Assembly: GCA_013821605.1 (NCBI GenBank) | Contig: JACDGP010000024.1 | Coordinates: 1-52,178, forward strand | DNA length: 52,178 nt | Direction: 5' to 3' | Source: Herpetosiphonaceae bacterium | GTDB lineage: Bacteria > Chloroflexota > Chloroflexia > Chloroflexales > Kallotenuaceae | Part shown: positions 1 through 52,178 of the stretch, piece after piece | Position numbering within the stretch: position 1 is the first letter of the stretch | Layout of the letters: each line of letters starts with the position of its first letter | Notes under the pieces: model-generated | What the model saw: only the letters and a program-made list of their open reading frames with translations | What the model was told of the DNA's origin: nothing | Database searches by the model: none | Program-made: the position numbers and the translations under genes

Positions 1-132
1 ACGTTCGCACGTCCCGCACTAAAAGATGATGGAACGCAGACGTTTTGTCAAGCCCGAGAGTACGAGGGAATTCTGCAAAGCTCTCGGAAGGGGTTTGAAA
101 CGCGGGCGCGGATGCTTTTGTCGGGCCGAATT

Positions 133-141
133 TGCTACAAT
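133..141 (+). promoter_or_regulatory. Putative extended -10 promoter upstream of antitoxin remnant
   Basis: The sequence TGC-TACAAT (133-141) is an extended -10 element. No convincing -35 hexamer lies at 16-18 bp upstream, which is acceptable for extended -10 promoters. Transcription would start near 148 and read into the short antitoxin-like gene at 189. Inferred from motif only. Confidence 0.3.
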
Positions 142-142
142 A

Positions 143-160
143 GCCTCAGCCTCAGCCTCA
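143..160. repeat. Three tandem copies of the hexamer GCCTCA
   Basis: GCCTCA occurs three times head to tail (143-148, 149-154, 155-160), immediately after the putative extended -10. Its role is unknown; it would fall in the 5' leader of a transcript toward the antitoxin remnant. Apart from this and the promoter-like motif I see nothing recognisable in 1-188. Confidence 0.6.
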
Positions 161-188
161 TCCTCTACCCGAGTAGTATGAGTAAGAG

Positions 189-311
189 ATGAACGCGATA
201 ACACTCAATGAAGCAAAACGTAATCTAGAGCAGCTGATTCAACAAGTGATCGCTGATGCAGAACCGACGATTGTAGTGACGGAAGCGGGTCAGACCGAAG
301 AGAAGGAATGA
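189..311 (+). pseudogene. Truncated Phd/YefM-type antitoxin (N-terminal part only)
   Basis: An ATG frame of 40 codons reads MNAITLNEAKRNLEQLIQQV followed by a stretch ending in TIVVTEAGQ. This matches the N-terminal DNA-binding start of Phd/YefM antitoxins (ITxxEA+xxLxxLI, then ITxxG+). Normal members have about 75-90 residues and continue with a VVL(V/I)P-type segment and a toxin-binding tail. Here the frame ends after a charged TEEKE tail at a TGA. No toxin gene follows: the next gene is cas6. It is best read as a decayed toxin-antitoxin remnant, although a minimal DNA-binding peptide cannot be excluded. It lies just upstream of the CRISPR operon promoter. Confidence 0.6.
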
Positions 312-331
312 GATCCGGCCTAAAACGCTAC

Positions 332-361
332 TTGCACATCCCCGTCCTCTTCGTGTAATAT
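332..361 (+). promoter_or_regulatory. Putative sigma70-type promoter of the cas6-cmr operon
   Basis: TTGCAC (332-337) and TAATAT (356-361) are separated by 18 bp. A start near 368 would leave a leader of about 35 nt before the cas6 ATG at 403, which carries a GGAG ribosome site at 391-394. The genes after cas6 are tightly packed or overlapping, so this promoter could drive the whole module to csx15. Motif-based inference. Confidence 0.45.
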
Positions 362-402
362 ATACGCCATCCTGAACACGACATCATGCTGGAGCATCCA
401 GA

Positions 403-1410
403 ATGGCCTTCCCCCAGTCATTATCAGGTGTTCAATTCAGCCTTCCCGACCTGCCGGTGTTACGCCTGCGCATGACCCTGCGCTTGCTCGAAGACACCCA
501 CCTTCCTGCCTTCAAAGGTGGCATGCTCCGCGGCGGCTTCGGCTACGCCTTTCAACGCGGCACCTGTCCTCCATCCTGCTGGGGCGCGTCCGCCACCTGT
601 TCCATACCGACGCCCTGTGCCTACCGCACCGTATTCGAGACCACCCACCCACCGGACAGCACAGCGCTCCATAATCTGCAAGATATCCCCCGCCCGTTCG
701 TCATCGAACCACCGTCAGATACACGCACCGCCTACATCGCCGGCGAAACGCTAGAGTTTGGCGTCGTCTTGCTCGGACGCGGCATCGACTATCTGCCCTA
801 CTTCATCTGGGGCTTCGAACAGCTCGGACGCATGGGCCTCGGTCAACCCCACACCCCGGCCCGCCTAGAACGCGTCGAAGCCCTCCAACCCTGGCGACCG
901 GTTGGCGACGTCATCTATCAAGATGGCTGTGTCACGCAAAACATCGACTCGCTCCCGCTCTACGACCCCTCCACCATCCTTGCCCACGCCGCCACCCTGC
1001 CCGCCGACCTGCGGCTCGTCTTGCAAACACCGCTCCGTCTCAAAACCCGGGGGGACTGGCTGCGCCGCATCGACCCGCCCGCGCTCGTCCAAGCCATCTG
1101 CTGGCGCCTCAACGCCCTGGCCACCTTTCACGGCCCCGCGCCCTGGCCGGTCGACCACCGCGCCCTCATCGAACAAGCCCGCACCATCCAAGTAACGCAC
1201 GAACAAGTCCAATGGGTCGACTGGCACCGCACCTCCACCCGCGACGAAACACCGCGCGACATGATCCTGGGCGGCATCCTCGGCAGCGCACAGCTCCACA
1301 ACGTCCCGCCCGACATCCGCACCGTGCTCGTCGCCGGCAGCCTCGTGCACGTCGGCAAAGCCTGCGTCTTCGGCCACGGCCGAATCGCCCTAGAAGTGCA
1401 AGTAATTTGA
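403..1410 (+). CDS. cas6: CRISPR pre-crRNA processing endoribonuclease Cas6
   Basis: A 335-residue RAMP protein of the Cas6 C-terminal-domain family, which cuts the CRISPR precursor RNA within each repeat to give crRNAs for the Cmr complex. A glycine-rich RAMP loop near the C terminus reads GKACVFGHGRIAL (residues 318-330). A cysteine cluster at C55, C59, C66 and C72, followed by AYRTVFE, is typical of the subfamily seen with type III systems and may bind zinc. Start at 403 is supported by GGAG eight bases upstream. It is the first gene of the module; the cas10 gene follows after 58 bp. Its codon use is strongly C-ending (GCC, CTC, CCC), unlike the cmr genes downstream. Which residues catalyse cleavage cannot be told by eye. 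The processed repeat is not in this window. Confidence 0.92.
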   Translation: MAFPQSLSGVQFSLPDLPVLRLRMTLRLLEDTHLPAFKGGMLRGGFGYAFQRGTCPPSCWGASATCSIPTPCAYRTVFETTHPPDSTALHNLQDIPRPFVIEPPSDTRTAYIAGETLEFGVVLLGRGIDYLPYFIWGFEQLGRMGLGQPHTPARLERVEALQPWRPVGDVIYQDGCVTQNIDSLPLYDPSTILAHAATLPADLRLVLQTPLRLKTRGDWLRRIDPPALVQAICWRLNALATFHGPAPWPVDHRALIEQARTIQVTHEQVQWVDWHRTSTRDETPRDMILGGILGSAQLHNVPPDIRTVLVAGSLVHVGKACVFGHGRIALEVQVI

Positions 1411-1468
1411 AACTTTTCGGGAAATTGTATCTGTATTATTGATTAGAGCAATCGAGGGAGTCGCCAAC

Positions 1469-3205
1469 ATGCCCTATCTCATGCTGGTCTCAATTGGCCC
1501 AGTTCAAGAATTCATCGCTAGTGCACGACGCAGCCGTGACTTGTGGTTTGGCTCATGGCTCCTCAGCGAATTATCAAGGGCGGCGGCCGTGTCAATTCTT
1601 GAACACACTAAACCGGCCCAGTTGATTTTCCCTGCGGTCGACAGCTTGATGGACTTAAACAATGGCGAGCTCAACGTGGCGAACAAGCTAATCGCGGTGA
1701 TCGAGCAGTCGCCCAAGGAAGTCGGGAAAGCTATTGAGGATGCGGTCTGTGCAAAGCTCATGAAGATTAAGGACGGAGCATATAGTAAACTTGATCATGC
1801 TCTCTTCGACGTTGCGACAGCGACCACGCAAGTTGCTGACTTGCTAGAATTTTTCTGGGTTGCACTTCCTTTAGGAGACTACCGCGCCACGCGCATGCAG
1901 CTTGAATCGTTACTGGCTGCCCGTAAAGCCACCCGTGAATTTAATCCTGTAACGTGGGGCAAGGCTGTTCCGAAATCATCGTTAGATGGTCAACGTGAAT
2001 CAGTGATACCAGAAAGTGCCTTTGAGAGCCTGAGTGAGCAAGTTCTGCGGCGTCGCTATGGCATACGTAAAGGCGAGCGACTCTGTGGAGTGGGTTTGCT
2101 CAAACGCCACGGCAATCGGGGCGCAGGTGACCGCTTTTTCAGTACATCACATGTGGCAGCACTGCCGTTGATCCAGCGTTTGACGAACCCTCAGGCCATT
2201 GGCACATATATCAACGAATTACGCGGACTAGATGTAGCGGAAGCAGACTTGGGCAACGTTCCGCGCCCAAGTGGACAGTGGGGCCATTACGATGGACACC
2301 TCTTATTTGAAGAACGCCTGCCAGAGTTTTTTGAAGCGCAGGATCGGGCTGGTTTAGCACAAGCCCGTAGGTCACTTAAGCATTTCCTTGATGCCGTAGC
2401 CGACGGCAAGCGGCCAGAGCCATACTATGCCTTATTATTGGCAGATGGCGACCGGATGGGCGCAACTATTGATCACCAACCCACCCTTGAGGCCCATCGT
2501 GCACTATCCCAACACCTAGTGGCCTTCGCCTCCCAAGTTCGCATGATCGTGGAAACAAGACACCAAGGATCACTAGTCTATGCTGGCGGCGACGATGTCC
2601 TGGCATTTGTCCCACTTCATACGGTCTTATCTTGTGCTAACGAACTGGCCCAGCAATTTTATCAACAGCTTTCAGGCTATACCGATGAAAATGGTCACAC
2701 ACCGACGCTATCGGTTGGGGTGGCGGTGAGTCATCATCTTGAACCACTGTCAGATGCGCTTGAGTTAGCGCGTTCTGCAGAGAAGCGAGCGAAGCGTGAC
2801 CGGAACTCATTGTCTGTAGTCGTGAGTAAACGTGGTGGCGGTGATCGAACAGTTTCTGGGGTATGGGGCACCATGGATAAACGCGTAGATACACTCATTG
2901 ATCTACATCGCCTGGATGCTGTCCCTGACAGTGCAGCCTATGAACTACGTGATCTGGCACAACGTCTCAATCAAGCTGTACTTCAACCGATGCTTCGTGC
3001 GGAGACAGTCCGCATTTTAAAGCGTAAACGTCCGGTGCATGGTCAAGTCGCCATCACTGACGAAACGCTCGAAACGCTGGGCGAAATGATCGATGCGCAA
3101 CGTGTCACAATTAGTCAGTTAGCAGACGAACTGATCGTAGCCCGTGTTTTTGCAGATGCTGCCGATCTCGCTAATCTCCCACCTCCGAGTACACGAGGAG
3201 CATGA
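1469..3205 (+). CDS. cmr2: Type III-B Cas10/Cmr2, HD-less, with intact GGDD cyclase motif
   Basis: Large subunit of the Cmr complex. When target RNA is bound, the Palm domain of such proteins polymerises ATP to cyclic oligoadenylates. The start is placed at ATG 1469, with GAGGGAG eight bases upstream, rather than the in-frame TTG at 1439. The protein of 578 residues opens directly with LVSIGPVQEFI, the usual start of the first Palm region. The roughly 200-residue N-terminal HD nuclease domain of long Cmr2 proteins (around 870 residues in Pyrococcus) is missing. The motif LLADGDRMG is followed by GGDD at residues 373-376. A cOA synthase without the ssDNase is therefore expected. The gene overlaps cmr3 by 4 bp (ATGA), indicating translational coupling. 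Confidence 0.95.
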   Translation: MPYLMLVSIGPVQEFIASARRSRDLWFGSWLLSELSRAAAVSILEHTKPAQLIFPAVDSLMDLNNGELNVANKLIAVIEQSPKEVGKAIEDAVCAKLMKIKDGAYSKLDHALFDVATATTQVADLLEFFWVALPLGDYRATRMQLESLLAARKATREFNPVTWGKAVPKSSLDGQRESVIPESAFESLSEQVLRRRYGIRKGERLCGVGLLKRHGNRGAGDRFFSTSHVAALPLIQRLTNPQAIGTYINELRGLDVAEADLGNVPRPSGQWGHYDGHLLFEERLPEFFEAQDRAGLAQARRSLKHFLDAVADGKRPEPYYALLLADGDRMGATIDHQPTLEAHRALSQHLVAFASQVRMIVETRHQGSLVYAGGDDVLAFVPLHTVLSCANELAQQFYQQLSGYTDENGHTPTLSVGVAVSHHLEPLSDALELARSAEKRAKRDRNSLSVVVSKRGGGDRTVSGVWGTMDKRVDTLIDLHRLDAVPDSAAYELRDLAQRLNQAVLQPMLRAETVRILKRKRPVHGQVAITDETLETLGEMIDAQRVTISQLADELIVARVFADAADLANLPPPSTRGA

Positions 3206-4467
3206 TGACAACTTGGATCATTGAGCCCCATGACCCATTGATCGTACGTGATGGTCGACCCTTTGGACCAATTCCGGGTGCACGCGCCTCATCCCTAGCG
3301 TTCCCTTTTCCATCAACCACGACCGGTGGTCTCCGTAATCGCGCTGGTCTCGATAGCCGTGGCGTTTTTGATCGCAGCCGAATCGATGAGGTCAAGGCAC
3401 TCGCTGTACGTGGACCACTTCTAGTCGTCCTTAACGATGCGAACGAGATCGAGAATTGCTTGTTGCCTGCTCCTGCCGATGGATTGCTCTTAGCACCGCA
3501 GCTTGCCGCTTCCAATAATTCGCAGGATACTACTACAACCAACACTGTTACGACGGATGCTAGTACCAACGAAGCTACATCGGCTATTCGTAAGCGCCTT
3601 GTGCCACTTGCTCTACCGCAGGGCGCTGAAACCAATCTACCTGGTGGTCTCGCTCCAGTTGGCCTGCTGCAGCCTGATCCACGGAAGCCTCTCAGCAACC
3701 CGCCGCATTTTTGGTACTGGGAACGGTACAAACAATGGCTGTTGAACCCTGAACTGGAGGACGCTGTGAAACTGTCCGAGCTTGGCGTACATGGACCTCT
3801 GCAAGAACAGCGTACCCATGTAAGCATTGACCCCGCAAGCCAAGCAGCCCGTGAAGGAGCACTATTTCAGACCCGTGGCCTTGAATTCACGGGATCTATA
3901 CGCGAGCGAATGGCTCTAGCTCTAATTACAGATCAGGATTCACCTGCAGTCCGTGCTGGTTTAGCACCACTAGGTGGCGAACGCCGCATCGTTGATTGGC
4001 GAGTAAGTCAATCACTTCGCCAAACTCCTCCCTTAGCATGTCCCATTGAGTTGCGCACTGCTGTCAAGGATAGCGGGTTTTGCCGTGTTCTGCTGTTGAC
4101 TCCTGCATGCTTCAGCGCCGGCTTTATGCCTGCATGGTTGTTGCGGGCATCAGATGGGTCGCAACGTACAGTGCAAGCTGTCGCGCTCCAACGTCCGCAG
4201 GTTGTTTCCGGCTGGGATTTTGCAGCCAACGGGGGTCGGGGGAGTCCCAAGCCGACACGTCGTCTAGCACCGGCTGGAACGGTCTATTTCCTAAAGCTAG
4301 CAGGCGGTCCTGAAATAATTGAGCAGTGGATCGATCAGATTTGGATGCAGTGTGTCAGCGATGATGCCCAGGATCGTCATGATGGCTTTGGCCTAGCACT
4401 GATCGGAAGCTGGGATGGGCAACTCCATCTAATGCAACAACAGGAGCAAACCGATGCGGCCAACTGA
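3202..4467 (+). CDS. cmr3: Type III-B CRISPR RAMP protein Cmr3
   Basis: A 421-residue RAMP subunit that, with Cmr2, forms the foot of the Cmr complex and recognises the crRNA 5' tag. The N terminus WIIEPHDPLIVRDGRPFG and the following PFPSTTTGGLRNRAG region are diagnostic of Cmr3. The family is usually 320-400 residues. The extra length here comes partly from an Asn/Thr-rich low-complexity loop at about residues 103-128, probably surface exposed. The start ATG overlaps the cmr2 stop; a second ATG follows directly (3205), so the exact first Met is uncertain by one codon. The 3' end overlaps cmr1 by 14 bp. Confidence 0.93.
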   Translation: MMTTWIIEPHDPLIVRDGRPFGPIPGARASSLAFPFPSTTTGGLRNRAGLDSRGVFDRSRIDEVKALAVRGPLLVVLNDANEIENCLLPAPADGLLLAPQLAASNNSQDTTTTNTVTTDASTNEATSAIRKRLVPLALPQGAETNLPGGLAPVGLLQPDPRKPLSNPPHFWYWERYKQWLLNPELEDAVKLSELGVHGPLQEQRTHVSIDPASQAAREGALFQTRGLEFTGSIRERMALALITDQDSPAVRAGLAPLGGERRIVDWRVSQSLRQTPPLACPIELRTAVKDSGFCRVLLLTPACFSAGFMPAWLLRASDGSQRTVQAVALQRPQVVSGWDFAANGGRGSPKPTRRLAPAGTVYFLKLAGGPEIIEQWIDQIWMQCVSDDAQDRHDGFGLALIGSWDGQLHLMQQQEQTDAAN

Positions 4468-5929
4468 CAAATTCCCTCCCGTTCCTGCGGTGAATTTGAG
4501 TGCCGCAAGCACAATCGTTCAGGAGCGACAATACGAACTAATTACACCATTGTGCGGGGGTGGCGTCGATCCTTTCGAGCCTGATCCTCAAACACTCATT
4601 CGCGGTACGTCGATTCGTGGGCATTTGCGTTTTTGGTGGCGTGCCTGTCGTGGGGGACAGTTTGGGCCTCATTTAGCAGATATGAAGCGGTACGAAGATG
4701 TGTTATGGGGGGCCGCAAGCACCTCTGCTCAGCCCCGACCATCACAGGTGCAGATTGTGGTTTCTAGCATCAAGCCAGGTGAGGATAGCTACCCGTTCGT
4801 CATTCAACCGAATCAGCAAGGCCGCCGAGTTGTGAGGGCGAACAATAATGTCGCCCCTGCATATGCTGCTTTTCCTCTCCAACCAACTCAAGAAGAGGTC
4901 CAGGCAGACGTGGAAACCAAAAGGGTTAAGGCTGGAGTTGAGTTTACGCTGCGTATATTGTTTCCTGAAAACATTAAGCTCGAAAATACGAAATGGGACA
5001 TACAGCCAGAGATTGCAGCTGCGCTCTGGTGCTGGGAAACATTCGGTGGACTGGGGGCACGCACTCGGCGCGGCTTTGGTGCACTCCGACTTCTTGCTGT
5101 GCAGCAGGGACCGGATAAGAAGCCAGTCCCGCTTGATATGCCGCCCGCTGACCAGCAGCAAGCACACGCTTGGATCAGGCAACACCTTCAAGCGCATCAG
5201 CAGAGCAGTTTCACTCAAGAACAAACATGGCCTAATGCTGTACCACATCTCGATCCTCTGCTTGATACCGATACACTCAGAGTCACAGCTGTTTCCAATC
5301 AAACCAACCAAAAACCCTCACGCCTTGCATTTGAACGCTGGAACGATTTGATTGAAGGACTCAAAGCGTTTCGCCAACAGCGGCGCGAGATTCCCGGTGG
5401 GCCGGGGATCCCTCGTCAAATTGGACGTAACCACTGGCCCGAGCCTGACTCAATCCGCATGTGGACACGACAGCATCTCCACCCGCGCCATGCCCAGCCT
5501 GTCTCATTGGATCCCAATTTCCCCGTAGGAACGTTTCCTCGAGCAGTCTTTGGACTACCGATTGAAACTCAATTCAAAGACCGGAACAGGCACAACCTTA
5601 ACGCTCCACATGCCGATCCCCGCAAAACTGTGCTGCAGCTTAAGCAGAGAGAGCGCCTCGCCAGCCCCCTTATTTTGCGCCCGTTAACCTGCGCTGGTGG
5701 TAAGGCCGTTGGGCTAGCGTTGCTGCTGAAAGGCTGTACAGTACAGGATGCTGTACAAGCGGGTGATACTCTGCAGCTCAAGACCAGGGATGGTGCGCGC
5801 GCCGAATGGACTGTGACATCAGACCTTACTCCCGCCGCATCCTTAGCTATATCGACGAAAGATGGACATACCTCCTTGCTCGGAGGAGAAACCAATATCC
5901 TCAAAGCCTTTCTCGACACACTAGCGTAG
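4454..5929 (+). CDS. cmr1: Type III-B CRISPR RAMP protein Cmr1
   Basis: A 491-residue head subunit of the Cmr complex, near the crRNA 3' end and involved in target binding. The family signature RGTSIRGHLRFWWRACRGG lies at residues 50-68. A second motif, FGGLGARTRRGFGALRL, resembles the glycine-rich loop of RAMP domains, so a double-RAMP fold is expected. AGGAG precedes the ATG inside the cmr3 end, so the two genes are coupled. The protein ends 10 bp before cmr4. Nothing suggests decay. Confidence 0.93.
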   Translation: MRPTDKFPPVPAVNLSAASTIVQERQYELITPLCGGGVDPFEPDPQTLIRGTSIRGHLRFWWRACRGGQFGPHLADMKRYEDVLWGAASTSAQPRPSQVQIVVSSIKPGEDSYPFVIQPNQQGRRVVRANNNVAPAYAAFPLQPTQEEVQADVETKRVKAGVEFTLRILFPENIKLENTKWDIQPEIAAALWCWETFGGLGARTRRGFGALRLLAVQQGPDKKPVPLDMPPADQQQAHAWIRQHLQAHQQSSFTQEQTWPNAVPHLDPLLDTDTLRVTAVSNQTNQKPSRLAFERWNDLIEGLKAFRQQRREIPGGPGIPRQIGRNHWPEPDSIRMWTRQHLHPRHAQPVSLDPNFPVGTFPRAVFGLPIETQFKDRNRHNLNAPHADPRKTVLQLKQRERLASPLILRPLTCAGGKAVGLALLLKGCTVQDAVQAGDTLQLKTRDGARAEWTVTSDLTPAASLAISTKDGHTSLLGGETNILKAFLDTLA

Positions 5930-5939
5930 GAGACCGCTG

Positions 5940-6857
5940 ATGAATGCGCGCTTGTTCTTCGTACACGCCCTGTCGCCATTACATGCCGGAACCGGTCAGG
6001 GAATTGATGTGATCGATTTGCCGATTGCCCGCGAGAAGGCTACTGGTATACCCTTTTTGCCGGGGTCGTCGCTCAAGGGTCCACTCCGTGACCGTTGCAG
6101 TACAGGACAGAATAGCAACATGTGTGATCGGCTCTTTGGTCGCGCGAGTGACAATGATAGTGCGCAGAGCACTGCAGGATCGGCTCAGTTTAGCGACGCG
6201 CGGCTGTTGCTTCTACCTGTGCGGACGCTTGTTGGCACCTTCGCTTGGGTGACCTCGCCCTATGTATTGCACCGCTTTATGCGTGACGCACATGACGCCA
6301 ACATCAACAATCTTCCCCATTCTATTCCACAGCCTGTCCTGAACGCAGAATCTTCGGAAGGCATTGTGTTCGGGAACGACTCATTGATTACGATGCCTCA
6401 TGGTAACCAGCAACAGATCATTCTCGAAGACTTGGATCTTCGTTTACGAAGCATTTCAGCCGAAGATGATAATCAAAATTGGGCAGCATGGTTAGGCCGC
6501 ACCTTTTTTCCGGATTCCCCATCACTCTTCCATCGCCGCTTTTGCATTGTCCATGATACGATCTTCGATTTTTTACTGAAAACGGCCACCGAAATTACGG
6601 CCCGTATCAGTATGGAAGCAACGACCAAAACCGCGAACAACTTATGGTACGAAGAGTCCTTGCCTACAGAAAGTATCCTGACCGGCTTGATCGTATACAC
6701 GCCAGTGCGAGCGAGTGATTTATCGGATGCGCAGGTCTTCGAGACGGTCACATCCTTGATGGACCAAACCATTCAATTAGGTGGCAAAGCAACTGTGGGT
6801 CGTGGCTTGTGCCGGGTAGGAATGATCAAGGAGGCTAAGAAAGATGAAAACGCGTGA
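5940..6857 (+). CDS. cmr4: Type III-B CRISPR RAMP protein Cmr4 (target-RNA endonuclease backbone)
   Basis: A 305-residue repeated backbone subunit that cuts bound target RNA at regular 6-nt intervals. The N terminus reads HALSPLHAGTGQGIDVIDLP. The aspartate of VIDLPI is residue 26, the position of the catalytic Asp in characterised Cmr4, so slicing activity should be intact. FLPGSSLKGPLR is the conserved RAMP loop, and GGKATVGRGLCRV near the C terminus is the G-rich loop. A TAGGAGA ribosome site precedes ATG 5940. The 3' end overlaps cmr5 by 14 bp. Confidence 0.95.
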   Translation: MNARLFFVHALSPLHAGTGQGIDVIDLPIAREKATGIPFLPGSSLKGPLRDRCSTGQNSNMCDRLFGRASDNDSAQSTAGSAQFSDARLLLLPVRTLVGTFAWVTSPYVLHRFMRDAHDANINNLPHSIPQPVLNAESSEGIVFGNDSLITMPHGNQQQIILEDLDLRLRSISAEDDNQNWAAWLGRTFFPDSPSLFHRRFCIVHDTIFDFLLKTATEITARISMEATTKTANNLWYEESLPTESILTGLIVYTPVRASDLSDAQVFETVTSLMDQTIQLGGKATVGRGLCRVGMIKEAKKDENA

Positions 6858-7212
6858 TCAACGCTATGCACAGAGTGCGTGGGACCGAGTGTCACAGGTT
6901 GATCAGCCACTGCGTGACAAATACGGAGCGATGGCTCATCAACTACCGATCTTAATTCTGAGTGCGGGGCTCACCCAGGCATTGGCATTTGTAGACTCTC
7001 GCAAAGATGCTGCATGTGATGCATTGCTTGATGATGTAGCACACACGATCGGTTTGTCCAATCGTGCAACATTACGGAGCCAGAGCCATACATTAAGCCT
7101 GCAAGAATACATGTGGCTGACCCAACAAGTGCTAGCAGCTCTCCTATGGTATAAGCGATTTGCAGAATCGGTGATGAATGTTGACACACGTAAGAGCGGA
7201 GTGTTGTCATGA
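6844..7212 (+). CDS. cmr5: Type III-B CRISPR small subunit Cmr5
   Basis: A 122-residue, mostly helical small subunit that stacks along the Cmr4 filament and stabilises the complex. RYAQSAWDRV, then DKYGAMAHQLPILILSAGL and QALAFVDSR, reproduce the conserved Cmr5 core (KYGxLAHxLPxLIxxxGLxQALAF). It sits between cmr4 (14-bp overlap) and cmr6 (4-bp ATGA overlap), as expected for coupled expression in fixed stoichiometry. Confidence 0.93.
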   Translation: MKTRDQRYAQSAWDRVSQVDQPLRDKYGAMAHQLPILILSAGLTQALAFVDSRKDAACDALLDDVAHTIGLSNRATLRSQSHTLSLQEYMWLTQQVLAALLWYKRFAESVMNVDTRKSGVLS

Positions 7213-8294
7213 TTGCCCGTCGCCCAACGTTGGCAGGCGTTAGCCACTCTATGTCAACAAATGCTGGTTTGTGGCTCGATAAATACCTCAGGGAGCAACG
7301 CGAACGCGACACACACGAGCACGAGCAGGGGCAGGCGACCATACAAGCACGCCAGGAATTGATTCGTCAAGCCGTTACAATTCCAGTCCCCGAGATGTAT
7401 CCTGCCTATTATCAACGCTGGCAACAAGCATTGGTTCAGCACGGCGCACGTCCACGGTCAGCGAAGGTACAGGGCCGGATGGTCATCGGCCTGGGTGATG
7501 AGAGCGTGCTGGAAACAGCTGTAGCCTTGCATCATACCTATGGAGTACCATACATTCCTGGAAGCGCTTTAAAGGGTTTAGCAGCCAGCTTTACACAACA
7601 ACTCGAAGACAAACAGTGGCATCCGGATGGCGAAGCATACGCGATTGTGTTTGGTACGCCCGAGCAAGCTGGCTTTATCATCTTTTGGGACGCTTTGTAT
7701 GTTCCAGGCTCTGCCGTTGAGGACCAACCTCTATGTGCCGATGTGATGACCGTCCATCATCCAGAATACTATCAAAACAAGAATTCCGCTCCGGCAGATT
7801 GGGATAGTCCAACGCCAATTCCATTTTTGAGTGCGACCGGTGCCTATCTCGTTGCATTGACTGCCCAGCCCGGTCTGGAAGTATGGGTTGATGCCACATT
7901 TGAGATTCTTGGCACGGCATTGGTCAACGCGGGCATCGGTGGGAAAACTTCGAGTGGGTACGGACGATTGAGCTTAGATTTAGCTGTGGCAGATCCCGCT
8001 ACGCCTGAGCGTAGTCTTATGCTGACTCAAACATCAGGCCAGGATGCTCAAGGGCAACAATCTGTTACACCATCTAAAGGAGCTATAGTTACTGGACAAA
8101 TCACGCTGCTCCGTCATGACAAGTGGGCAGAAGTTCGGCTCAATAAGCTACCTCCGTCAGTGATTGGTCTGTTATCACCTGATCAATCATTGGGTCAAGC
8201 GTCAGGAGGCATTCGGGCACGGATTATCCGCCAGGAGCAGCAAGGTGGGGTTACCTATCTCTTACTTGAGCGAGTGAAGAAGGATCAGCTATGA
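7209..8294 (+). CDS. cmr6: Type III-B CRISPR RAMP protein Cmr6 with a C-terminal extension
   Basis: A 361-residue head subunit of the Cmr complex. YGVPYIPGSALKGLAAS (residues 111-127) is the RAMP insertion motif, and GIGGKTSSGYGRLSL (242-256) is the C-terminal glycine-rich loop where many Cmr6 proteins end. Here about 100 residues follow: a polar linker (about 258-290), then a compact beta-rich segment beginning AIVTGQITLLRHDKWAEVRL. The extension could be an extra RNA-binding (OB-like) element; this is a guess from the strand pattern only. GGAG lies upstream of the ATG, which overlaps the cmr5 stop; the 3' end overlaps the CARF gene (ATGA). Confidence 0.9.
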   Translation: MIARRPTLAGVSHSMSTNAGLWLDKYLREQRERDTHEHEQGQATIQARQELIRQAVTIPVPEMYPAYYQRWQQALVQHGARPRSAKVQGRMVIGLGDESVLETAVALHHTYGVPYIPGSALKGLAASFTQQLEDKQWHPDGEAYAIVFGTPEQAGFIIFWDALYVPGSAVEDQPLCADVMTVHHPEYYQNKNSAPADWDSPTPIPFLSATGAYLVALTAQPGLEVWVDATFEILGTALVNAGIGGKTSSGYGRLSLDLAVADPATPERSLMLTQTSGQDAQGQQSVTPSKGAIVTGQITLLRHDKWAEVRLNKLPPSVIGLLSPDQSLGQASGGIRARIIRQEQQGGVTYLLLERVKKDQL

Positions 8295-9016
8295 GGCCAC
8301 GCACTGTTGCCGACGTCGTACGAACAATATTCGATCCTGGAGCAACAGCGCTGTTTATCTTCGGGTCTATCATTCTATCGGTGCTTGGCAACGGAGTATA
8401 CGACTTAGCCAGAGACCGCTTAGGTACAGCACCTAGTACGACTTGGAAAATTGTCCTCGGTTCGTTAGTTATTTTTGTCTTCACAGTCTTTCTCTTACTC
8501 CTATGGTGGCGGACCCGGAAACTGCCGCAGCAAGTATTAGTATCTGATGAGCGGCGTTCCGAGCCACAGCCAGGACTCATTGTTTTAGTCGGACCAGGCG
8601 ACATCGACAAGACACCCGAACAGCCCGCTATTTTGTCACATGTAGAAGAGGTGATGCTACGTTATTGCTGGCTCATAGCTTCTCCAGAAGCAGTCAAAAA
8701 TGGGAAGACCGATCAGTTAGAACGCTTGGTGCGAACCAACAGTGCCGAGCCATATACCATCCCGATCCAAGATGGCTACCAGGCACGGATGGCATACAAG
8801 GCAGTTGAAGAAGCACTTGATCAGGCGCGGCGCTTACTTGGTGACCTGCCGCTGGTTGTGGATATTACTGGAGGCACGAAACCAATGACTGCTGGCGCAG
8901 TTCTCGCATGTCGCGATTACCAAGTACCTGTCGAGTATATGCTGGGTAAATACAACAACGTCGGTGTGCGCGATCCACGTATCGGCTCGCAAGCGGTGAA
9001 AGTCGACCTTGTATAG
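8291..9016 (+). CDS. Membrane-anchored CARF-domain protein (candidate cOA-gated membrane effector)
   Basis: A 241-residue protein whose first 75 residues hold two hydrophobic segments, about 18-37 (ATALFIFGSIILSVLG) and about 53-73 (WKIVLGSLVIFVFTVFLLLL). A soluble domain follows from about residue 93. That domain begins PGLIVLVGPGD and contains VVDITGGTKPMTAGAVLA (189-206), the strand-loop signature of CARF cyclic-nucleotide sensors. No nuclease, protease or deaminase domain is present. Known analogues are Cam1-type CARF membrane proteins, which depolarise the membrane when cOA binds; described Cam1 has one helix, this protein appears to have two. Overlap with cmr6 (ATGA) places it inside the Cmr operon. 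The CARF assignment is strong; membrane-effector function is inferred. Confidence 0.82.
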   Translation: MRPRTVADVVRTIFDPGATALFIFGSIILSVLGNGVYDLARDRLGTAPSTTWKIVLGSLVIFVFTVFLLLLWWRTRKLPQQVLVSDERRSEPQPGLIVLVGPGDIDKTPEQPAILSHVEEVMLRYCWLIASPEAVKNGKTDQLERLVRTNSAEPYTIPIQDGYQARMAYKAVEEALDQARRLLGDLPLVVDITGGTKPMTAGAVLACRDYQVPVEYMLGKYNNVGVRDPRIGSQAVKVDLV

Positions 9017-9030
9017 AGAGAGTTGCGCTC

Positions 9031-10197
9031 ATGACAAAATGTGGACTATTAGTTCTGATCGGTGGGCGTCAAATTCCCAATATCCTGACCGCGCAGTATT
9101 TACAGCCCGACGTCATTCTGCCCGTTGCTTCACACGAAGCGATGCGAGCTAATGGAATATGGGAACGTGTGGCACCTGTGCTCAACCAACTATGCCCCGA
9201 AGGTGTCGCCGCACCGCTCGTCGTGGATGCTTTTGAACTTGAACAAACGTATAGTGGTATTCAAGCCGCGCTCGATAACTATCCAAATACTACATGGATT
9301 TTCAATATCACGTGTGCCACAACGATTATGAGTATCGCTGCTTATAAAGTTGGGCTAGAGCGCGGTGCGACGGTTTGGTATCTTGATACAGCAACACGAC
9401 GCATCACGTCATTGAATGGTACAGCAGGTTCTAAGGAAGTATATCACTTGGGGGTTGCCAATTATCTTACCGTCTATGGTCGGCAAAGTAAAGCCGTCGG
9501 TCCAGATCCATCGCCCCAGCAGCTTGCTTTCGCTCGGCAACTCGCGCAGTATCCTCAATCCGCAATGGCGTTTCGGGAAGCACTACGTACTGCTAAAGCT
9601 AACGTGGGCAAAATAACGCAGTCGCGCAACTTGAATCTACCGAGTGATCCTATGACACCAATATGGTGCGAGGCGGCACAACAGGCCGGGCTTCTAAACG
9701 AATATGTGCTCAACGCCGACGGTGTAATACATTGTCGCTTGCCTGATGGTCGACTTTGGCAATGGATGGATGGGCTATGGCTTGAAATATATGCTTTGGC
9801 AGCAGCGCTAGATGTTGGATGTTTCGATGACTGTTGTTACGGGCTAGTTATTCCAGGTGAGTATGGTACAAATGACCTTGATCTTGCAATTACATATCTA
9901 GCATCGCTGTTGATAGCTGAATGCAAAACTGAGGAACAGCCATTTGAAACAGAGCATCTTGACAAACTCTGTACCAAGGCCAATATGGTTGGCGGCAATT
10001 TTGTTGGCCGTATCTTCATTAGCAGCCAAACTGTTAGTGCCCGCAACCAGCAGCAATACGAGCGTTTCTGCAATCAGGCTCGTGAACGACAGATCGTGGT
10101 CGTAACAGGCGAGGAGTTGCAGGATTTACGTGCCATTCTAGAACGGGAAGCAGGTGTCGATGTACCACGACAATTTCCTACCTATGCACGAGGGTAA
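9031..10197 (+). CDS. card1: Card1/Can2-like CARF nuclease (DUF1887 family)
   Basis: A 388-residue two-domain protein. The N-terminal half (1-150) is a CARF fold: LLVLIGGRQIPNILTAQYL, then TTWIFNITCATTIMSIAAYK with the ligand loop. The C-terminal half carries PD-(D/E)XK nuclease motifs: E252 in GLWLEIYAL, D284 in GTNDLDLAI and E297-x-K299 in LIAECKTE. This layout and length match DUF1887 proteins such as Card1 and Can2, which when bound by cOA cut RNA and/or nick supercoiled or single-stranded DNA. All motif residues are present, so activity is likely. It lies 14 bp after the membrane CARF gene and 4 bp before csx15, so it is probably co-transcribed with the Cmr complex that makes its activator. 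Confidence 0.88.
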   Translation: MTKCGLLVLIGGRQIPNILTAQYLQPDVILPVASHEAMRANGIWERVAPVLNQLCPEGVAAPLVVDAFELEQTYSGIQAALDNYPNTTWIFNITCATTIMSIAAYKVGLERGATVWYLDTATRRITSLNGTAGSKEVYHLGVANYLTVYGRQSKAVGPDPSPQQLAFARQLAQYPQSAMAFREALRTAKANVGKITQSRNLNLPSDPMTPIWCEAAQQAGLLNEYVLNADGVIHCRLPDGRLWQWMDGLWLEIYALAAALDVGCFDDCCYGLVIPGEYGTNDLDLAITYLASLLIAECKTEEQPFETEHLDKLCTKANMVGGNFVGRIFISSQTVSARNQQQYERFCNQARERQIVVVTGEELQDLRAILEREAGVDVPRQFPTYARG

Positions 10198-10201
10198 CCC
10201 A

Positions 10202-10579
10202 ATGCTCCTCCTCAACTTCTCCCATCCCCTCACCGACGAACACCAAGCCCAGCTTGCCGCACTCCTCGGCACATCACCAACGGTACGCGACATACCCGTT
10301 AACATCGACCGCAGTCTCCCCCTCGCCGATGCCGCCTTAGAACTCGTCGCAGCCGCCAACCTATCACCTGTGGAATGGCAGACCGAGCCGCTCCTCATCA
10401 ATCCTCCCGGCCTAGCCCCGCTTGCCCTCGTATTGATCGCCACAATCCATGGCCGCTGTGGTTACTTCCCGCCCATCCTCAATATCCGTCCAATTCTTGA
10501 TTCCCTGCCGCCCCGTTTCGAGATCGCCGAGATCGTCAACCTCCAACCTTTGCGCGACGAAGGCCGCGCCACCCGCTAG
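10202..10579 (+). CDS. csx15: CRISPR-associated protein Csx15, probable cOA ring nuclease
   Basis: A 125-residue protein starting MLLLNFSHPLTDEHQAQLAA, the hallmark opening of Csx15. Later motifs are LLINPPGLAPLALVLIATI and the conserved stretch GRCGYFPPILNIRPI (about residues 83-97). ATG 10202 is chosen because GAGGGT lies about 7 bases upstream and because the family starts there; an earlier in-frame ATG would overlap card1. Csx15 has been proposed to be a ring nuclease that degrades the cOA messenger. That role fits its place directly behind two CARF effectors, but it is family knowledge and not visible in the residues. Codon use is C-ending like cas6, unlike the genes between. Confidence 0.78.
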   Translation: MLLLNFSHPLTDEHQAQLAALLGTSPTVRDIPVNIDRSLPLADAALELVAAANLSPVEWQTEPLLINPPGLAPLALVLIATIHGRCGYFPPILNIRPILDSLPPRFEIAEIVNLQPLRDEGRATR

Positions 10580-10626
10580 CACCTCCAGATTGTCATCAAC
10601 CTGTCATCCAATACGCAGAACTGATG

Positions 10627-10635
10627 TGCTATAAT
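10627..10635 (+). promoter_or_regulatory. Strong extended -10 promoter reading into the 10.64-11.15 kb non-coding region
   Basis: TGC-TATAAT (10627-10635) is a perfect -10 with extended TGN. Transcription would start near 10642, just after csx15, into a region of more than 500 bp without a convincing gene. The product could be a long leader of the zinc-ribbon gene at 11153 or a non-coding RNA. No -35 hexamer is seen at standard spacing (TTGTCA and CTGTCA upstream are too far). Confidence 0.5.
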
Positions 10636-10697
10636 ACGCCTTGTGTTCACCCGTCACCAACCACTCAATCGCCGCCCATCTATACCCTCGTTTCGCT

Positions 10698-10755
10698 CAT
10701 TGTTCCCATTGTTTTGGTTGTTAAATCATTGTTATTGCGTTGATCTTTCATTGTT
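10698..10755. repeat. Four CATTGTT direct motifs in a T-rich segment
   Basis: CATTGTT occurs at 10698, 10707, 10727 and 10749, spaced 9, 20 and 22 bp, so roughly on one face of the helix. The reverse complement AACAATG occurs once more at 10882-10888. No gene is supported here: short frames crossing it have no family features and low-complexity composition. It could be a protein-binding cluster; function unknown. Confidence 0.5.
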
Positions 10756-10917
10756 TTTTGGTCGTCCCAAAGCACAAAGAACAACGAAAATCCTTGATTT
10801 CCATTGCATCCTCCAAAACGCTTTTTCCTTTTGCCATCACCTAAAATCGCTCTTCGAGACGCTTCGAAATCCCCCATTGCGAACAATGGAACAAGCAACC
10901 TGCGCCTCACCGAACTT

Positions 10918-11111
10918 GTACCAAAAAACCACCCTCAGCGTATCAGTACCAAATGTACCAAAGTTGAACGTGTTTGTACCAAAAATGCACCAAAACGTAC
11001 CAAAGCTGAACCTATTTGTACCAAGCAGCGTGTACCACAAATCCCCCGACTGTACCAAAACTGAACGTATTTGTACCAAACGCCATGCTCATTTGCGTAC
11101 CAGAGCGTACC
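10918..11111. repeat. Phased array of eleven GTACC(AAA) motifs
   Basis: GTACC, mostly followed by AAA, begins at 10918, 10946, 10955, 10976, 10997, 11018, 11032, 11052, 11073, 11097 and 11107, with a GCACC variant at 10987. Most spacings are 9-11 or 20-21 bp. Three copies extend to a longer unit with TGAAC between motifs (around 10964, 11007 and 11062). The half-site TTTGTACCAAA is nearly palindromic. The last two motifs overlap the -35/spacer region of the promoter at 11114-11122. This resembles a multi-operator or iteron array rather than CRISPR; there are no equal-length unique spacers. Confidence 0.75.
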
Positions 11112-11113
11112 AT

Positions 11114-11122
11114 TGGTATGAT
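11114..11122 (+). promoter_or_regulatory. Extended -10 promoter of the zinc-ribbon membrane gene
   Basis: TGG-TATGAT (11114-11122) lies directly after the GTACC array. Transcription would start near 11129, leaving a short leader with AGAGG before ATG 11153. GTACC motifs at 11097 and 11107 would cover the -35 and spacer, so a protein bound to the array could control this promoter. Inference from position. Confidence 0.4.
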
Positions 11123-11152
11123 ACGCTCCACACGAGCTAAAGAGGTTGCGCG

Positions 11153-11695
11153 ATGAAGTGTCCTGTATGTGGGACCGAAAATGAAGAGGGGGCCAGCTTT
11201 TGTTTCCGCTGTGGCAGTCCGCTCCAGCCTCAACCGGTCCAGCCCGCCACCGGTCAAACCGTCATGCTAAGCTCTGACCCAACCGCCAGCGGTTCCGCGC
11301 GGACCTACGCCACTCCTTCGACCGCTAACCTGGCCCCCGACCCGCGTTATGGCTCTGATATTGATGCCAACTATTCAATCCCAACCGGCCAACCACAGGC
11401 CTACGTTATGCCGGGCGGCAGCTACATCCCGGTGACCAATACCTCGGCCATCCTGTCACTGGTCATGAGTGTCCTCTCCTACTTTCTATTACCGTTCATT
11501 GGCTCGGTCATCGGCATCATTCTTGGCTACCAGGCGCGCCGCTCGATCCGCGCCTCGAATGGTCGTCAAACCGGCGAGGGCTTGGCCACCGCCGGCATCG
11601 TCATCGGCTGGATCCACATTGCGCTGTTTTTGATCCTAGCGCTTGTCCTCTGCGTCGTCTTCGGCCTACTGGGGAACGCCGCGCGTTTTCGCTAA
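11153..11695 (+). CDS. Zinc-ribbon plus DUF4190-type membrane protein
   Basis: A 180-residue protein. The N terminus is a zinc ribbon with C3-x2-C6 and C17-x2-C20 (KCPVCG...FCFRCG). A Pro/Gln/Thr-rich linker of about 75 residues follows, then two membrane helices: about 102-128 (ILSLVMSVLSYFLLPFIGSV) and about 145-175, separated by a short basic loop GYQARRSIRAS. The linker-helix-GxxARRxI-helix pattern matches DUF4190 domains. The biochemical role of this family is not established. It is monocistronic, convergent with the MFS gene, and preceded by the GTACC operator-like array, which suggests unusual regulation. Confidence 0.75.
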   Translation: MKCPVCGTENEEGASFCFRCGSPLQPQPVQPATGQTVMLSSDPTASGSARTYATPSTANLAPDPRYGSDIDANYSIPTGQPQAYVMPGGSYIPVTNTSAILSLVMSVLSYFLLPFIGSVIGIILGYQARRSIRASNGRQTGEGLATAGIVIGWIHIALFLILALVLCVVFGLLGNAARFR

Positions 11696-11720
11696 CCCCG
11701 CTCTCCGGTAGGACCGACCG

Positions 11721-12938
11721 CTATTTGGTCGAGCGGACATAGCGACAAGCCAGCGCACCGAGCGCCATACATCCCCCGGCGATCAGAAACGGCACCGGTC
11801 GTCCGGCGTGATCATACAGCCAGCCGCCCGCCCCCTGCGCCAGAGCTGCGCCAATGCCCCCGGCAAACGTAAACAAGCCATATCCATTCCCCCGCTCCAC
11901 CGGCGCAGCCTGCGCAACGAGCGCGAAGAGCGCGGGCGTCGCCAAACTTAATCCTAATGCTTCCACACACAGCAACGCTGCCCAGCCTACAATCGAACTC
12001 GTCCACGGCAGCCACAGATAACAGATCACCGGCAGGAGCAGCCCCATCGCCGCTGCTCTCCGGTACCCATGCCGGTCCGCCCAACGCCCGGCAGCACCCG
12101 GCACGCACGCATAAATAATGCCCGGCACCGCGTACACTACGCCGATACCCAGCAATCCTTTGCCAAAGCGCGCATCCAGCAAAATAATTTGGACCGGTGC
12201 CAGCAAGCCATCCGCGATGCCACTAATCGCTGCTACCGCGATCAAAGGAACTAGCACTGCCGGCACATGCAAGCGCAATCGTTGCGTGGGCGCTCGGCGC
12301 GGTAACTCGTGCACCCGCATGGCCATCAGCAGTGCCACCAGCGCGCACAGCGCATTGCCCGCGAAGATCAAATGCAGCAGCGCGAGCTGCGACCAGGGCG
12401 CCGGATACCAGCTGGGCAGCCTTATATAGCGCGTAATCTCGGCTCGCGTGGCCGCGTCAAATAACGCCGTCGCCAGCCCCGTCCACGCCGTCGCCAGCCC
12501 TGCCCCCCACACGCTGATCATCTGGTAACGACCGAAACCCGTCGCTTGGCCGCCCTCATTCCACTCCGCTAGCAGCACCGCCGCCGTCAACCAGACCGCC
12601 GTCGACCCCACCCCTTGCAGCAGCCGGGCGACGACCACCAGTTCAACCGTGCGCGCCAAGGCAAAGGTCGTCAGCGCGGCGACATACATCACCAAGCCGC
12701 CGATCAAGATCGGCCGTCTGGCCACTCGATCCAACAGCGGACCTAAGCCCGCACGCAGCCCCAGTGCCGAGATCGAAAACACGCTAAACAAAAGGCCGAT
12801 CGTTGTAGCATCGGCCCGCAGCGCCTGCCCGAACAACGGCAGCAAAAACTCGAAACTACCCAGTGCCGCCCAACCCCAGAAGCACATCTGCCAAAAGGCC
12901 CGTGGCGGTCCCGTCCGCACCGTCTTCTCACTGATCAA
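11721..12938 (-). CDS. Major facilitator superfamily transporter
   Basis: A 405-residue polytopic protein with about 12 hydrophobic segments. An MFS loop motif between helices 2 and 3 reads GPLLDRVARRPILIGG, and an equivalent GAAGRWADRHGYRRAAAMG occurs in the second half. These fit the drug-efflux/sugar-transporter-like groups of MFS, but the substrate cannot be told. The start is a TTG at 12938; no ATG upstream is in frame, and a later ATG (12887) would remove the first residues before helix 1. It is the last gene of a - strand run and ends 26 bp from the convergent zinc-ribbon gene. Confidence 0.85.
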   Translation of the reverse strand: MISEKTVRTGPPRAFWQMCFWGWAALGSFEFLLPLFGQALRADATTIGLLFSVFSISALGLRAGLGPLLDRVARRPILIGGLVMYVAALTTFALARTVELVVVARLLQGVGSTAVWLTAAVLLAEWNEGGQATGFGRYQMISVWGAGLATAWTGLATALFDAATRAEITRYIRLPSWYPAPWSQLALLHLIFAGNALCALVALLMAMRVHELPRRAPTQRLRLHVPAVLVPLIAVAAISGIADGLLAPVQIILLDARFGKGLLGIGVVYAVPGIIYACVPGAAGRWADRHGYRRAAAMGLLLPVICYLWLPWTSSIVGWAALLCVEALGLSLATPALFALVAQAAPVERGNGYGLFTFAGGIGAALAQGAGGWLYDHAGRPVPFLIAGGCMALGALACRYVRSTK

Positions 12939-12982
12939 ACGTCGTTGCGCCGTTCCATCTCAACTACCACATCCATGCGCTT

Positions 12983-14356
12983 TTACGCCGACCGTCCCGC
13001 CGAGATCCGCAGCAGCAGTCCGATAATCAAAAAGTTAATCAAAATCGACGAGCCTCCATAGGACAGGAACGGCAGCGTCACACCGGTCAGCGGAATCACC
13101 CGCAACACCCCGCCGATAATAATGAACGCCTGAAAGGCGATAATCGACGTCAGCCCAACCGCGAATAGCTGCTCAAAGCCCCGGAACCGCCCATTAAGAC
13201 TCACCGCAATATGGTAGCCCCGGTACATCAGCAAAATAAACAGGAGCAGCACCGCCAGCGCACCTGCCTGCCCCAACTCCTCCCCGACCGCCGCGAAAAT
13301 AAAGTCGGTATGGATCGCCGGTACGATGGTGGGCGAGCCCTGCCCCAGTCCGGTGCCAAACACCCCCCCCGCCGACAGCGCGTACTGCGCCTGCACCTCC
13401 TGATACCCGCTGGTTGCCGCCTGCGCCCACGGATTCAGCCAATCCGCCACCCGTTCCCCAACGCGCGGGATCACCCGGTACAAGCCATACGAGCCACCGG
13501 CAAACGCCAGCATCCCAACGACCACATACCACCCCTTGCCCGTAGCCGCATACAGCATCGCCAGGAAAATGCCAAACAGCAACAGCGCGCTGCCCAGATC
13601 TTTTTGCACGAAAATAAAGACCATGGTCAGCCCCCACATCCCCACCATTGGCACTAGGTGCGGCAGCGGTGGCAACGTAATCCGCCCGATCTGGTAGCCA
13701 TGCGCCACCACCTCGCGGTATTCGTCCAGGTACGATGCCATAAAAATCACCAGCGCCAGCTTCAGCAGCTCCGAGGGCTGGAACTGAAAGACCTTAAGAT
13801 CGATCCACAGCTTCTGATCCTGGCCTGGGGGTCCTTCACCGAACACAAAGGTGATCGCCACCATCAAAAGCACGATCACCATCCAGACCCACCGGTGATT
13901 CTTCAACCAATCCATCAGCGACATCCGCTGCATGCGAATAAACAGCCGGTCCAGCGGTGCTAGTGCCATAAACAGGAGCAATGCCACGCCCATCGTAACA
14001 AACACCGTCTGTTTGTCCGCCACTTTGCCATAACGTGTCAGAAGACCTTGTGCCTTAAAACTGGGCTGGAAGCGCGCCATCAGCAACAACCCCAGCCCCG
14101 CCAAGACCGCCACCAGTGGCAGCAGCAGCTGATCGGCGCGCGGCAAGCGCCACGACAAAATAAAGCTGATCGCCACAAACATCAGCAGCGGCAGGCTCGA
14201 TGGCCACAACAATTGGAGCAGTCCTTGCGCCGTCCGCGTAAAGGCCGATCCGGGCCGTGCTGCGGCAGTTAGTACATAGCCGCTCGCAAAAAACAGCAGC
14301 GCCGTGATCAGCAGTTGCAGCTCGACAAAACGTATCCGCCGCATATTTTGCAACAT
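12983..14356 (-). CDS. FtsW/RodA/SpoVE family peptidoglycan polymerase
   Basis: A 457-residue SEDS-family membrane protein, which polymerises lipid II glycan strands at the division or elongation site together with a class B PBP. The core motifs are KVFQFQPSELLKLALVIF, FVQKDLGSALLLFGIFLAML, the extracellular GTGLGQGSP, FAAVGEELG and GVTLPFLSYGGSS. All are standard, with about ten helices. FtsW and RodA cannot be separated by eye, so no symbol is given. No PBP gene is adjacent; phoU lies 8 bp upstream on the same strand, so a shared transcript is possible. Confidence 0.9.
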   Translation of the reverse strand: MLQNMRRIRFVELQLLITALLFFASGYVLTAAARPGSAFTRTAQGLLQLLWPSSLPLLMFVAISFILSWRLPRADQLLLPLVAVLAGLGLLLMARFQPSFKAQGLLTRYGKVADKQTVFVTMGVALLLFMALAPLDRLFIRMQRMSLMDWLKNHRWVWMVIVLLMVAITFVFGEGPPGQDQKLWIDLKVFQFQPSELLKLALVIFMASYLDEYREVVAHGYQIGRITLPPLPHLVPMVGMWGLTMVFIFVQKDLGSALLLFGIFLAMLYAATGKGWYVVVGMLAFAGGSYGLYRVIPRVGERVADWLNPWAQAATSGYQEVQAQYALSAGGVFGTGLGQGSPTIVPAIHTDFIFAAVGEELGQAGALAVLLLFILLMYRGYHIAVSLNGRFRGFEQLFAVGLTSIIAFQAFIIIGGVLRVIPLTGVTLPFLSYGGSSILINFLIIGLLLRISAGRSA

Positions 14357-14364
14357 CGCCTACC

Positions 14365-15021
14365 CTAATCGTTCAAATCGACCACTTCGCCCGTGACCAG
14401 GAAGACCAGCCGTTCAGCAATATTGGTCGTTCGGTCAGCGACCCGCTCCAAATTATGCGCCACAAAAATCAGATGCAGTGCTCGCTCGATATTCTTGGGA
14501 TCACGCAGCATAAACGACAGTAGCTCATCCTGCACCCGCGTCGTGAGTTGATCGACCTCGGTATCTTGGCTCGCGAGTTGGCGCGCTGCCACCACATCCC
14601 GGCGCACAAACGCATCAACGGCCTCACGCAACATCCGTAGCGCCCGCTCGGCCATATCCGGAATATCGATCAACGGCTTAAGCAGCGGTGCGTTCGCCCC
14701 TCGGATCGTGATTTTGGCAATACCTTCGGCATAATCGCCGATCCGTTCCAGCTCCGACGCAATCGAAATCACGGCACTGATCATCCGCAGATCGGCAGCC
14801 ATCGGTGCTTGCAGTGCAATCAGTAGCAGCGCCTTGTCCTCAAGCGCATACTGGCTACGATCAATCAGGTCATCATCAGCGATCACGCGCCGCGCCTCTT
14901 CAACATCCTGATTCTGGAGCGCGGTTATCGCCCGGCTTACCTGAGATTCGGCCAAACTCGCCAGGCGCAGGAGGTCGTCCTGGAGCCCGCGCAGTTGTTG
15001 GTCATAATGTTCACGCGGCAT
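14365..15021 (-). CDS. phoU: Phosphate signalling/transport regulator PhoU
   Basis: A 218-residue helical protein with two PhoU repeats. It opens MPREHYDQQLRGLQDDLLRL and carries metal-binding-type E/D-rich helices such as ISIASELERIGDYAEGIAK and FVAHNLERVADRTTNIAERL. Such proteins restrain the Pst transporter/PhoR signalling when phosphate is plentiful. The start at 15021 is chosen because AAGGGGGG lies a few bases upstream; the in-frame ATG six codons earlier would translate that ribosome site. No pst or phoR/B genes are in the window, so it acts on partners encoded elsewhere. Confidence 0.92.
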   Translation of the reverse strand: MPREHYDQQLRGLQDDLLRLASLAESQVSRAITALQNQDVEEARRVIADDDLIDRSQYALEDKALLLIALQAPMAADLRMISAVISIASELERIGDYAEGIAKITIRGANAPLLKPLIDIPDMAERALRMLREAVDAFVRRDVVAARQLASQDTEVDQLTTRVQDELLSFMLRDPKNIERALHLIFVAHNLERVADRTTNIAERLVFLVTGEVVDLND

Positions 15022-15088
15022 ACAACCCCCCTTGAGCATCCGCTACGTCCTGGGCCAACGGCGTTGCCTTATTGTAGCGTGTCTTGTC

Positions 15089-17590
15089 CTAGCTTGCGCC
15101 CTCGGCGTCAGCCCAAAAGTCCGCAACTTTCGTCGCCAGCAAGCGATGTTCTGGACGCTCAAGCTGAGGATCCTGCTCAAGGATGCGATCCGCTTCTAAC
15201 CGTGCCACATGTAGCAGTCGCAAATCACCCATCTGCGCCATCTTAAGATCGGGCGTTCCCGATTGGCGTCGTCCAAAAAACTCCCCTGGGCCGCGCAGTT
15301 CCAAATCCTTCTCGGCCAGCACAAAGCCGTCTTCGCTCGCCTCCAGCGCTTGCAAGCGCTCTTGAGTTTGTTCGTTTTCCACATCCGAAACGACCACGCA
15401 AAACGATTGGTGTTCGCCCCGCCCCACCCGTCCGCGAAATTGGTGCAGTTGCGCCAGCCCAAAACGCTCCGCGCCCAGGATCATAATCGTTGACGCATTC
15501 GGAATATCGATTCCCACCTCGACCACCGCCGTTGCCACCAGGATATCGAATTCCCGCTCCCGAAAGGCCCGCATCACCGCATCTTTTTCGATCTGCGGCA
15601 TCCGCCCATGCACCAGCCCGATCCGCAACTCGGGAAATACCTCGTGCTGCAGCAGCGTTTGTGTCTCGACCGCCGAGTCAAGTTCGAGCTTCTCAGACTC
15701 TTCGACCAGCGGGCAGATCACAAAGGCCTGCCGTCCCGCTTTGATCTCACGCCGCAGATGGCTATACGCCTTTTGAACATCCGCCTTTTGAATCCAGCGC
15801 GTCTTGATCGGCTGTCGCCCCGGTGGTCGCTCCCCGATCACCGACGAATCGAGATCGCCATAGATCGAAAGCGCCAGCGTTCGCGGAATCGGCGTTGCGG
15901 TCATCACCAACAAATGCGGGTTATGCCCCTTACTCTTCAACCGCTCCCGCTGCTCGACGCCAAAGCGGTGCTGCTCGTCCACCACCACCAGCCCCAGGCT
16001 GTTATATTGCACCGCCTCCTGGATCAAAGCATGCGTCCCGATCACCAAATCAACCTCGCCCTGCGCGATCGCTTGCAGCACCTGCTTGCGCTCCTTCGTC
16101 CGCAACGATCCCGTCAGCAGCGCCACCCGAATGCCGGCCCCGCCCATATCTTCGGCCTCGGTCATGCCCAACAAGCGCTTGATTTCAGCCATGCGTTTAA
16201 TCTGCTGCTGGTCCAGCCGCTCCTTCCAGTCATCGCTCCGCTCCGCCGCCATCTTCGCACTCCGTGGTACCTCGACCTGCGCCAGCAGCTGCTTCAAGCC
16301 CCGGTAGTGCTGTTCGGCCAGGATTTCGGTCGGTGCCATCAGCGCCCCTTGCATCCCGTGTGCAATCACCTGCACCAACGCCGCCGCCGCCACCACCGTC
16401 TTTCCCGATCCAACATCGCCTTGCACGAGCCGCCCCATCGCCACCGGCCGGCCCATATCGGCAAAAATTTCTTCCAGCACACTGGTCTGCGCCTGCGTCA
16501 AGGTAAAAGGCAACTTACTCAAGAATTGCTGGTGGATCGCCTGCTCGAAGTGGAGCTGGTACCCCGCCTCGCCCTGCCACAGCCGTTTACGCTGTAGTAC
16601 CCCGACTTGAATAAACAAGAACTCATCAAAGCCCAGCCGGTAACGCGCCAGCGCCAGCTGTTTCGCATCATCAGGAAAGTGGACCTGCGCCAGTGCCCGA
16701 GCAAGCGGCAGCAGGTGCGCCCGCTCCCGCACCTCATCCGGCAAGTGATCCTCCACCATCGGCGTAGCCGCATCCACGATCCGCTTAATCAGCGTCCGGA
16801 CATTCTTCTCATACAGCCCTTTGGTCAGTGGATGCACCGGCACCAGCCGCCCCGTATGCGTCAATGCGTCTTCCCGGTATGGCTCCCACTTAGGGCTTGT
16901 CATCTGCAAGCGCCCGTTATAGCCACCAACTTTGCCCGACACCACGATCCGTTGGCCGGCGAATAACTGCTTCGCCAGCCACTGCTGGCCAAAAAAGGAG
17001 ATTTGCAGGATCCCCGTTTCATCTTTGATCGCGATATTGACCCCCCCGAGGCTATTGCGGGTCGTGAAGGTCTTGACCTCTACCACCTCCCCGACCACCG
17101 TCTCGACGGTGCCCACCATTAATTCTACGATCGTTTTGCGCGATGAATAATCATCATAGCGGTTGGGAAAGTGGTACAGCATGTCACCGACCGTCCGCAG
17201 CCCCAGCCGCGCGAAGGAACGGACCAGTACTGGTCCGACGCCTGCGACATCGCCTAATGGCGCTTCGAGCGTCAACGGCTGTGGGGGTCGTTGAATTTTG
17301 GGCGACTTGGGAGCTGCACTGCTTGAGGATGCCGGGGTCTTAAACAAGGCGCGGAGTTCCAGGAGTGAACGGTCGAGCGCCTCGATCCGTGCGGGTTGCG
17401 CCAGATGATCATACTCCGCCAGCCGCTCCAACACGCGTTGGACGACAGGATGGCTAGCCGCAGAGTCGGCGACTTCCTGCCACCCCTCCAAAAATGCTTC
17501 CATTCCGCCGGCGGGAGCATTCATGTAGCCGGCTTGGGCCTCGGCAGCCAGACAACGGCCTAGCTGAATGATCTGTTCGCGCTCATCCAT
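15089..17590 (-). CDS. recG: ATP-dependent DNA helicase RecG
   Basis: An 833-residue helicase that reverses stalled forks and processes branched DNA. The wedge/OB region lies at about 110-250 (VGPVLVRSFARLGLRTVGDMLYHFPNRYDD). The motor has Walker A GDVGSGKT (391-398), DEQH box 538-541 with RFGV, and MTATPIPRTLA. FRGRVGRGEHQSFC and the C-terminal ELRGPGEFFGRRQSGTPD follow. It is longer than E. coli RecG (693 residues) by an N-terminal extension of about 110 residues and an insertion at about 439-485 between motor motifs. It sits downstream of the fakA-degV genes, as recG does in Firmicutes. A -10 hexamer lies only 8 nt from the start codon. Confidence 0.95.
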   Translation of the reverse strand: MDEREQIIQLGRCLAAEAQAGYMNAPAGGMEAFLEGWQEVADSAASHPVVQRVLERLAEYDHLAQPARIEALDRSLLELRALFKTPASSSSAAPKSPKIQRPPQPLTLEAPLGDVAGVGPVLVRSFARLGLRTVGDMLYHFPNRYDDYSSRKTIVELMVGTVETVVGEVVEVKTFTTRNSLGGVNIAIKDETGILQISFFGQQWLAKQLFAGQRIVVSGKVGGYNGRLQMTSPKWEPYREDALTHTGRLVPVHPLTKGLYEKNVRTLIKRIVDAATPMVEDHLPDEVRERAHLLPLARALAQVHFPDDAKQLALARYRLGFDEFLFIQVGVLQRKRLWQGEAGYQLHFEQAIHQQFLSKLPFTLTQAQTSVLEEIFADMGRPVAMGRLVQGDVGSGKTVVAAAALVQVIAHGMQGALMAPTEILAEQHYRGLKQLLAQVEVPRSAKMAAERSDDWKERLDQQQIKRMAEIKRLLGMTEAEDMGGAGIRVALLTGSLRTKERKQVLQAIAQGEVDLVIGTHALIQEAVQYNSLGLVVVDEQHRFGVEQRERLKSKGHNPHLLVMTATPIPRTLALSIYGDLDSSVIGERPPGRQPIKTRWIQKADVQKAYSHLRREIKAGRQAFVICPLVEESEKLELDSAVETQTLLQHEVFPELRIGLVHGRMPQIEKDAVMRAFREREFDILVATAVVEVGIDIPNASTIMILGAERFGLAQLHQFRGRVGRGEHQSFCVVVSDVENEQTQERLQALEASEDGFVLAEKDLELRGPGEFFGRRQSGTPDLKMAQMGDLRLLHVARLEADRILEQDPQLERPEHRLLATKVADFWADAEGAS

Positions 17591-17598
17591 TAAAGGGC

Positions 17599-17604
17599 AT
17601 TATA
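17599..17604 (-). promoter_or_regulatory. -10 element of a possibly leaderless recG promoter
   Basis: On the - strand TATAAT (17604 to 17599) is followed by 8 nt and then the recG ATG at 17590. A start point 7-8 nt after the -10 would coincide with the start codon, giving a leaderless mRNA. No clear -35 is seen. Alternatively recG is read from the upstream degV gene 42 bp away, or starts at Met23 (17524). Confidence 0.35.
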
Positions 17605-17632
17605 CCGGCTGCTCACGCTACGCCATGGTCGC

Positions 17633-18466
17633 TTAACTGCGCGTGATCCCGGTGATCCCCACAATGCCGGGCCCACCATGCACCCCGATCACGCCGGTGA
17701 GTTCGGCAACGACCAGCTGGTCACGCGGGAAAACACTACTCAGTTGATCGGCAAGCTCATTAGCATACGCCTCGCTACGACTATGCAGCACCGCCAGATC
17801 CAAGAATGGTGCGTCGTCGCTTGCGAACTCGACCAAACGCGCAATCGCTTTTTTATGCGTGCGCACGCGTTCGCCCGGCAACACCTCACCCCGCACATAA
17901 ATCATGGGTTTAACATTCAGCAGATTTCCCAAAAAGGCCGATCCCCGTCCGATGCGTCCACCCCGTACCAGATATGTTAGCGTGTCGAGTACCGCCCACA
18001 GTCTGATGCGCGGGATTAAGCCTTCCACCGCCGCTGCTATCTCGTCAAGCTTCTGCCCCGCCTGCGCCATTTTCGCGGCCTCGATCCCAAGAAAGCCCAG
18101 ACCCATCGAGACACTCCCCGAGTCGATCACCTTAATCGGCACATCGGGCAACATATCGGCTGCCTGCTGCGCCGAGCGCACCGTTCCACTCAGCTTGCCC
18201 CCTAAATGGATCGATATGATGCCTTCATGTTCGGCCGCCAGTTTTTCGTAGCTTTCGGCAAAGTCACCGGGCGATGGCTGCGAGGTCGTCGGATGCACGG
18301 TTCCCTCGATCAGCCGCCGGTAAAATTCCTCGTTCGACATATCGACCCCATCCCGATACTGTTCCTTACCAAACAGGATCAGCAGGGGTACAACAGTAAT
18401 CTCGTACTGCTCACGTAAGGGGGCAGGAATATCGGCGGTTGAGTCGACGACTACGGCAACGGTCAT
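17633..18466 (-). CDS. DegV family fatty-acid-binding protein (FakB-like), copy 1
   Basis: A 277-residue DegV protein. DegV/FakB proteins hold a fatty acid and present it to FakA for phosphorylation. Signatures are VVDSTADIPAPL at the start, VHPTTSQPSPGDF, ISIHLGGKLSGTVRSAQ around the carboxylate site, and TYLVRGGRIGRGSAFLGNLL. The ribosome site GGAGGAG is 5 bases before ATG 18466. It follows the paralogue at 18505 by 38 bp on the same strand. Having two copies beside fakA fits separate carriers for different acyl chains, but chain specificity cannot be read here. Confidence 0.9.
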   Translation of the reverse strand: MTVAVVVDSTADIPAPLREQYEITVVPLLILFGKEQYRDGVDMSNEEFYRRLIEGTVHPTTSQPSPGDFAESYEKLAAEHEGIISIHLGGKLSGTVRSAQQAADMLPDVPIKVIDSGSVSMGLGFLGIEAAKMAQAGQKLDEIAAAVEGLIPRIRLWAVLDTLTYLVRGGRIGRGSAFLGNLLNVKPMIYVRGEVLPGERVRTHKKAIARLVEFASDDAPFLDLAVLHSRSEAYANELADQLSSVFPRDQLVVAELTGVIGVHGGPGIVGITGITRS

Positions 18467-18504
18467 GCACTCCTCCAGGGGGTGTTAATGCATACGTGCA
18501 TCAT

Positions 18505-19356
18505 CTATGGTTCGTGTCCTTCATAAACCACGATGCCGACCGCACCCGATCCCAGATGGACGGCAATCGAAGGCCCGTACTGCGCGATCAGCACCTGCTC
18601 GCGCGGGAATAAAATATTGACCTTTTCCAGGACCTTCTCGACATCCTCCGGCGTTGTGCTATAAACGACCGCGATCTCGTCTACGTGCGGAAAGTCTTCC
18701 ACAAAGGTAAACAAGCCATCAATCGCTTTGGCCCGTGTACGCGTCCGCTCGTACGGCACAATATGGCCTTGATCAATCAACAGGAGCGGCTTAATCCGCG
18801 ACATTGACCCCACCATACCCGCTGCCAAACTAATGCGCCCCGAGCGCTCAAGATATTCGATCGTATCAACAAAATACAGCATATGTGTATGCTGCACACG
18901 ATGCTGTACGTCGCGCAGAATCTCTTCAACGGGCAGTCCGGCTTTCGCCATGCGTGCTGCCGCGATCACCGTTAGTCCCACCCCTAACGAAGCCGAGTGC
19001 GTATCCACCACATCGATCTTCGCCAGCGACGGCGGTAATTTTTGCCGTGCCCCGGCCGCCGCGCGGAAAGCCGAACTCAAATGCCCCGAAAGATGGATCG
19101 AAATAATGGCATCATAGCTCCGCGCCAGACGCCGGTACGTTTGCTCGAAAACTGTCGTCGGTGGTGCACTGGTCGTCGGATGCACATCGCTCTCGCTCAG
19201 CATCTTGTTAAAGCTCTCAGCATTAATGTCAATGCCATCCCGGTAGGTTTCGTCGCCGAAGTTGATATACAACGGCACGACTTCGATGTCCAACTCTTGC
19301 AACAGCTGCGGTGGTACATCAGCCGTACTGTCGGTCACAATTTTCACTGATGTCAT
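18505..19356 (-). CDS. DegV family fatty-acid-binding protein (FakB-like), copy 2
   Basis: A 283-residue paralogue of the neighbouring DegV protein. The same landmarks are present: IVTDSTADVPPQLL, DVHPTTSAPPTTVFEQ, ISIHLSGHLSSAFRAA and YLERSGRISLAAGMVGSMSRIKPLL. The two copies are clearly diverged, so the duplication is old. AAAGG lies 8-10 bases before the ATG. The gene begins 15 bp after the fakA stop, so the fatty-acid kinase and this carrier are most likely one transcript. Confidence 0.9.
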   Translation of the reverse strand: MTSVKIVTDSTADVPPQLLQELDIEVVPLYINFGDETYRDGIDINAESFNKMLSESDVHPTTSAPPTTVFEQTYRRLARSYDAIISIHLSGHLSSAFRAAAGARQKLPPSLAKIDVVDTHSASLGVGLTVIAAARMAKAGLPVEEILRDVQHRVQHTHMLYFVDTIEYLERSGRISLAAGMVGSMSRIKPLLLIDQGHIVPYERTRTRAKAIDGLFTFVEDFPHVDEIAVVYSTTPEDVEKVLEKVNILFPREQVLIAQYGPSIAVHLGSGAVGIVVYEGHEP

Positions 19357-19371
19357 AAGCCGCTACCTTTG

Positions 19372-21054
19372 CTACTCAATCGCAAGAATAAAATCATAGA
19401 AGGGCTGGCCACCGCTCTGTATTTCAACCTGTTCAAGGTGTGGGTAGCTGGCACGTATACGTTCTGCGAGCACCATCCCTTGCTCATCGCCCACCCCTTC
19501 ACCCAGATAAATCGTTACGACCTCGTAATCATCCATGCCCACCGCCACGAGCATCTTATCGACCACCCTATCACATGTATCACCCGCCGCGATCAGCTTA
19601 TCATCCAGCAAACCGATCGTTTGGCCAGTGCGCACTTCGGTCCCATCCACCGTAGCGTCGCGCACAGCTGTGGTTATTTCAATGGTGCGGACTTTTTCGA
19701 TCGCACGCTGCATCATTTTAACATTGCGCTCAAGATCAAACTCATAATTGAGTGACAGAATCGCTGCTACGCCCTGGGGAATCGTTCGAGTTGGGATAAT
19801 CGTGACCTGTTTGTCGACAATCTCCTGCGCTTGTTTGGCCGCCAGCAGGATATTGGAGTTGTTCGGCAGCACGATCACCTGCTGCTGTGGCAAACGCTCG
19901 ATCGCTTCGGCCAACTCAGCCGTGCTGGGATTCATCGTTTGACCCCCGGTAACGACCTCGCCCACCTGTGCCGAGTGGAAGATCTCGGCCCATCCTGGTC
20001 CTGGCGCAATTGCCACCACGCCGATCGGTGCCTGTTCAACGGCTGCAGCGCGGGCTTGCTCGGCAACATGGCTACCCATGCTTGCTTCTTTCGGTTCCCG
20101 CCCTGCGACTGCCGCTACCGCTCCCGTCGCATGCAGTTGCGCCCGTTGCGCGTCCATGTTAGCGATCTCGACATGCGTAAGCGCACCGAAGTCAATCACA
20201 TAGTTCAGCACATCGCCGGGCCGCAGCGTGTGCACATGTGCTTTGACGGTCGTGTCATCACCGACCACAACCACCGACGAGCCCATACTTGCAATCTGCG
20301 CCCTGACTTGCTCAAAGGGAATCTCTGCGCCTTCCAATAAGAAGGTCGTACAGTAGCCAAAGTCGTCATCACTATGAATATCTTGGAAAGCGACTGCGGC
20401 AGTCACCACTGGGGCATCCGGACGCTCCACACCTTGACCCTGTACACACCGTAAAACCCCGTCAAGAATGACCGCGATCCCTTGGCCGCCAGCGTCGACA
20501 ACCCCGGCATCGCGCAACTGCTTCAGCAGGTTCGGGGTGTCGGCAACGGCCGCCCGCGCGCCATCGACCGCCGCTTGCAGGACCACTTCCAGTGATGCGC
20601 CATCGTCTGCAGCGGCCTGTGCATGTTCACCGACGACGCGGATCACGGTCAGCATGGTACCTTCAGTCGGTTTCATAACTGCTTTGTAGGCGCGCTCTGC
20701 GCCCCGTGTGAACGCCAGCGCGAGCAGTTGCGCATCCAACTGCACCGCGTTGCCGATCCCTTCACTAAAGCCGCGTAAGATCTGTGAAAGGATCACCCCG
20801 GAGTTGCCGCGTGCCCCCCGCAAGGCTTGCTTCTGCACAATCGCGCAGATCGCGCCCACGCTCGCTTGCGGCTTGACATCCTTAAGTGCCGCACCGAGCG
20901 TTAAATTCATATTCGTGCCTGTGTCGCCATCTGGCACAGGAAAGACGTTGAGGGCATTAACATCGCCGACGTGTTGCTCAAGCCAGCGCGCGGCTGCCTG
21001 CAAAGCCACGAGAAATTGCGTTCCATCACACGTCGTGGTGGTGGCATTGGTCAT
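19372..21054 (-). CDS. fakA: DAK2-domain fatty acid kinase subunit FakA
   Basis: A 560-residue protein. The N-terminal DAK2/DhaL kinase domain carries LNVFPVPDGDTGTNMNLT (residues 35-52), whose aspartates D42 and D44 bind Mg-ADP/ATP. The middle DegV-like region includes FGYCTTFLLEG, and the C terminus ends with the family's FYDFILAIE-type tail. With a FakB partner, FakA phosphorylates exogenous or recycled fatty acids for entry into phospholipid synthesis. It lies between the Asp23 gene (21 bp gap) and two degV genes, the order known from yloU-yloV-recG regions of Firmicutes. Confidence 0.92.
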   Translation of the reverse strand: MTNATTTTCDGTQFLVALQAAARWLEQHVGDVNALNVFPVPDGDTGTNMNLTLGAALKDVKPQASVGAICAIVQKQALRGARGNSGVILSQILRGFSEGIGNAVQLDAQLLALAFTRGAERAYKAVMKPTEGTMLTVIRVVGEHAQAAADDGASLEVVLQAAVDGARAAVADTPNLLKQLRDAGVVDAGGQGIAVILDGVLRCVQGQGVERPDAPVVTAAVAFQDIHSDDDFGYCTTFLLEGAEIPFEQVRAQIASMGSSVVVVGDDTTVKAHVHTLRPGDVLNYVIDFGALTHVEIANMDAQRAQLHATGAVAAVAGREPKEASMGSHVAEQARAAAVEQAPIGVVAIAPGPGWAEIFHSAQVGEVVTGGQTMNPSTAELAEAIERLPQQQVIVLPNNSNILLAAKQAQEIVDKQVTIIPTRTIPQGVAAILSLNYEFDLERNVKMMQRAIEKVRTIEITTAVRDATVDGTEVRTGQTIGLLDDKLIAAGDTCDRVVDKMLVAVGMDDYEVVTIYLGEGVGDEQGMVLAERIRASYPHLEQVEIQSGGQPFYDFILAIE

Positions 21055-21075
21055 TGTGCATCTCCTCTGTTCCAG

Positions 21076-21447
21076 CTACTCGCCCTTGCTCATGCCTTGA
21101 ACATGAACATTGATGGCTCCTACTGGCAGGCCAAGTGATTGTGTCAAAGCATAGCTTACTGTTGCAATTACTTGTTGTGCAACCTCCGAAATACGTGTAC
21201 CGTACGCTAACACGACATAAACGTCAACGGCAATTGCTTCCTTGCCGATATGCACCTCGATCCCACGATGCTGATCTTCCTGACGCAACACCTGGGACAT
21301 GCTGGCCCGGATGCCCGCCGGTGCCATACCGACGACTCCATACGAGCGACAAACTGCATGGGCAACAATACTCGCAATTGCACGTGGTGCGACTTCGATC
21401 CTCCCCTGCGGCAGAGTGCGGGTATTAGAAGCTTTTTGATCAGGCAT
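21076..21447 (-). CDS. Asp23/Gls24 (YloU-type) family protein
   Basis: A 123-residue protein. The fold signature runs GRIEVAPRAIASIVAHAV, VVGMAPAG, then EVHIGKEAIAVDVYVVLAYG, ISEVAQQVIATVSYALTQSLGL and a final VGAINVHVQGM. The start at 21447 (MPDQKASN) has AAAGGGA upstream; the longer frame to 21522 begins without a ribosome site. The family includes alkaline-shock proteins, and YloU-type members neighbour fakA. The molecular role is unclear. It heads the - strand run and is divergent from rpmB. Confidence 0.88.
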   Translation of the reverse strand: MPDQKASNTRTLPQGRIEVAPRAIASIVAHAVCRSYGVVGMAPAGIRASMSQVLRQEDQHRGIEVHIGKEAIAVDVYVVLAYGTRISEVAQQVIATVSYALTQSLGLPVGAINVHVQGMSKGE

Positions 21448-21524
21448 ATCATTCCCTTTGATCGAACTGTGCCACCGGTCCAGGACAAGCGTTCCACGCC
21501 ACCACCAAACCCCCGGAGCCATGG

Positions 21525-21553
21525 TTGCGAGAACACTTCAAGTATGCTATAGT
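21525..21553 (+). promoter_or_regulatory. Promoter of rpmB
   Basis: TTGCGA (21525-21530) and TATAGT (21548-21553) are spaced by exactly 17 bp, and TGC precedes the -10, so it is also an extended -10. Transcription would begin near 21560, about 30 nt before ATG 21589, where AGGAGA supplies the ribosome site. Confidence 0.65.
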
Positions 21554-21588
21554 CCAAGCCGATTGTGTGATTATCTAGGAGATAAACA

Positions 21589-21771
21589 ATGGCCAAATGT
21601 GCTGAATGTGGCAAAGGGCCGAGCTTCGGAAACGCTGTTAGCTTTTCGATGCGTCATACGCGCCGCCGCTTCAACCCCAATCTGCAAACTGTAACTGTGA
21701 TCAAGGACGCGAAGCCGACCAAGATCAAGCTGTGTACCCGCTGTATCCGGACCGCAGCGAAGAGCCGTTAG
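21589..21771 (+). CDS. rpmB: 50S ribosomal protein L28
   Basis: A 60-residue protein, MAKCAECGKGPSFGNAVSFS followed by RHTRRRFNPNLQTV and the C-terminal CTRCIRT. The two CxxC pairs (C4/C7 and C48/C51) identify the zinc-binding form of L28. AGGAGA lies about 8 bases before the ATG, and its own promoter and terminator make it monocistronic. It is divergent from asp23-fakA, the same neighbourhood as in many Gram-positive genomes. Confidence 0.97.
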   Translation: MAKCAECGKGPSFGNAVSFSMRHTRRRFNPNLQTVTVIKDAKPTKIKLCTRCIRTAAKSR

Positions 21772-21783
21772 CCATCGGAGATC

Positions 21784-21805
21784 GGCCCACCCACACGGGT
21801 GGGTC
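21784..21805 (+). terminator. Terminator-like hairpin after rpmB
   Basis: CCCACCC (21786-21792), loop ACAC, GGGTGGG (21797-21803). The stem can be extended by two pairs on the outside (one G-T wobble, one G-C). It lies 15 bp after the rpmB stop. The downstream tract is only weakly T-rich, but a second small hairpin CTGATTATCAG follows at once. Confidence 0.6.
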
Positions 21806-22105
21806 TGATTATCAGATCGCCTTGTCATCAACTCATTATAGCGCGTCCGGTTTATGCCACGCAAGAACACTTTTTAACGGGTAGATAACCGAGCCTTAAC
21901 ACGCTTTTACTGCTCTCCATCATGCTCACTTGCGTATCGCACCACCTATGATGCCGTAATCTGCCCTCATGTATACCTGAGCCTCTTCGCACGACTCTTC
22001 TGCTGTTCCCGTCTTTGCCCCAATCGGTACTATGTTTGCGTTCATCGATCCATGATCACGACTACCGCGAGATAGGACTTCTGCATCTTCGGCTTTGGCT
22101 TGGCT
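21806..22105. other. Non-coding stretch between rpmB and the CAP-domain gene
   Basis: About 300 bp with no supported gene. The only sizeable frame (- strand, 21926-22147, 73 codons) has no recognisable family apart from a chance-like AKTGTAEES string. I see no tRNA fold or repeat. The promoter of the downstream gene is at its right edge. Confidence 0.5.
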
Positions 22106-22114
22106 TGCTATAAA
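22106..22114 (+). promoter_or_regulatory. Extended -10 promoter of the secreted CAP-domain gene
   Basis: TGC-TATAAA (22106-22114) would start transcription near 22121. ATG 22171 has AATAGGAG about 15 bases upstream, a slightly long spacing. No clear -35. Confidence 0.4.
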
Positions 22115-22170
22115 GTGTATGTAGCCCCAGGTCGGGCTGCTTAACAAATTAATAGGAGTACCTTACAGCC

Positions 22171-23220
22171 ATGCCACGTCGCATCATCACACTCTGCATG
22201 CTGTGTTTGCTTTGTTTGTCGGCAATTGTTCGTCCGACTCCGACGCTGGCCGCAGGTCAGCAATTTTTTTCTGAAACCGGTCATACGGTTAGCGGTCGCT
22301 TCCTCGACTATTGGCAGCAAAACGGTGGGTTAGCTCAGTTTGGCCTGCCAATCAGCGAGCCAATCAGCGAACAAAATGCTGATACCGGTAAAACGTATAC
22401 CGTCCAATATTTCGAACGCAATCGTTTTGAATACCATCCAGACCAGACCCCACCCTATGATGTGTTGCTGGGACGGTTAGGTGTAACTAGCCTGGAGCAC
22501 CGTGGTTTAAACTGGCACAGCTTTGCGGGACCATCCCAACCGAATTCTGGATGCCAGTATTTCGCTGAGACGAGCCATTCATTGTGCCAGCCCTTCCTGG
22601 GCTATTGGCAAAGCCACGGCGGTCTCCCGCTATTTGGCTTCCCCGTGTCCGAAATGCACTCTGAGACCAGTCCCACCGATGGCAAAACCTACACCGTCCA
22701 ATATTTCGAGCGCAACCGTTTCGAGTACCATCCTGAAAACGCGGCCCCCTACAACGTGCTCCTCGGGCTGCTGGGTACCGAACTCTACGGCAAGCAGGCT
22801 CCGGCACCACAGCCGGTGGTCGACGCGACCTTGCAGCATGCGCTTGATCTGATCAATGCACAACGTGGCGGAGCAGGGTTAGCGCCACTGCGCGTGTCGA
22901 GCACGTTGATGACCATTGCCCAAAGCTATAGCCAAGTGCAAGCTCAGCAAGCATCGATCAGCCACACTGGCCCAGATGGCGCGAATCCTGGGCAACGCCT
23001 TGATCGCAGTGGGTACAAATGGGCGGCATACGGCGAAAATCTTGCAGCCGGCCAAAGCTCAGCTGATGCAGTCGTGACGAGCTGGATGAACAGCCCTGAG
23101 CATCGTGCTAACATCCTGAACAGCACATTCCGTGATGTAGGGGTAGGGCTGACGCATCGTTCTGGCGATCCGTCACACTTCTTCGATTACTGGGTCTTAG
23201 AGCTTGGGGCTCCCCAATAA
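22171..23220 (+). CDS. Secreted CAP/SCP-domain protein with two YWxxxGGL-type repeats
   Basis: A 349-residue protein. A signal peptide (IITLCMLCLLCLSAIVRPTP, cleaved near LAAG) is followed by two repeats of about 85 residues. Each has FxETGH/ETSHS, FLDYWQQNGGLAQFGLPISE, TYTVQYFERNRFEYHPD and a closing VLLGxLG (about 30-115 and 120-210). The C-terminal third is a CAP domain: ALDLINAQRGGAGLAPLRV, SHTGPDG, YGENLAAG and SWMNSPEHRANILN. The repeats are frequent in Chloroflexota exported proteins and are probably cell-wall or glycan binding; this is inferred. A second protein with the same repeats lies at 51477. Confidence 0.88.
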   Translation: MPRRIITLCMLCLLCLSAIVRPTPTLAAGQQFFSETGHTVSGRFLDYWQQNGGLAQFGLPISEPISEQNADTGKTYTVQYFERNRFEYHPDQTPPYDVLLGRLGVTSLEHRGLNWHSFAGPSQPNSGCQYFAETSHSLCQPFLGYWQSHGGLPLFGFPVSEMHSETSPTDGKTYTVQYFERNRFEYHPENAAPYNVLLGLLGTELYGKQAPAPQPVVDATLQHALDLINAQRGGAGLAPLRVSSTLMTIAQSYSQVQAQQASISHTGPDGANPGQRLDRSGYKWAAYGENLAAGQSSADAVVTSWMNSPEHRANILNSTFRDVGVGLTHRSGDPSHFFDYWVLELGAPQ

Positions 23221-23231
23221 GGAGCCCTTTC
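23207..23231 (+). terminator. Rho-independent terminator at the end of the CAP-domain gene
   Basis: GGGCTCC (23207-23213), loop CCAATAA containing the TAA stop, GGAGCCC (23221-23227), then TTT. The stem thus overlaps the last codons and the stop. The convergent prmC gene ends about 30 bp further on. Confidence 0.7.
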
Positions 23232-23262
23232 ATGGAGCTCCCTACGACGGGCAAATCGTGGG

Positions 23263-24120
23263 TCACATGGTGGTGTCGACAGCTAGCAGACGATCCTGCC
23301 CGGCCAAATCTTGATACACCCGTACCTCGGCACGCTGGAAGACCTCATGTGCAACCCCCAACGCTGCAGCCCCTTGCCAGTCGGCAATCTCCATGAAGAG
23401 TGCTCCCGATGCTGCCAAGTAACCTGGTGCCCTCTCGATCAGCCGTCGTGGTAGCTCCATCCCATCCAGACCACGGCCATCAAGCGCCAGCTGTGGCTCC
23501 CATAGTCGTACGTCAGGGTCAACCTGTTCCAGCGTCATATAGGGCGGATTCGAGACCAACAGATCCACCTTGTCGTACAACGGTGCTAGCCCATCGCCCT
23601 TGACCAGGGCGATACGGTCTCCAAGAGCATAGCGCTCGACATTGAGCCGTGCCACGTCCAAGGCATCTGGCGATAGGTCCGCTGCTATGATATGTGTCAG
23701 TGGTAGTTCAAGCGCCAGGGTTATGGCGATACAACCACTGCCGGTACCAATGTCTGCAACCTGCAAGCGCCCCGGTCTGCCACGAGCCCACCTCAATGCG
23801 TGCTCAACCAGGAGCTCTGTTTCGGGGCGCGGAACCAGTACACGCCGGTCGACGGTGAAGGACCGCCCATAAAATTCTTTTGTGCCAAGCAAGTAGGCCA
23901 CCGGCTCACCTGCTGCCCGTCGGTCTACGGCCAAGTGGAACTGCTCCGTTTGCTCAGGGCTCAGCCGTGTATCCCATTCCGCGAGCAGATGCGTACGGCT
24001 GATACCACAGATCTGTGCTAGCAACAATTCGGCGTCTAGACGTGGTGTTGGGGAACGACCCAAGAGCATACTCACTGCTTCGCGCAAGGCCTCAGCATAC
24101 GTTAGCATGGTCGTGTCCAT
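23263..24120 (-). CDS. prmC: Release-factor glutamine N5-methyltransferase PrmC (HemK)
   Basis: A 285-residue SAM-dependent enzyme that methylates the GGQ glutamine of RF1/RF2. The N-terminal helical release-factor-binding domain holds ALREAVSMLLG and AELLLAQICGISRTHLLAE. The catalytic part has VLVPRPETELLVEHAL, motif I VADIGTGSGCIAITLALEL and the diagnostic NPPY in LLVSNPPYMT. AGGA lies very close to ATG 24120; Met5 (24108) is an alternative start. It follows the LysR gene by 13 bp on the same strand. prfA, often adjacent elsewhere, is not in the window. Confidence 0.93.
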   Translation of the reverse strand: MDTTMLTYAEALREAVSMLLGRSPTPRLDAELLLAQICGISRTHLLAEWDTRLSPEQTEQFHLAVDRRAAGEPVAYLLGTKEFYGRSFTVDRRVLVPRPETELLVEHALRWARGRPGRLQVADIGTGSGCIAITLALELPLTHIIAADLSPDALDVARLNVERYALGDRIALVKGDGLAPLYDKVDLLVSNPPYMTLEQVDPDVRLWEPQLALDGRGLDGMELPRRLIERAPGYLAASGALFMEIADWQGAAALGVAHEVFQRAEVRVYQDLAGQDRLLAVDTTM

Positions 24121-24133
24121 CGATCCTGAGCAC

Positions 24134-25051
24134 TCACCGCAGCCCCAAACGCTGTATCAGCTTACGTCCATTGGCGCTACCCGCGAACTCCCACAAGTCA
24201 TCAATTGCTCGATGGAACTCGCCTGCTCGCTGGCGTAACAGAAACCAGGGCTGTGTGACCTGCCAATCCGCGATCCGCACGGTACCTAAGTCACGGCTGC
24301 GGGGGACACGGTGTTGTGGCACAAATGCCAGCCCTAGACCGTCGGCAGCAGCTTGAGCTGCCAAGCCTACGCTGTCGGTTTCGAGCACCACGAAGGGCAT
24401 TGCAGGGCCACCACGACGCCGTAATTGTTCCTCTAGGCTGCGCCGTAAGGCTGTGCCGCGCTGTGGCAGAATCAGAGGGCAATCGCGCACCTCCATTAAG
24501 CTCGTTTCTCCACCTCGGAGCAGTTGGTGACCTCGCGCGGCGATACACACAATCGGCTCGTTCCCCAACTCCAATACCTCAACAGTACGGCGACGGGGGT
24601 GCTCGTCCACGACCACAGCTTGAACGATGCCTGCTGCCAGCCAGCCCAGCAATCGCTCAGTGGGTCCCACATCGACGGCAAATTGCACCTCGGGATGACT
24701 CCCTCGAAAAGCTGCGATGAGGGCCGGCAGCAAGCGCTCGCCGGTTGATGGCGCACAGGCCAACTCGATGCGGCTGGTGGCGATGCCGCTCAGCCCTTGC
24801 ATCTGGCGTTCAGCCCGTTCGGCCAGGGCGACTAAATCACGTGCGAAGCCCAGTAATGTTTCTCCGGCTTGCGTCAATTGCATCCGTGATCCCGACCGTC
24901 GAAACAAATGCGCCGTGCCGACCTGCATCTCCAAAGCTCGGATCTGCTGGCTAACCGCCGGCTGTGTGAAGCCCAGCCGTGCCGCTGCCGCCGTAAAGCT
25001 GCCAGTCTCGGTCACCGCCAAAAACGTTTGTAGATGCTCAACGTTGAGCAT
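24134..25051 (-). CDS. LysR family transcriptional regulator
   Basis: A 305-residue regulator. The winged helix-turn-helix is at residues 1-60 (MLNVEHLQTFLAVTETGSFT, then QPAVSQQIRALE). A periplasmic-binding-like effector domain follows from about 90 (RIELACAPSTGERLLPALI). The effector is unknown. Unlike the textbook LysR layout it is not divergent from an obvious metabolic target; it precedes prmC on the same strand and follows a small zinc-ribbon gene by 15 bp. Confidence 0.9.
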   Translation of the reverse strand: MLNVEHLQTFLAVTETGSFTAAAARLGFTQPAVSQQIRALEMQVGTAHLFRRSGSRMQLTQAGETLLGFARDLVALAERAERQMQGLSGIATSRIELACAPSTGERLLPALIAAFRGSHPEVQFAVDVGPTERLLGWLAAGIVQAVVVDEHPRRRTVEVLELGNEPIVCIAARGHQLLRGGETSLMEVRDCPLILPQRGTALRRSLEEQLRRRGGPAMPFVVLETDSVGLAAQAAADGLGLAFVPQHRVPRSRDLGTVRIADWQVTQPWFLLRQRAGEFHRAIDDLWEFAGSANGRKLIQRLGLR

Positions 25052-25066
25052 CAGCCCCAGTCACTG

Positions 25067-25300
25067 TCACGAAACCGCCGACCCTTCGGCTGTTGCTTGG
25101 TAACGGGTACCACAATTGGGGCATTGTACAAGGTGGCGCACACCGGAAATCGGGATAATGGGGATAATAAAAAAGAGCGTAATAAAACGCATGCCGCGCT
25201 TCACAATGAACTGGGCTACTGTGCCGCACTTCCCGCAGTGCGATGGTTGGGCCGCTCGGTCAGAGCCCCAGGTGAAAAAGCGGCTACCGATGATGATCAC
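25067..25300 (-). CDS. Small zinc-ribbon protein
   Basis: A 77-residue protein beginning at GTG 25300, chosen because AAGGAG lies 6 bases upstream. Residues 2-12 (IIIGSRFFTWG) precede a first CGKC pair (22-25) and a hydrophobic stretch MRFITLFFIIPIIPISG. A second CPNC pair (60-63) with GTRYQ follows. The two CxxC pairs suggest one zinc site across a small fold, as in short zinc-ribbon proteins of unknown function found across bacteria. A longer frame extends to 25372 but its extra N-terminal residues are not family-like and would translate the ribosome site. Confidence 0.7.
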   Translation of the reverse strand: MIIIGSRFFTWGSDRAAQPSHCGKCGTVAQFIVKRGMRFITLFFIIPIIPISGVRHLVQCPNCGTRYQATAEGSAVS

Positions 25301-25362
25301 GGTCTTCTCCTTAAAACCAATTATAATCACTGAATGTGCTACATTGTTTGGGAAATGATACG

Positions 25363-25524
25363 ATGTCTTCAATAATCTTGCTGGCCATCCTGGTCGGTTG
25401 CACCATCAGTCTTCTCGCACTTGGCGTCAGCTTGCTCATGGTCCGCCGGTTACATGCTGTAAGGCCGCCTGATCAACCGGTTGCTCCCACGCATGCGACG
25501 GATGAGCCAATAGAGCAGCTATAA
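25363..25524 (+). CDS. Small single-pass membrane protein
   Basis: A 53-residue frame, MSSIILLAILVGCTISLLAL followed by GVSLLMVRRLHAV and an acidic, Pro-rich tail DEPIEQL. One hydrophobic helix (3-27), a basic stop-transfer (RRLH) and a soluble tail make a plausible small membrane protein. The ribosome site is weak (GGGAA). A TATAAT at 25322-25327 could be its -10; the opposite strand also offers TATAAT at 25325-25320 for the divergent zinc-ribbon gene. It overlaps the antiporter stop tail to tail by 6 bp. Unknown function; existence moderately likely. Confidence 0.45.
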   Translation: MSSIILLAILVGCTISLLALGVSLLMVRRLHAVRPPDQPVAPTHATDEPIEQL

Positions 25525-26643
25525 GTAAAAAAAGCCGAATGCGGCAATCACATACACTCCCAGCAGCATCACACCCTCTAGCCAGTTTGATTCGCCATCG
25601 ACCGAAATCACTGCGGCAATCACCACGCTTAGCCCCAGGATCATCACCTCGAACAAGCTGAAAAAGAGTGTTAATTGCAGACGACCGGTCGCCGGTCCAA
25701 CGAACAAACTAATGAAGACCAGTAGGGGCGCGACAAACAAGGCAATTTGCATCGATGAGCCAAGTGAGACACTGAGCGACAAATCCATCTGATTCTTAAG
25801 TGCGGCCTGAACCCCGACCAAGTGCTCCGCCACATTTCCGACCAGTGGGATAACGATGATGCCTAGAAACATTTCATGGATGCCGAGCGTGTGCGCAACC
25901 GGCTCGACGACGCCAACCAGTAGCTCACTCATGCCTACAATCGCCAATGTGGTCAGTGCTAGCACGGCACCAGCAGTACGAATGCTCCATTTGGGAGTAT
26001 GCTCCTCGATCTCCTCGGCCTCGCCAAAGCCGGTATGACTGGTCGCCGGACCACCGGGAACTCGAAACTGGTACAGCAAGGACAAGATGTAGATCACGAT
26101 CAAGACACCGGCAACCCCCAGGGAAATCACGTTCAGTTGGGGATCGTTGACCAATGTATCGCGAAGATCAAGCTGCTTCTGCTCAACCGCTTTGATCAAT
26201 GCGAAAAGCGTTGGGATGACGAGCCCAATGACGGCCAAAAACATCATTGAAGCGGCCATACCTGTCAAGCCACGATTAAAACGCTGGGTACCATTGCGTA
26301 TGCCTCCCAACAGCAGGGAAAAGCCAAGCACGAGCAATAAATTGCCGATGATCGAGCCCGTCAACGAGACTTTGACCAGTTCGTACTTCCCTGCCCGTAG
26401 TGCGACAATCGTGATGATCAGTTCAGCCGCATTGCCAAGCGTGGCATTAAGTAAGCCACCTATTTGCGGGCCGGTGTGAATTGCCAGCTCCTCAGTCGCC
26501 TCACCTAACAGTCCGGCGAGCGGTACCAGTGCTAGTGCCGCCGCAAAAAAGATCACGGCTTCACGTGCAGCATTGTGTGGAAAAACAAATTCAGCAAGTA
26601 CTGCTATGGGCAGAAACACCAGCATCAACCGCAAATACTTCAC
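25519..26643 (-). CDS. Calcium/proton antiporter (CAX family)
   Basis: A 374-residue membrane protein with about 11 helices in two inverted halves. The paired ion-binding motifs are GNAAELIITIVALRAG in the first half and GNVAEHLVGVQAALKNQMDL in the second, each with the acidic residue that binds Ca2+; SLGSSMQIALFVAPLLV follows. An acidic loop EAEEIEEHTPK separates the halves. It would export Ca2+ from the cytoplasm using the proton gradient. Monocistronic on the - strand and divergent from pncA. Confidence 0.92.
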   Translation of the reverse strand: MKYLRLMLVFLPIAVLAEFVFPHNAAREAVIFFAAALALVPLAGLLGEATEELAIHTGPQIGGLLNATLGNAAELIITIVALRAGKYELVKVSLTGSIIGNLLLVLGFSLLLGGIRNGTQRFNRGLTGMAASMMFLAVIGLVIPTLFALIKAVEQKQLDLRDTLVNDPQLNVISLGVAGVLIVIYILSLLYQFRVPGGPATSHTGFGEAEEIEEHTPKWSIRTAGAVLALTTLAIVGMSELLVGVVEPVAHTLGIHEMFLGIIVIPLVGNVAEHLVGVQAALKNQMDLSLSVSLGSSMQIALFVAPLLVFISLFVGPATGRLQLTLFFSLFEVMILGLSVVIAAVISVDGESNWLEGVMLLGVYVIAAFGFFYL

Positions 26644-26767
26644 GCATGCTCCCTCGAATTGAACCGCAGTGCACGATACGGTAGGAATCCTTGACCGTCA
26701 AGCCCATCAGGACGTTGTGCCTTTATCACATAGCCAGGCTTGGAGCCTTGTCTTTGTGTCAATATAT

Positions 26768-26782
26768 GTGTACCATATACAC
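26768..26782. promoter_or_regulatory. Inverted repeat upstream of pncA, possible operator
   Basis: GTGTA-CCATA-TACAC (26768-26782) is a perfect 5-bp inverted repeat 22 bp before the pncA start. It could be bound by an NAD-metabolism repressor, but it does not match an NrtR or NiaR box that I can recall with confidence. Confidence 0.3.
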
Positions 26783-26804
26783 CTACTAAAGGTAGGAGCC
26801 TGTT

Positions 26805-27377
26805 ATGCCAATCCCAATTCAACCCTCCGACGCCTTGATTGCTGTCGATATTGAGAATGATTTTTTGCCAGGCGGTGCCCTCGCAGTTGCGCAAGGCGAC
26901 GCCGTGATCGAGCCGACCAACGTATTGATCGAACGCTTGCCACTCACCGTTGCGACGCGAGATTGGCACCCGGTCCATCATATGTCCTTCCAGTCGGAAG
27001 GCGGAATTTGGCCAGTACATTGTGTTGCCGGAACGCCTGGTGCTGCGTTTCCCGCCGAATTGAATGTGGCGGGGATCGACATTGAGATTCGCAAAGCGGA
27101 TAGTGCCGCCCAAGATGCGTACTCCGGCTTCGATGGTACTGATCTCGCTGCTACCTTGCATGCTCGCGGTGTCAAACGTGTCTTCGTTACCGGCTTGGCC
27201 ACGGACTATTGTGTCCGCGCCACCGCCCTTGATGCTCTCAAGGCCGGCTTCGAAACAGTTGTTGTCCAGGATGCGGTACGAGCGGTCAATCTGCACCCAA
27301 ATGATGGTGCGGAGGCACTCAAGGAGTTGGAGCAGGCCGGAGCCATGCTTGCCGTATCCTCTGATATCGTAGCCTGA
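26805..27377 (+). CDS. pncA: Nicotinamidase/pyrazinamidase
   Basis: A 190-residue cysteine hydrolase that converts nicotinamide to nicotinate for NAD salvage. The catalytic triad is visible as D15 (VDIENDFLPGG), K97 (IRKADSA) and C136 (LATDYCVRATA). Metal ligands fit D53, H55 and H59 in TRDWHPVHHMSF, and H72 in IWPVHCV. TAGGAG lies 7 bases before ATG 26805. A 281-codon frame on the opposite strand covers the gene and is a shadow. No other NAD genes are adjacent. Confidence 0.95.
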   Translation: MPIPIQPSDALIAVDIENDFLPGGALAVAQGDAVIEPTNVLIERLPLTVATRDWHPVHHMSFQSEGGIWPVHCVAGTPGAAFPAELNVAGIDIEIRKADSAAQDAYSGFDGTDLAATLHARGVKRVFVTGLATDYCVRATALDALKAGFETVVVQDAVRAVNLHPNDGAEALKELEQAGAMLAVSSDIVA

Positions 27378-27406
27378 CACCTTCCAGTGCTTGACGATCA
27401 CACGCC

Positions 27407-27423
27407 TGCCATGCGCCATGGCA
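27407..27423. promoter_or_regulatory. Palindrome upstream of the polysaccharide locus promoter
   Basis: TGCCATG-CGC-CATGGCA (27407-27423) forms perfect 7-bp arms. It ends 8 bp before the TTGACA of the next promoter, so it could be an operator or the pncA transcript end. No T-run follows, so termination is less likely. Confidence 0.3.
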
Positions 27424-27431
27424 ACGCCTGT

Positions 27432-27460
27432 TTGACAGTGCCAACCAATCACCCTATAGT
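27432..27460 (+). promoter_or_regulatory. Consensus promoter of the UDP-sugar dehydrogenase gene
   Basis: TTGACA (27432-27437), 17 bp, TATAGT (27455-27460): near-perfect sigma70-type spacing and sequence. The start would be near 27467, about 54 nt before ATG 27521. Confidence 0.7.
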
Positions 27461-27520
27461 TCATTGCCGGGGGCCGTATAGTCAACCCGGTCCTTCTGAT
27501 CCAAAAACAGAGATCGAACT

Positions 27521-28816
27521 ATGAACAAGTATGCTGAGCAAGTGCTCACCAAGATCAAAGACCGCAATGCTACCATCGCCGTGATTGGCTTAGGCTATGT
27601 CGGCCTGCCACTCGCGATCGTCTTTGCGGAGGCCGGTCATCGGGTCATCGGCATCGACCTTGACGTCCGAAAAGTCGAGCAATTGAATAATTGTGCCTCC
27701 TATATTGAAGATATTGCATCCGACCGTTTGCGCCCGCTAGTCACTGAGGGTCGTCTACGAGCAACGACCGATTCTGCGGTGCTGCAACACTGTGATGCCG
27801 TGAGCATTTGTGTGCCAACGCCCCTCCGCAAGACCGGCGATCCCGATATCTCCTACATTGTCAATGCGGCGGACGAGATTGCCCGCTATGTTCATTCTGG
27901 GATGCTGATCGTCCTCGAAAGCACGACCTATCCTGGGACAACCACAGAAGTCATCCTGCCCAAACTCAAGGAAAACAGTGCGAAGCTCGAAGTAGGTCAG
28001 GATTTCTTTCTCTGCTTTTCGCCCGAGCGGGTCGATCCCGGCCGTACTGACTGGACGACCATCAATACTCCCAAGGTCATGGGTGGCGTCACACCCGACT
28101 GTTTAGCGGTGGGTCGCGCGTTATACCAATCCGCCATCAAGCAGGTTGTGCCGGTGTCATCGACCGAAGCCGCTGAGATGGTCAAATTGCTGGAAAACAC
28201 CTTTCGCGCGGTCAACATTGGCCTAGTGAACGAGGTGCTGCTGATGTGCGACAAGCTTGGGCTCGATGCCTGGGAAGTGATCGAGGCAGCAGCCACCAAG
28301 CCCTTCGGCTTCATGAAATTTACGCCCGGCCCGGGGCTGGGCGGCCATTGCATTCCGATTGATCCGCTGTATCTGTCGTGGAAGCTCCGGACGTTGAACT
28401 ACACCGCCCGCTTCATCGAGCTCGCCAGCGAGGTAAATACGGCCATGCCGCACTACTGGGTGCAGAAGGTGCAAGATTGTTTGAACGATGTGGGCAAAGC
28501 CGTCAAAGGCAGCCGTATCTTGGTCTTAGGTGTAGCCTATAAAAAGGATGTGAGCGACGTCCGGGAGTCGCCTGCAATCGATATTATTCACCTGCTCCAG
28601 GCCAAGGGTGCGTTGATCAGTTATCATGATCCATACGTTCCCGAACTGCATTATGAAGGCCTCGATCTACGGAGTGTCAAAAATCTAGCAAGTGCCCTAC
28701 AAGTGGCGGATTGTACCCTGATCGTCACGAATCATACCCACTATGACTGGCGGCAGGTTCAAGACGATGCACGGATGATCGTTGATACGCGGCATGTAAT
28801 AGGCGAGAATGACTGA
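27521..28816 (+). CDS. Nucleotide-sugar dehydrogenase (UDP-HexNAc 6-dehydrogenase, WbpA/WecC type)
   Basis: A 431-residue NAD-dependent enzyme that oxidises C6 of a UDP-sugar to the uronate. Rossmann motif VIGLGYVGLPLA lies at 20-31, followed by VIGIDLDVRKV. CVPTPLRKTGDPDISYI is conserved, and the catalytic cysteine is in GPGLGGHCIPIDPLYLSWK. The C-terminal part starts ILVLGVAYKKDVSDVRESPA. GGHCIPIDP(L/F)YL resembles the UDP-N-acetylhexosamine branch more than UDP-glucose dehydrogenase, so the product is probably a UDP-HexNAc uronate. It is the only + gene at the left edge of the polysaccharide locus and converges on a glycosyltransferase. Confidence 0.9.
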   Translation: MNKYAEQVLTKIKDRNATIAVIGLGYVGLPLAIVFAEAGHRVIGIDLDVRKVEQLNNCASYIEDIASDRLRPLVTEGRLRATTDSAVLQHCDAVSICVPTPLRKTGDPDISYIVNAADEIARYVHSGMLIVLESTTYPGTTTEVILPKLKENSAKLEVGQDFFLCFSPERVDPGRTDWTTINTPKVMGGVTPDCLAVGRALYQSAIKQVVPVSSTEAAEMVKLLENTFRAVNIGLVNEVLLMCDKLGLDAWEVIEAAATKPFGFMKFTPGPGLGGHCIPIDPLYLSWKLRTLNYTARFIELASEVNTAMPHYWVQKVQDCLNDVGKAVKGSRILVLGVAYKKDVSDVRESPAIDIIHLLQAKGALISYHDPYVPELHYEGLDLRSVKNLASALQVADCTLIVTNHTHYDWRQVQDDARMIVDTRHVIGEND

Positions 28817-28845
28817 AGCTGTAGAAATGAAGTCCACTAGTAGCC

Positions 28846-30096
28846 TTAAGCGCGGTTGCGTGAAGGTATCATTGGGCTTTCTGCTGCTGCCGTTCTTAGA
28901 AAATCTTCGACGAACTGTACCTGCGTGTCTAGCTGAAAACGTTGACGAACTTCTTTACTTGCTGCTCGACCGATTGCTGCCGCTTCTTGCGGATGCGTGA
29001 GCATCCATGCTAGCTTATGTGTAAGCTCATTAACATCCCGAGCGGGGAAGACATGTGCATTCTCGCCGTCGCGTAGAATTTCAGTGGCTCCTCCATCTGC
29101 CGCTGCTACCACAGGAATACCACTTGCCATTGCTTCCAGCAATGCTAAACCAAACGGCTCCCCCCACTGTGATGGGAAAGCAAATATATCGTGGTCATCA
29201 AATACCGCCGGTATCTCAACACGCGGGCGCACCGGCAAAAAGGTTATAACATTTGCTAGATCAAGCGTATTGATACGCTCGTAGAGTTGCTGTCCGTATG
29301 CTTGACTCTGTATCGCTCCCAATAAACTCAGAGTTGTATGTTCCAGCCCCGGTATCATCCGGAGGCGGCTGAGGGCTTCGATCAACGTAGTGACGCCTTT
29401 TTCGAATTTGATTTGTCCACAGAACAAAATGCGAAAGGGCTCGTTGGACTGTCGATAGAGGATGTGTTGTCGCCGGAGTGCGAAGACCTCTGATGATAAA
29501 CTATTGTAAATAACCGTAGCTTTGCGACAGTCCATACCTGCTTGCACATGCTGCTGTTGGAGGTATCGACTCACGAAAATCAAATGGCTAAGCTGTTTGG
29601 CAGTGGGAGGAATGCCCAGTCGACCGAGCGTTCTGCGATAGCGGTTCCGCAGAAATTTGGTCATACGACCGGGCCGTTGGAACGCTAGTACCCACGGTAA
29701 CCACATATCCTGGAGGTAATATACGACTGGGCTATGGCGCTCAACCGTGCCTAAGATGCCATGGCCCAGACCGGCTCCATTCCAGACCATACTCACGTCT
29801 GGTTGAAACTGTTCAATGAGTTTGTGCATCACTCTCACGTTGTGGCGCTCGACTTGGATATTATTTAGGATGGTAGGGAGCCTGCGAGTATCAGAAAAGC
29901 GGCCCTTCCATTTTAATCTCAGTAAGCGCGAAACACCTTGTTCACTTTCCCGAATCTCCTGAGCACGAAAGGAACTTGTAAGCACATGCACCGTATGTCC
30001 ATGCTCCTGCAGTCCCTGGGCAACATCAAGGCAGATTTGTTCATACCCGCCAATATAGATAGGTGGATATAGATTGGAGATAAACATAATTTTCAA
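28846..30096 (-). CDS. Glycosyltransferase family 4 protein
   Basis: A 416-residue GT-B transferase. The N-terminal acceptor domain begins MKIMFISNLYPPIYIGGYEQ. The donor domain holds FRILFCGQIKFEKGVTTLIEA and the nucleotide-sugar motif FPSQWGEPFGLALLEAMASG (E-x7-E type), then PVVAADGGATEIL. The start is a TTG at 30096, with GAGGAA 8 bases upstream; the first ATG lies three codons later at a worse distance. It probably adds one sugar to the lipid-linked repeat unit. It is last of three - strand genes with the flippase and a second GT4. Confidence 0.88.
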   Translation of the reverse strand: MKIMFISNLYPPIYIGGYEQICLDVAQGLQEHGHTVHVLTSSFRAQEIRESEQGVSRLLRLKWKGRFSDTRRLPTILNNIQVERHNVRVMHKLIEQFQPDVSMVWNGAGLGHGILGTVERHSPVVYYLQDMWLPWVLAFQRPGRMTKFLRNRYRRTLGRLGIPPTAKQLSHLIFVSRYLQQQHVQAGMDCRKATVIYNSLSSEVFALRRQHILYRQSNEPFRILFCGQIKFEKGVTTLIEALSRLRMIPGLEHTTLSLLGAIQSQAYGQQLYERINTLDLANVITFLPVRPRVEIPAVFDDHDIFAFPSQWGEPFGLALLEAMASGIPVVAAADGGATEILRDGENAHVFPARDVNELTHKLAWMLTHPQEAAAIGRAASKEVRQRFQLDTQVQFVEDFLRTAAAESPMIPSRNRA

Positions 30097-30194
30097 TGGT
30101 GCTGTTCCTCTGATAGATCACTCTCGATGCATTGAATAGATAGTTAAACATGGATTGCTAGAGACAGTAGAGTATAAAAACCATTGCTTGGTTT

Positions 30195-31826
30195 TTATAG
30201 TTCTCCTTTTGGCCTAAAGCTTAAAATAGTAGTCCGACCGGGTACCCAGGCTGGAAGGCGATCCATAACGTGCTGTATATCGGCGAATTCTTGCTGTGTT
30301 ACCGCCGATAGCAAAATCGCAGCACAAAGATAGACAATGGGCATGAAGAGAAGAGCAGGAGCGAGCCAAAAGACGCTGTGGACAAATGGGCGGGTTAAGT
30401 ATCCAGCAAACCCAGCGATCGCAAGTGCGAGAAGCGGGCGTGCATAAGCCCCAAAAAATAATTCACCGATGCGAATGCCGGCCAAACGGCGACTCGTGTA
30501 TACAATAAACGTCACAGTTTGGGTGAAGCTATTCAAGAATAATGCCAACCCTGCTCCAGTAATACCAAAGCGTGGTACCAGTATTAGAACAAGCGGGATA
30601 TGAATAAAGGCACTAACAGCAGAAAAACCATTATTAATATGCGGCTTGCCCATAGCCTCACAGAAGATTGCTGGAACAGTAGCGAGTGACTGGACAAAGA
30701 AAGAAGCGAGGAGTAAACGCATTGCCAAGCCGGCCTCTTGAGCTACTACCTGCCCTTGTGTCCCTCCAATCCAGTAGCGAAGGATCAGATCCGAGAATAC
30801 GAATAGAGTGCCGAGAATCGGTGTTGCGACCAAACTCATAACGCGGCTGGCACGAAGAAATAGAGTGCGCAGGACTCCGTTACTGTCTTTCAGTTTGCTC
30901 ATATGAGGAAACATGGGGGCGGCAAACTCGACGAGGATAGCATTAACTTTTGATGTCAGGTTCATAGGAATAGCATAAAGTCCGACCGCATTAGCCCCCA
31001 ATATCGCCCCAATCGCGAATATATCGAACCGAAATGTCAGGATACCACCAATATTTCCTATAAATCTGAAGGCACTGAAACTCCCTAACTGGTGAAACAT
31101 AACCCGGTCAAAACCCGGTCGAAAGCGAATTTGTGGAAGCAAGGCGCGACTAGTTTGATAGAAAAGAATAAGGCCAATTGCACTTCCCAATGTACTAATT
31201 GCCATTAATCCTTTGAGGCCCCCACCATTAAGAGCATAAATACCCATCGCCCCATTTATAATCAGGGATAGTCCGACATTACGTATGGCCAGGAGATCGT
31301 AGCGTTCAAGTGCAGCCGGAATAGCATTAAAAACGGACAGCCACATATTAAGGATGAACGTTCCTGTGCTTAACCACAAGGCGAACCGAGCTGCGTCGCG
31401 TAAGGCTAGCGGGACATGTAGCAAGCCGACGACCATCCACGGTACCAGCATCGCAACCATGGCTCCCCCTACGACACCAATTCCTAAAAAAAGGGTGAAC
31501 GCTGTACTAATGACTTTTTGCGTTTCGTCATAGGCTTGACGATGCCAGTAGCGGCTTACAAGCATAATCACGGCCGGCGTAAGGCCTAAATCAAGCAGAC
31601 CTAGAAACCCTCCAACCGTAACTGCTAGGATATAGACCCCATAGCCGTCGTTGCCAAGATGATGAACGAGAATAGGGGTTGTTAGGAGTGAAAGAAGAAT
31701 TAATACACCCCGCCCACCTAAATTAACCAATATGTTGCGGGCCAGTGAGGGTGGGCGGGACCCAGTAGGCCGTTGATTGGTAGTATCAACATCTGTCGTC
31801 AAGCTTACAATACTATCTGTTGTCAT
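30195..31826 (-). CDS. Polysaccharide flippase (Wzx-like, MOP superfamily)
   Basis: A 543-residue membrane protein with about 12-14 helices. The N-terminal pattern LARNILVNLGGRGVLILLSL, then TPILVHHLGNDGYGVYILA, is typical of MATE/PST-type oligosaccharide translocases. AIGAILGANAVGLYAIPMNL and GITGAGLALFLNSFTQ recur in the family. It would flip undecaprenyl-linked repeat units across the membrane for the Wzy-like polymerase encoded at 39572. About 40 polar residues precede helix 1. Confidence 0.87.
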   Translation of the reverse strand: MTTDSIVSLTTDVDTTNQRPTGSRPPSLARNILVNLGGRGVLILLSLLTTPILVHHLGNDGYGVYILAVTVGGFLGLLDLGLTPAVIMLVSRYWHRQAYDETQKVISTAFTLFLGIGVVGGAMVAMLVPWMVVGLLHVPLALRDAARFALWLSTGTFILNMWLSVFNAIPAALERYDLLAIRNVGLSLIINGAMGIYALNGGGLKGLMAISTLGSAIGLILFYQTSRALLPQIRFRPGFDRVMFHQLGSFSAFRFIGNIGGILTFRFDIFAIGAILGANAVGLYAIPMNLTSKVNAILVEFAAPMFPHMSKLKDSNGVLRTLFLRASRVMSLVATPILGTLFVFSDLILRYWIGGTQGQVVAQEAGLAMRLLLASFFVQSLATVPAIFCEAMGKPHINNGFSAVSAFIHIPLVLILVPRFGITGAGLALFLNSFTQTVTFIVYTSRRLAGIRIGELFFGAYARPLLALAIAGFAGYLTRPFVHSVFWLAPALLFMPIVYLCAAILLSAVTQQEFADIQHVMDRLPAWVPGRTTILSFRPKGEL

Positions 31827-31948
31827 GGTCCGTCGAATGACTCCTTGTCTAAAAGCCTAGGATAAGCCGAGCGTTTTGACGATTGTACCCCGTAGCTACT
31901 CCAGAATTCGGCTAGGAGCACTATCGGGATCTAATGTACGAATCAAGC

Positions 31949-33148
31949 TCAGCAATTGTGATAGGCCTGAAGGCATCGCTCGGCTACCCGCTCCCACGTG
32001 AACTCCTCACGCACTCGCTCCACTGCGCGCCTCCCCATAGCCTGCGCCAACTCAGGCTTGCTCCACAACTCAAGCAAGGCCGCACGTAGTGCCATTGGAT
32101 CGCTTGGTTGTACCACTAGCCCAGTCACACGATCTTCCACAACTTCAGGCATGCCACCGACGGCCGTACAGATGGCGGGCGCACCGCAAGCCATTCCTTC
32201 AAGTAGCGTCAGACCAAGGTACTCAGCATTTGGATGTTGATTCCCGTACATATCGGTGTAGACAGAAGGCAGAATGATAGCTATTGCCTTATGATACAGT
32301 TCGCGTAATTGTGTATCATCTGCGGTTACAATGAAGTTTATTTGCTTGCCTTCGGCTAATAACTTTAGGTCCTGGTAATAATGTTCATCATATGGCCTTC
32401 CAACAATCGTAATTGGCAGATCGTCGCCGGCAGCATGAATCAGTGTATCAATGCCTTTGTGTGGCAAGAGACGACCAACGAATAAGAAGCGGTCTCGAAC
32501 AAGTGGTGGACTTGATGGGCAGAAGCGATGTGAGTCAACACCCCCATAGATTACTTCACTTCGTAGTTCGGTTTTAGTCCAAGCTGCCGCAAACGCACTC
32601 ACATTGAGAAACTTACACACGAAGCGTAAGAGACCGGCGCTATCACTTAACGATGTACTTCGGCCACCTAAGTCCGTAACAAAAATTGGTCGGCGTAGCA
32701 ATCTTGCTGCAAGAATCGTTATTACCGTACTACGATAATGGAACTGGTGACAATGGACAAGGTCGGCCCGTAGCACCTGACGAAGGAAACGAAGCGATAG
32801 CGGACGTTCTCGGGTGGCATGCCAGCGTCGTACCGGATAGACTTCAAAGTTACATTTACCCAATGCTACTGACTGCCGTCGCCTGCCAAAAGATACAATC
32901 ACGGTTGGAACCAACTCGGCCATCGCTCGCGCTAACTCCAGAGGGTATCGTTCACCTCCCCCGATTGTTGATTCATCCGAAAAGTATTGTGGTGTTATAT
33001 GCAGTACATGCGGACTATGGGGCACAGGACGAGGTTTGGGCAGATGGACCAGAATATCTGCAACCAAACGGAACAAACGACGACGTATATGTGACAAATC
33101 CACATCCCCCCAATTGTGTCTAATCTGAAACCAATACCATTTGGCCAT
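31949..33148 (-). CDS. Glycosyltransferase family 4 protein
   Basis: A 399-residue GT-B enzyme. A basic N-terminal extension of about 45 residues precedes the usual start HVLHITPQYFSDESTIGGGE. The donor half has RDRFLFVGRLLPHKGIDTLI and PNAEYLGLTLLEGMACGAPA, with ICTAVGGMPEVVEDRVTGLV. The donor sugar is unknown. GAGGAA is about 15 bases from ATG 33148, a poor distance, so translation might start differently. It is divergent from the TPR gene across a 328-bp intergenic region. Confidence 0.87.
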   Translation of the reverse strand: MAKWYWFQIRHNWGDVDLSHIRRRLFRLVADILVHLPKPRPVPHSPHVLHITPQYFSDESTIGGGERYPLELARAMAELVPTVIVSFGRRRQSVALGKCNFEVYPVRRWHATRERPLSLRFLRQVLRADLVHCHQFHYRSTVITILAARLLRRPIFVTDLGGRSTSLSDSAGLLRFVCKFLNVSAFAAAWTKTELRSEVIYGGVDSHRFCPSSPPLVRDRFLFVGRLLPHKGIDTLIHAAGDDLPITIVGRPYDEHYYQDLKLLAEGKQINFIVTADDTQLRELYHKAIAIILPSVYTDMYGNQHPNAEYLGLTLLEGMACGAPAICTAVGGMPEVVEDRVTGLVVQPSDPMALRAALLELWSKPELAQAMGRRAVERVREEFTWERVAERCLQAYHNC

Positions 33149-33282
33149 GAATTTGCAGGCTTATTCCTCTAACGTATATATTATGCGGTGCTGCCAGATA
33201 TAGTAACAGACGAAGCTGGCTGCTTGTCGTGATTCACTATTATCTGGAGCGTTCAAAAGAGCCAGCGTTCTGACTACCGTAC

Positions 33283-33312
33283 TTGACACTCCAATAGATC
33301 CACGCGTATACT
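33283..33312 (+). promoter_or_regulatory. Consensus promoter of the rightward polysaccharide gene run
   Basis: TTGACA (33283-33288), 18 bp, TATACT (33307-33312). A start near 33319 gives a leader of about 158 nt to ATG 33477 or 41 nt to an in-frame GTG at 33360. The rest of 33149-33476 shows no gene. Confidence 0.65.
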
Positions 33313-33476
33313 CGCGCTCACTGCACCTATGCTATATCCAGCCCCGGGGTAGCGGCATAGTGGTCTGCGATTTACTGAGGCATCGTCGCCCGAACTATTT
33401 TACTAGTATCTATAACCAGCATAGGTTGGCAGGACAGGAATGCTTAGTTTTGTGTCTGGGCAACAAAAACGTCGTA

Positions 33477-35153
33477 ATGAACCAAGAAGCCGCTCAAAAA
33501 GGGCCGGGTGTGCCGATCTTGAGAGCCCTTCATCCCGTGAGTAAAATCCTAGTCCGTTGGTGGCCTCTCTTGCTATCCATCTTCGGCCTGGCTGTGGCAT
33601 TGACATTATCAGCGCCGACTTGGCTGTGGTGGTACCATAGTGAGCTCGCCGGACACTTCATGGGAGCCGGATTGGAATGGAGCCAAAACCGCCAAGTCGA
33701 TGATCTGCCACAACTCCGGAATGAGTTGGCACTCCGTTCGGGAATTGCCCACCTGAATACTGCCATCTACTGGCGTCCCAAGAGTGCATTTACATATCGA
33801 ATGCTTGGGGAGAGCTATGCCGCTCAGCATGATTGGCCCCATGCGGTGCAGGCATTTGAGCATGCTAGGACTCTGGCACCAACAAACCCGCTTGCCGAAT
33901 GGGAAGCGGGATTAGTGTATGAGCAAATGTGGTACGCGCTCGTTAATGCTCCAACTGACGAATTGGTTGGAACGTTTGCGCAAGCGCACGTTGAAGTACC
34001 TACTGGCGTCAGCCGCGAAACCATATGCGGGACGCTTGCCACGAATTGCCCAATCGGGCAGACGGCTGTAACACAGCCCTATGCTGGCTTTAGGGAAGCC
34101 AGTAACAAGGCTCACTTCCTTCTTGTCGCAGCACAGGCCCGTGTAGCCTACTCTTTGCTGATCCCTCCGGAACGGCCAGTGCTTCGATTTCTTCTTGGAC
34201 GTGATCCGTTCAGTGGAGTTCGTTCACCTGTGACCACAACGTATCATATTTGGCTCGAAACAGCTGGTGGTACACCCAAAGAGGTGTATACTCGTCAACT
34301 GGCGGCTAGCACTATTAAAGGCGGATGGGTAGGTGATACGGCTGATTTGCATAGCTGGGCAGGCCACGTCGTGACTTTAACGCTAGGTATTACGCTTGAG
34401 GCATCAGCACCGCTACCACAGCTTGGCTATGGTTGGGGAGATATAGCATTAACTACTCAGGAGGCAGCACTTTTTGCCGCCTCTGCACCGGAGGCACATA
34501 CTCGTGCAGCATGGAGTAGTGCCGGACTAACTGCCGCATCGATGATGTCAGTTGCTGACAACGAGTTAGAAGCAGCACACCCAGCCATAGCATCCGAGTG
34601 GTATGACCGGGCAAAAGCAGGAGGCGTGAAGCAGACAGGATCAATTGCATTCCGAAGTGCAATTGCTGCGGTTGCATCAGGTCAGAGATTTCCATCAGAC
34701 CTTGATCCATTACTCCTTTCGACACACCTACTAACGGAGGATGTGTATATTCAGGCTAGGACGCTGCAATGGATGATCATGGAACCCTCTTGGCATGTCA
34801 ATTATGGTGATCCACTCGCAAAGTTTCCGGGTTCTGATCCGGAAATGGGGGTACTGCACTGGGACGGGAGTGCCGTGACGGCAGTAGAGGTGTTAGCGGC
34901 AGGAACATACCATATTACCATTCGCGGGCAACATCTATCACCAGCCCCTATCCAATTCCGACTGGAGCATAACTTGAGGCCCGTTATGTCTTTCGCGTTT
35001 GTAGATGGGGATAAAAGCTGGCAGGAAGTCGGGACGGATGTCTATTTCGAGCCTGGCCTTCATGTCATTGGGATTCGTTTCATGAATGATGGTGTAATCA
35101 ATGGTGTTGACCGGGACCTTGTACTTGATTGGATACGCTTCGAGCGCCAGTAG
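33477..35153 (+). CDS. Membrane-anchored TPR protein with a C-terminal carbohydrate-binding-like domain
   Basis: A 558-residue protein if started at ATG 33477. One membrane helix lies near the N terminus (WWPLLLSIFGLAVALTLSAP). A TPR-like segment follows (AHLNTAIYWRPKSAFTYRML, then HDWPHAVQAFEHARTLAPTN). The rest has beta-sandwich character, including a C-terminal ITIRGQHLSPAPIQFRLEHN and GLHVIGIRFMNDGVINGVDR resembling carbohydrate-binding modules. No catalytic motif is recognised. A GTG start at 33360 would add 39 residues, with only a weak ribosome site. Its position suggests a scaffold for polysaccharide assembly outside the membrane; this is inferred. Confidence 0.65.
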   Translation: MNQEAAQKGPGVPILRALHPVSKILVRWWPLLLSIFGLAVALTLSAPTWLWWYHSELAGHFMGAGLEWSQNRQVDDLPQLRNELALRSGIAHLNTAIYWRPKSAFTYRMLGESYAAQHDWPHAVQAFEHARTLAPTNPLAEWEAGLVYEQMWYALVNAPTDELVGTFAQAHVEVPTGVSRETICGTLATNCPIGQTAVTQPYAGFREASNKAHFLLVAAQARVAYSLLIPPERPVLRFLLGRDPFSGVRSPVTTTYHIWLETAGGTPKEVYTRQLAASTIKGGWVGDTADLHSWAGHVVTLTLGITLEASAPLPQLGYGWGDIALTTQEAALFAASAPEAHTRAAWSSAGLTAASMMSVADNELEAAHPAIASEWYDRAKAGGVKQTGSIAFRSAIAAVASGQRFPSDLDPLLLSTHLLTEDVYIQARTLQWMIMEPSWHVNYGDPLAKFPGSDPEMGVLHWDGSAVTAVEVLAAGTYHITIRGQHLSPAPIQFRLEHNLRPVMSFAFVDGDKSWQEVGTDVYFEPGLHVIGIRFMNDGVINGVDRDLVLDWIRFERQ

Positions 35154-35241
35154 GACACGTTTTGACAGCATGCCCTATGTATTCCTTTTCACATGGCTGG
35201 TAACGAAGAAGCTATCTTGATGACCCCGGAGATATTTTGAC

Positions 35242-36495
35242 GTGAAGATTGCAGTCTGGCACAATCTGCCAAGTGGCGGTGGTAAACGAGCGCTTTACGA
35301 CCATGTGCGTGGTCTTGTGAAACGCGGCCATACTGTTGAGTCATGGTGTCCACCGACGGCCGATCAGACCTACCTGCCTTTGAGTAGCATAATCCGTGAG
35401 CATGTAATTCCTCTTAGGTGGACCGTTCCAGCAAGGCATCCGGCAAACCGTCTGTTACCTCTTTCGTGGAACACCGCCACTCAGCTCAAGGCCATGGAGC
35501 AGCATTGTCGTCAGTGTGCGGCAGAAATAAATCGGGGCGGATATGATCTCTTGTTTGCCAATAGTTGTATGTTCTTTCGTACCCCGCCGATCAGCCGCTT
35601 CACAAAAATTCCAAAGCTTTTGTATCTACAAGAGCCAGCGCGCTGGCTCTATGAAGCCATGCCAAGACTACCCTGGATTGCCCTCCCTTCGCCCGGAAAA
35701 CGTTGGTCGCATCTGACACATCTGAAGACGTTTGTGAAGCATATGATCAAATTGCGCGGCTACCGCATTCAAGCCCGCGAGGAGCTTGCTAATGCGCAAG
35801 CATTTACCCTGATTCTTGTGAATTCTTTGTTTAGCCGAGAGAGCGTGCTCCGAGTGTATGGAATCGATTCCAAGGTGTGTTATCTTGGCGTGAATATGGA
35901 CACGTTTGTCAATCGACACCAGGAACGGGAGCATTTTGTTGTTGGGATTGGGGCGTTTGTTCTTGAAAAGAATATACATTTGGTAATAAACGCACTAGCA
36001 TGTGTAACGCATCCTCGTCCCCACCTAGTATGGATAGGCAATGTGGCTGACCCCGCGTACCTTGCCGAACTGCAACAATTAGCACACTCTCTTGGCGTTG
36101 CCTTTGAACCAAAGCTGAGAATTGATGATCATGAACTCATCGACCTACTTAATCGCGCCAAGATGATGGTCTACGCACCACGCCTTGAGCCATTTGGTTA
36201 TGCTCCACTCGAAGCAAATGCCTGTGGTCTGCCCGTCATAGCAGTCGCTGAGGGCGGCGTACGAGAAACCATCAAAGATGGAGTTAATGGCCTGCTTGTA
36301 GAGCACGACGCGCACGCTATGGCTATGGCTATCCAACGTTTGCTAAATGAGCCAAGTTATGCACAGCAGCTGGGTGGGCAGGGGTATGCCTTGATTGCTG
36401 AAGAGTGGTCTGTGGATGCTGCAATCAGTCGCCTGGAACGCAGGTTGATGGAACTGGCAAAATATGACATCGCTGGTCATCTCGCCCACGTCTAG
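35242..36495 (+). CDS. Glycosyltransferase family 4 protein
   Basis: A 417-residue GT-B enzyme starting at GTG 35242 (MKIAVWHNLPSGGGKRALYD, the classic acceptor-domain opening). The donor half has HFVVGIGAFVLEKNIHLVIN and PRLEPFGYAPLEANACGLPV, then GVRETIKDGVNGLLV. The middle region is longer than average. Donor and acceptor are unknown. It lies 88 bp after the TPR gene and is followed by a methyltransferase gene with its own extended -10. Confidence 0.88.
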   Translation: MKIAVWHNLPSGGGKRALYDHVRGLVKRGHTVESWCPPTADQTYLPLSSIIREHVIPLRWTVPARHPANRLLPLSWNTATQLKAMEQHCRQCAAEINRGGYDLLFANSCMFFRTPPISRFTKIPKLLYLQEPARWLYEAMPRLPWIALPSPGKRWSHLTHLKTFVKHMIKLRGYRIQAREELANAQAFTLILVNSLFSRESVLRVYGIDSKVCYLGVNMDTFVNRHQEREHFVVGIGAFVLEKNIHLVINALACVTHPRPHLVWIGNVADPAYLAELQQLAHSLGVAFEPKLRIDDHELIDLLNRAKMMVYAPRLEPFGYAPLEANACGLPVIAVAEGGVRETIKDGVNGLLVEHDAHAMAMAIQRLLNEPSYAQQLGGQGYALIAEEWSVDAAISRLERRLMELAKYDIAGHLAHV

Positions 36496-36511
36496 CGTTA
36501 GCCTGATTAGC

Positions 36512-36520
36512 TGTTATAAT
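36512..36520 (+). promoter_or_regulatory. Extended -10 promoter of the methyltransferase gene
   Basis: TGT-TATAAT (36512-36520) is a perfect -10 with TGN. Transcription would start near 36527, giving about 22 nt to GTG 36549 with AAGGA in between. Confidence 0.5.
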
Positions 36521-36548
36521 CGCGAGGCTTCGATTGAGAAGGATTATT

Positions 36549-37526
36549 GTGCCTAATTCGGCCGCGCTTCTCTTGAAAACTGCCCTAAAGCATTTCGTTG
36601 TTCAGCCACTGCGTACGTACCGCAATCCATATTACGAAGTCAGGTTCCGATCGTTTGCTGTACACCGTGGTGCGAGTGATGTTGGCACGCCACGGGACTT
36701 GTTTCGCGGGGTGTCGGATAACTACCTGCTTTGGCTGTTGACCTATGCGCCGCAGCTCGGCTATACTTTCGATGGCGTGATTCCGTACCTGCCGTCGGAT
36801 GATATGCAGCGCAACTGGACCGGCGCCTTTGGCGAGACGACGATGCGTGAGGCTCTGCAGTTCGCACAGATCATTCGGCAAATGGTCGAGCGCTATACCT
36901 CCGGGCTGCACCTGACGACTACAATCTTAGACTTTGGCTGTGGATGGGGGCGTGTCCTCCGCTTTTTCCTTCGGGATGTGAATCCACAGTGCCTCTTTGG
37001 CAGTGATTGTTATGCCGAGGCACTTGCTGTTGCTCGAAAGCACAACCGTTGGTCCAATTTTGTCTTGAACGACTCACTCCCGCCGGCACCGTTCGAGGAG
37101 AACAGCTTTGACGTGATTTACCTATTCTCGGTGTTTTCGCACTTGTCGGAAGAGGCTCATTTGCGGTGGATTGAATCATTTCAACGGCTACTCAAGCCCG
37201 GTGGCCTTCTGATTGCGACAACTCGACCCCGTAGTTTTATATTGAAGTGTGCCGAACTCCGCTCAGTTGCGACAAATGCCATAGAAGCAGGGGGTGCTGC
37301 GTCGTCGTTTAAGGACACCGAGCTATTCTTACAGCGCTATGATGCGGGAGAGTTCTGCCACAGTTCGACGGGTGGTGGTGGCCCATTATCCGAATCACTA
37401 TATGGGGAAAGCTGTATTCCTGAAGCGTATGTACGTCGCGTCTGGGCACAGCGGTTTGATGTGCAAGCATATCGTCCTGCAGACCGGAAGTGCAACCAGG
37501 ACGTGATCTGCGTGAAGAAGCGCTAG
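36549..37526 (+). CDS. Class I SAM-dependent methyltransferase
   Basis: A 325-residue protein from GTG 36549, chosen because AAGGA sits about 4 bases upstream; a TTG five codons earlier is less likely. Motif I is ILDFGCGWGRVLRFFL (about 121-136). DVIYLFSVFSHLSEEAHLRW and LKPGGLLIATTRP are motifs post-I to III of the Methyltransf_11/25 group. It could methylate a sugar hydroxyl or cap a glycan chain; that is inferred from its place between a GT4 and WbsX. The next gene begins 4 bp after the stop. Confidence 0.85.
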   Translation: MPNSAALLLKTALKHFVVQPLRTYRNPYYEVRFRSFAVHRGASDVGTPRDLFRGVSDNYLLWLLTYAPQLGYTFDGVIPYLPSDDMQRNWTGAFGETTMREALQFAQIIRQMVERYTSGLHLTTTILDFGCGWGRVLRFFLRDVNPQCLFGSDCYAEALAVARKHNRWSNFVLNDSLPPAPFEENSFDVIYLFSVFSHLSEEAHLRWIESFQRLLKPGGLLIATTRPRSFILKCAELRSVATNAIEAGGAASSFKDTELFLQRYDAGEFCHSSTGGGGPLSESLYGESCIPEAYVRRVWAQRFDVQAYRPADRKCNQDVICVKKR

Positions 37527-37530
37527 TGTA

Positions 37531-38640
37531 ATGGCCGACATAAAACTACACAAAGTGACGAGCAATGTTCGTCCAATTGCATTTTACCTCCCCCAGTACC
37601 ACCCCATTCCCGAGAACGATAAATGGTGGGGCAAAGGTTTCACTGAGTGGACAAATGTTGTTAAGGCAAGGCCATTGTTTCGCGGGCATTACCAGCCACA
37701 TCTGCCGGCTGATTTAGGATTTTATGACTTACGCGTTCCTGAAATACGCCAAGCACAAGCCGATCTGGCACGTGAGGTGGACATCTATGGTTTCTGCTAC
37801 TATCATTACTGGTTTGAGGGCCGACGAGTCCTTGAGCGACCATTTAACGAGGTTCTTGCCTCCGGTAAACCGCAGTTCCCATTTTGCTTATGCTGGGCAA
37901 ATGAAAACTGGACGAGAAGATGGGATGGAAAAGATACAGAGGTGCTGCTAGAGCAAACATATTCAGAGGAAGATGACCGAAGGCATGGACGATGGCTCGT
38001 CAACGCTTTTCGAGACGATAGGTATATTCGAGTAGAGGATAAACCGATTTTTCTTGTCTATAAAGCAAGCAGTATTCCTAACCCAATTAAGACAGCAACT
38101 ATTTGGCGAGAAGAAGCAAGCAAAGCTGGCATTGGGGAGATTATGCTTTGCAGTGTTGAAAGCCATCTTGTTCGCCACCACGTCAACCCACAAGCTTTGG
38201 GCTTCGATGCGGTTGTAGAATTTCAGCCAAATACTCATATATTTGCAACACCACTCCAGAGAGTAGCATGGCGGATGTCACGGACATTTGGCTTGCAGAA
38301 TCGTTCAATCAGATATGACTATGGCACGATGGTCGAAAAAGTCTTGCAAAAACGGGTTCCAGATTATCCATATTTTCGATGCGTTTTTCCGTCCTGGGAC
38401 AATACGGCGCGCCGCAAAGTAGGAGCAGTCATATTTGAGGGCTCCACGCCCGATCTATATGAGAAATGGTTGCGAATGACAATTGATGGATGTAAGCCAA
38501 ATCGATCTGGTGAAACCTATATTTTTATAAATGCGTGGAATGAGTGGGCAGAAGGTTGTCATTTAGAGCCATGTGAACGGTGGAGCCATGCCTATCTTGA
38601 CGCTACGCAGAGAGCTATGCGGGGGTCCTTCGTGAGATGA
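37531..38640 (+). CDS. WbsX-like (GH99-like) polysaccharide biosynthesis protein
   Basis: A 369-residue protein. The signature is PIAFYLPQYHPIPENDKWWG, KGFTEWTNVVKARPLFRGHY, EVDIYGFCYYHYWFEGRRVL and CWANENWTRRWDG. The C terminus has FINAWNEWAEGCHLEPCERW. All are diagnostic of the WbsX family, which is related to GH99 endo-mannosidases yet found in O-antigen and capsule clusters. Whether it transfers or trims glycan is not settled. The last 4 bp overlap the next GT2 gene (ATGA). Confidence 0.9.
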   Translation: MADIKLHKVTSNVRPIAFYLPQYHPIPENDKWWGKGFTEWTNVVKARPLFRGHYQPHLPADLGFYDLRVPEIRQAQADLAREVDIYGFCYYHYWFEGRRVLERPFNEVLASGKPQFPFCLCWANENWTRRWDGKDTEVLLEQTYSEEDDRRHGRWLVNAFRDDRYIRVEDKPIFLVYKASSIPNPIKTATIWREEASKAGIGEIMLCSVESHLVRHHVNPQALGFDAVVEFQPNTHIFATPLQRVAWRMSRTFGLQNRSIRYDYGTMVEKVLQKRVPDYPYFRCVFPSWDNTARRKVGAVIFEGSTPDLYEKWLRMTIDGCKPNRSGETYIFINAWNEWAEGCHLEPCERWSHAYLDATQRAMRGSFVR

Positions 38641-39587
38641 CTCCTATATCAAAGCTTACAGTCTGGATCGTTATCTTAAATTGGAACGGGTTAGAAGATA
38701 CGGTCCAATGCCTTTACTCACTTTCATGTCTCGAAACTGGGTTTATGGTGCATATATTAGTACTGGATAATGGGTCCGATCTGGACCCGCGTCCTATCCT
38801 TGAGGCCCAGTTCCCACTGGTCGAACTCGAGCGCTTCAAGTGCAATAGGGGGTTTGCTGGAGGCTGCAACGAAGGTATCAAGCGTGCAGTGACTGCCGGG
38901 GCAGACTATGTCCTACTACTTAATAATGATACATTAGCCGATCCGCATTTTCTTGATCCGCTCGTACACTATTGTCTGGCGCATCCCAGAGCCGCAGCCG
39001 TTGCCCCGCTGATCTGTTATGTTCAAGTGCCCGAGCGCATCTGGTTTGCCGGGGCCACCATCAACTTAGCCTTAGGCCATTTTAAGCATCGCCAGCTCAA
39101 CGGGCTTAAGAGCCGGAGCGGCCAAAGCCCGATCCAATCACATTATGTGACTGGTTGCTGTATGTTAATTCCAGTCACTGCACTTCAAGCCTTAGGGCCA
39201 TTAGATGCCCGGCTCTTCGCTTACTTCGAGGATGTCGACTTTTGTCTTCGGGCTCGGCGTGCCGGTTTTGACACAGTGTGCATTCCAGAAAGCACCGTCT
39301 GGCATAAAGAATCAGCAAGTACGCGGCGTAATTCCTCCGAAGGCAGTACAAGTGCGCTCAAGCATTATCTGAATATCCGTAATCGGACGACAGTCGTAAT
39401 CGAACATGCATCTTTACCAAAGTTAGCATGCTATTTGTTCATCGCCCTACCTATTCGCATAGGCTATTTTTTGGCATTTTTTGCCTTATGTCGTCAATGG
39501 GTAAAAATGGTATGGTTCATGCGTGGTGTGGTTCACGGACTACAAGGACACTTTGAAAATCGAGTTGCTCAATGCTCCACAGAATAG
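38637..39587 (+). CDS. Glycosyltransferase family 2 protein (rhamnosyltransferase-like)
   Basis: A 316-residue GT-A enzyme. VWIVILNWNGLEDTVQCLYSL opens the nucleotide-binding fold, followed by LVLDNGSD. FAGGCNEGIKRAV and YVLLLNNDTLADPHFL carry the DxD-like metal site. LDARLFAYFEDVDFCLRARRAGF contains the ED catalytic base motif. A hydrophobic C-terminal segment (LACYLFIALPIRIGYFLAFF) may attach it to the membrane. Such proteins often add rhamnose or similar sugars. It overlaps the polymerase gene by 16 bp. Confidence 0.9.
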   Translation: MTPISKLTVWIVILNWNGLEDTVQCLYSLSCLETGFMVHILVLDNGSDLDPRPILEAQFPLVELERFKCNRGFAGGCNEGIKRAVTAGADYVLLLNNDTLADPHFLDPLVHYCLAHPRAAAVAPLICYVQVPERIWFAGATINLALGHFKHRQLNGLKSRSGQSPIQSHYVTGCCMLIPVTALQALGPLDARLFAYFEDVDFCLRARRAGFDTVCIPESTVWHKESASTRRNSSEGSTSALKHYLNIRNRTTVVIEHASLPKLACYLFIALPIRIGYFLAFFALCRQWVKMVWFMRGVVHGLQGHFENRVAQCSTE

Positions 39588-41002
39588 TAGCTAGATACTC
39601 GTCGAATGAACGATGGCACAGCAATTGGCTGATGCTTCTCTTGTTCTTGCTGGTAGCTGCCTACATCAGCATCGTAGGTATATATTCGGCCACCGGTTTT
39701 ATTTTATTGATCATCCTGCTTTTCGGACTCATTGCTTCCTTGCTATTTTTCCAACTCGGACATCGAGTGCATTGGGCATTACTACTAGTAATAATTAGTG
39801 TTACTGTCAATGGAACGCGGTTTGGCCTTCCTGTTACGCCTGATGGCTTGCTCGTGCCTTTCTTAACGGTCGTCTTGCTATTGTCTGTTCCAGCACGCTT
39901 TGCCAGGGTCCGATCATATCCTCTCTTTCTGCCGGTTTGCGGCTTTGTCCTGGTTAACTTTGCAGCTTCTTTTCTCATTTCCCCCGTCCGCAGTCTGAGT
40001 GTACATCAAAGTCTAATATTCGTCAGTAGGGCGCTCACGTTCTTTGTAGTGGTCATTGCTGTCCAATCTAACCCAGCATTACGGAGTCGCCTGCCGCAGT
40101 ATCTCTTGCTGCTCTTGCTTATACATACGATCATCAGTCTTGTGGCATTGTCAGTCGTTCACTTTATCTTGACACCATTCATCGTTTATGGACAAGATGG
40201 GAGTTCATCAGTATCTATCAACGGATTCTTTCTAGAACCAAACTTATTCGCAATCTTTGTGCTTTGTGTTATTGCTTTGTTTTTGCCAATAGCACTATTT
40301 AGCCGAACAAAGCATCGAATAAAAATATCAATTTCCATCATCATTGGCCTCATCGGTCTTGTACTTAGCTATACTCGTAGCTCATGGATAGGTTTTATAG
40401 TAGTAGTTAGCTGTCTAGTATTATGTACATTCGGTCGACCCGGTAAGAAAATTAGGAATTCAGTGGTTATGCTAGTTGCTTTTTTAGCGCTGCTAGTCTC
40501 TTTGTTCTTATCAGGTCTATTCGTTTTGGATTCCTTGGGCATACAGTCTAATCTTGCACACCGCTTTACTGCAATCCTCGATCAAAATTCGGACTCGGCA
40601 CGACAGCGTACCGGAACATGGCGAGCAGCCCTCGGAGAATGGCAATCTCATAAATGGCTCGGTACTGGTCCGCTCTCGTTCGTTGCCGCTGCGCCATCAA
40701 GCAAGGGTTGGCTCTTTAGTTCAGTTGTCCAAACATTACATGATAGTGGCTTGATCGGTACGTTCTGCATGCTGTGGCTTTGTGGTGGTGCTATCCGCTA
40801 TGCTTGGCGTGCTTACTATGCTGCAAGGAACGATCAGGACAAAGCAATTGCACTCGGATATGTTTTGGCACAGGTCGCGCTCTTTTTTACTTCTCAGTTT
40901 TCATCCTTCTTCTGGGGCGGATTTGCATGGCTTCTACTTGGGCTTGCCGTTGGTCATAGCACGATCATCTTAAATCAACGTACAAATCTGGCAACAGCAT
41001 GA
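39572..41002 (+). CDS. O-antigen ligase/polymerase (Wzy/WaaL-like) membrane protein
   Basis: A 476-residue protein with about 11-12 helices. A large loop before the last helices contains RQRTGTWRAALGEWQSHKWLGTGP (within about 340-370), the conserved periplasmic region of the Wzy_C/O-antigen ligase superfamily, preceded by GLVLSYTRSSWIGFIVVV. It would polymerise flipped repeat units. Low GC and many A/T-ending codons match its GT neighbours. It overlaps the GT2 gene at the start and the next GT4 gene by 4 bp. Confidence 0.85.
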   Translation: MLHRIVARYSSNERWHSNWLMLLLFLLVAAYISIVGIYSATGFILLIILLFGLIASLLFFQLGHRVHWALLLVIISVTVNGTRFGLPVTPDGLLVPFLTVVLLLSVPARFARVRSYPLFLPVCGFVLVNFAASFLISPVRSLSVHQSLIFVSRALTFFVVVIAVQSNPALRSRLPQYLLLLLLIHTIISLVALSVVHFILTPFIVYGQDGSSSVSINGFFLEPNLFAIFVLCVIALFLPIALFSRTKHRIKISISIIIGLIGLVLSYTRSSWIGFIVVVSCLVLCTFGRPGKKIRNSVVMLVAFLALLVSLFLSGLFVLDSLGIQSNLAHRFTAILDQNSDSARQRTGTWRAALGEWQSHKWLGTGPLSFVAAAPSSKGWLFSSVVQTLHDSGLIGTFCMLWLCGGAIRYAWRAYYAARNDQDKAIALGYVLAQVALFFTSQFSSFFWGGFAWLLLGLAVGHSTIILNQRTNLATA

Positions 41003-42129
41003 AGATTGTGCAAGTCTGTCGCCAATTCTATCCGGGAGTTGGAGGGATCGAAAGTGTGACGCTTGGTCTAAGCCAGGCATTACAGGAACACGGGCACCGT
41101 AGCGATGTGATCACATTGCGGAAGCTCTTCAGTCTTGGAATGGTTGCTAATCCCACAGAGTGGGTTGATGGGATAAATGTCTACCGCTTACCGCATGTTG
41201 GGATTCGCCGTTACCCGGTTGCACCAGCAGTGCTGTCTTTACTGGCACCATACGATATTATCCACATTCACGCCATCGATTTCTTTACCGACTTTCTTAC
41301 TGCTACTCGCCGCATCCATCGCAAGCCTATTGTTGTCATGACACATGGAGGCTTCTTTCACACTCGGCGGTTCCTCCTATTTAAGCACTTGTATTTTAGG
41401 ACGATCACCCGCCTATCTTTATCAGGTGCGAATGCAATTATTTGTGATAGTCCGCATGACTACAATCTATTTCAGCACATCGTGCCTCCCCACAAGCTAT
41501 ATACCTGTGCTATCGGCGTCAATGTACAGCCGTACATCAACATCCAGAAGCAGATCGAGCCCGGTCTATTGGTGGGAATTGGGCGAATTGTTGAAAATAA
41601 ACGTATTGAGCGGTTAATCCAGCTCTTGCCAGCTCTAGCCCTGCATCTCCCGGATGTTCATCTTGTATGGATTGGCGATGACGAACAAGGACGGCTCGCA
41701 CATCTGCTCACGTATGCTCAGGAACTGGGCGTTGCTTCACGGGTGCAGTTTTTAGGCAAAACATCCGAGATGCAGATGCAGGAGCAGTTGCGTCGAGCAC
41801 ATCTTTACGTTTCTTCCGCCTCGTATGAGGCTTTTGGTATTTCAACTATCGAGGCTATGAGCAGTGCAACAGTACCTGTGGTAACACCGACAGGCATTCA
41901 TCCCGAAGTTGTCCATGATGGACGAACAGGCTTCATTTGTACCTTTGAAGATCATCGATCTGTAGATTGTTTACGTCACGCATTAACATTAAGCTCTGCA
42001 TCACTTGATAACATTGGGCAAAATGCTCGTGTGGAAGCTGCGAGATACTCATGGACGCCGGTAGTTAAATCCTATCTCGATGTTTATGACTCTATTCTTA
42101 CTCCTAAAAATAGGATGTCATGGTCATGA
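40999..42129 (+). CDS. Glycosyltransferase family 4 protein
   Basis: A 376-residue GT-B enzyme: MKIVQVCRQFYPGVGGIESV at the N terminus. The donor half has LLVGIGRIVENKRIERLI and YVSSASYEAFGISTIEAMSS, then PVVTPTGIHPEVVHDGRTGF. Coupled to the polymerase gene by an ATGA overlap. Donor unknown; an FGxxxIEAM motif is standard for retaining GT4. Confidence 0.9.
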   Translation: MKIVQVCRQFYPGVGGIESVTLGLSQALQEHGHRSDVITLRKLFSLGMVANPTEWVDGINVYRLPHVGIRRYPVAPAVLSLLAPYDIIHIHAIDFFTDFLTATRRIHRKPIVVMTHGGFFHTRRFLLFKHLYFRTITRLSLSGANAIICDSPHDYNLFQHIVPPHKLYTCAIGVNVQPYINIQKQIEPGLLVGIGRIVENKRIERLIQLLPALALHLPDVHLVWIGDDEQGRLAHLLTYAQELGVASRVQFLGKTSEMQMQEQLRRAHLYVSSASYEAFGISTIEAMSSATVPVVTPTGIHPEVVHDGRTGFICTFEDHRSVDCLRHALTLSSASLDNIGQNARVEAARYSWTPVVKSYLDVYDSILTPKNRMSWS

Positions 42130-42944
42130 GCAACACGACCTCTACAGTTGACGGCACTTCCCCACAGCATAATGTGATTCGGATATTAGGGATCAATGTA
42201 CATGCCCTAACCCTACAAGAGTTACTGGCTGCAATTGAACATATAGCATGTACACGCCAACATGCCATCATCGCCCACATAAACATTCATGGCGCAAATT
42301 TAGCATACAAGCTACCTTGGTTTCGAGCATTTCTGAATCAAAGCCAAATTGTCTTCTGTGATGGATTTGGCATAAAGTGGGGTGCTCAATTACTTGGCTA
42401 TCGTATCCCGGAGCGTATTACGTATGCTGATTGGACATGGCAATTTGCGTCGTTTGCAGAGCAACATGGTTTGACAGTCTTTTTCCTCGGCTCTCGGCCG
42501 GGGGTTGCTGAAAAAGCAGTCACACGGCTTCAAGCACAATATCCTAATTTGCAAATTGTGGGTATTCATCATGGGTATTTCAACAAGCACGCTACGAGTC
42601 AAGAAAATGAGGCCGTGATTCAAGCCATTAATGCTGTCAAACCACATGTCCTCATCGTAGGGATGAGTATGCCGACTCAGGAGCGCTGGCTATTAGAAAA
42701 CTGGGAGCGGATCGAGGCTAATGTGGCCCTCCCTGCTGGAGCTGTATTCGATTATGTATCTGGTCGTTTACAACGCGGCCCCCACTGGATGACCAATCAT
42801 GGGTTGGAATGGCTAGCTCGTCTCATTATTGAACCTCGTCGTTTATGGTATCGCTACATTATTGGTAACCCTCTCTTTTTATGGCGCGTGTTCAAGCAGT
42901 CCATCGGTCTCGCTCACTTCGATAATGACAGTAATGCCCGATAA
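42120..42944 (+). CDS. WecG/TagA/CpsF family glycosyltransferase
   Basis: A 274-residue GT26 enzyme. The conserved core includes IAHINIHGANLAYKLPWFRA, CDGFGIKWGAQLLG, TVFFLGSRPGVAEKA, LIVGMSMPTQERWLLENW and FDYVSGRLQRGPHWMTNHGLEW. GT26 enzymes add ManNAc(A) or related sugars to a lipid-linked GlcNAc. This fits the UDP-HexNAc dehydrogenase at 27521 as a donor-making partner. Start 42120 has AGGA close by; ATG 42126, overlapping the previous stop as ATGA, is equally plausible. Confidence 0.9.
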   Translation: MVMSNTTSTVDGTSPQHNVIRILGINVHALTLQELLAAIEHIACTRQHAIIAHINIHGANLAYKLPWFRAFLNQSQIVFCDGFGIKWGAQLLGYRIPERITYADWTWQFASFAEQHGLTVFFLGSRPGVAEKAVTRLQAQYPNLQIVGIHHGYFNKHATSQENEAVIQAINAVKPHVLIVGMSMPTQERWLLENWERIEANVALPAGAVFDYVSGRLQRGPHWMTNHGLEWLARLIIEPRRLWYRYIIGNPLFLWRVFKQSIGLAHFDNDSNAR

Positions 42945-42965
42945 TGATCCGTCCTGCACTCGCCC

Positions 42966-43119
42966 TACCTTGAAGGCAAGGCTGTTGCAAAGTCCACTTT
43001 TGCCATCGGTTCTCGCAATGCTCAGCTAGGACGTAAACTGAAGAGGATGGCCGATGGCTCCGGACAAGAGCACCATTTTTGGCCGATTCGCGACTTTGCA
43101 ACGGCCTTGTACCTTGAAG
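42966..43119. mobile_element. MITE-like element: 18-bp terminal inverted repeats flanked by a 10-bp direct repeat
   Basis: CAAGGCTGTTGCAAAGTC (42977-42994) is matched in inverted orientation by GACTTTGCAACGGCCTTG (43092-43109) with one mismatch. Directly outside, TACCTTGAAG occurs on both sides in the same orientation (42966-42975 and 43110-43119), as a target duplication would. The unit of about 134 bp has no gene. The ends resemble the GGxTxTGTTGCAAA ends of several DDE insertion sequences, but the family cannot be fixed. It separates the WecG-like gene from the initiating transferase. The remaining sequence to 43272 has only a promoter-like motif. Confidence 0.75.
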
Positions 43120-43150
43120 TGGTGAAGTAGCGTAAAAGCATGCACGTGAC

Positions 43151-43156
43151 TATAAT
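43151..43156 (+). promoter_or_regulatory. Putative -10 of the initiating sugar transferase gene
   Basis: TATAAT at 43151-43156 lies 32 bp after the MITE-like element. No good -35 is visible at 16-18 bp, so this is tentative. It would give a leader of about 110 nt. Confidence 0.35.
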
Positions 43157-43272
43157 ACTGTGCCGTGGCTTAGCTGCTTATAAATTGGTTGTAATGGGTG
43201 AATGTTGGGTGGAAGTTCGCTAACCTCACTTGCTCCCTGCACTAAGTCGTGTCCATCTCAGGAGAAGTTTTC

Positions 43273-44667
43273 ATGTTAGAACGCCTTGTCCGCCGACTGG
43301 CAGGAAGTGTACTCTTATGGGATATCCTCGTTACCCTCGTGGCCTTGCGTGGTGCCGCGAGTGTTCGATTGTGGCTCATCTATGGCAACGAGATTAGCCG
43401 AACGCAAGCTCTTCTTCCATGGCAGCTCTATGGAGTGGTTACATGCGTCTGGACCACTGTCTTTTTGTTGCTTGTTCCCCAACGCTCACTCTTTATGAAT
43501 ACACTACTTGAGGCAATTGGGCGTCTGGTTGCGGCGGTTGCACTCTCGGTCTTGGTTTTTGCGGGTGTGCTGTACCTATCATTCCGCAATGTTTCACGCT
43601 TGCAGTTCCTGTATTTTGCGGGGATTGATATAATATGCTTATTAACCTTCCATCTTTTAGTTCGCTTCGCCATCCGGTTCCGTGTTCAGTACGCCAAGCA
43701 GCAACGAACGCTGATTGTTGGATCGGGAGTACAAGCCCAACTCCTCGTCCGGGAACTAGATCGTAGACCGTGGGTTGGGATGCGTATTGTTGGCTACACG
43801 AGTGACGAACCAATCGACAACGAAAACTTACCAATTCTTGGCTCAATCAATGATACAGCGCGGATCGTCGCGGAGCATGCGATTGATGAGGTCATCTTTG
43901 TTACACAACAGCATGAGCAAGTGATGCATCTATCTTTGCAGCTTGTCCAGCTACCGGTGATGCTCCATATGGTGCCCACCATCCTTGACTTGACCTTCGC
44001 GCGTACCCCAGTCGAAACATTAGGAGGCATTCCGGTCATCAGCCTCCGCGAGTCGGCCTTGACCGAGCCTCAACGACTCCTGAAGCAGCTCTTCGACAAG
44101 CTCGCAAGCGCCTTGTTGCTTGTGCTCGTCAGTCCGCTCATGTTGCTCATCGCTTTGGCCATTAAGCTAGAGTCCCCTGGCCCAGTCTTCTTTTTCCAGG
44201 AACGTATTGGCGAGCATGGTAAGCGCTTTCGTATGATCAAGTTCCGAAGCATGTACGCTGATGCTGAACAGCGCTGGCAGGAAGTCATGCAGCGTGACGA
44301 ATATGGGAAGCTTCAACATAAACGTAATGATGACCCGCGGGTGACTAACATCGGGCGCAGGCTTCGTCGAACTAGTCTGGATGAGCTTCCACAGCTCTTT
44401 AATGTTCTACGCGGTGAGATGAGCTTGGTTGGCCCCCGACCAGAGATGCCATACATTGCACGAGAGTATGAACCATGGCAATGGCAGCGTTTCCGTATCC
44501 CTCCTGGTATGACCGGCTGGTGGCAGGTCAATGGGCGCGCTGATAAACTCATGCACCTGCATACTGAGGATGATTTGTATTACATCCAAAATTACTCGTT
44601 CTGGCTCGATCTCAAAATTTTGTGGATGACAGTACGGGTCGTTTTAAAAGGCGCAGGAGCTTTTTGA
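43273..44667 (+). CDS. Polyprenyl-phosphate sugar-1-phosphate transferase (WbaP/WcaJ type)
   Basis: A 464-residue initiating enzyme that transfers a sugar-1-phosphate to undecaprenyl phosphate. Start 43273 has AGGAG 8 bases upstream; a GTG eight codons earlier is less likely. Four N-terminal helices precede a Rossmann-like domain ([17 protein letters not shown]). The catalytic C-terminal domain has a re-entrant helix ([20 protein letters not shown]), then [48 protein letters not shown] with GPRPEMP, and [12 protein letters not shown]. Probable first committed step of the pathway. Confidence 0.93.
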
Positions 44668-44692
44668 CGTAGCTCGTGAAGCTTGTTACAAT
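44664..44692 (+). promoter_or_regulatory. Internal promoter before the Wzz-like gene
   Basis: TTGACG (44664-44669) overlaps the stop codon of the sugar transferase; 17 bp later comes TACAAT (44687-44692). A start near 44699 excludes the GTG at 44676 as first codon and supports ATG 44745. Confidence 0.6.
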
Positions 44693-44744
44693 CGATTGCC
44701 GACATAGGCCTTCAGATGTATATAACATACAGGGTTTGGTTTCA

Positions 44745-46307
44745 ATGGAAGACGTAGAGATCGATCTGCGACCACTGGTACGAGCGCTTGTTCAAAGTTG
44801 GCGTTTTATCACAGCTATTGCACTCATTATGGCAGCTATTGCGGGTAGCCTGACTGCATTACGTGCTCCTCTCTATGTAGCAACGGCACAGCTCGTGTAT
44901 GTACCTCAACAAACGCAAGTTGACCTTAAGTCCAACGTCACGGATCAACCTGCTGCCGTTGATCCTGGACGTTTACAAGCCGGTTTATTGACATTGTCAG
45001 AGAATGCTGGCGTAATGCAGGATGTCCTTGCCGCAGTAGGTAACAAGCTGTCCCCCCGATTACAGCAACTTGGTGCACTTCAAGGGGTGATCAAATTAGA
45101 TGCTATTGGCAACACGAACGTGCTACAGGCTCGTGTTACAACCACAAACGAAGAGGACTCGAAACTGGTCGCTAACGCTTGGAGCGTTGCGTTCGCTAAA
45201 CTAGCGAATAGGACTCTCGCCCAACATGCGACGGGCGGGGAGTTAATGACAGAACTTGGGCAAGCACGCCTCGACTACGCGGCAAAGCAACAACAACTAA
45301 GTAATTCGCCATTGAATGAAGAGGTCAATCGGCTGCGCAGGCAAGTCAACGATCTTCAATCCTCTCTTAATACACTACAACTCAGCCGCCTACAAGTCAT
45401 CACTAATACGCTAACTGCTCAGACTAAAACCCAGACTGAGCTATTGAGCGCTTATACCACTAATGTTCTTAGTGGTATAAGCATACCGGTAGGAGTAGCA
45501 CGTCGGGCCCAAATCGCTCAAATGACCAACTTGTACAGCAATACTAACCGGTTGACCCAGCTTCGTGACGATGTGCTTGCATTACGCGATCAAGTCCAAA
45601 AAGGCTCTACTTCGGGCACTGCTCTAGCCTATAATTTGCTCAAAGCTCAACTTTTTGCTGGCTCAACGGAATTGGCGGATAAGCTACAGCTTCAATCTAC
45701 AACCACAGATGTGCCCACTCTCAGTGATTTAGATGTCCTTGTAGAGACGACCGATGCTCATCTTACAAGCACTCGTGAACAGATTACGGCATTAACTGCC
45801 GCTTTCCAGAATGGTACAGCCTATGCCTTGCCATCGCCTGACGTGATAAAACAGGCTCAGGAGGCTCATAAGGATGTCGCTGCACAAAGTGAGGCAGTAA
45901 ATTTACTAAATGCTCAGCTCGCGTCACAAGCAGGTCTCCTGATGAATGATCCGAGAATGGATGAGTTGGAAGCTAACTACGCTAAGTATGCTAGCGAGCT
46001 AGGCCAAAAGGACCAGCAACTGTATGTGCTAACGCAGGAGCGCGATCTGGCTAAAGCCAATTACACCTCTTTGTCGACCCGCTTAACTGAATTGCAGGTG
46101 GCAAATGCAAATGATGATGCAATCATTCGTGTAGCAGGCATTAGTGCCGTAACAACAGTACGCAATGGGGCACTACGCAATGCAGGTTTAGCTTTTGTCA
46201 TAGGACTGCTGCTTGCAACATTATTTATTTTACTACGCACGATATTGGCAGGACTTTTAGCTGAACCTGTACCAATGCCATCACAGCGCGTGGTGCCCAA
46301 TAAGTAG
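44745..46307 (+). CDS. Wzz-like polysaccharide co-polymerase (chain-length determinant)
   Basis: A 520-residue protein: MEDVEIDLRPLVRALVQSWR, then a first helix (FITAIALIMAAIAGSLTALR), a long extracytoplasmic region with coiled-coil stretches (VNRLRRQVNDLQSSLNTLQL), and a second helix near the C terminus (LAFVIGLLLATLFILLRTIL). The tail after it is only about 20 residues and no Walker motifs occur, so there is no fused BY-kinase. It would set chain length with the Wzy-like polymerase. The sequence is diverged; the Wzz label rests on topology and the N-terminal DLRPLxRALxxxW motif. Confidence 0.78.
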   Translation: MEDVEIDLRPLVRALVQSWRFITAIALIMAAIAGSLTALRAPLYVATAQLVYVPQQTQVDLKSNVTDQPAAVDPGRLQAGLLTLSENAGVMQDVLAAVGNKLSPRLQQLGALQGVIKLDAIGNTNVLQARVTTTNEEDSKLVANAWSVAFAKLANRTLAQHATGGELMTELGQARLDYAAKQQQLSNSPLNEEVNRLRRQVNDLQSSLNTLQLSRLQVITNTLTAQTKTQTELLSAYTTNVLSGISIPVGVARRAQIAQMTNLYSNTNRLTQLRDDVLALRDQVQKGSTSGTALAYNLLKAQLFAGSTELADKLQLQSTTTDVPTLSDLDVLVETTDAHLTSTREQITALTAAFQNGTAYALPSPDVIKQAQEAHKDVAAQSEAVNLLNAQLASQAGLLMNDPRMDELEANYAKYASELGQKDQQLYVLTQERDLAKANYTSLSTRLTELQVANANDDAIIRVAGISAVTTVRNGALRNAGLAFVIGLLLATLFILLRTILAGLLAEPVPMPSQRVVPNK

Positions 46308-46323
46308 CGGTGGCACACGACCG

Positions 46324-48327
46324 ATGGGTTTTACTGACACCTTACCCGCTGTATCGGACACACAAGCAAGAGTTGTAACATCCTTTGAAGCCTCAACCGG
46401 CGTAACGGCGGCTCGGCACTGTCCCACACATGCCTGGCTGATGGTTGTACTACTCGTCACTTTGTTTCAAGGTATCGTCTACCTTGTGCTGCTGCCCCCG
46501 TGGCAGCACTATGATGAGCCAACCCATTTCGAGTACGCGTGGCTGATCGCAAATCGTGCCCATTTGCCTACTAGGGATGACTTTGACCCGATGATGCGGC
46601 GGGAAGTTGCTGCATCAATGCTTGAGCACCACTTCTTCTGGAATCTGCCCAAACCGGATATTTTCGGTACCTCGCTTGGCCCCACCATCGGTCTGTCTGA
46701 GCTGACGCATCCTCCAATCTACTACTTACTGGTTAGCCTACCTCTGCGCTTTGCACGGCATCTCGATGTCACATCCCAATTGTATATCGCGCGGTGCGTA
46801 TCATTGCTTATATTTGTCCTTACTAGTGGCATCATCGCTGGCGCTGTTCGCGATCTTGCTGGAGCCGAGCATCCCTTGCGTTGGGCTATCCCCATCATCG
46901 CGTCTTGTATCCCGCCGATTGCCGACATAATGACGGCAGTGAATAACGACGTTGGTGCAGTATTCATTTTTTCCCTATTCCTGTGGGGAGTAATACGATT
47001 ATTGTATTTGGGTTTCACGTGGCGTCGGACAGGCTGGATTGTGGGAAGTGCACTCGCCGCCGTATTTGTTAAGGATACGGCGGCGAGTGCCATCTTGCTT
47101 CTGCCTCTCATCTGCCTCTTGAGCATCGCCCACCATCTCCGTTGGTCGCAATGGAGGAGCGTAGCCAGCCTGTTCGTGCTGCTCCTCGTTGCATTCTTCG
47201 TTGTATTCCAGGGTGGCGATGCAGCAGATTGGTATCGTTGGTCGGGAGGAGCGAATCAATCTTTCGGGACACGTACGGTCGTGAACGAAAAGCACGTTGT
47301 GACGATTGAAGCTTTACCAGACACTCCCTCACGTTATTTGCTCAACCCAATTCTGAGTGCAAATGTATCTCACATTGCTGGGCGGACAGTGACGATTGGT
47401 GGATGGATCTGGGCGACTGAACCAACGATAGCACAAGCTCCAGGATTAGTTATCAGCAACATTGGCACGACCGACCTTACTCTTTTGACGCACCCAATAA
47501 TGATCACAACGACGCCAACCTTCACTGCATGGACCACAAAACTCACTCCTTCTGCAGGTAAGGTCTACGTCGCCTTTTCTGGTAATCTACCCGGCGGAAA
47601 GAAGCCTATCCAACTCTTTTTAAGGAACCCGATTTTGATAGAAGGGGTCGCTCCTTCTAGTGACGCACCGCTGTTTAGTGATGCCGACGCGACTCGAGGA
47701 AGCTGGGGACAACAATCATTTGTCAACGTAGTGCGTAACGCGGGGACCCAAAGAGGCTGGCCCCGCTTGCGCCCTGAGTTTGATCGCTTGTTTTCGAGGG
47801 CATTGCACCAATCACCTGCCCAGATTCTTGATGCGCTTTTTGACATCAGTTATACGTGGCCTTATCTCGTCGGAACGGTCGGCCCGGCCCTCTATAGCGA
47901 GTTTTTCAGTAACTTCGCGTGGGGTCATGTGCGACTGCAAAGCCCGATCTGGGAGATTGCGGCTCGTATCATAAGTATCCTTGCAGTGTGTGGCTGCTTA
48001 AAATGGGTTATCAGGAATCGAACGGCTCCCTTACCGTCGCGTGGTTCTGCTTTGCTCGTCCTCGCTGTCGCGGGAGTGTTGGTTTGGCTGCTAGCACTCT
48101 TATGGCCGCTGCCTTACCGGTGGTCCAGAGTGTTGGTGCCGTCGGCGCGATATACATTTCCGGCGCTCCTACCTACGGTGCTGGTCGTCGTGGGAGGCTG
48201 GCAAGCCTTGTGGCCACGACGGCTACGTAGTCTTGCCCTCTACCTTCTGCTGCTTGCAGTAGTAGTCTTAGACGCGGCCGCTGTCGCAACCATCTGGTCC
48301 TTCTACCATTCGTTACCTATCACCTAA
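46324..48327 (+). CDS. DUF2142-like polytopic membrane protein (GT-C type)
   Basis: A 667-residue protein. After one helix comes the motif PPWQHYDEPTHFEYAWLIAN, with the acidic DE pair in the first extracytoplasmic loop as in GT-C transferases and DUF2142 proteins. About 9-10 more helices are present, interrupted by a soluble beta-rich insert at about 310-480 (GRTVTIGGWIWATEPTIA) that resembles a carbohydrate-binding module. It may transfer a sugar from a polyprenyl donor outside the membrane. Its start lies 16 bp after the Wzz-like stop, so the two are likely co-transcribed. Confidence 0.7.
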   Translation: MGFTDTLPAVSDTQARVVTSFEASTGVTAARHCPTHAWLMVVLLVTLFQGIVYLVLLPPWQHYDEPTHFEYAWLIANRAHLPTRDDFDPMMRREVAASMLEHHFFWNLPKPDIFGTSLGPTIGLSELTHPPIYYLLVSLPLRFARHLDVTSQLYIARCVSLLIFVLTSGIIAGAVRDLAGAEHPLRWAIPIIASCIPPIADIMTAVNNDVGAVFIFSLFLWGVIRLLYLGFTWRRTGWIVGSALAAVFVKDTAASAILLLPLICLLSIAHHLRWSQWRSVASLFVLLLVAFFVVFQGGDAADWYRWSGGANQSFGTRTVVNEKHVVTIEALPDTPSRYLLNPILSANVSHIAGRTVTIGGWIWATEPTIAQAPGLVISNIGTTDLTLLTHPIMITTTPTFTAWTTKLTPSAGKVYVAFSGNLPGGKKPIQLFLRNPILIEGVAPSSDAPLFSDADATRGSWGQQSFVNVVRNAGTQRGWPRLRPEFDRLFSRALHQSPAQILDALFDISYTWPYLVGTVGPALYSEFFSNFAWGHVRLQSPIWEIAARIISILAVCGCLKWVIRNRTAPLPSRGSALLVLAVAGVLVWLLALLWPLPYRWSRVLVPSARYTFPALLPTVLVVVGGWQALWPRRLRSLALYLLLLAVVVLDAAAVATIWSFYHSLPIT

Positions 48328-48523
48328 GGGTACTTACGTATACGTCTTAAACTGGGTAAAATCCGGTATACTGTCCTACGGATAGCCAACCGTTCATACT
48401 AATACTTAGAAATGATGTTCGAATATTAGTAAATGAAGTACACCTGAAGACTGTTCTGTCTACTTTGCACTCAACCCCCCAATCATGATGACATGTTGCC
48501 TCCACCATATAAAGGATGTGCTG

Positions 48524-49957
48524 ATGTTGCGTTCACTTCTTAAGCTTGTAAGCCTGATGTTGCTATTAATCGTCGGTGTAAGCCCCCTTGGTTCAAAAGC
48601 CGGACAGGCTGCTGGAACTGAACGTGCCGCGCGGGGAGTGGTGCCGCTCGATTCTTATGCCGTCTATTTGCCGTTTATGACAAGCGTTCAGCAGCGCTCC
48701 TCAGTCTTCGGCGTCGAAATTAATGGCGGTCAGGTGGCAAATACCGTTCAACGAGCTGCCGATGCCAATGTTTCCTGGGTACGCTACAATAACATCACGT
48801 GGTCGGCGGTAGAAAATGTGCGCGGCAGTCGTAACTGGGCGGCTGTGAGTGGTGCTGAGGCCGAACTCGTCGCTCTCGTTAACCATGGCACACAGCCCAT
48901 TCTTACGATCACCGGTACTCCACCATGGGCACAACAAGTTCCCGGTTCGGGCTGTGGACCCATCAACCCCTCCGCACAGGCAGCATTTGCCAGCTTTATG
49001 CACGACCTCGTTGCGCGCTATAGCGCTCCGCCCTTCAATATACGCTATTACGAAATTTGGAATGAGCCCGATGCTCCGATTGTCGTGAATAATCAAGTAT
49101 GGGGCTGCTGGGGTGATTCAACGGATGCCTACTATGGTGGTGGGAAGTTTGGCGATATACTCAAGGTCCTCTATCCTGCTATCAAAGCGGCTAATCCAGC
49201 AGCTCAAGTAGTACTCGGTGGTTTGCTCCTGGGCTGCGATCCTTCTAATCCGCCAGCAGGCAACGATTGCACGTCGGGCAAGTTCCTGGAAGGAATATTG
49301 CGTGATGGTGCGGGCAATGCGTTTGACCTACTCGCTTATCATGCCTATAACGCGTGGGCTCCTCAACAAGCGGATTGGGATCTAACGGCACCGAACTGGA
49401 ATCAGCGTGGTGGTAGTCTGGTTGGCAAACTTAGCTTGGTACGTGGTGTTCTACAGCAATATGGTGTGACGAATAAGCCCATCATTATGGATGAGGGTGG
49501 GTTATTGTACTATGGTGATGCTGCTGGTGCCGGGAACACGACGTATTACGCAGACGAAGCGAATTATGTTGTGCGCTTGTACACACGGTCCTGGGCGAAC
49601 GGCTTGGTCGGTGCCGTATGGTTTACGTTGAACGGTCCAGGGTGGCATAATGCCGGTTTGCTTGACGCGAATCAACAGCCGCGACCGGCCTATACGACCT
49701 TCAAATTCTTAAGCACACAGTTACAAAATGCGACGTATGCCGGCCCATTATCGACGGGGAATGTTGAGGGCTACGCTTTTCATAAAAGCGGAGTTACCTA
49801 TCAGGTCTACTGGACGAATGATAGCTCGACTGCCCAGCTAACATTACCGACAGGTACTCAAGCTGTTTATGATCTCGCTGGTAATGCTGTGACACCGGCT
49901 GGAACAACCATCACGGTCAGCTTCACGCCCATCATAATCGCTATGAGTGCACCTTAA
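48524..49957 (+). CDS. Secreted clan GH-A glycoside hydrolase
   Basis: A 477-residue protein. Signal peptide: LRSLLKLVSLMLLLIVGV then a cleavage region near KAGQAAG. A TIM-barrel follows with the acid/base glutamate in YYEIWNEPD (E181) and the probable nucleophile in PIIMDEGGLL (E324), as in GH5/GH39-like enzymes. LAYHAYNAW fits a barrel strand. A C-terminal beta domain (VYDLAGNAVTPAGTTITVSF) resembles the small sandwich of GH39/GH51-type proteins. AAAGGA is 8 bases before ATG 48524. It could trim or release the polysaccharide. The 196 bp upstream holds no other gene; a TATACT at 48367 is a weak -10 candidate. Confidence 0.82.
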   Translation: MLRSLLKLVSLMLLLIVGVSPLGSKAGQAAGTERAARGVVPLDSYAVYLPFMTSVQQRSSVFGVEINGGQVANTVQRAADANVSWVRYNNITWSAVENVRGSRNWAAVSGAEAELVALVNHGTQPILTITGTPPWAQQVPGSGCGPINPSAQAAFASFMHDLVARYSAPPFNIRYYEIWNEPDAPIVVNNQVWGCWGDSTDAYYGGGKFGDILKVLYPAIKAANPAAQVVLGGLLLGCDPSNPPAGNDCTSGKFLEGILRDGAGNAFDLLAYHAYNAWAPQQADWDLTAPNWNQRGGSLVGKLSLVRGVLQQYGVTNKPIIMDEGGLLYYGDAAGAGNTTYYADEANYVVRLYTRSWANGLVGAVWFTLNGPGWHNAGLLDANQQPRPAYTTFKFLSTQLQNATYAGPLSTGNVEGYAFHKSGVTYQVYWTNDSSTAQLTLPTGTQAVYDLAGNAVTPAGTTITVSFTPIIIAMSAP

Positions 49958-49965
49958 CGGCTCAA

Positions 49966-49974
49966 TGGTACAAT
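49966..49974 (+). promoter_or_regulatory. Extended -10 promoter of the GT39-like gene
   Basis: TGG-TACAAT (49966-49974) begins 8 bp after the glycosidase stop. A start near 49981 would give about 37 nt to TTG 50018. Confidence 0.4.
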
Positions 49975-50017
49975 CGCTGGCGAAGTCTGGCATATCCTGA
50001 AGCACTGGATACAGATA

Positions 50018-51469
50018 TTGGTTGTTGCTGGTTTGCGGCCTCGGGTAGAGTTAACGGTAACAGGTTTCGTTCTTGGATGGTCTTTGCTCCTGGCACTGAT
50101 TCTTTTTCAGTTGTTTCATGCACACGGCTTCGACGATCCGTATATTACCTACCGTTACGCCGCTAACCTAGCTCATGGCGATGGCTTTGTATACAACCTC
50201 GGCGTGCGGATACTCAGTACGACCACGCCGCTATATACGCTCATTCTCGTACCGATGGCGTGGTTAGGCCTCGATCTCCCGCTCGCTAGCAATGCGCTAG
50301 GCTGCCTCAGCCTCACCCTAAGCGGATTAGCATTTTGGGTCTTGGGCCAAACGACAGGTGCTCGCTGGGCTGGCTTGACCGGACTCCTGGTATATCCCAT
50401 ATCTCCCCTCCTTATCTCAACGCTCGGTGGAGAAAGTGCCTTATATTGCGCGCTGATCCTTTGGGGTTGCGTTTGGTATCTGCAGCTGCGTTATACCCGC
50501 GCCACGCTCTTGTTAAGTTTGGCGGTCCTGACACGCGCCGATGGCGTGCTGATCGTCATTGTGCTATTGGTTCATTGGGTCATGTTCCGGCGCGACACCT
50601 TGCCTTGGCGAGCTTTGCTGCTTGGTGTACTGCTTACAGTACCCTGGTTTATATGGGCCTGGTGGTATTTCGGTGTACCATTACCCGTAACCCTCGTGGC
50701 GAAACAACATCAGGGCCAACTGCCACATAGTATCCATTTTTTGGCCGGCGCGGTTGCCTACATCAAGAGGTATGGAGCCCGAACATTGTATCGTCCCTAT
50801 GGATTGCTGGGAGCTGTGGGTCTTGTCTATGCGGTCCTCCGCCAACGCTTCTGGTTACTCTTGCTGTTTTGGAATGTGCTCTATCTGGTTGCGTATAATG
50901 TCCTTGGTGTCACTAACTATTTTTGGTACTATGCACCGCTCACCGTTGGTGTGATCGCCCTCGTCGCGCTAGGGGTAGAAGCCGTCTGTCGGCTCCTCGA
51001 TCAACTGAAGTGGCAGCGGATCATGGTCGTTAGTGCGGTGGCGTTGCTGTTGCTGCTACTCCTCCCCGCAAGTTTAGATTTGCCACGGGCTGTCCAACAT
51101 CCTGACAAAAGACTAGTCATTTACCGTCGCGTCGGTGAGTGGCTGCGCTTGCATACTGCCCCCGATGCCATGGTGGGCACGCTTGAAGTGGGCATGATTG
51201 GCTTCTACAGCGAGCGTACGATGATCGATTTTGCGGGCTTGATCCAACCTGAGACGGCCTTACAACTTGGCCCTACGACCAGTTATGAGGATGCTGCAAT
51301 CTGGGCAACCCGCCACTTCCTGCCTCAGTACCTTGTCGTGCGGCGCGGCGACTTTGAACGCCTGTTGCATGATCCTGTTGCTACATCATGCACGCCGGTG
51401 ATGAGTTTCAGTGATACTACGTACCCCGGTCTGATCGACGCATATCATTGTCCAACCAACAACCGTTAG
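50018..51469 (+). CDS. GT39/ArnT-like polytopic glycosyltransferase
   Basis: A 483-residue protein with about 10-11 helices. After the first helix comes HGFDDPYITYRYAANLAHGD, with the DD pair of GT-C enzymes in the first extracytoplasmic loop, then GVRILSTTTPLYTLIL. The soluble C-terminal domain contains VGTLEVGMIGFYSERTMIDF, seen in DUF/arabinofuranosyl- or mannosyl-transferase relatives. It has no ATG start: TTG 50018 or TTG 50033 must be used, and the ribosome site is weak. Probably transfers a sugar from a lipid carrier at the outer face. It precedes the repeat protein by 7 bp. Confidence 0.78.
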   Translation: MVVAGLRPRVELTVTGFVLGWSLLLALILFQLFHAHGFDDPYITYRYAANLAHGDGFVYNLGVRILSTTTPLYTLILVPMAWLGLDLPLASNALGCLSLTLSGLAFWVLGQTTGARWAGLTGLLVYPISPLLISTLGGESALYCALILWGCVWYLQLRYTRATLLLSLAVLTRADGVLIVIVLLVHWVMFRRDTLPWRALLLGVLLTVPWFIWAWWYFGVPLPVTLVAKQHQGQLPHSIHFLAGAVAYIKRYGARTLYRPYGLLGAVGLVYAVLRQRFWLLLLFWNVLYLVAYNVLGVTNYFWYYAPLTVGVIALVALGVEAVCRLLDQLKWQRIMVVSAVALLLLLLLPASLDLPRAVQHPDKRLVIYRRVGEWLRLHTAPDAMVGTLEVGMIGFYSERTMIDFAGLIQPETALQLGPTTSYEDAAIWATRHFLPQYLVVRRGDFERLLHDPVATSCTPVMSFSDTTYPGLIDAYHCPTNNR

Positions 51470-51476
51470 GAGAAAT

Positions 51477-52178
51477 ATGTCTCGTTTACTACTCATATGG
51501 ACGTTGCTTACGACCTTCGGCATGCGGATACAGGAGCGCAGTGCGGATATGGCAGTGCACTGCTTTGCCGACATCCCCGGCATTACGGCTTGCTTAGATA
51601 CGCCATTTAAAGGGTACTGGGAAGCAAATGGCGGCTTGCCAGTGTTTGGCTATCCGCTGACTGGAACGAACCTAGAACAGAACCAGGATCTGCATCGCCC
51701 ACTGCTAACTCAGTGGACCGAGCGCAACCGCCTCGAAATCCATCCTGAAAATACCGGACCATATAGCATCTTGCTCGGTCGGATGGGCGACGAGCGGTTA
51801 CAGCAACTGGGCCCCAATGCGGCCGCAGAGGGGCAAGAAAGCGGTCCACAGCCTGGTTGCTTATGGTTCGACATTACAAAACATAACGTTTGTGATCAAG
51901 GTGCCGGTATGGGGTTCCTTAGTTATTGGCAAGCTCATGGTCTGCATGTCTCGGGCCTTGACGCATATAACCGCTCGTTGCAACTCTTTGGTTTGCCGCT
52001 AACAACACCACGTCCAGAACTCAACGAGGCCGGCGAAACAGTGATGACGCAGTGGTTTGAACGGGCACGTTTTGAGTGGCATCCTGACAAGCCCGACGAA
52101 TTCAAGGTGCTGCTTGGCCTCCTGGGTACTGAGTTGCGCCACACCGCTGCACCTTCCACCACCTCGATCATTGGCGTG
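51477..52178 (+). CDS. Secreted repeat protein of the YWxxxGGL type, cut by the window end
   Basis: An ATG frame open to the last base (234 codons, no stop). TAGGAGA precedes ATG 51477. After a short hydrophobic leader (SRLLLIWTLLTTFGMRI) two repeats are visible. The first has CLDTPFKGYWEANGGLPVFG and WTERNRLEIHPENTGPYSIL. The second has FLSYWQAHGLHVSG, MTQWFERARFEWHPDKPDE and VLLGLLGTEL. They match the repeats of the CAP-domain protein at 22171. Any C-terminal catalytic domain lies beyond the window. It is coupled to the GT39-like gene, so it may act on or bind the polysaccharide. Confidence 0.85.
   Translation, partial: MSRLLLIWTLLTTFGMRIQERSADMAVHCFADIPGITACLDTPFKGYWEANGGLPVFGYPLTGTNLEQNQDLHRPLLTQWTERNRLEIHPENTGPYSILLGRMGDERLQQLGPNAAAEGQESGPQPGCLWFDITKHNVCDQGAGMGFLSYWQAHGLHVSGLDAYNRSLQLFGLPLTTPRPELNEAGETVMTQWFERARFEWHPDKPDEFKVLLGLLGTELRHTAAPSTTSIIGV

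Follow-up and report, generated by a model that had tools for sequence, protein, structure and literature searches.

A GTACC motif array in a Herpetosiphonaceae genome and a dispersed family of modular cassettes with putative LexA-type promoters

A dense run of GTACC motifs ahead of a gene for a zinc-ribbon/DUF4190 membrane protein raises the question of what might read such a sequence, and whether it serves this gene in particular. The stretch of DNA analysed (52,178 nucleotides of one contig of a Herpetosiphonaceae bacterium) is called the window below; the data on further copies come from one genome (259 contigs).

The array in the window

The earlier note on this locus counted eleven GTACC motifs and one GCACC variant in 194 bp, and this count was borne out, with every site on the + strand (Table 1). 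In the window, GTACCAAA occurs 10 times against an expectation of 1.08, a number reached by none of 100 shuffled sequences, and seven of these 10 occurrences fall inside the array. With 10 occurrences where about one is expected, the array is thus real and far from chance. Most sites had also been placed on the same helix face. The distances between successive GTACC sites (28, 9, 21, 21, 21, 14, 20, 21, 24 and 10) are dominated by 21, and the modal site spacing of the arrays is likewise 21 bp. However, the window copy showed no significant phasing at 10.5 bp (R = 0.36, p = 0.26), p ≤ 0.05 was reached by only about seven of 26 arrays (each time with a modest effect), and the array family as a whole is fitted about equally well by a period of 7 bp and by one of 10.5-11 bp. 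A coding repeat was considered as well and rejected; read in certain frames, the 21-nt units resemble repeats of 7 residues, but no frame survives the spacings of 7, 10, 14 and 20-23.

Concerning the promoter that was proposed under the last two sites, a TTGCGT/TATGAT pair is visible there, but it remained below the threshold of a consensus promoter scan, and the better promoter at this locus is the upstream one at 10618-10635, which lies 282 bases ahead of the array. The sigma-70 consensus scan did not report this upstream promoter, because its -35 element is weak. The array stops 41 bp upstream of the start codon of the zinc-ribbon/DUF4190 gene and probably lies within the 5' leader of this gene. 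Directly upstream of the whole element, at 5940-10579, type III-B CRISPR genes are found (Cmr4, Cmr6, a CARF-transmembrane protein, a Card1-like CARF-nuclease and Csx15). A link of the arrays to CRISPR/type III was considered and rejected, as other copies do not follow such genes.

Table 1. Features of the cassette in the window and of the gene that follows it
Feature	Position	Strand	Basis
LexA/SOS-like box GAACTGATGTGC (module P)	10618..10629	+	pattern match; geometry of own recA and lexA boxes
-10 element TATAAT, extended -10 type (TGC-TATAAT)	10630..10635	+	sequence; directly 3' of box
Module C	10698..10888	+	profile match within the window (64.5 bits, E 2.5e-19); homologous by blastn to 30-odd copies in the genome
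Module A (GTACC array)	10918..11111	+	motif positions and homologous arrays at 17 other loci
GTACC starts	10918, 10946, 10955, 10976, 10997, 11018, 11032, 11052, 11073, 11097, 11107	+	sequence
GTATC, leader site	10940	+	sequence
GCACC variant	10987	+	sequence
Weak promoter-like pair TTGCGT (11093-11098) / TATGAT (11117-11122)	11093..11122	+	seen in sequence; overlaps last two array sites
Zinc-ribbon/DUF4190 membrane protein gene, 180 aa	11153..11695	+	Pfam Zn_Ribbon_1 and DUF4190

A dispersed family of modular cassettes

The frame of the earlier note was too narrow, as the parent cassette (with its promoter and CATTG module) and its ~45 copies were overlooked. A genome-wide search for two GTACCAAA motifs within 20 bases gave 56 matches versus none for the reversed pattern. 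Clusters of the motif are thus strongly over-represented, whereas single GTACCAAA motifs outside the cassettes stay at background (in 173 kb, seven occurrences against four of the motif reversed). The genome holds 26 arrays of common layout, i.e., 18 GTACC arrays (window copy included) and eight GTAAC arrays, in which GTAACAAA replaces GTACCAAA. They are part of ~45-48 cassette loci, of which ~22 possess module C only (some of them truncated). The cassettes are 0.4-0.6 kb long, intergenic and modular, being built of P (promoter), A (array) and C (CATTG module). The GTACC arrays have a leader site (GTGTACCAggaaaaa), GTATCA, and GTACCAT 7 bases ahead of the next site; their core consists of 21-mers such as GTACCAAAGTTGAACGTAAAT, and they end with closing sites (e.g., GTACCAC..GAGGCC and GTACCACCGCTTCGC). 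Module A is always located downstream of P and is read in the direction of P, and most arrays begin 45-110 bp after GAACATATGTGTTATAAT or GAACATATGTTTGC...TGGTATAAT. The order P-C-A found ahead of the zinc-ribbon/DUF4190 gene is unique to the window copy, the other copies being arranged as P-A-C, P-C or P-A.

The genes downstream of the cassettes are unrelated to each other. They encode a hydrolase, a DUF2961 protein, a DinB-like protein, a TPP enzyme, an AAA/Mg-chelatase-like ATPase, a thioesterase, isocitrate/isopropylmalate dehydrogenase, PALP enzymes and a radical SAM/TRAM protein, among others. This bears on the possibility that the array is an ordinary operator cluster through which one regulator controls the zinc-ribbon/DUF4190 gene. 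The short distance between the end of the array and the start codon speaks for such a cluster, but the array is absent before the orthologues examined (genomes G001 and G004), and the 17 other GTACC arrays precede other genes; already contradicted by the dispersed copies, this explanation is highly improbable. Of the outcome that the earlier note had named as contradicting its reading, one half was found (no array ahead of the orthologues, and a background frequency of lone motifs elsewhere), but the other was not, given the excess of clusters. Note also that a T-box leader is present near one cassette (C109; L093 277-498, - strand), where it probably belongs to a leucyl-tRNA synthetase-like gene.

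An iteron-like replication or partition element, as suggested earlier, appears scarcely credible. Iterons, to which Rep proteins bind, and the arrays at transposon ends, which are bound by TnsB-like proteins, consist of direct repeats of ~21-22 bp in one orientation, and the cassette arrays share this property. However, here we deal with 26 chromosomal arrays dispersed over about 25 contigs and joined to LexA-type promoters; each array is single-sided, neither Rep nor transposase is linked to it, there is no plasmid or phage match, and no replication initiator gene adjoins the cassettes among the neighbours examined, which include type III CRISPR genes, genes of metabolism and further unrelated ones.

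Among the genomes searched, the cassettes are confined, as judged by pattern and profile searches, to one genome or lineage. In 60 relatives, the paired GTACCAAA pattern gave only single chance matches or, in G037, a perfect tandem repeat without relation to the arrays, and in 400 genomes of the phylum a triple pattern was found only in the own genome, besides one unrelated tandem repeat (G400). The two exceptions (G037:C50:8386-8483 and G400:C19:32276-32323) are perfect 18-bp and 14-bp tandem repeats that contain GTACCAAA and are apparently unrelated. A phage or plasmid origin was rejected too, as no match to phages or plasmids was found and three specific patterns had no exact match in viral contigs; looser patterns gave only chance or low-complexity matches. 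Literature searches did not reveal a description of this cassette family.

The promoter and the CATTG module

In module P, a LexA-like box (GAACNNNNGTKY) either immediately precedes an extended -10 element or overlaps with it. Promoters of the GAACNNNNGTTC type are known from LexA/SOS regulons with a Gram-positive-like LexA. The bacterium's own recA has the box GAACAGACGTGC-TATACT (GAACAGACGTGCTATACT), in the same geometry as in module P, and its own lexA gene carries the box GAACAGGTGTTC 101 bp ahead of the DNA-binding domain. The operator of module P is the same as these host operators, as would be expected of a LexA/SOS-regulated promoter, and we infer from this likeness that module P is under LexA control. 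Genome-wide, the pattern of box and -10 element gave 28 matches versus one for the reversed pattern, and a combined score of box and -10 element of ≥ 12 was reached by 21 of 44 cassettes, as compared to 12 of 400 windows chosen at random. In each of the five further family genomes, this geometry is present 10-13 times, ahead of genes that include recA; the excess in the present genome corresponds to the cassettes, which roughly double or triple the number of LexA-type promoters compared to family members. In contrast to the promoters of LexA/SOS regulons, however, the cassette promoter would drive array cassettes and not a DNA-repair gene.

A gene for a RecA-like ATPase has a LexA-type promoter in both G003 and G000 (L386, L101); this gene and recA point to an SOS regulon that is small and conserved within the family and in which the box adjoins an extended -10 element. 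Furthermore, in several family members (L395, L396, L399, L408) a LexA-type box touches the start of a conserved membrane-protein-like gene (MxYTxxMPGxxTHD...).

Module C (~190 bp) opens with CTATTGYTCCCATTGATCCCGTTGTTAAATCATTGTTATCGCATTGTTTTTCATTGCT, in which an invariant TTG recurs every 9-11 bases (in the window at 10698-10766), and ends with ATTGCTAGCAATG; class-2 copies have GATCAATGGGAACAATAG instead, which is complementary to the start of the module. The window copy closes with the palindrome-like CATTGCGAACAATG (10875-10888). The own genome contains 33 blast matches and 37 profile matches to module C, and no convincing match was found in 99 relatives. Comparison of the TTG columns reveals that whole units were gained and lost among the copies. 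One copy (L168; G000:C254) has additional GTTATCGCATT units; the number of C units therefore varies by whole 11-bp units. Another one (L077, ~5140-5230) is apparently interrupted by a transposase gene that looks IS110-like, judging by its start. Integron-like sites were considered for module C and rejected: a GTTRRRY-like GTTAAAT is present, but the order of the core sites is wrong.

Switching of motifs and possible readers of the arrays

The 18 GTACC arrays contain 163 GTACC and no GTAAC sites, and the eight GTAAC arrays contain 61 GTAAC and nine GTACC sites. The switch is not limited to the array core: three homologous sites outside it changed as well within conserved surroundings (Fisher p 0.008, 2e-5 and 0.007, with site counts tallied by hand). 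The palindromic double sites TGGTAC-AT-GTACCA and TGTTAC-AT-GTAACA are exact, with both arms switched, and are found only in the cassettes. A stand-alone operator of a regulator sharing this palindrome was looked for and dismissed, as no such operator was found outside the cassettes. The concerted change from GTACC to GTAAC, flanking sites included, points to a sequence-specific partner. In our reading, such a partner, which would have at least two specificities, has selected the motifs or has co-evolved with them. Of the regulator binding proposed in the earlier note, it is this sequence-specific partner that finds support; a regulator of the DUF4190 gene in particular does not, since the array is missing before orthologues and other copies precede unrelated genes. 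Part of the concerted switching could, however, reflect cassette exchange instead of selection. Indeed, the arrays of C117 and C181 are 94% identical over 135 bp with different flanks, so that block exchange contributes to the switching.

Such exchange leads to the question of whether the cassettes are a purely selfish, MITE-like small repeat, with an SOS promoter and arrays that serve their own spread and with uniformity brought about by recombination between copies. The dispersal ahead of unrelated genes and the confinement to one genome fit this explanation, as do the near-identical cores in differing surroundings, the internal deletion of C193, C29 and C137 (in which P and the 3' end are kept), the truncation of C153, C235 and C36 on the 5' side of C, and the inverted repeats flanking class-2 module C (potential hairpin, 92.5% paired). 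On the other hand, homology starts at the promoter without a recognisable inverted repeat, no transposase is consistently linked to the cassettes (transposase-like ORFs beside some of them look incidental), no clear target-site duplication was seen by eye at seven class-2 C modules, whose borders are uncertain, and single homologous sites switch their motif inside conserved surroundings. We consider a purely selfish repeat unlikely. As terminal inverted repeats of the whole cassette were not found (only class-2 module C is flanked by inverted repeats) and neither a clear target duplication nor a close relative with an empty site was seen, the cassette was not filed as a MITE.

The Correia repeat enclosed elements (CREE) known from Neisseria are, like further bacterial MITEs that bear promoters, short non-coding dispersed intergenic repeats that supply a promoter to their neighbours, are largely located 5' of genes and may hold inverted repeats and a site for a DNA-binding protein (IHF) (PMC2649163, PMC10969869). 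Small repeats of this sort, with a promoter, are the closest known kind in the way they work, and membership of the cassettes among them is putative. Both are present in many dispersed, non-coding and mostly intergenic copies between unrelated genes. The cassettes differ in their modular structure and size, in the LexA-type box of the promoter, in the two kinds of motif arrays with their motif classes, and in the strong divergence among copies.

Alternatively, the arrays could act as RNA. A transcript induced in the SOS response and carrying many unpaired GUACCAAA/GUAACAAA motifs might, by a logic like that of CsrB, capture a small RNA or a protein that binds RNA, or it might act in cis on the expression of the gene downstream. 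In sponge RNAs of the CsrB/RsmZ type, a single transcript repeats a short motif many times, as a cassette transcript would do as well; the cassettes differ from them by the lack of a hairpin-presented motif and of the CsrA motif, by their many genomic copies and by the 21-nt register. The array is always 3' of P and sense-oriented (163 sense to seven antisense sites, all downstream of the promoter), which would also be expected of a function as RNA. Flexible site spacings and an unstructured module A (no excess of folding, mean z -0.17) are in line with a sponge or leader too, and in cassettes with a complete C end the next gene is mostly on the same strand (21 of 29, a modest bias, tallied from the ORF table by a simple longest-ORF rule). 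However, a gene on the opposite strand is met at its 3' end by several of the copies, the GAAC/GTTC linker motif occurs in either orientation, and the palindromic double sites would bury the motif in a hairpin. Furthermore, no conserved RNA structure was found in A or in class-1 C (where folding is weak), covariation in the class-2 C hairpin was not above that of shuffles (82/500), and Rfam covariance models gave no match to cassettes at nine loci. A sponge or leader RNA is therefore a possibility, if a rather unlikely one.

We favour, with somewhat less than even confidence, the explanation that the array in the window represents the A part of a modular cassette which is dispersed through the genome and driven by a LexA-type promoter, and that the sites of the array, and probably those of C, are bound by proteins on double-stranded DNA. 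Copy number, architecture, motif classes, coordinated switching and lineage restriction can be read directly from the sequence. The palindromes, the linker in either orientation, the modal 21-bp spacing, the C sites at 9-11 bp and the absence of excess folding in A argue for DNA. Counting against this explanation are the failure to find a free-standing operator with the palindrome outside the cassettes and the non-significant helical phasing of the window copy. In the proposed mechanism, P would be induced in the SOS response and would transcribe A and C, often continuing into the next gene. Sequence-specific proteins of at least two specificities would bind the GTACC or GTAAC sites of A side by side on double-stranded DNA just downstream of the SOS promoter, and the C sites (ATTGYT) would probably be bound on double-stranded DNA as well. 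The bound array might either silence or gate the promoter as a roadblock, or concentrate the protein at the cassettes, and the cassettes may spread and swap their arrays via recombination or non-autonomous transposition. A more far-reaching and rather doubtful version is a lineage-specific SOS-triggered system, in which the arrays of ~45 scattered cassettes, once expressed or exposed, would titrate one of two sequence-specific partners (readers of GTACC and of GTAAC). They could serve, e.g., as decoys triggered by damage or phages, and would co-evolve with the specificity of the partners.

Small repeats of bacteria are usually viewed as transposon relics. Here, ~45 repeats in one genome look as if they were wired to an apparent DNA-damage response, and the concerted change of motifs in their arrays records how a recognition code has switched its specificity in nature. 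If confirmed, the cassettes would represent a young, fast-evolving regulatory layer made of repeats, and would provide a clean setting in which to search for the reader of the arrays, be it protein or RNA.

Follow-up and report, generated by a model that had tools for sequence, protein, structure and literature searches.

Among the described systems closest to the locus analysed here, the insertion sequences (ISs) of the ISAs1 family make target duplications of 8-10 bp. Bacterial MITEs offer a second point of comparison. MITEPye1, a bacterial MITE of Paracoccus yeei, is reported to carry both terminal inverted and direct repeats, to occur in 1-3 copies per chromosome, to lie mostly in intergenic regions, and to fold into a long stem-loop; it was matched by its ends to an IS, the authors attributing it to ISs of the IS1182 family (PMC11578231).

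The element compared with these systems lies in a stretch of 52,178 nucleotides of a Herpetosiphonaceae genome (hereafter, the window). Relative to the ISAs1 family (NCBIfam NF033564), it has 18-bp ends that are the same or nearly the same and a duplication of 10 bp, but it lacks a transposase gene, and its length is roughly one-tenth. MITEPye1 resembles it in the inverted ends, the direct repeats, the few copies, the intergenic position, the stem-loop, and the IS-matched ends, and differs from it in being attributed to IS1182-family ISs, not to ISAs1 (PMC11578231). No description of ISAs1-derived MITEs in Chloroflexota was found in a limited search of open-access titles and the starts of abstracts.

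The element is a genuine low-copy MITE with ISAs1-type ends, and an ordinary sort of element. We are highly confident that it was inserted between two genes by an ISAs1-family transposase acting in trans. This assignment accounts for an intergenic stretch that could be taken wrongly for a regulatory RNA, and it links a set of short Chloroflexota repeats to a named transposase family.

The element and its position

The features of the locus are listed in Table 1. The inverted arms (CAAGGCTGTTGCAAAGTC and GACTTTGCAACGGCCTTG) are paired at 17 of 18 positions with one mismatch, and the 10-bp direct repeat (TACCTTGAAG) is perfect, both as claimed in an earlier inspection of the DNA (the sequence-only reading). 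The repeats had also been placed directly outside the ends; the right one is indeed flush with its arm, whereas the left one is offset by the G at 42976. For the same reason, the element proposed there stands and its length does not: it is 133 bp proper, and the figure of 134 bp counts this G. At L208:286, too, a single additional base separates one end from its 10-bp duplication; perhaps the two cases reflect an occasional one-base shift at the cut. No ORF of 80 aa or longer was present within the element in the ORF list of the window.

Table 1. Coordinates of the element and the flanking genes in the window
Feature	Position	Strand	Evidence
WecG/TagA/CpsF family glycosyltransferase gene (upstream)	42120-42944	+	Pfam PF03808
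Left target site duplication TACCTTGAAG, 10 bp	42966-42975	no strand	exact repeat match
Single G separating left duplication from left end	42976	no strand	sequence
Non-autonomous element, 133 bp, ISAs1-type ends	42977-43109	no strand	ends, duplication, genome copies
Left terminal inverted repeat CAAGGCTGTTGCAAAGTC, 18 nt	42977-42994	+	arm pairing, end search
Right terminal inverted repeat, written on this strand CAAGGCCGTTGCAAAGTC	43092-43109	-	arm pairing, end search
Right target site duplication TACCTTGAAG, 10 bp	43110-43119	no strand	exact repeat match
Initiating sugar transferase gene (downstream)	43249-44667	+	Pfam PF13727 and PF02397

The window was scanned for 18-bp inverted ends in combination with a perfect direct repeat of 10 bp, the two copies of the repeat lying 60-500 bp apart, with the following tolerances: up to 4 mismatches in the ends, and ends no more than 2 bp inside the repeats. 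The sole find was the 133-bp element, in two registers. The same arrangement was present in none of 100 first-order Markov windows of equal length; thus, it is not due to chance.

The position between the WecG-like gene and the initiating transferase gene, as given in the sequence-only reading, agrees with the gene coordinates and the Pfam matches. The left duplication begins 21 bases past the end of the WecG-like gene, and 129 bases separate the right duplication from the listed start of the sugar transferase gene. The downstream gene was matched in one of five family relatives (G003, 67% over 331 bp), in which the upstream neighbour was different and unrelated; among these five, no orthologous pair of the two genes was found for the empty-site comparison proposed in the sequence-only reading.

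Copies in the genome and the ISAs1 element of contig C30

Blastn of the own genome, which comprises 5.88 Mb in 259 contigs, detected three copies: the window element, C85:5199-5331 (86% identity), and C117:117532-117646 (72% identity). The search for further copies proposed in the sequence-only reading therefore yielded two. Both lie in intergenic regions between larger ORFs, at unrelated genes. The covariance model built from the three copies (R1) gave no fourth copy in the own genome, and relisted two of the three on the opposite strand. The ends of the C85 copy are intact, and those of the C117 copy are both altered alike, with CTTGTGCAAAGTC in place of CTGTTGCAAAGTC; the former is the form found at one end of the IS of the own genome (see below). 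When the flanks of the C85 and C117 copies were read directly, no target duplication was seen, so that these insertions are probably older or rearranged. In the flank of the C85 copy (L027:5332-5354), a second end-like piece, CAAGGCTGTTTGC, starts nine bases beyond one copy end; it may be what is left of a second element, in an arrangement like that of the pair on contig C30 described below.

The element was found in 1 of 60 relatives searched, that one being the own genome. Among 158 class genomes, its interior was likewise present in one, again the own one, and absent from the 157 others, and a search of a plasmid collection with the element gave no match. Copies in the genome and an interior confined to 1 of 158 genomes are the reverse of the picture, no other copies and conservation in distant relatives, that the sequence-only reading had associated with a structured RNA.

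The end search (up to 3 mismatches) pointed to a 1,330-bp element on contig C30 (L031:3146-4475), with the left end CAGGGCTCTGTCAAAGTC and the right end CAGGGCTTGTGCAAAGTC. The right end differs from the left end of the window element at 3 of 18 bases, and the right end of the window element is identical to it over 12 bp; the left end of the IS fits the end pattern more poorly. The encoded protein scores 212 bits against NCBIfam NF033564 (ISAs1 transposase; cut-off, 70) and also matches Pfam PF01609 and PF13808. The gene is intact, and no further ISAs1 transposase was found in the own genome. Between the interior of the window element and this IS, no convincing similarity was found beyond the ends, and no element with exactly the ends of the window element plus a transposase was found in the own genome. 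Single end-like matches with 1-3 mismatches in the own genome (for example, on C241, C196, C110, and C117 near its end) had no partner end in the scanned loci.

A 144-bp MITE, whose ends resemble the left end of the IS, adjoins the IS on contig C30. The two stand side by side at L031:2983-4485 in the order TATCATAATC - MITE - ATCATAATC - IS - TATCATAATC, as if one target site had been used twice.

Elements with such ends in other genomes

A species-level genome collection was scanned for CANGGCTGTTGCAAAGTC, and at least 118 stretches were obtained. The examination covered 88 exact ends in 80 of them. Many have a partner end at a distance of 104-246 bp, and many of these pairs carry an exact 10-bp duplication. 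End-pairs were defined with each end at up to 3 mismatches and the two ends 80-1,600 bp apart, in loci L045 to L208 and the window. Among the matches listed, there were 56 distinct end-pairs, that of the window included; 29 carry an exact duplication at least 8 bp long (10 bp in 22 pairs, 9 bp in 4, 8 bp in 2, and 11 bp in 1), and 27 have no exact duplication by the strict test, some being one mismatch short. The duplication is flush with the ends in 27 of these 29 listed cases, and one extra base is present in the window and L208. The end-pairs without an exact duplication include the transposase-bearing L205 and L206, and also L142.

Nine larger elements with such ends were examined with tblastn. 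Eight of them measure 1,288-1,336 bp, and each of these encodes an ISAs1-type transposase; none was detected in the ninth, of 685 bp. The hosts of the eight are Nocardiopsis (two elements), Streptomyces, an Anaerolineae MAG, a Ktedonobacter MAG, two genomes of the order of the window, and the own genome. Apart from the C30 transposase itself, the proteins are 33-51% identical to it (E 7e-42 or better), and in an NCBIfam scan two such proteins scored 194 and 215 bits for ISAs1. The sequence-only reading had advised looking for a full IS with the same ends, and in these ISAs1 elements the ends are the same or almost so. Since the full-length elements examined that have such ends carry an ISAs1-type transposase, the ends of the window element are tied to the ISAs1 family. 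Of the two ends of the Ktedonobacter-MAG element, one has the form seen in the window element and the other has the CTTGTGCAAAGTC form. L058 and L113 (Nocardiopsis metallicus) have the perfect end pattern at both ends and exact 9-bp duplications. The exact duplications of four full-length ISAs1 elements (L124, 8 bp; L058, 9 bp; L113, 9 bp; L144, 10 bp) agree with the 8-10 bp of the family, as does the 10 bp of the window.

The window element has the features of a MITE: it is short and without a transposase gene, has inverted ends and a duplication, is present at more than one unrelated site, and shares its ends with an autonomous element. The copy number, three in the genome, is low. Read from the sequences, the ends, the duplication, the two related copies, the intact ISAs1 gene of the own genome, and the like-ended ISAs1 elements elsewhere bear out the earlier claim of a MITE-like transposed element, as do the many similar short elements. 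An ISAs1 transposase supplied in trans would recognise both ends, the element would insert downstream of the WecG-like gene and ahead of the sugar transferase gene, and the insertion would duplicate 10 bp of the target. That an ISAs1 transposase was the mobiliser, and which one it was, we infer from these comparisons.

With up to one mismatch, the end pattern was present in 30 of the 158 class genomes, several with tens of copies, and in the richer genomes the counts were about equal on the two strands. The reversed control pattern gave 3 matches over all 158 genomes. ISAs1 transposase matches were obtained in 53 of the 158 genomes (45 above the cut-off). The genomes with the end pattern and those with the transposase overlap in part; G062, for instance, is rich in ends and gave no match to the transposase.

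The interiors were compared among the window copy, the C85 and C117 copies, the C30 MITE, and 26 short elements, which were hand-picked and not random. The short ISAs1-ended elements of Chloroflexota (L045, L048, L064, L099, and others) are like the window element in their 18-bp ends, their length (mostly 104-246 bp), and their duplications (mostly 10 bp), but unlike it in their interiors: the window element aligned (more than 30 nt, E 1e-3) solely with the C85 and C117 copies and with none of the 26. The remaining short elements fall into small groups of their own, and several interiors are self-complementary. At the sequence level, the ends are constant and the interiors variable among the compared elements. 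It is conceivable, though rather doubtful, that throughout Chloroflexota the constant ISAs1-type ends serve as a general system of capture, in which unrelated and often self-complementary interiors would have given rise to many independent MITE families, some of them, the window element included, now being transcript hairpins that influence neighbouring genes. If unrelated interiors between constant ISAs1 ends do prove general, these elements would be a good system for the study of MITE origins. Short ISAs1-ended elements from different Chloroflexota records (L046, L056, L075, and L106) have in common an interior rich in CCCTCACCC / CCCTCTCCC, which is alignable between several of them.

Effect on the neighbouring genes and other readings

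The sequence-only reading had suggested that the insertion may have split one operon in two or supplied a promoter. A change of expression of this kind, with a promoter for the downstream gene, would be compatible with the MITE reading. In its favour are the distances of the duplications from the two genes (21 and 129 bases) and a TATAAT at 43151-43156. This motif is 31 bases outside the right duplication, and it therefore belongs to the host flank and not to the element. In 42800-43400, no sigma-70-like hexamer pair was found (0.6 expected), a result that covers this promoter type, and the single terminator-like site of this region is at 42800-42820, inside the WecG-like gene, and none is within the element. 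Because neither a sigma-70-like promoter nor a terminator was found in the element, the suggested operon split and promoter delivery are unsupported, and we consider such a change of expression unlikely. At present, the element probably plays no regulatory part.

A structured RNA or regulatory hairpin, kept for its function in the polysaccharide transcript and never transposed, was also considered. None of 200 shuffles folds as well as the element strand (DNA z -4.9), RNA folding of the two strands gave z -5.3 and -4.2, and the predicted strong hairpin, which the element would form if transcribed, would sit in the mRNA if the two genes are co-transcribed. However, such a fold is expected from the inverted ends. 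There was no Rfam match in 42000-44000 at E up to 1, the other two copies are at unrelated genes, the interior is missing from the 157 other class genomes, and a flanking 10-bp duplication is unexpected for an RNA gene. On these grounds the structured-RNA reading is largely refuted, and we regard it as very improbable.

Very improbable, too, is mobilisation by an IS of another family such as IS6, whose ends (GGNNCTGTTGCAAA) resemble the core TGTTGCAAA shared with the elements described here, since IS6 duplicates 8 bp of its target, whereas the exact duplications among the matches listed are mostly of 10 bp (22/29), and 8 of 8 full-length elements examined carry an ISAs1-type transposase.
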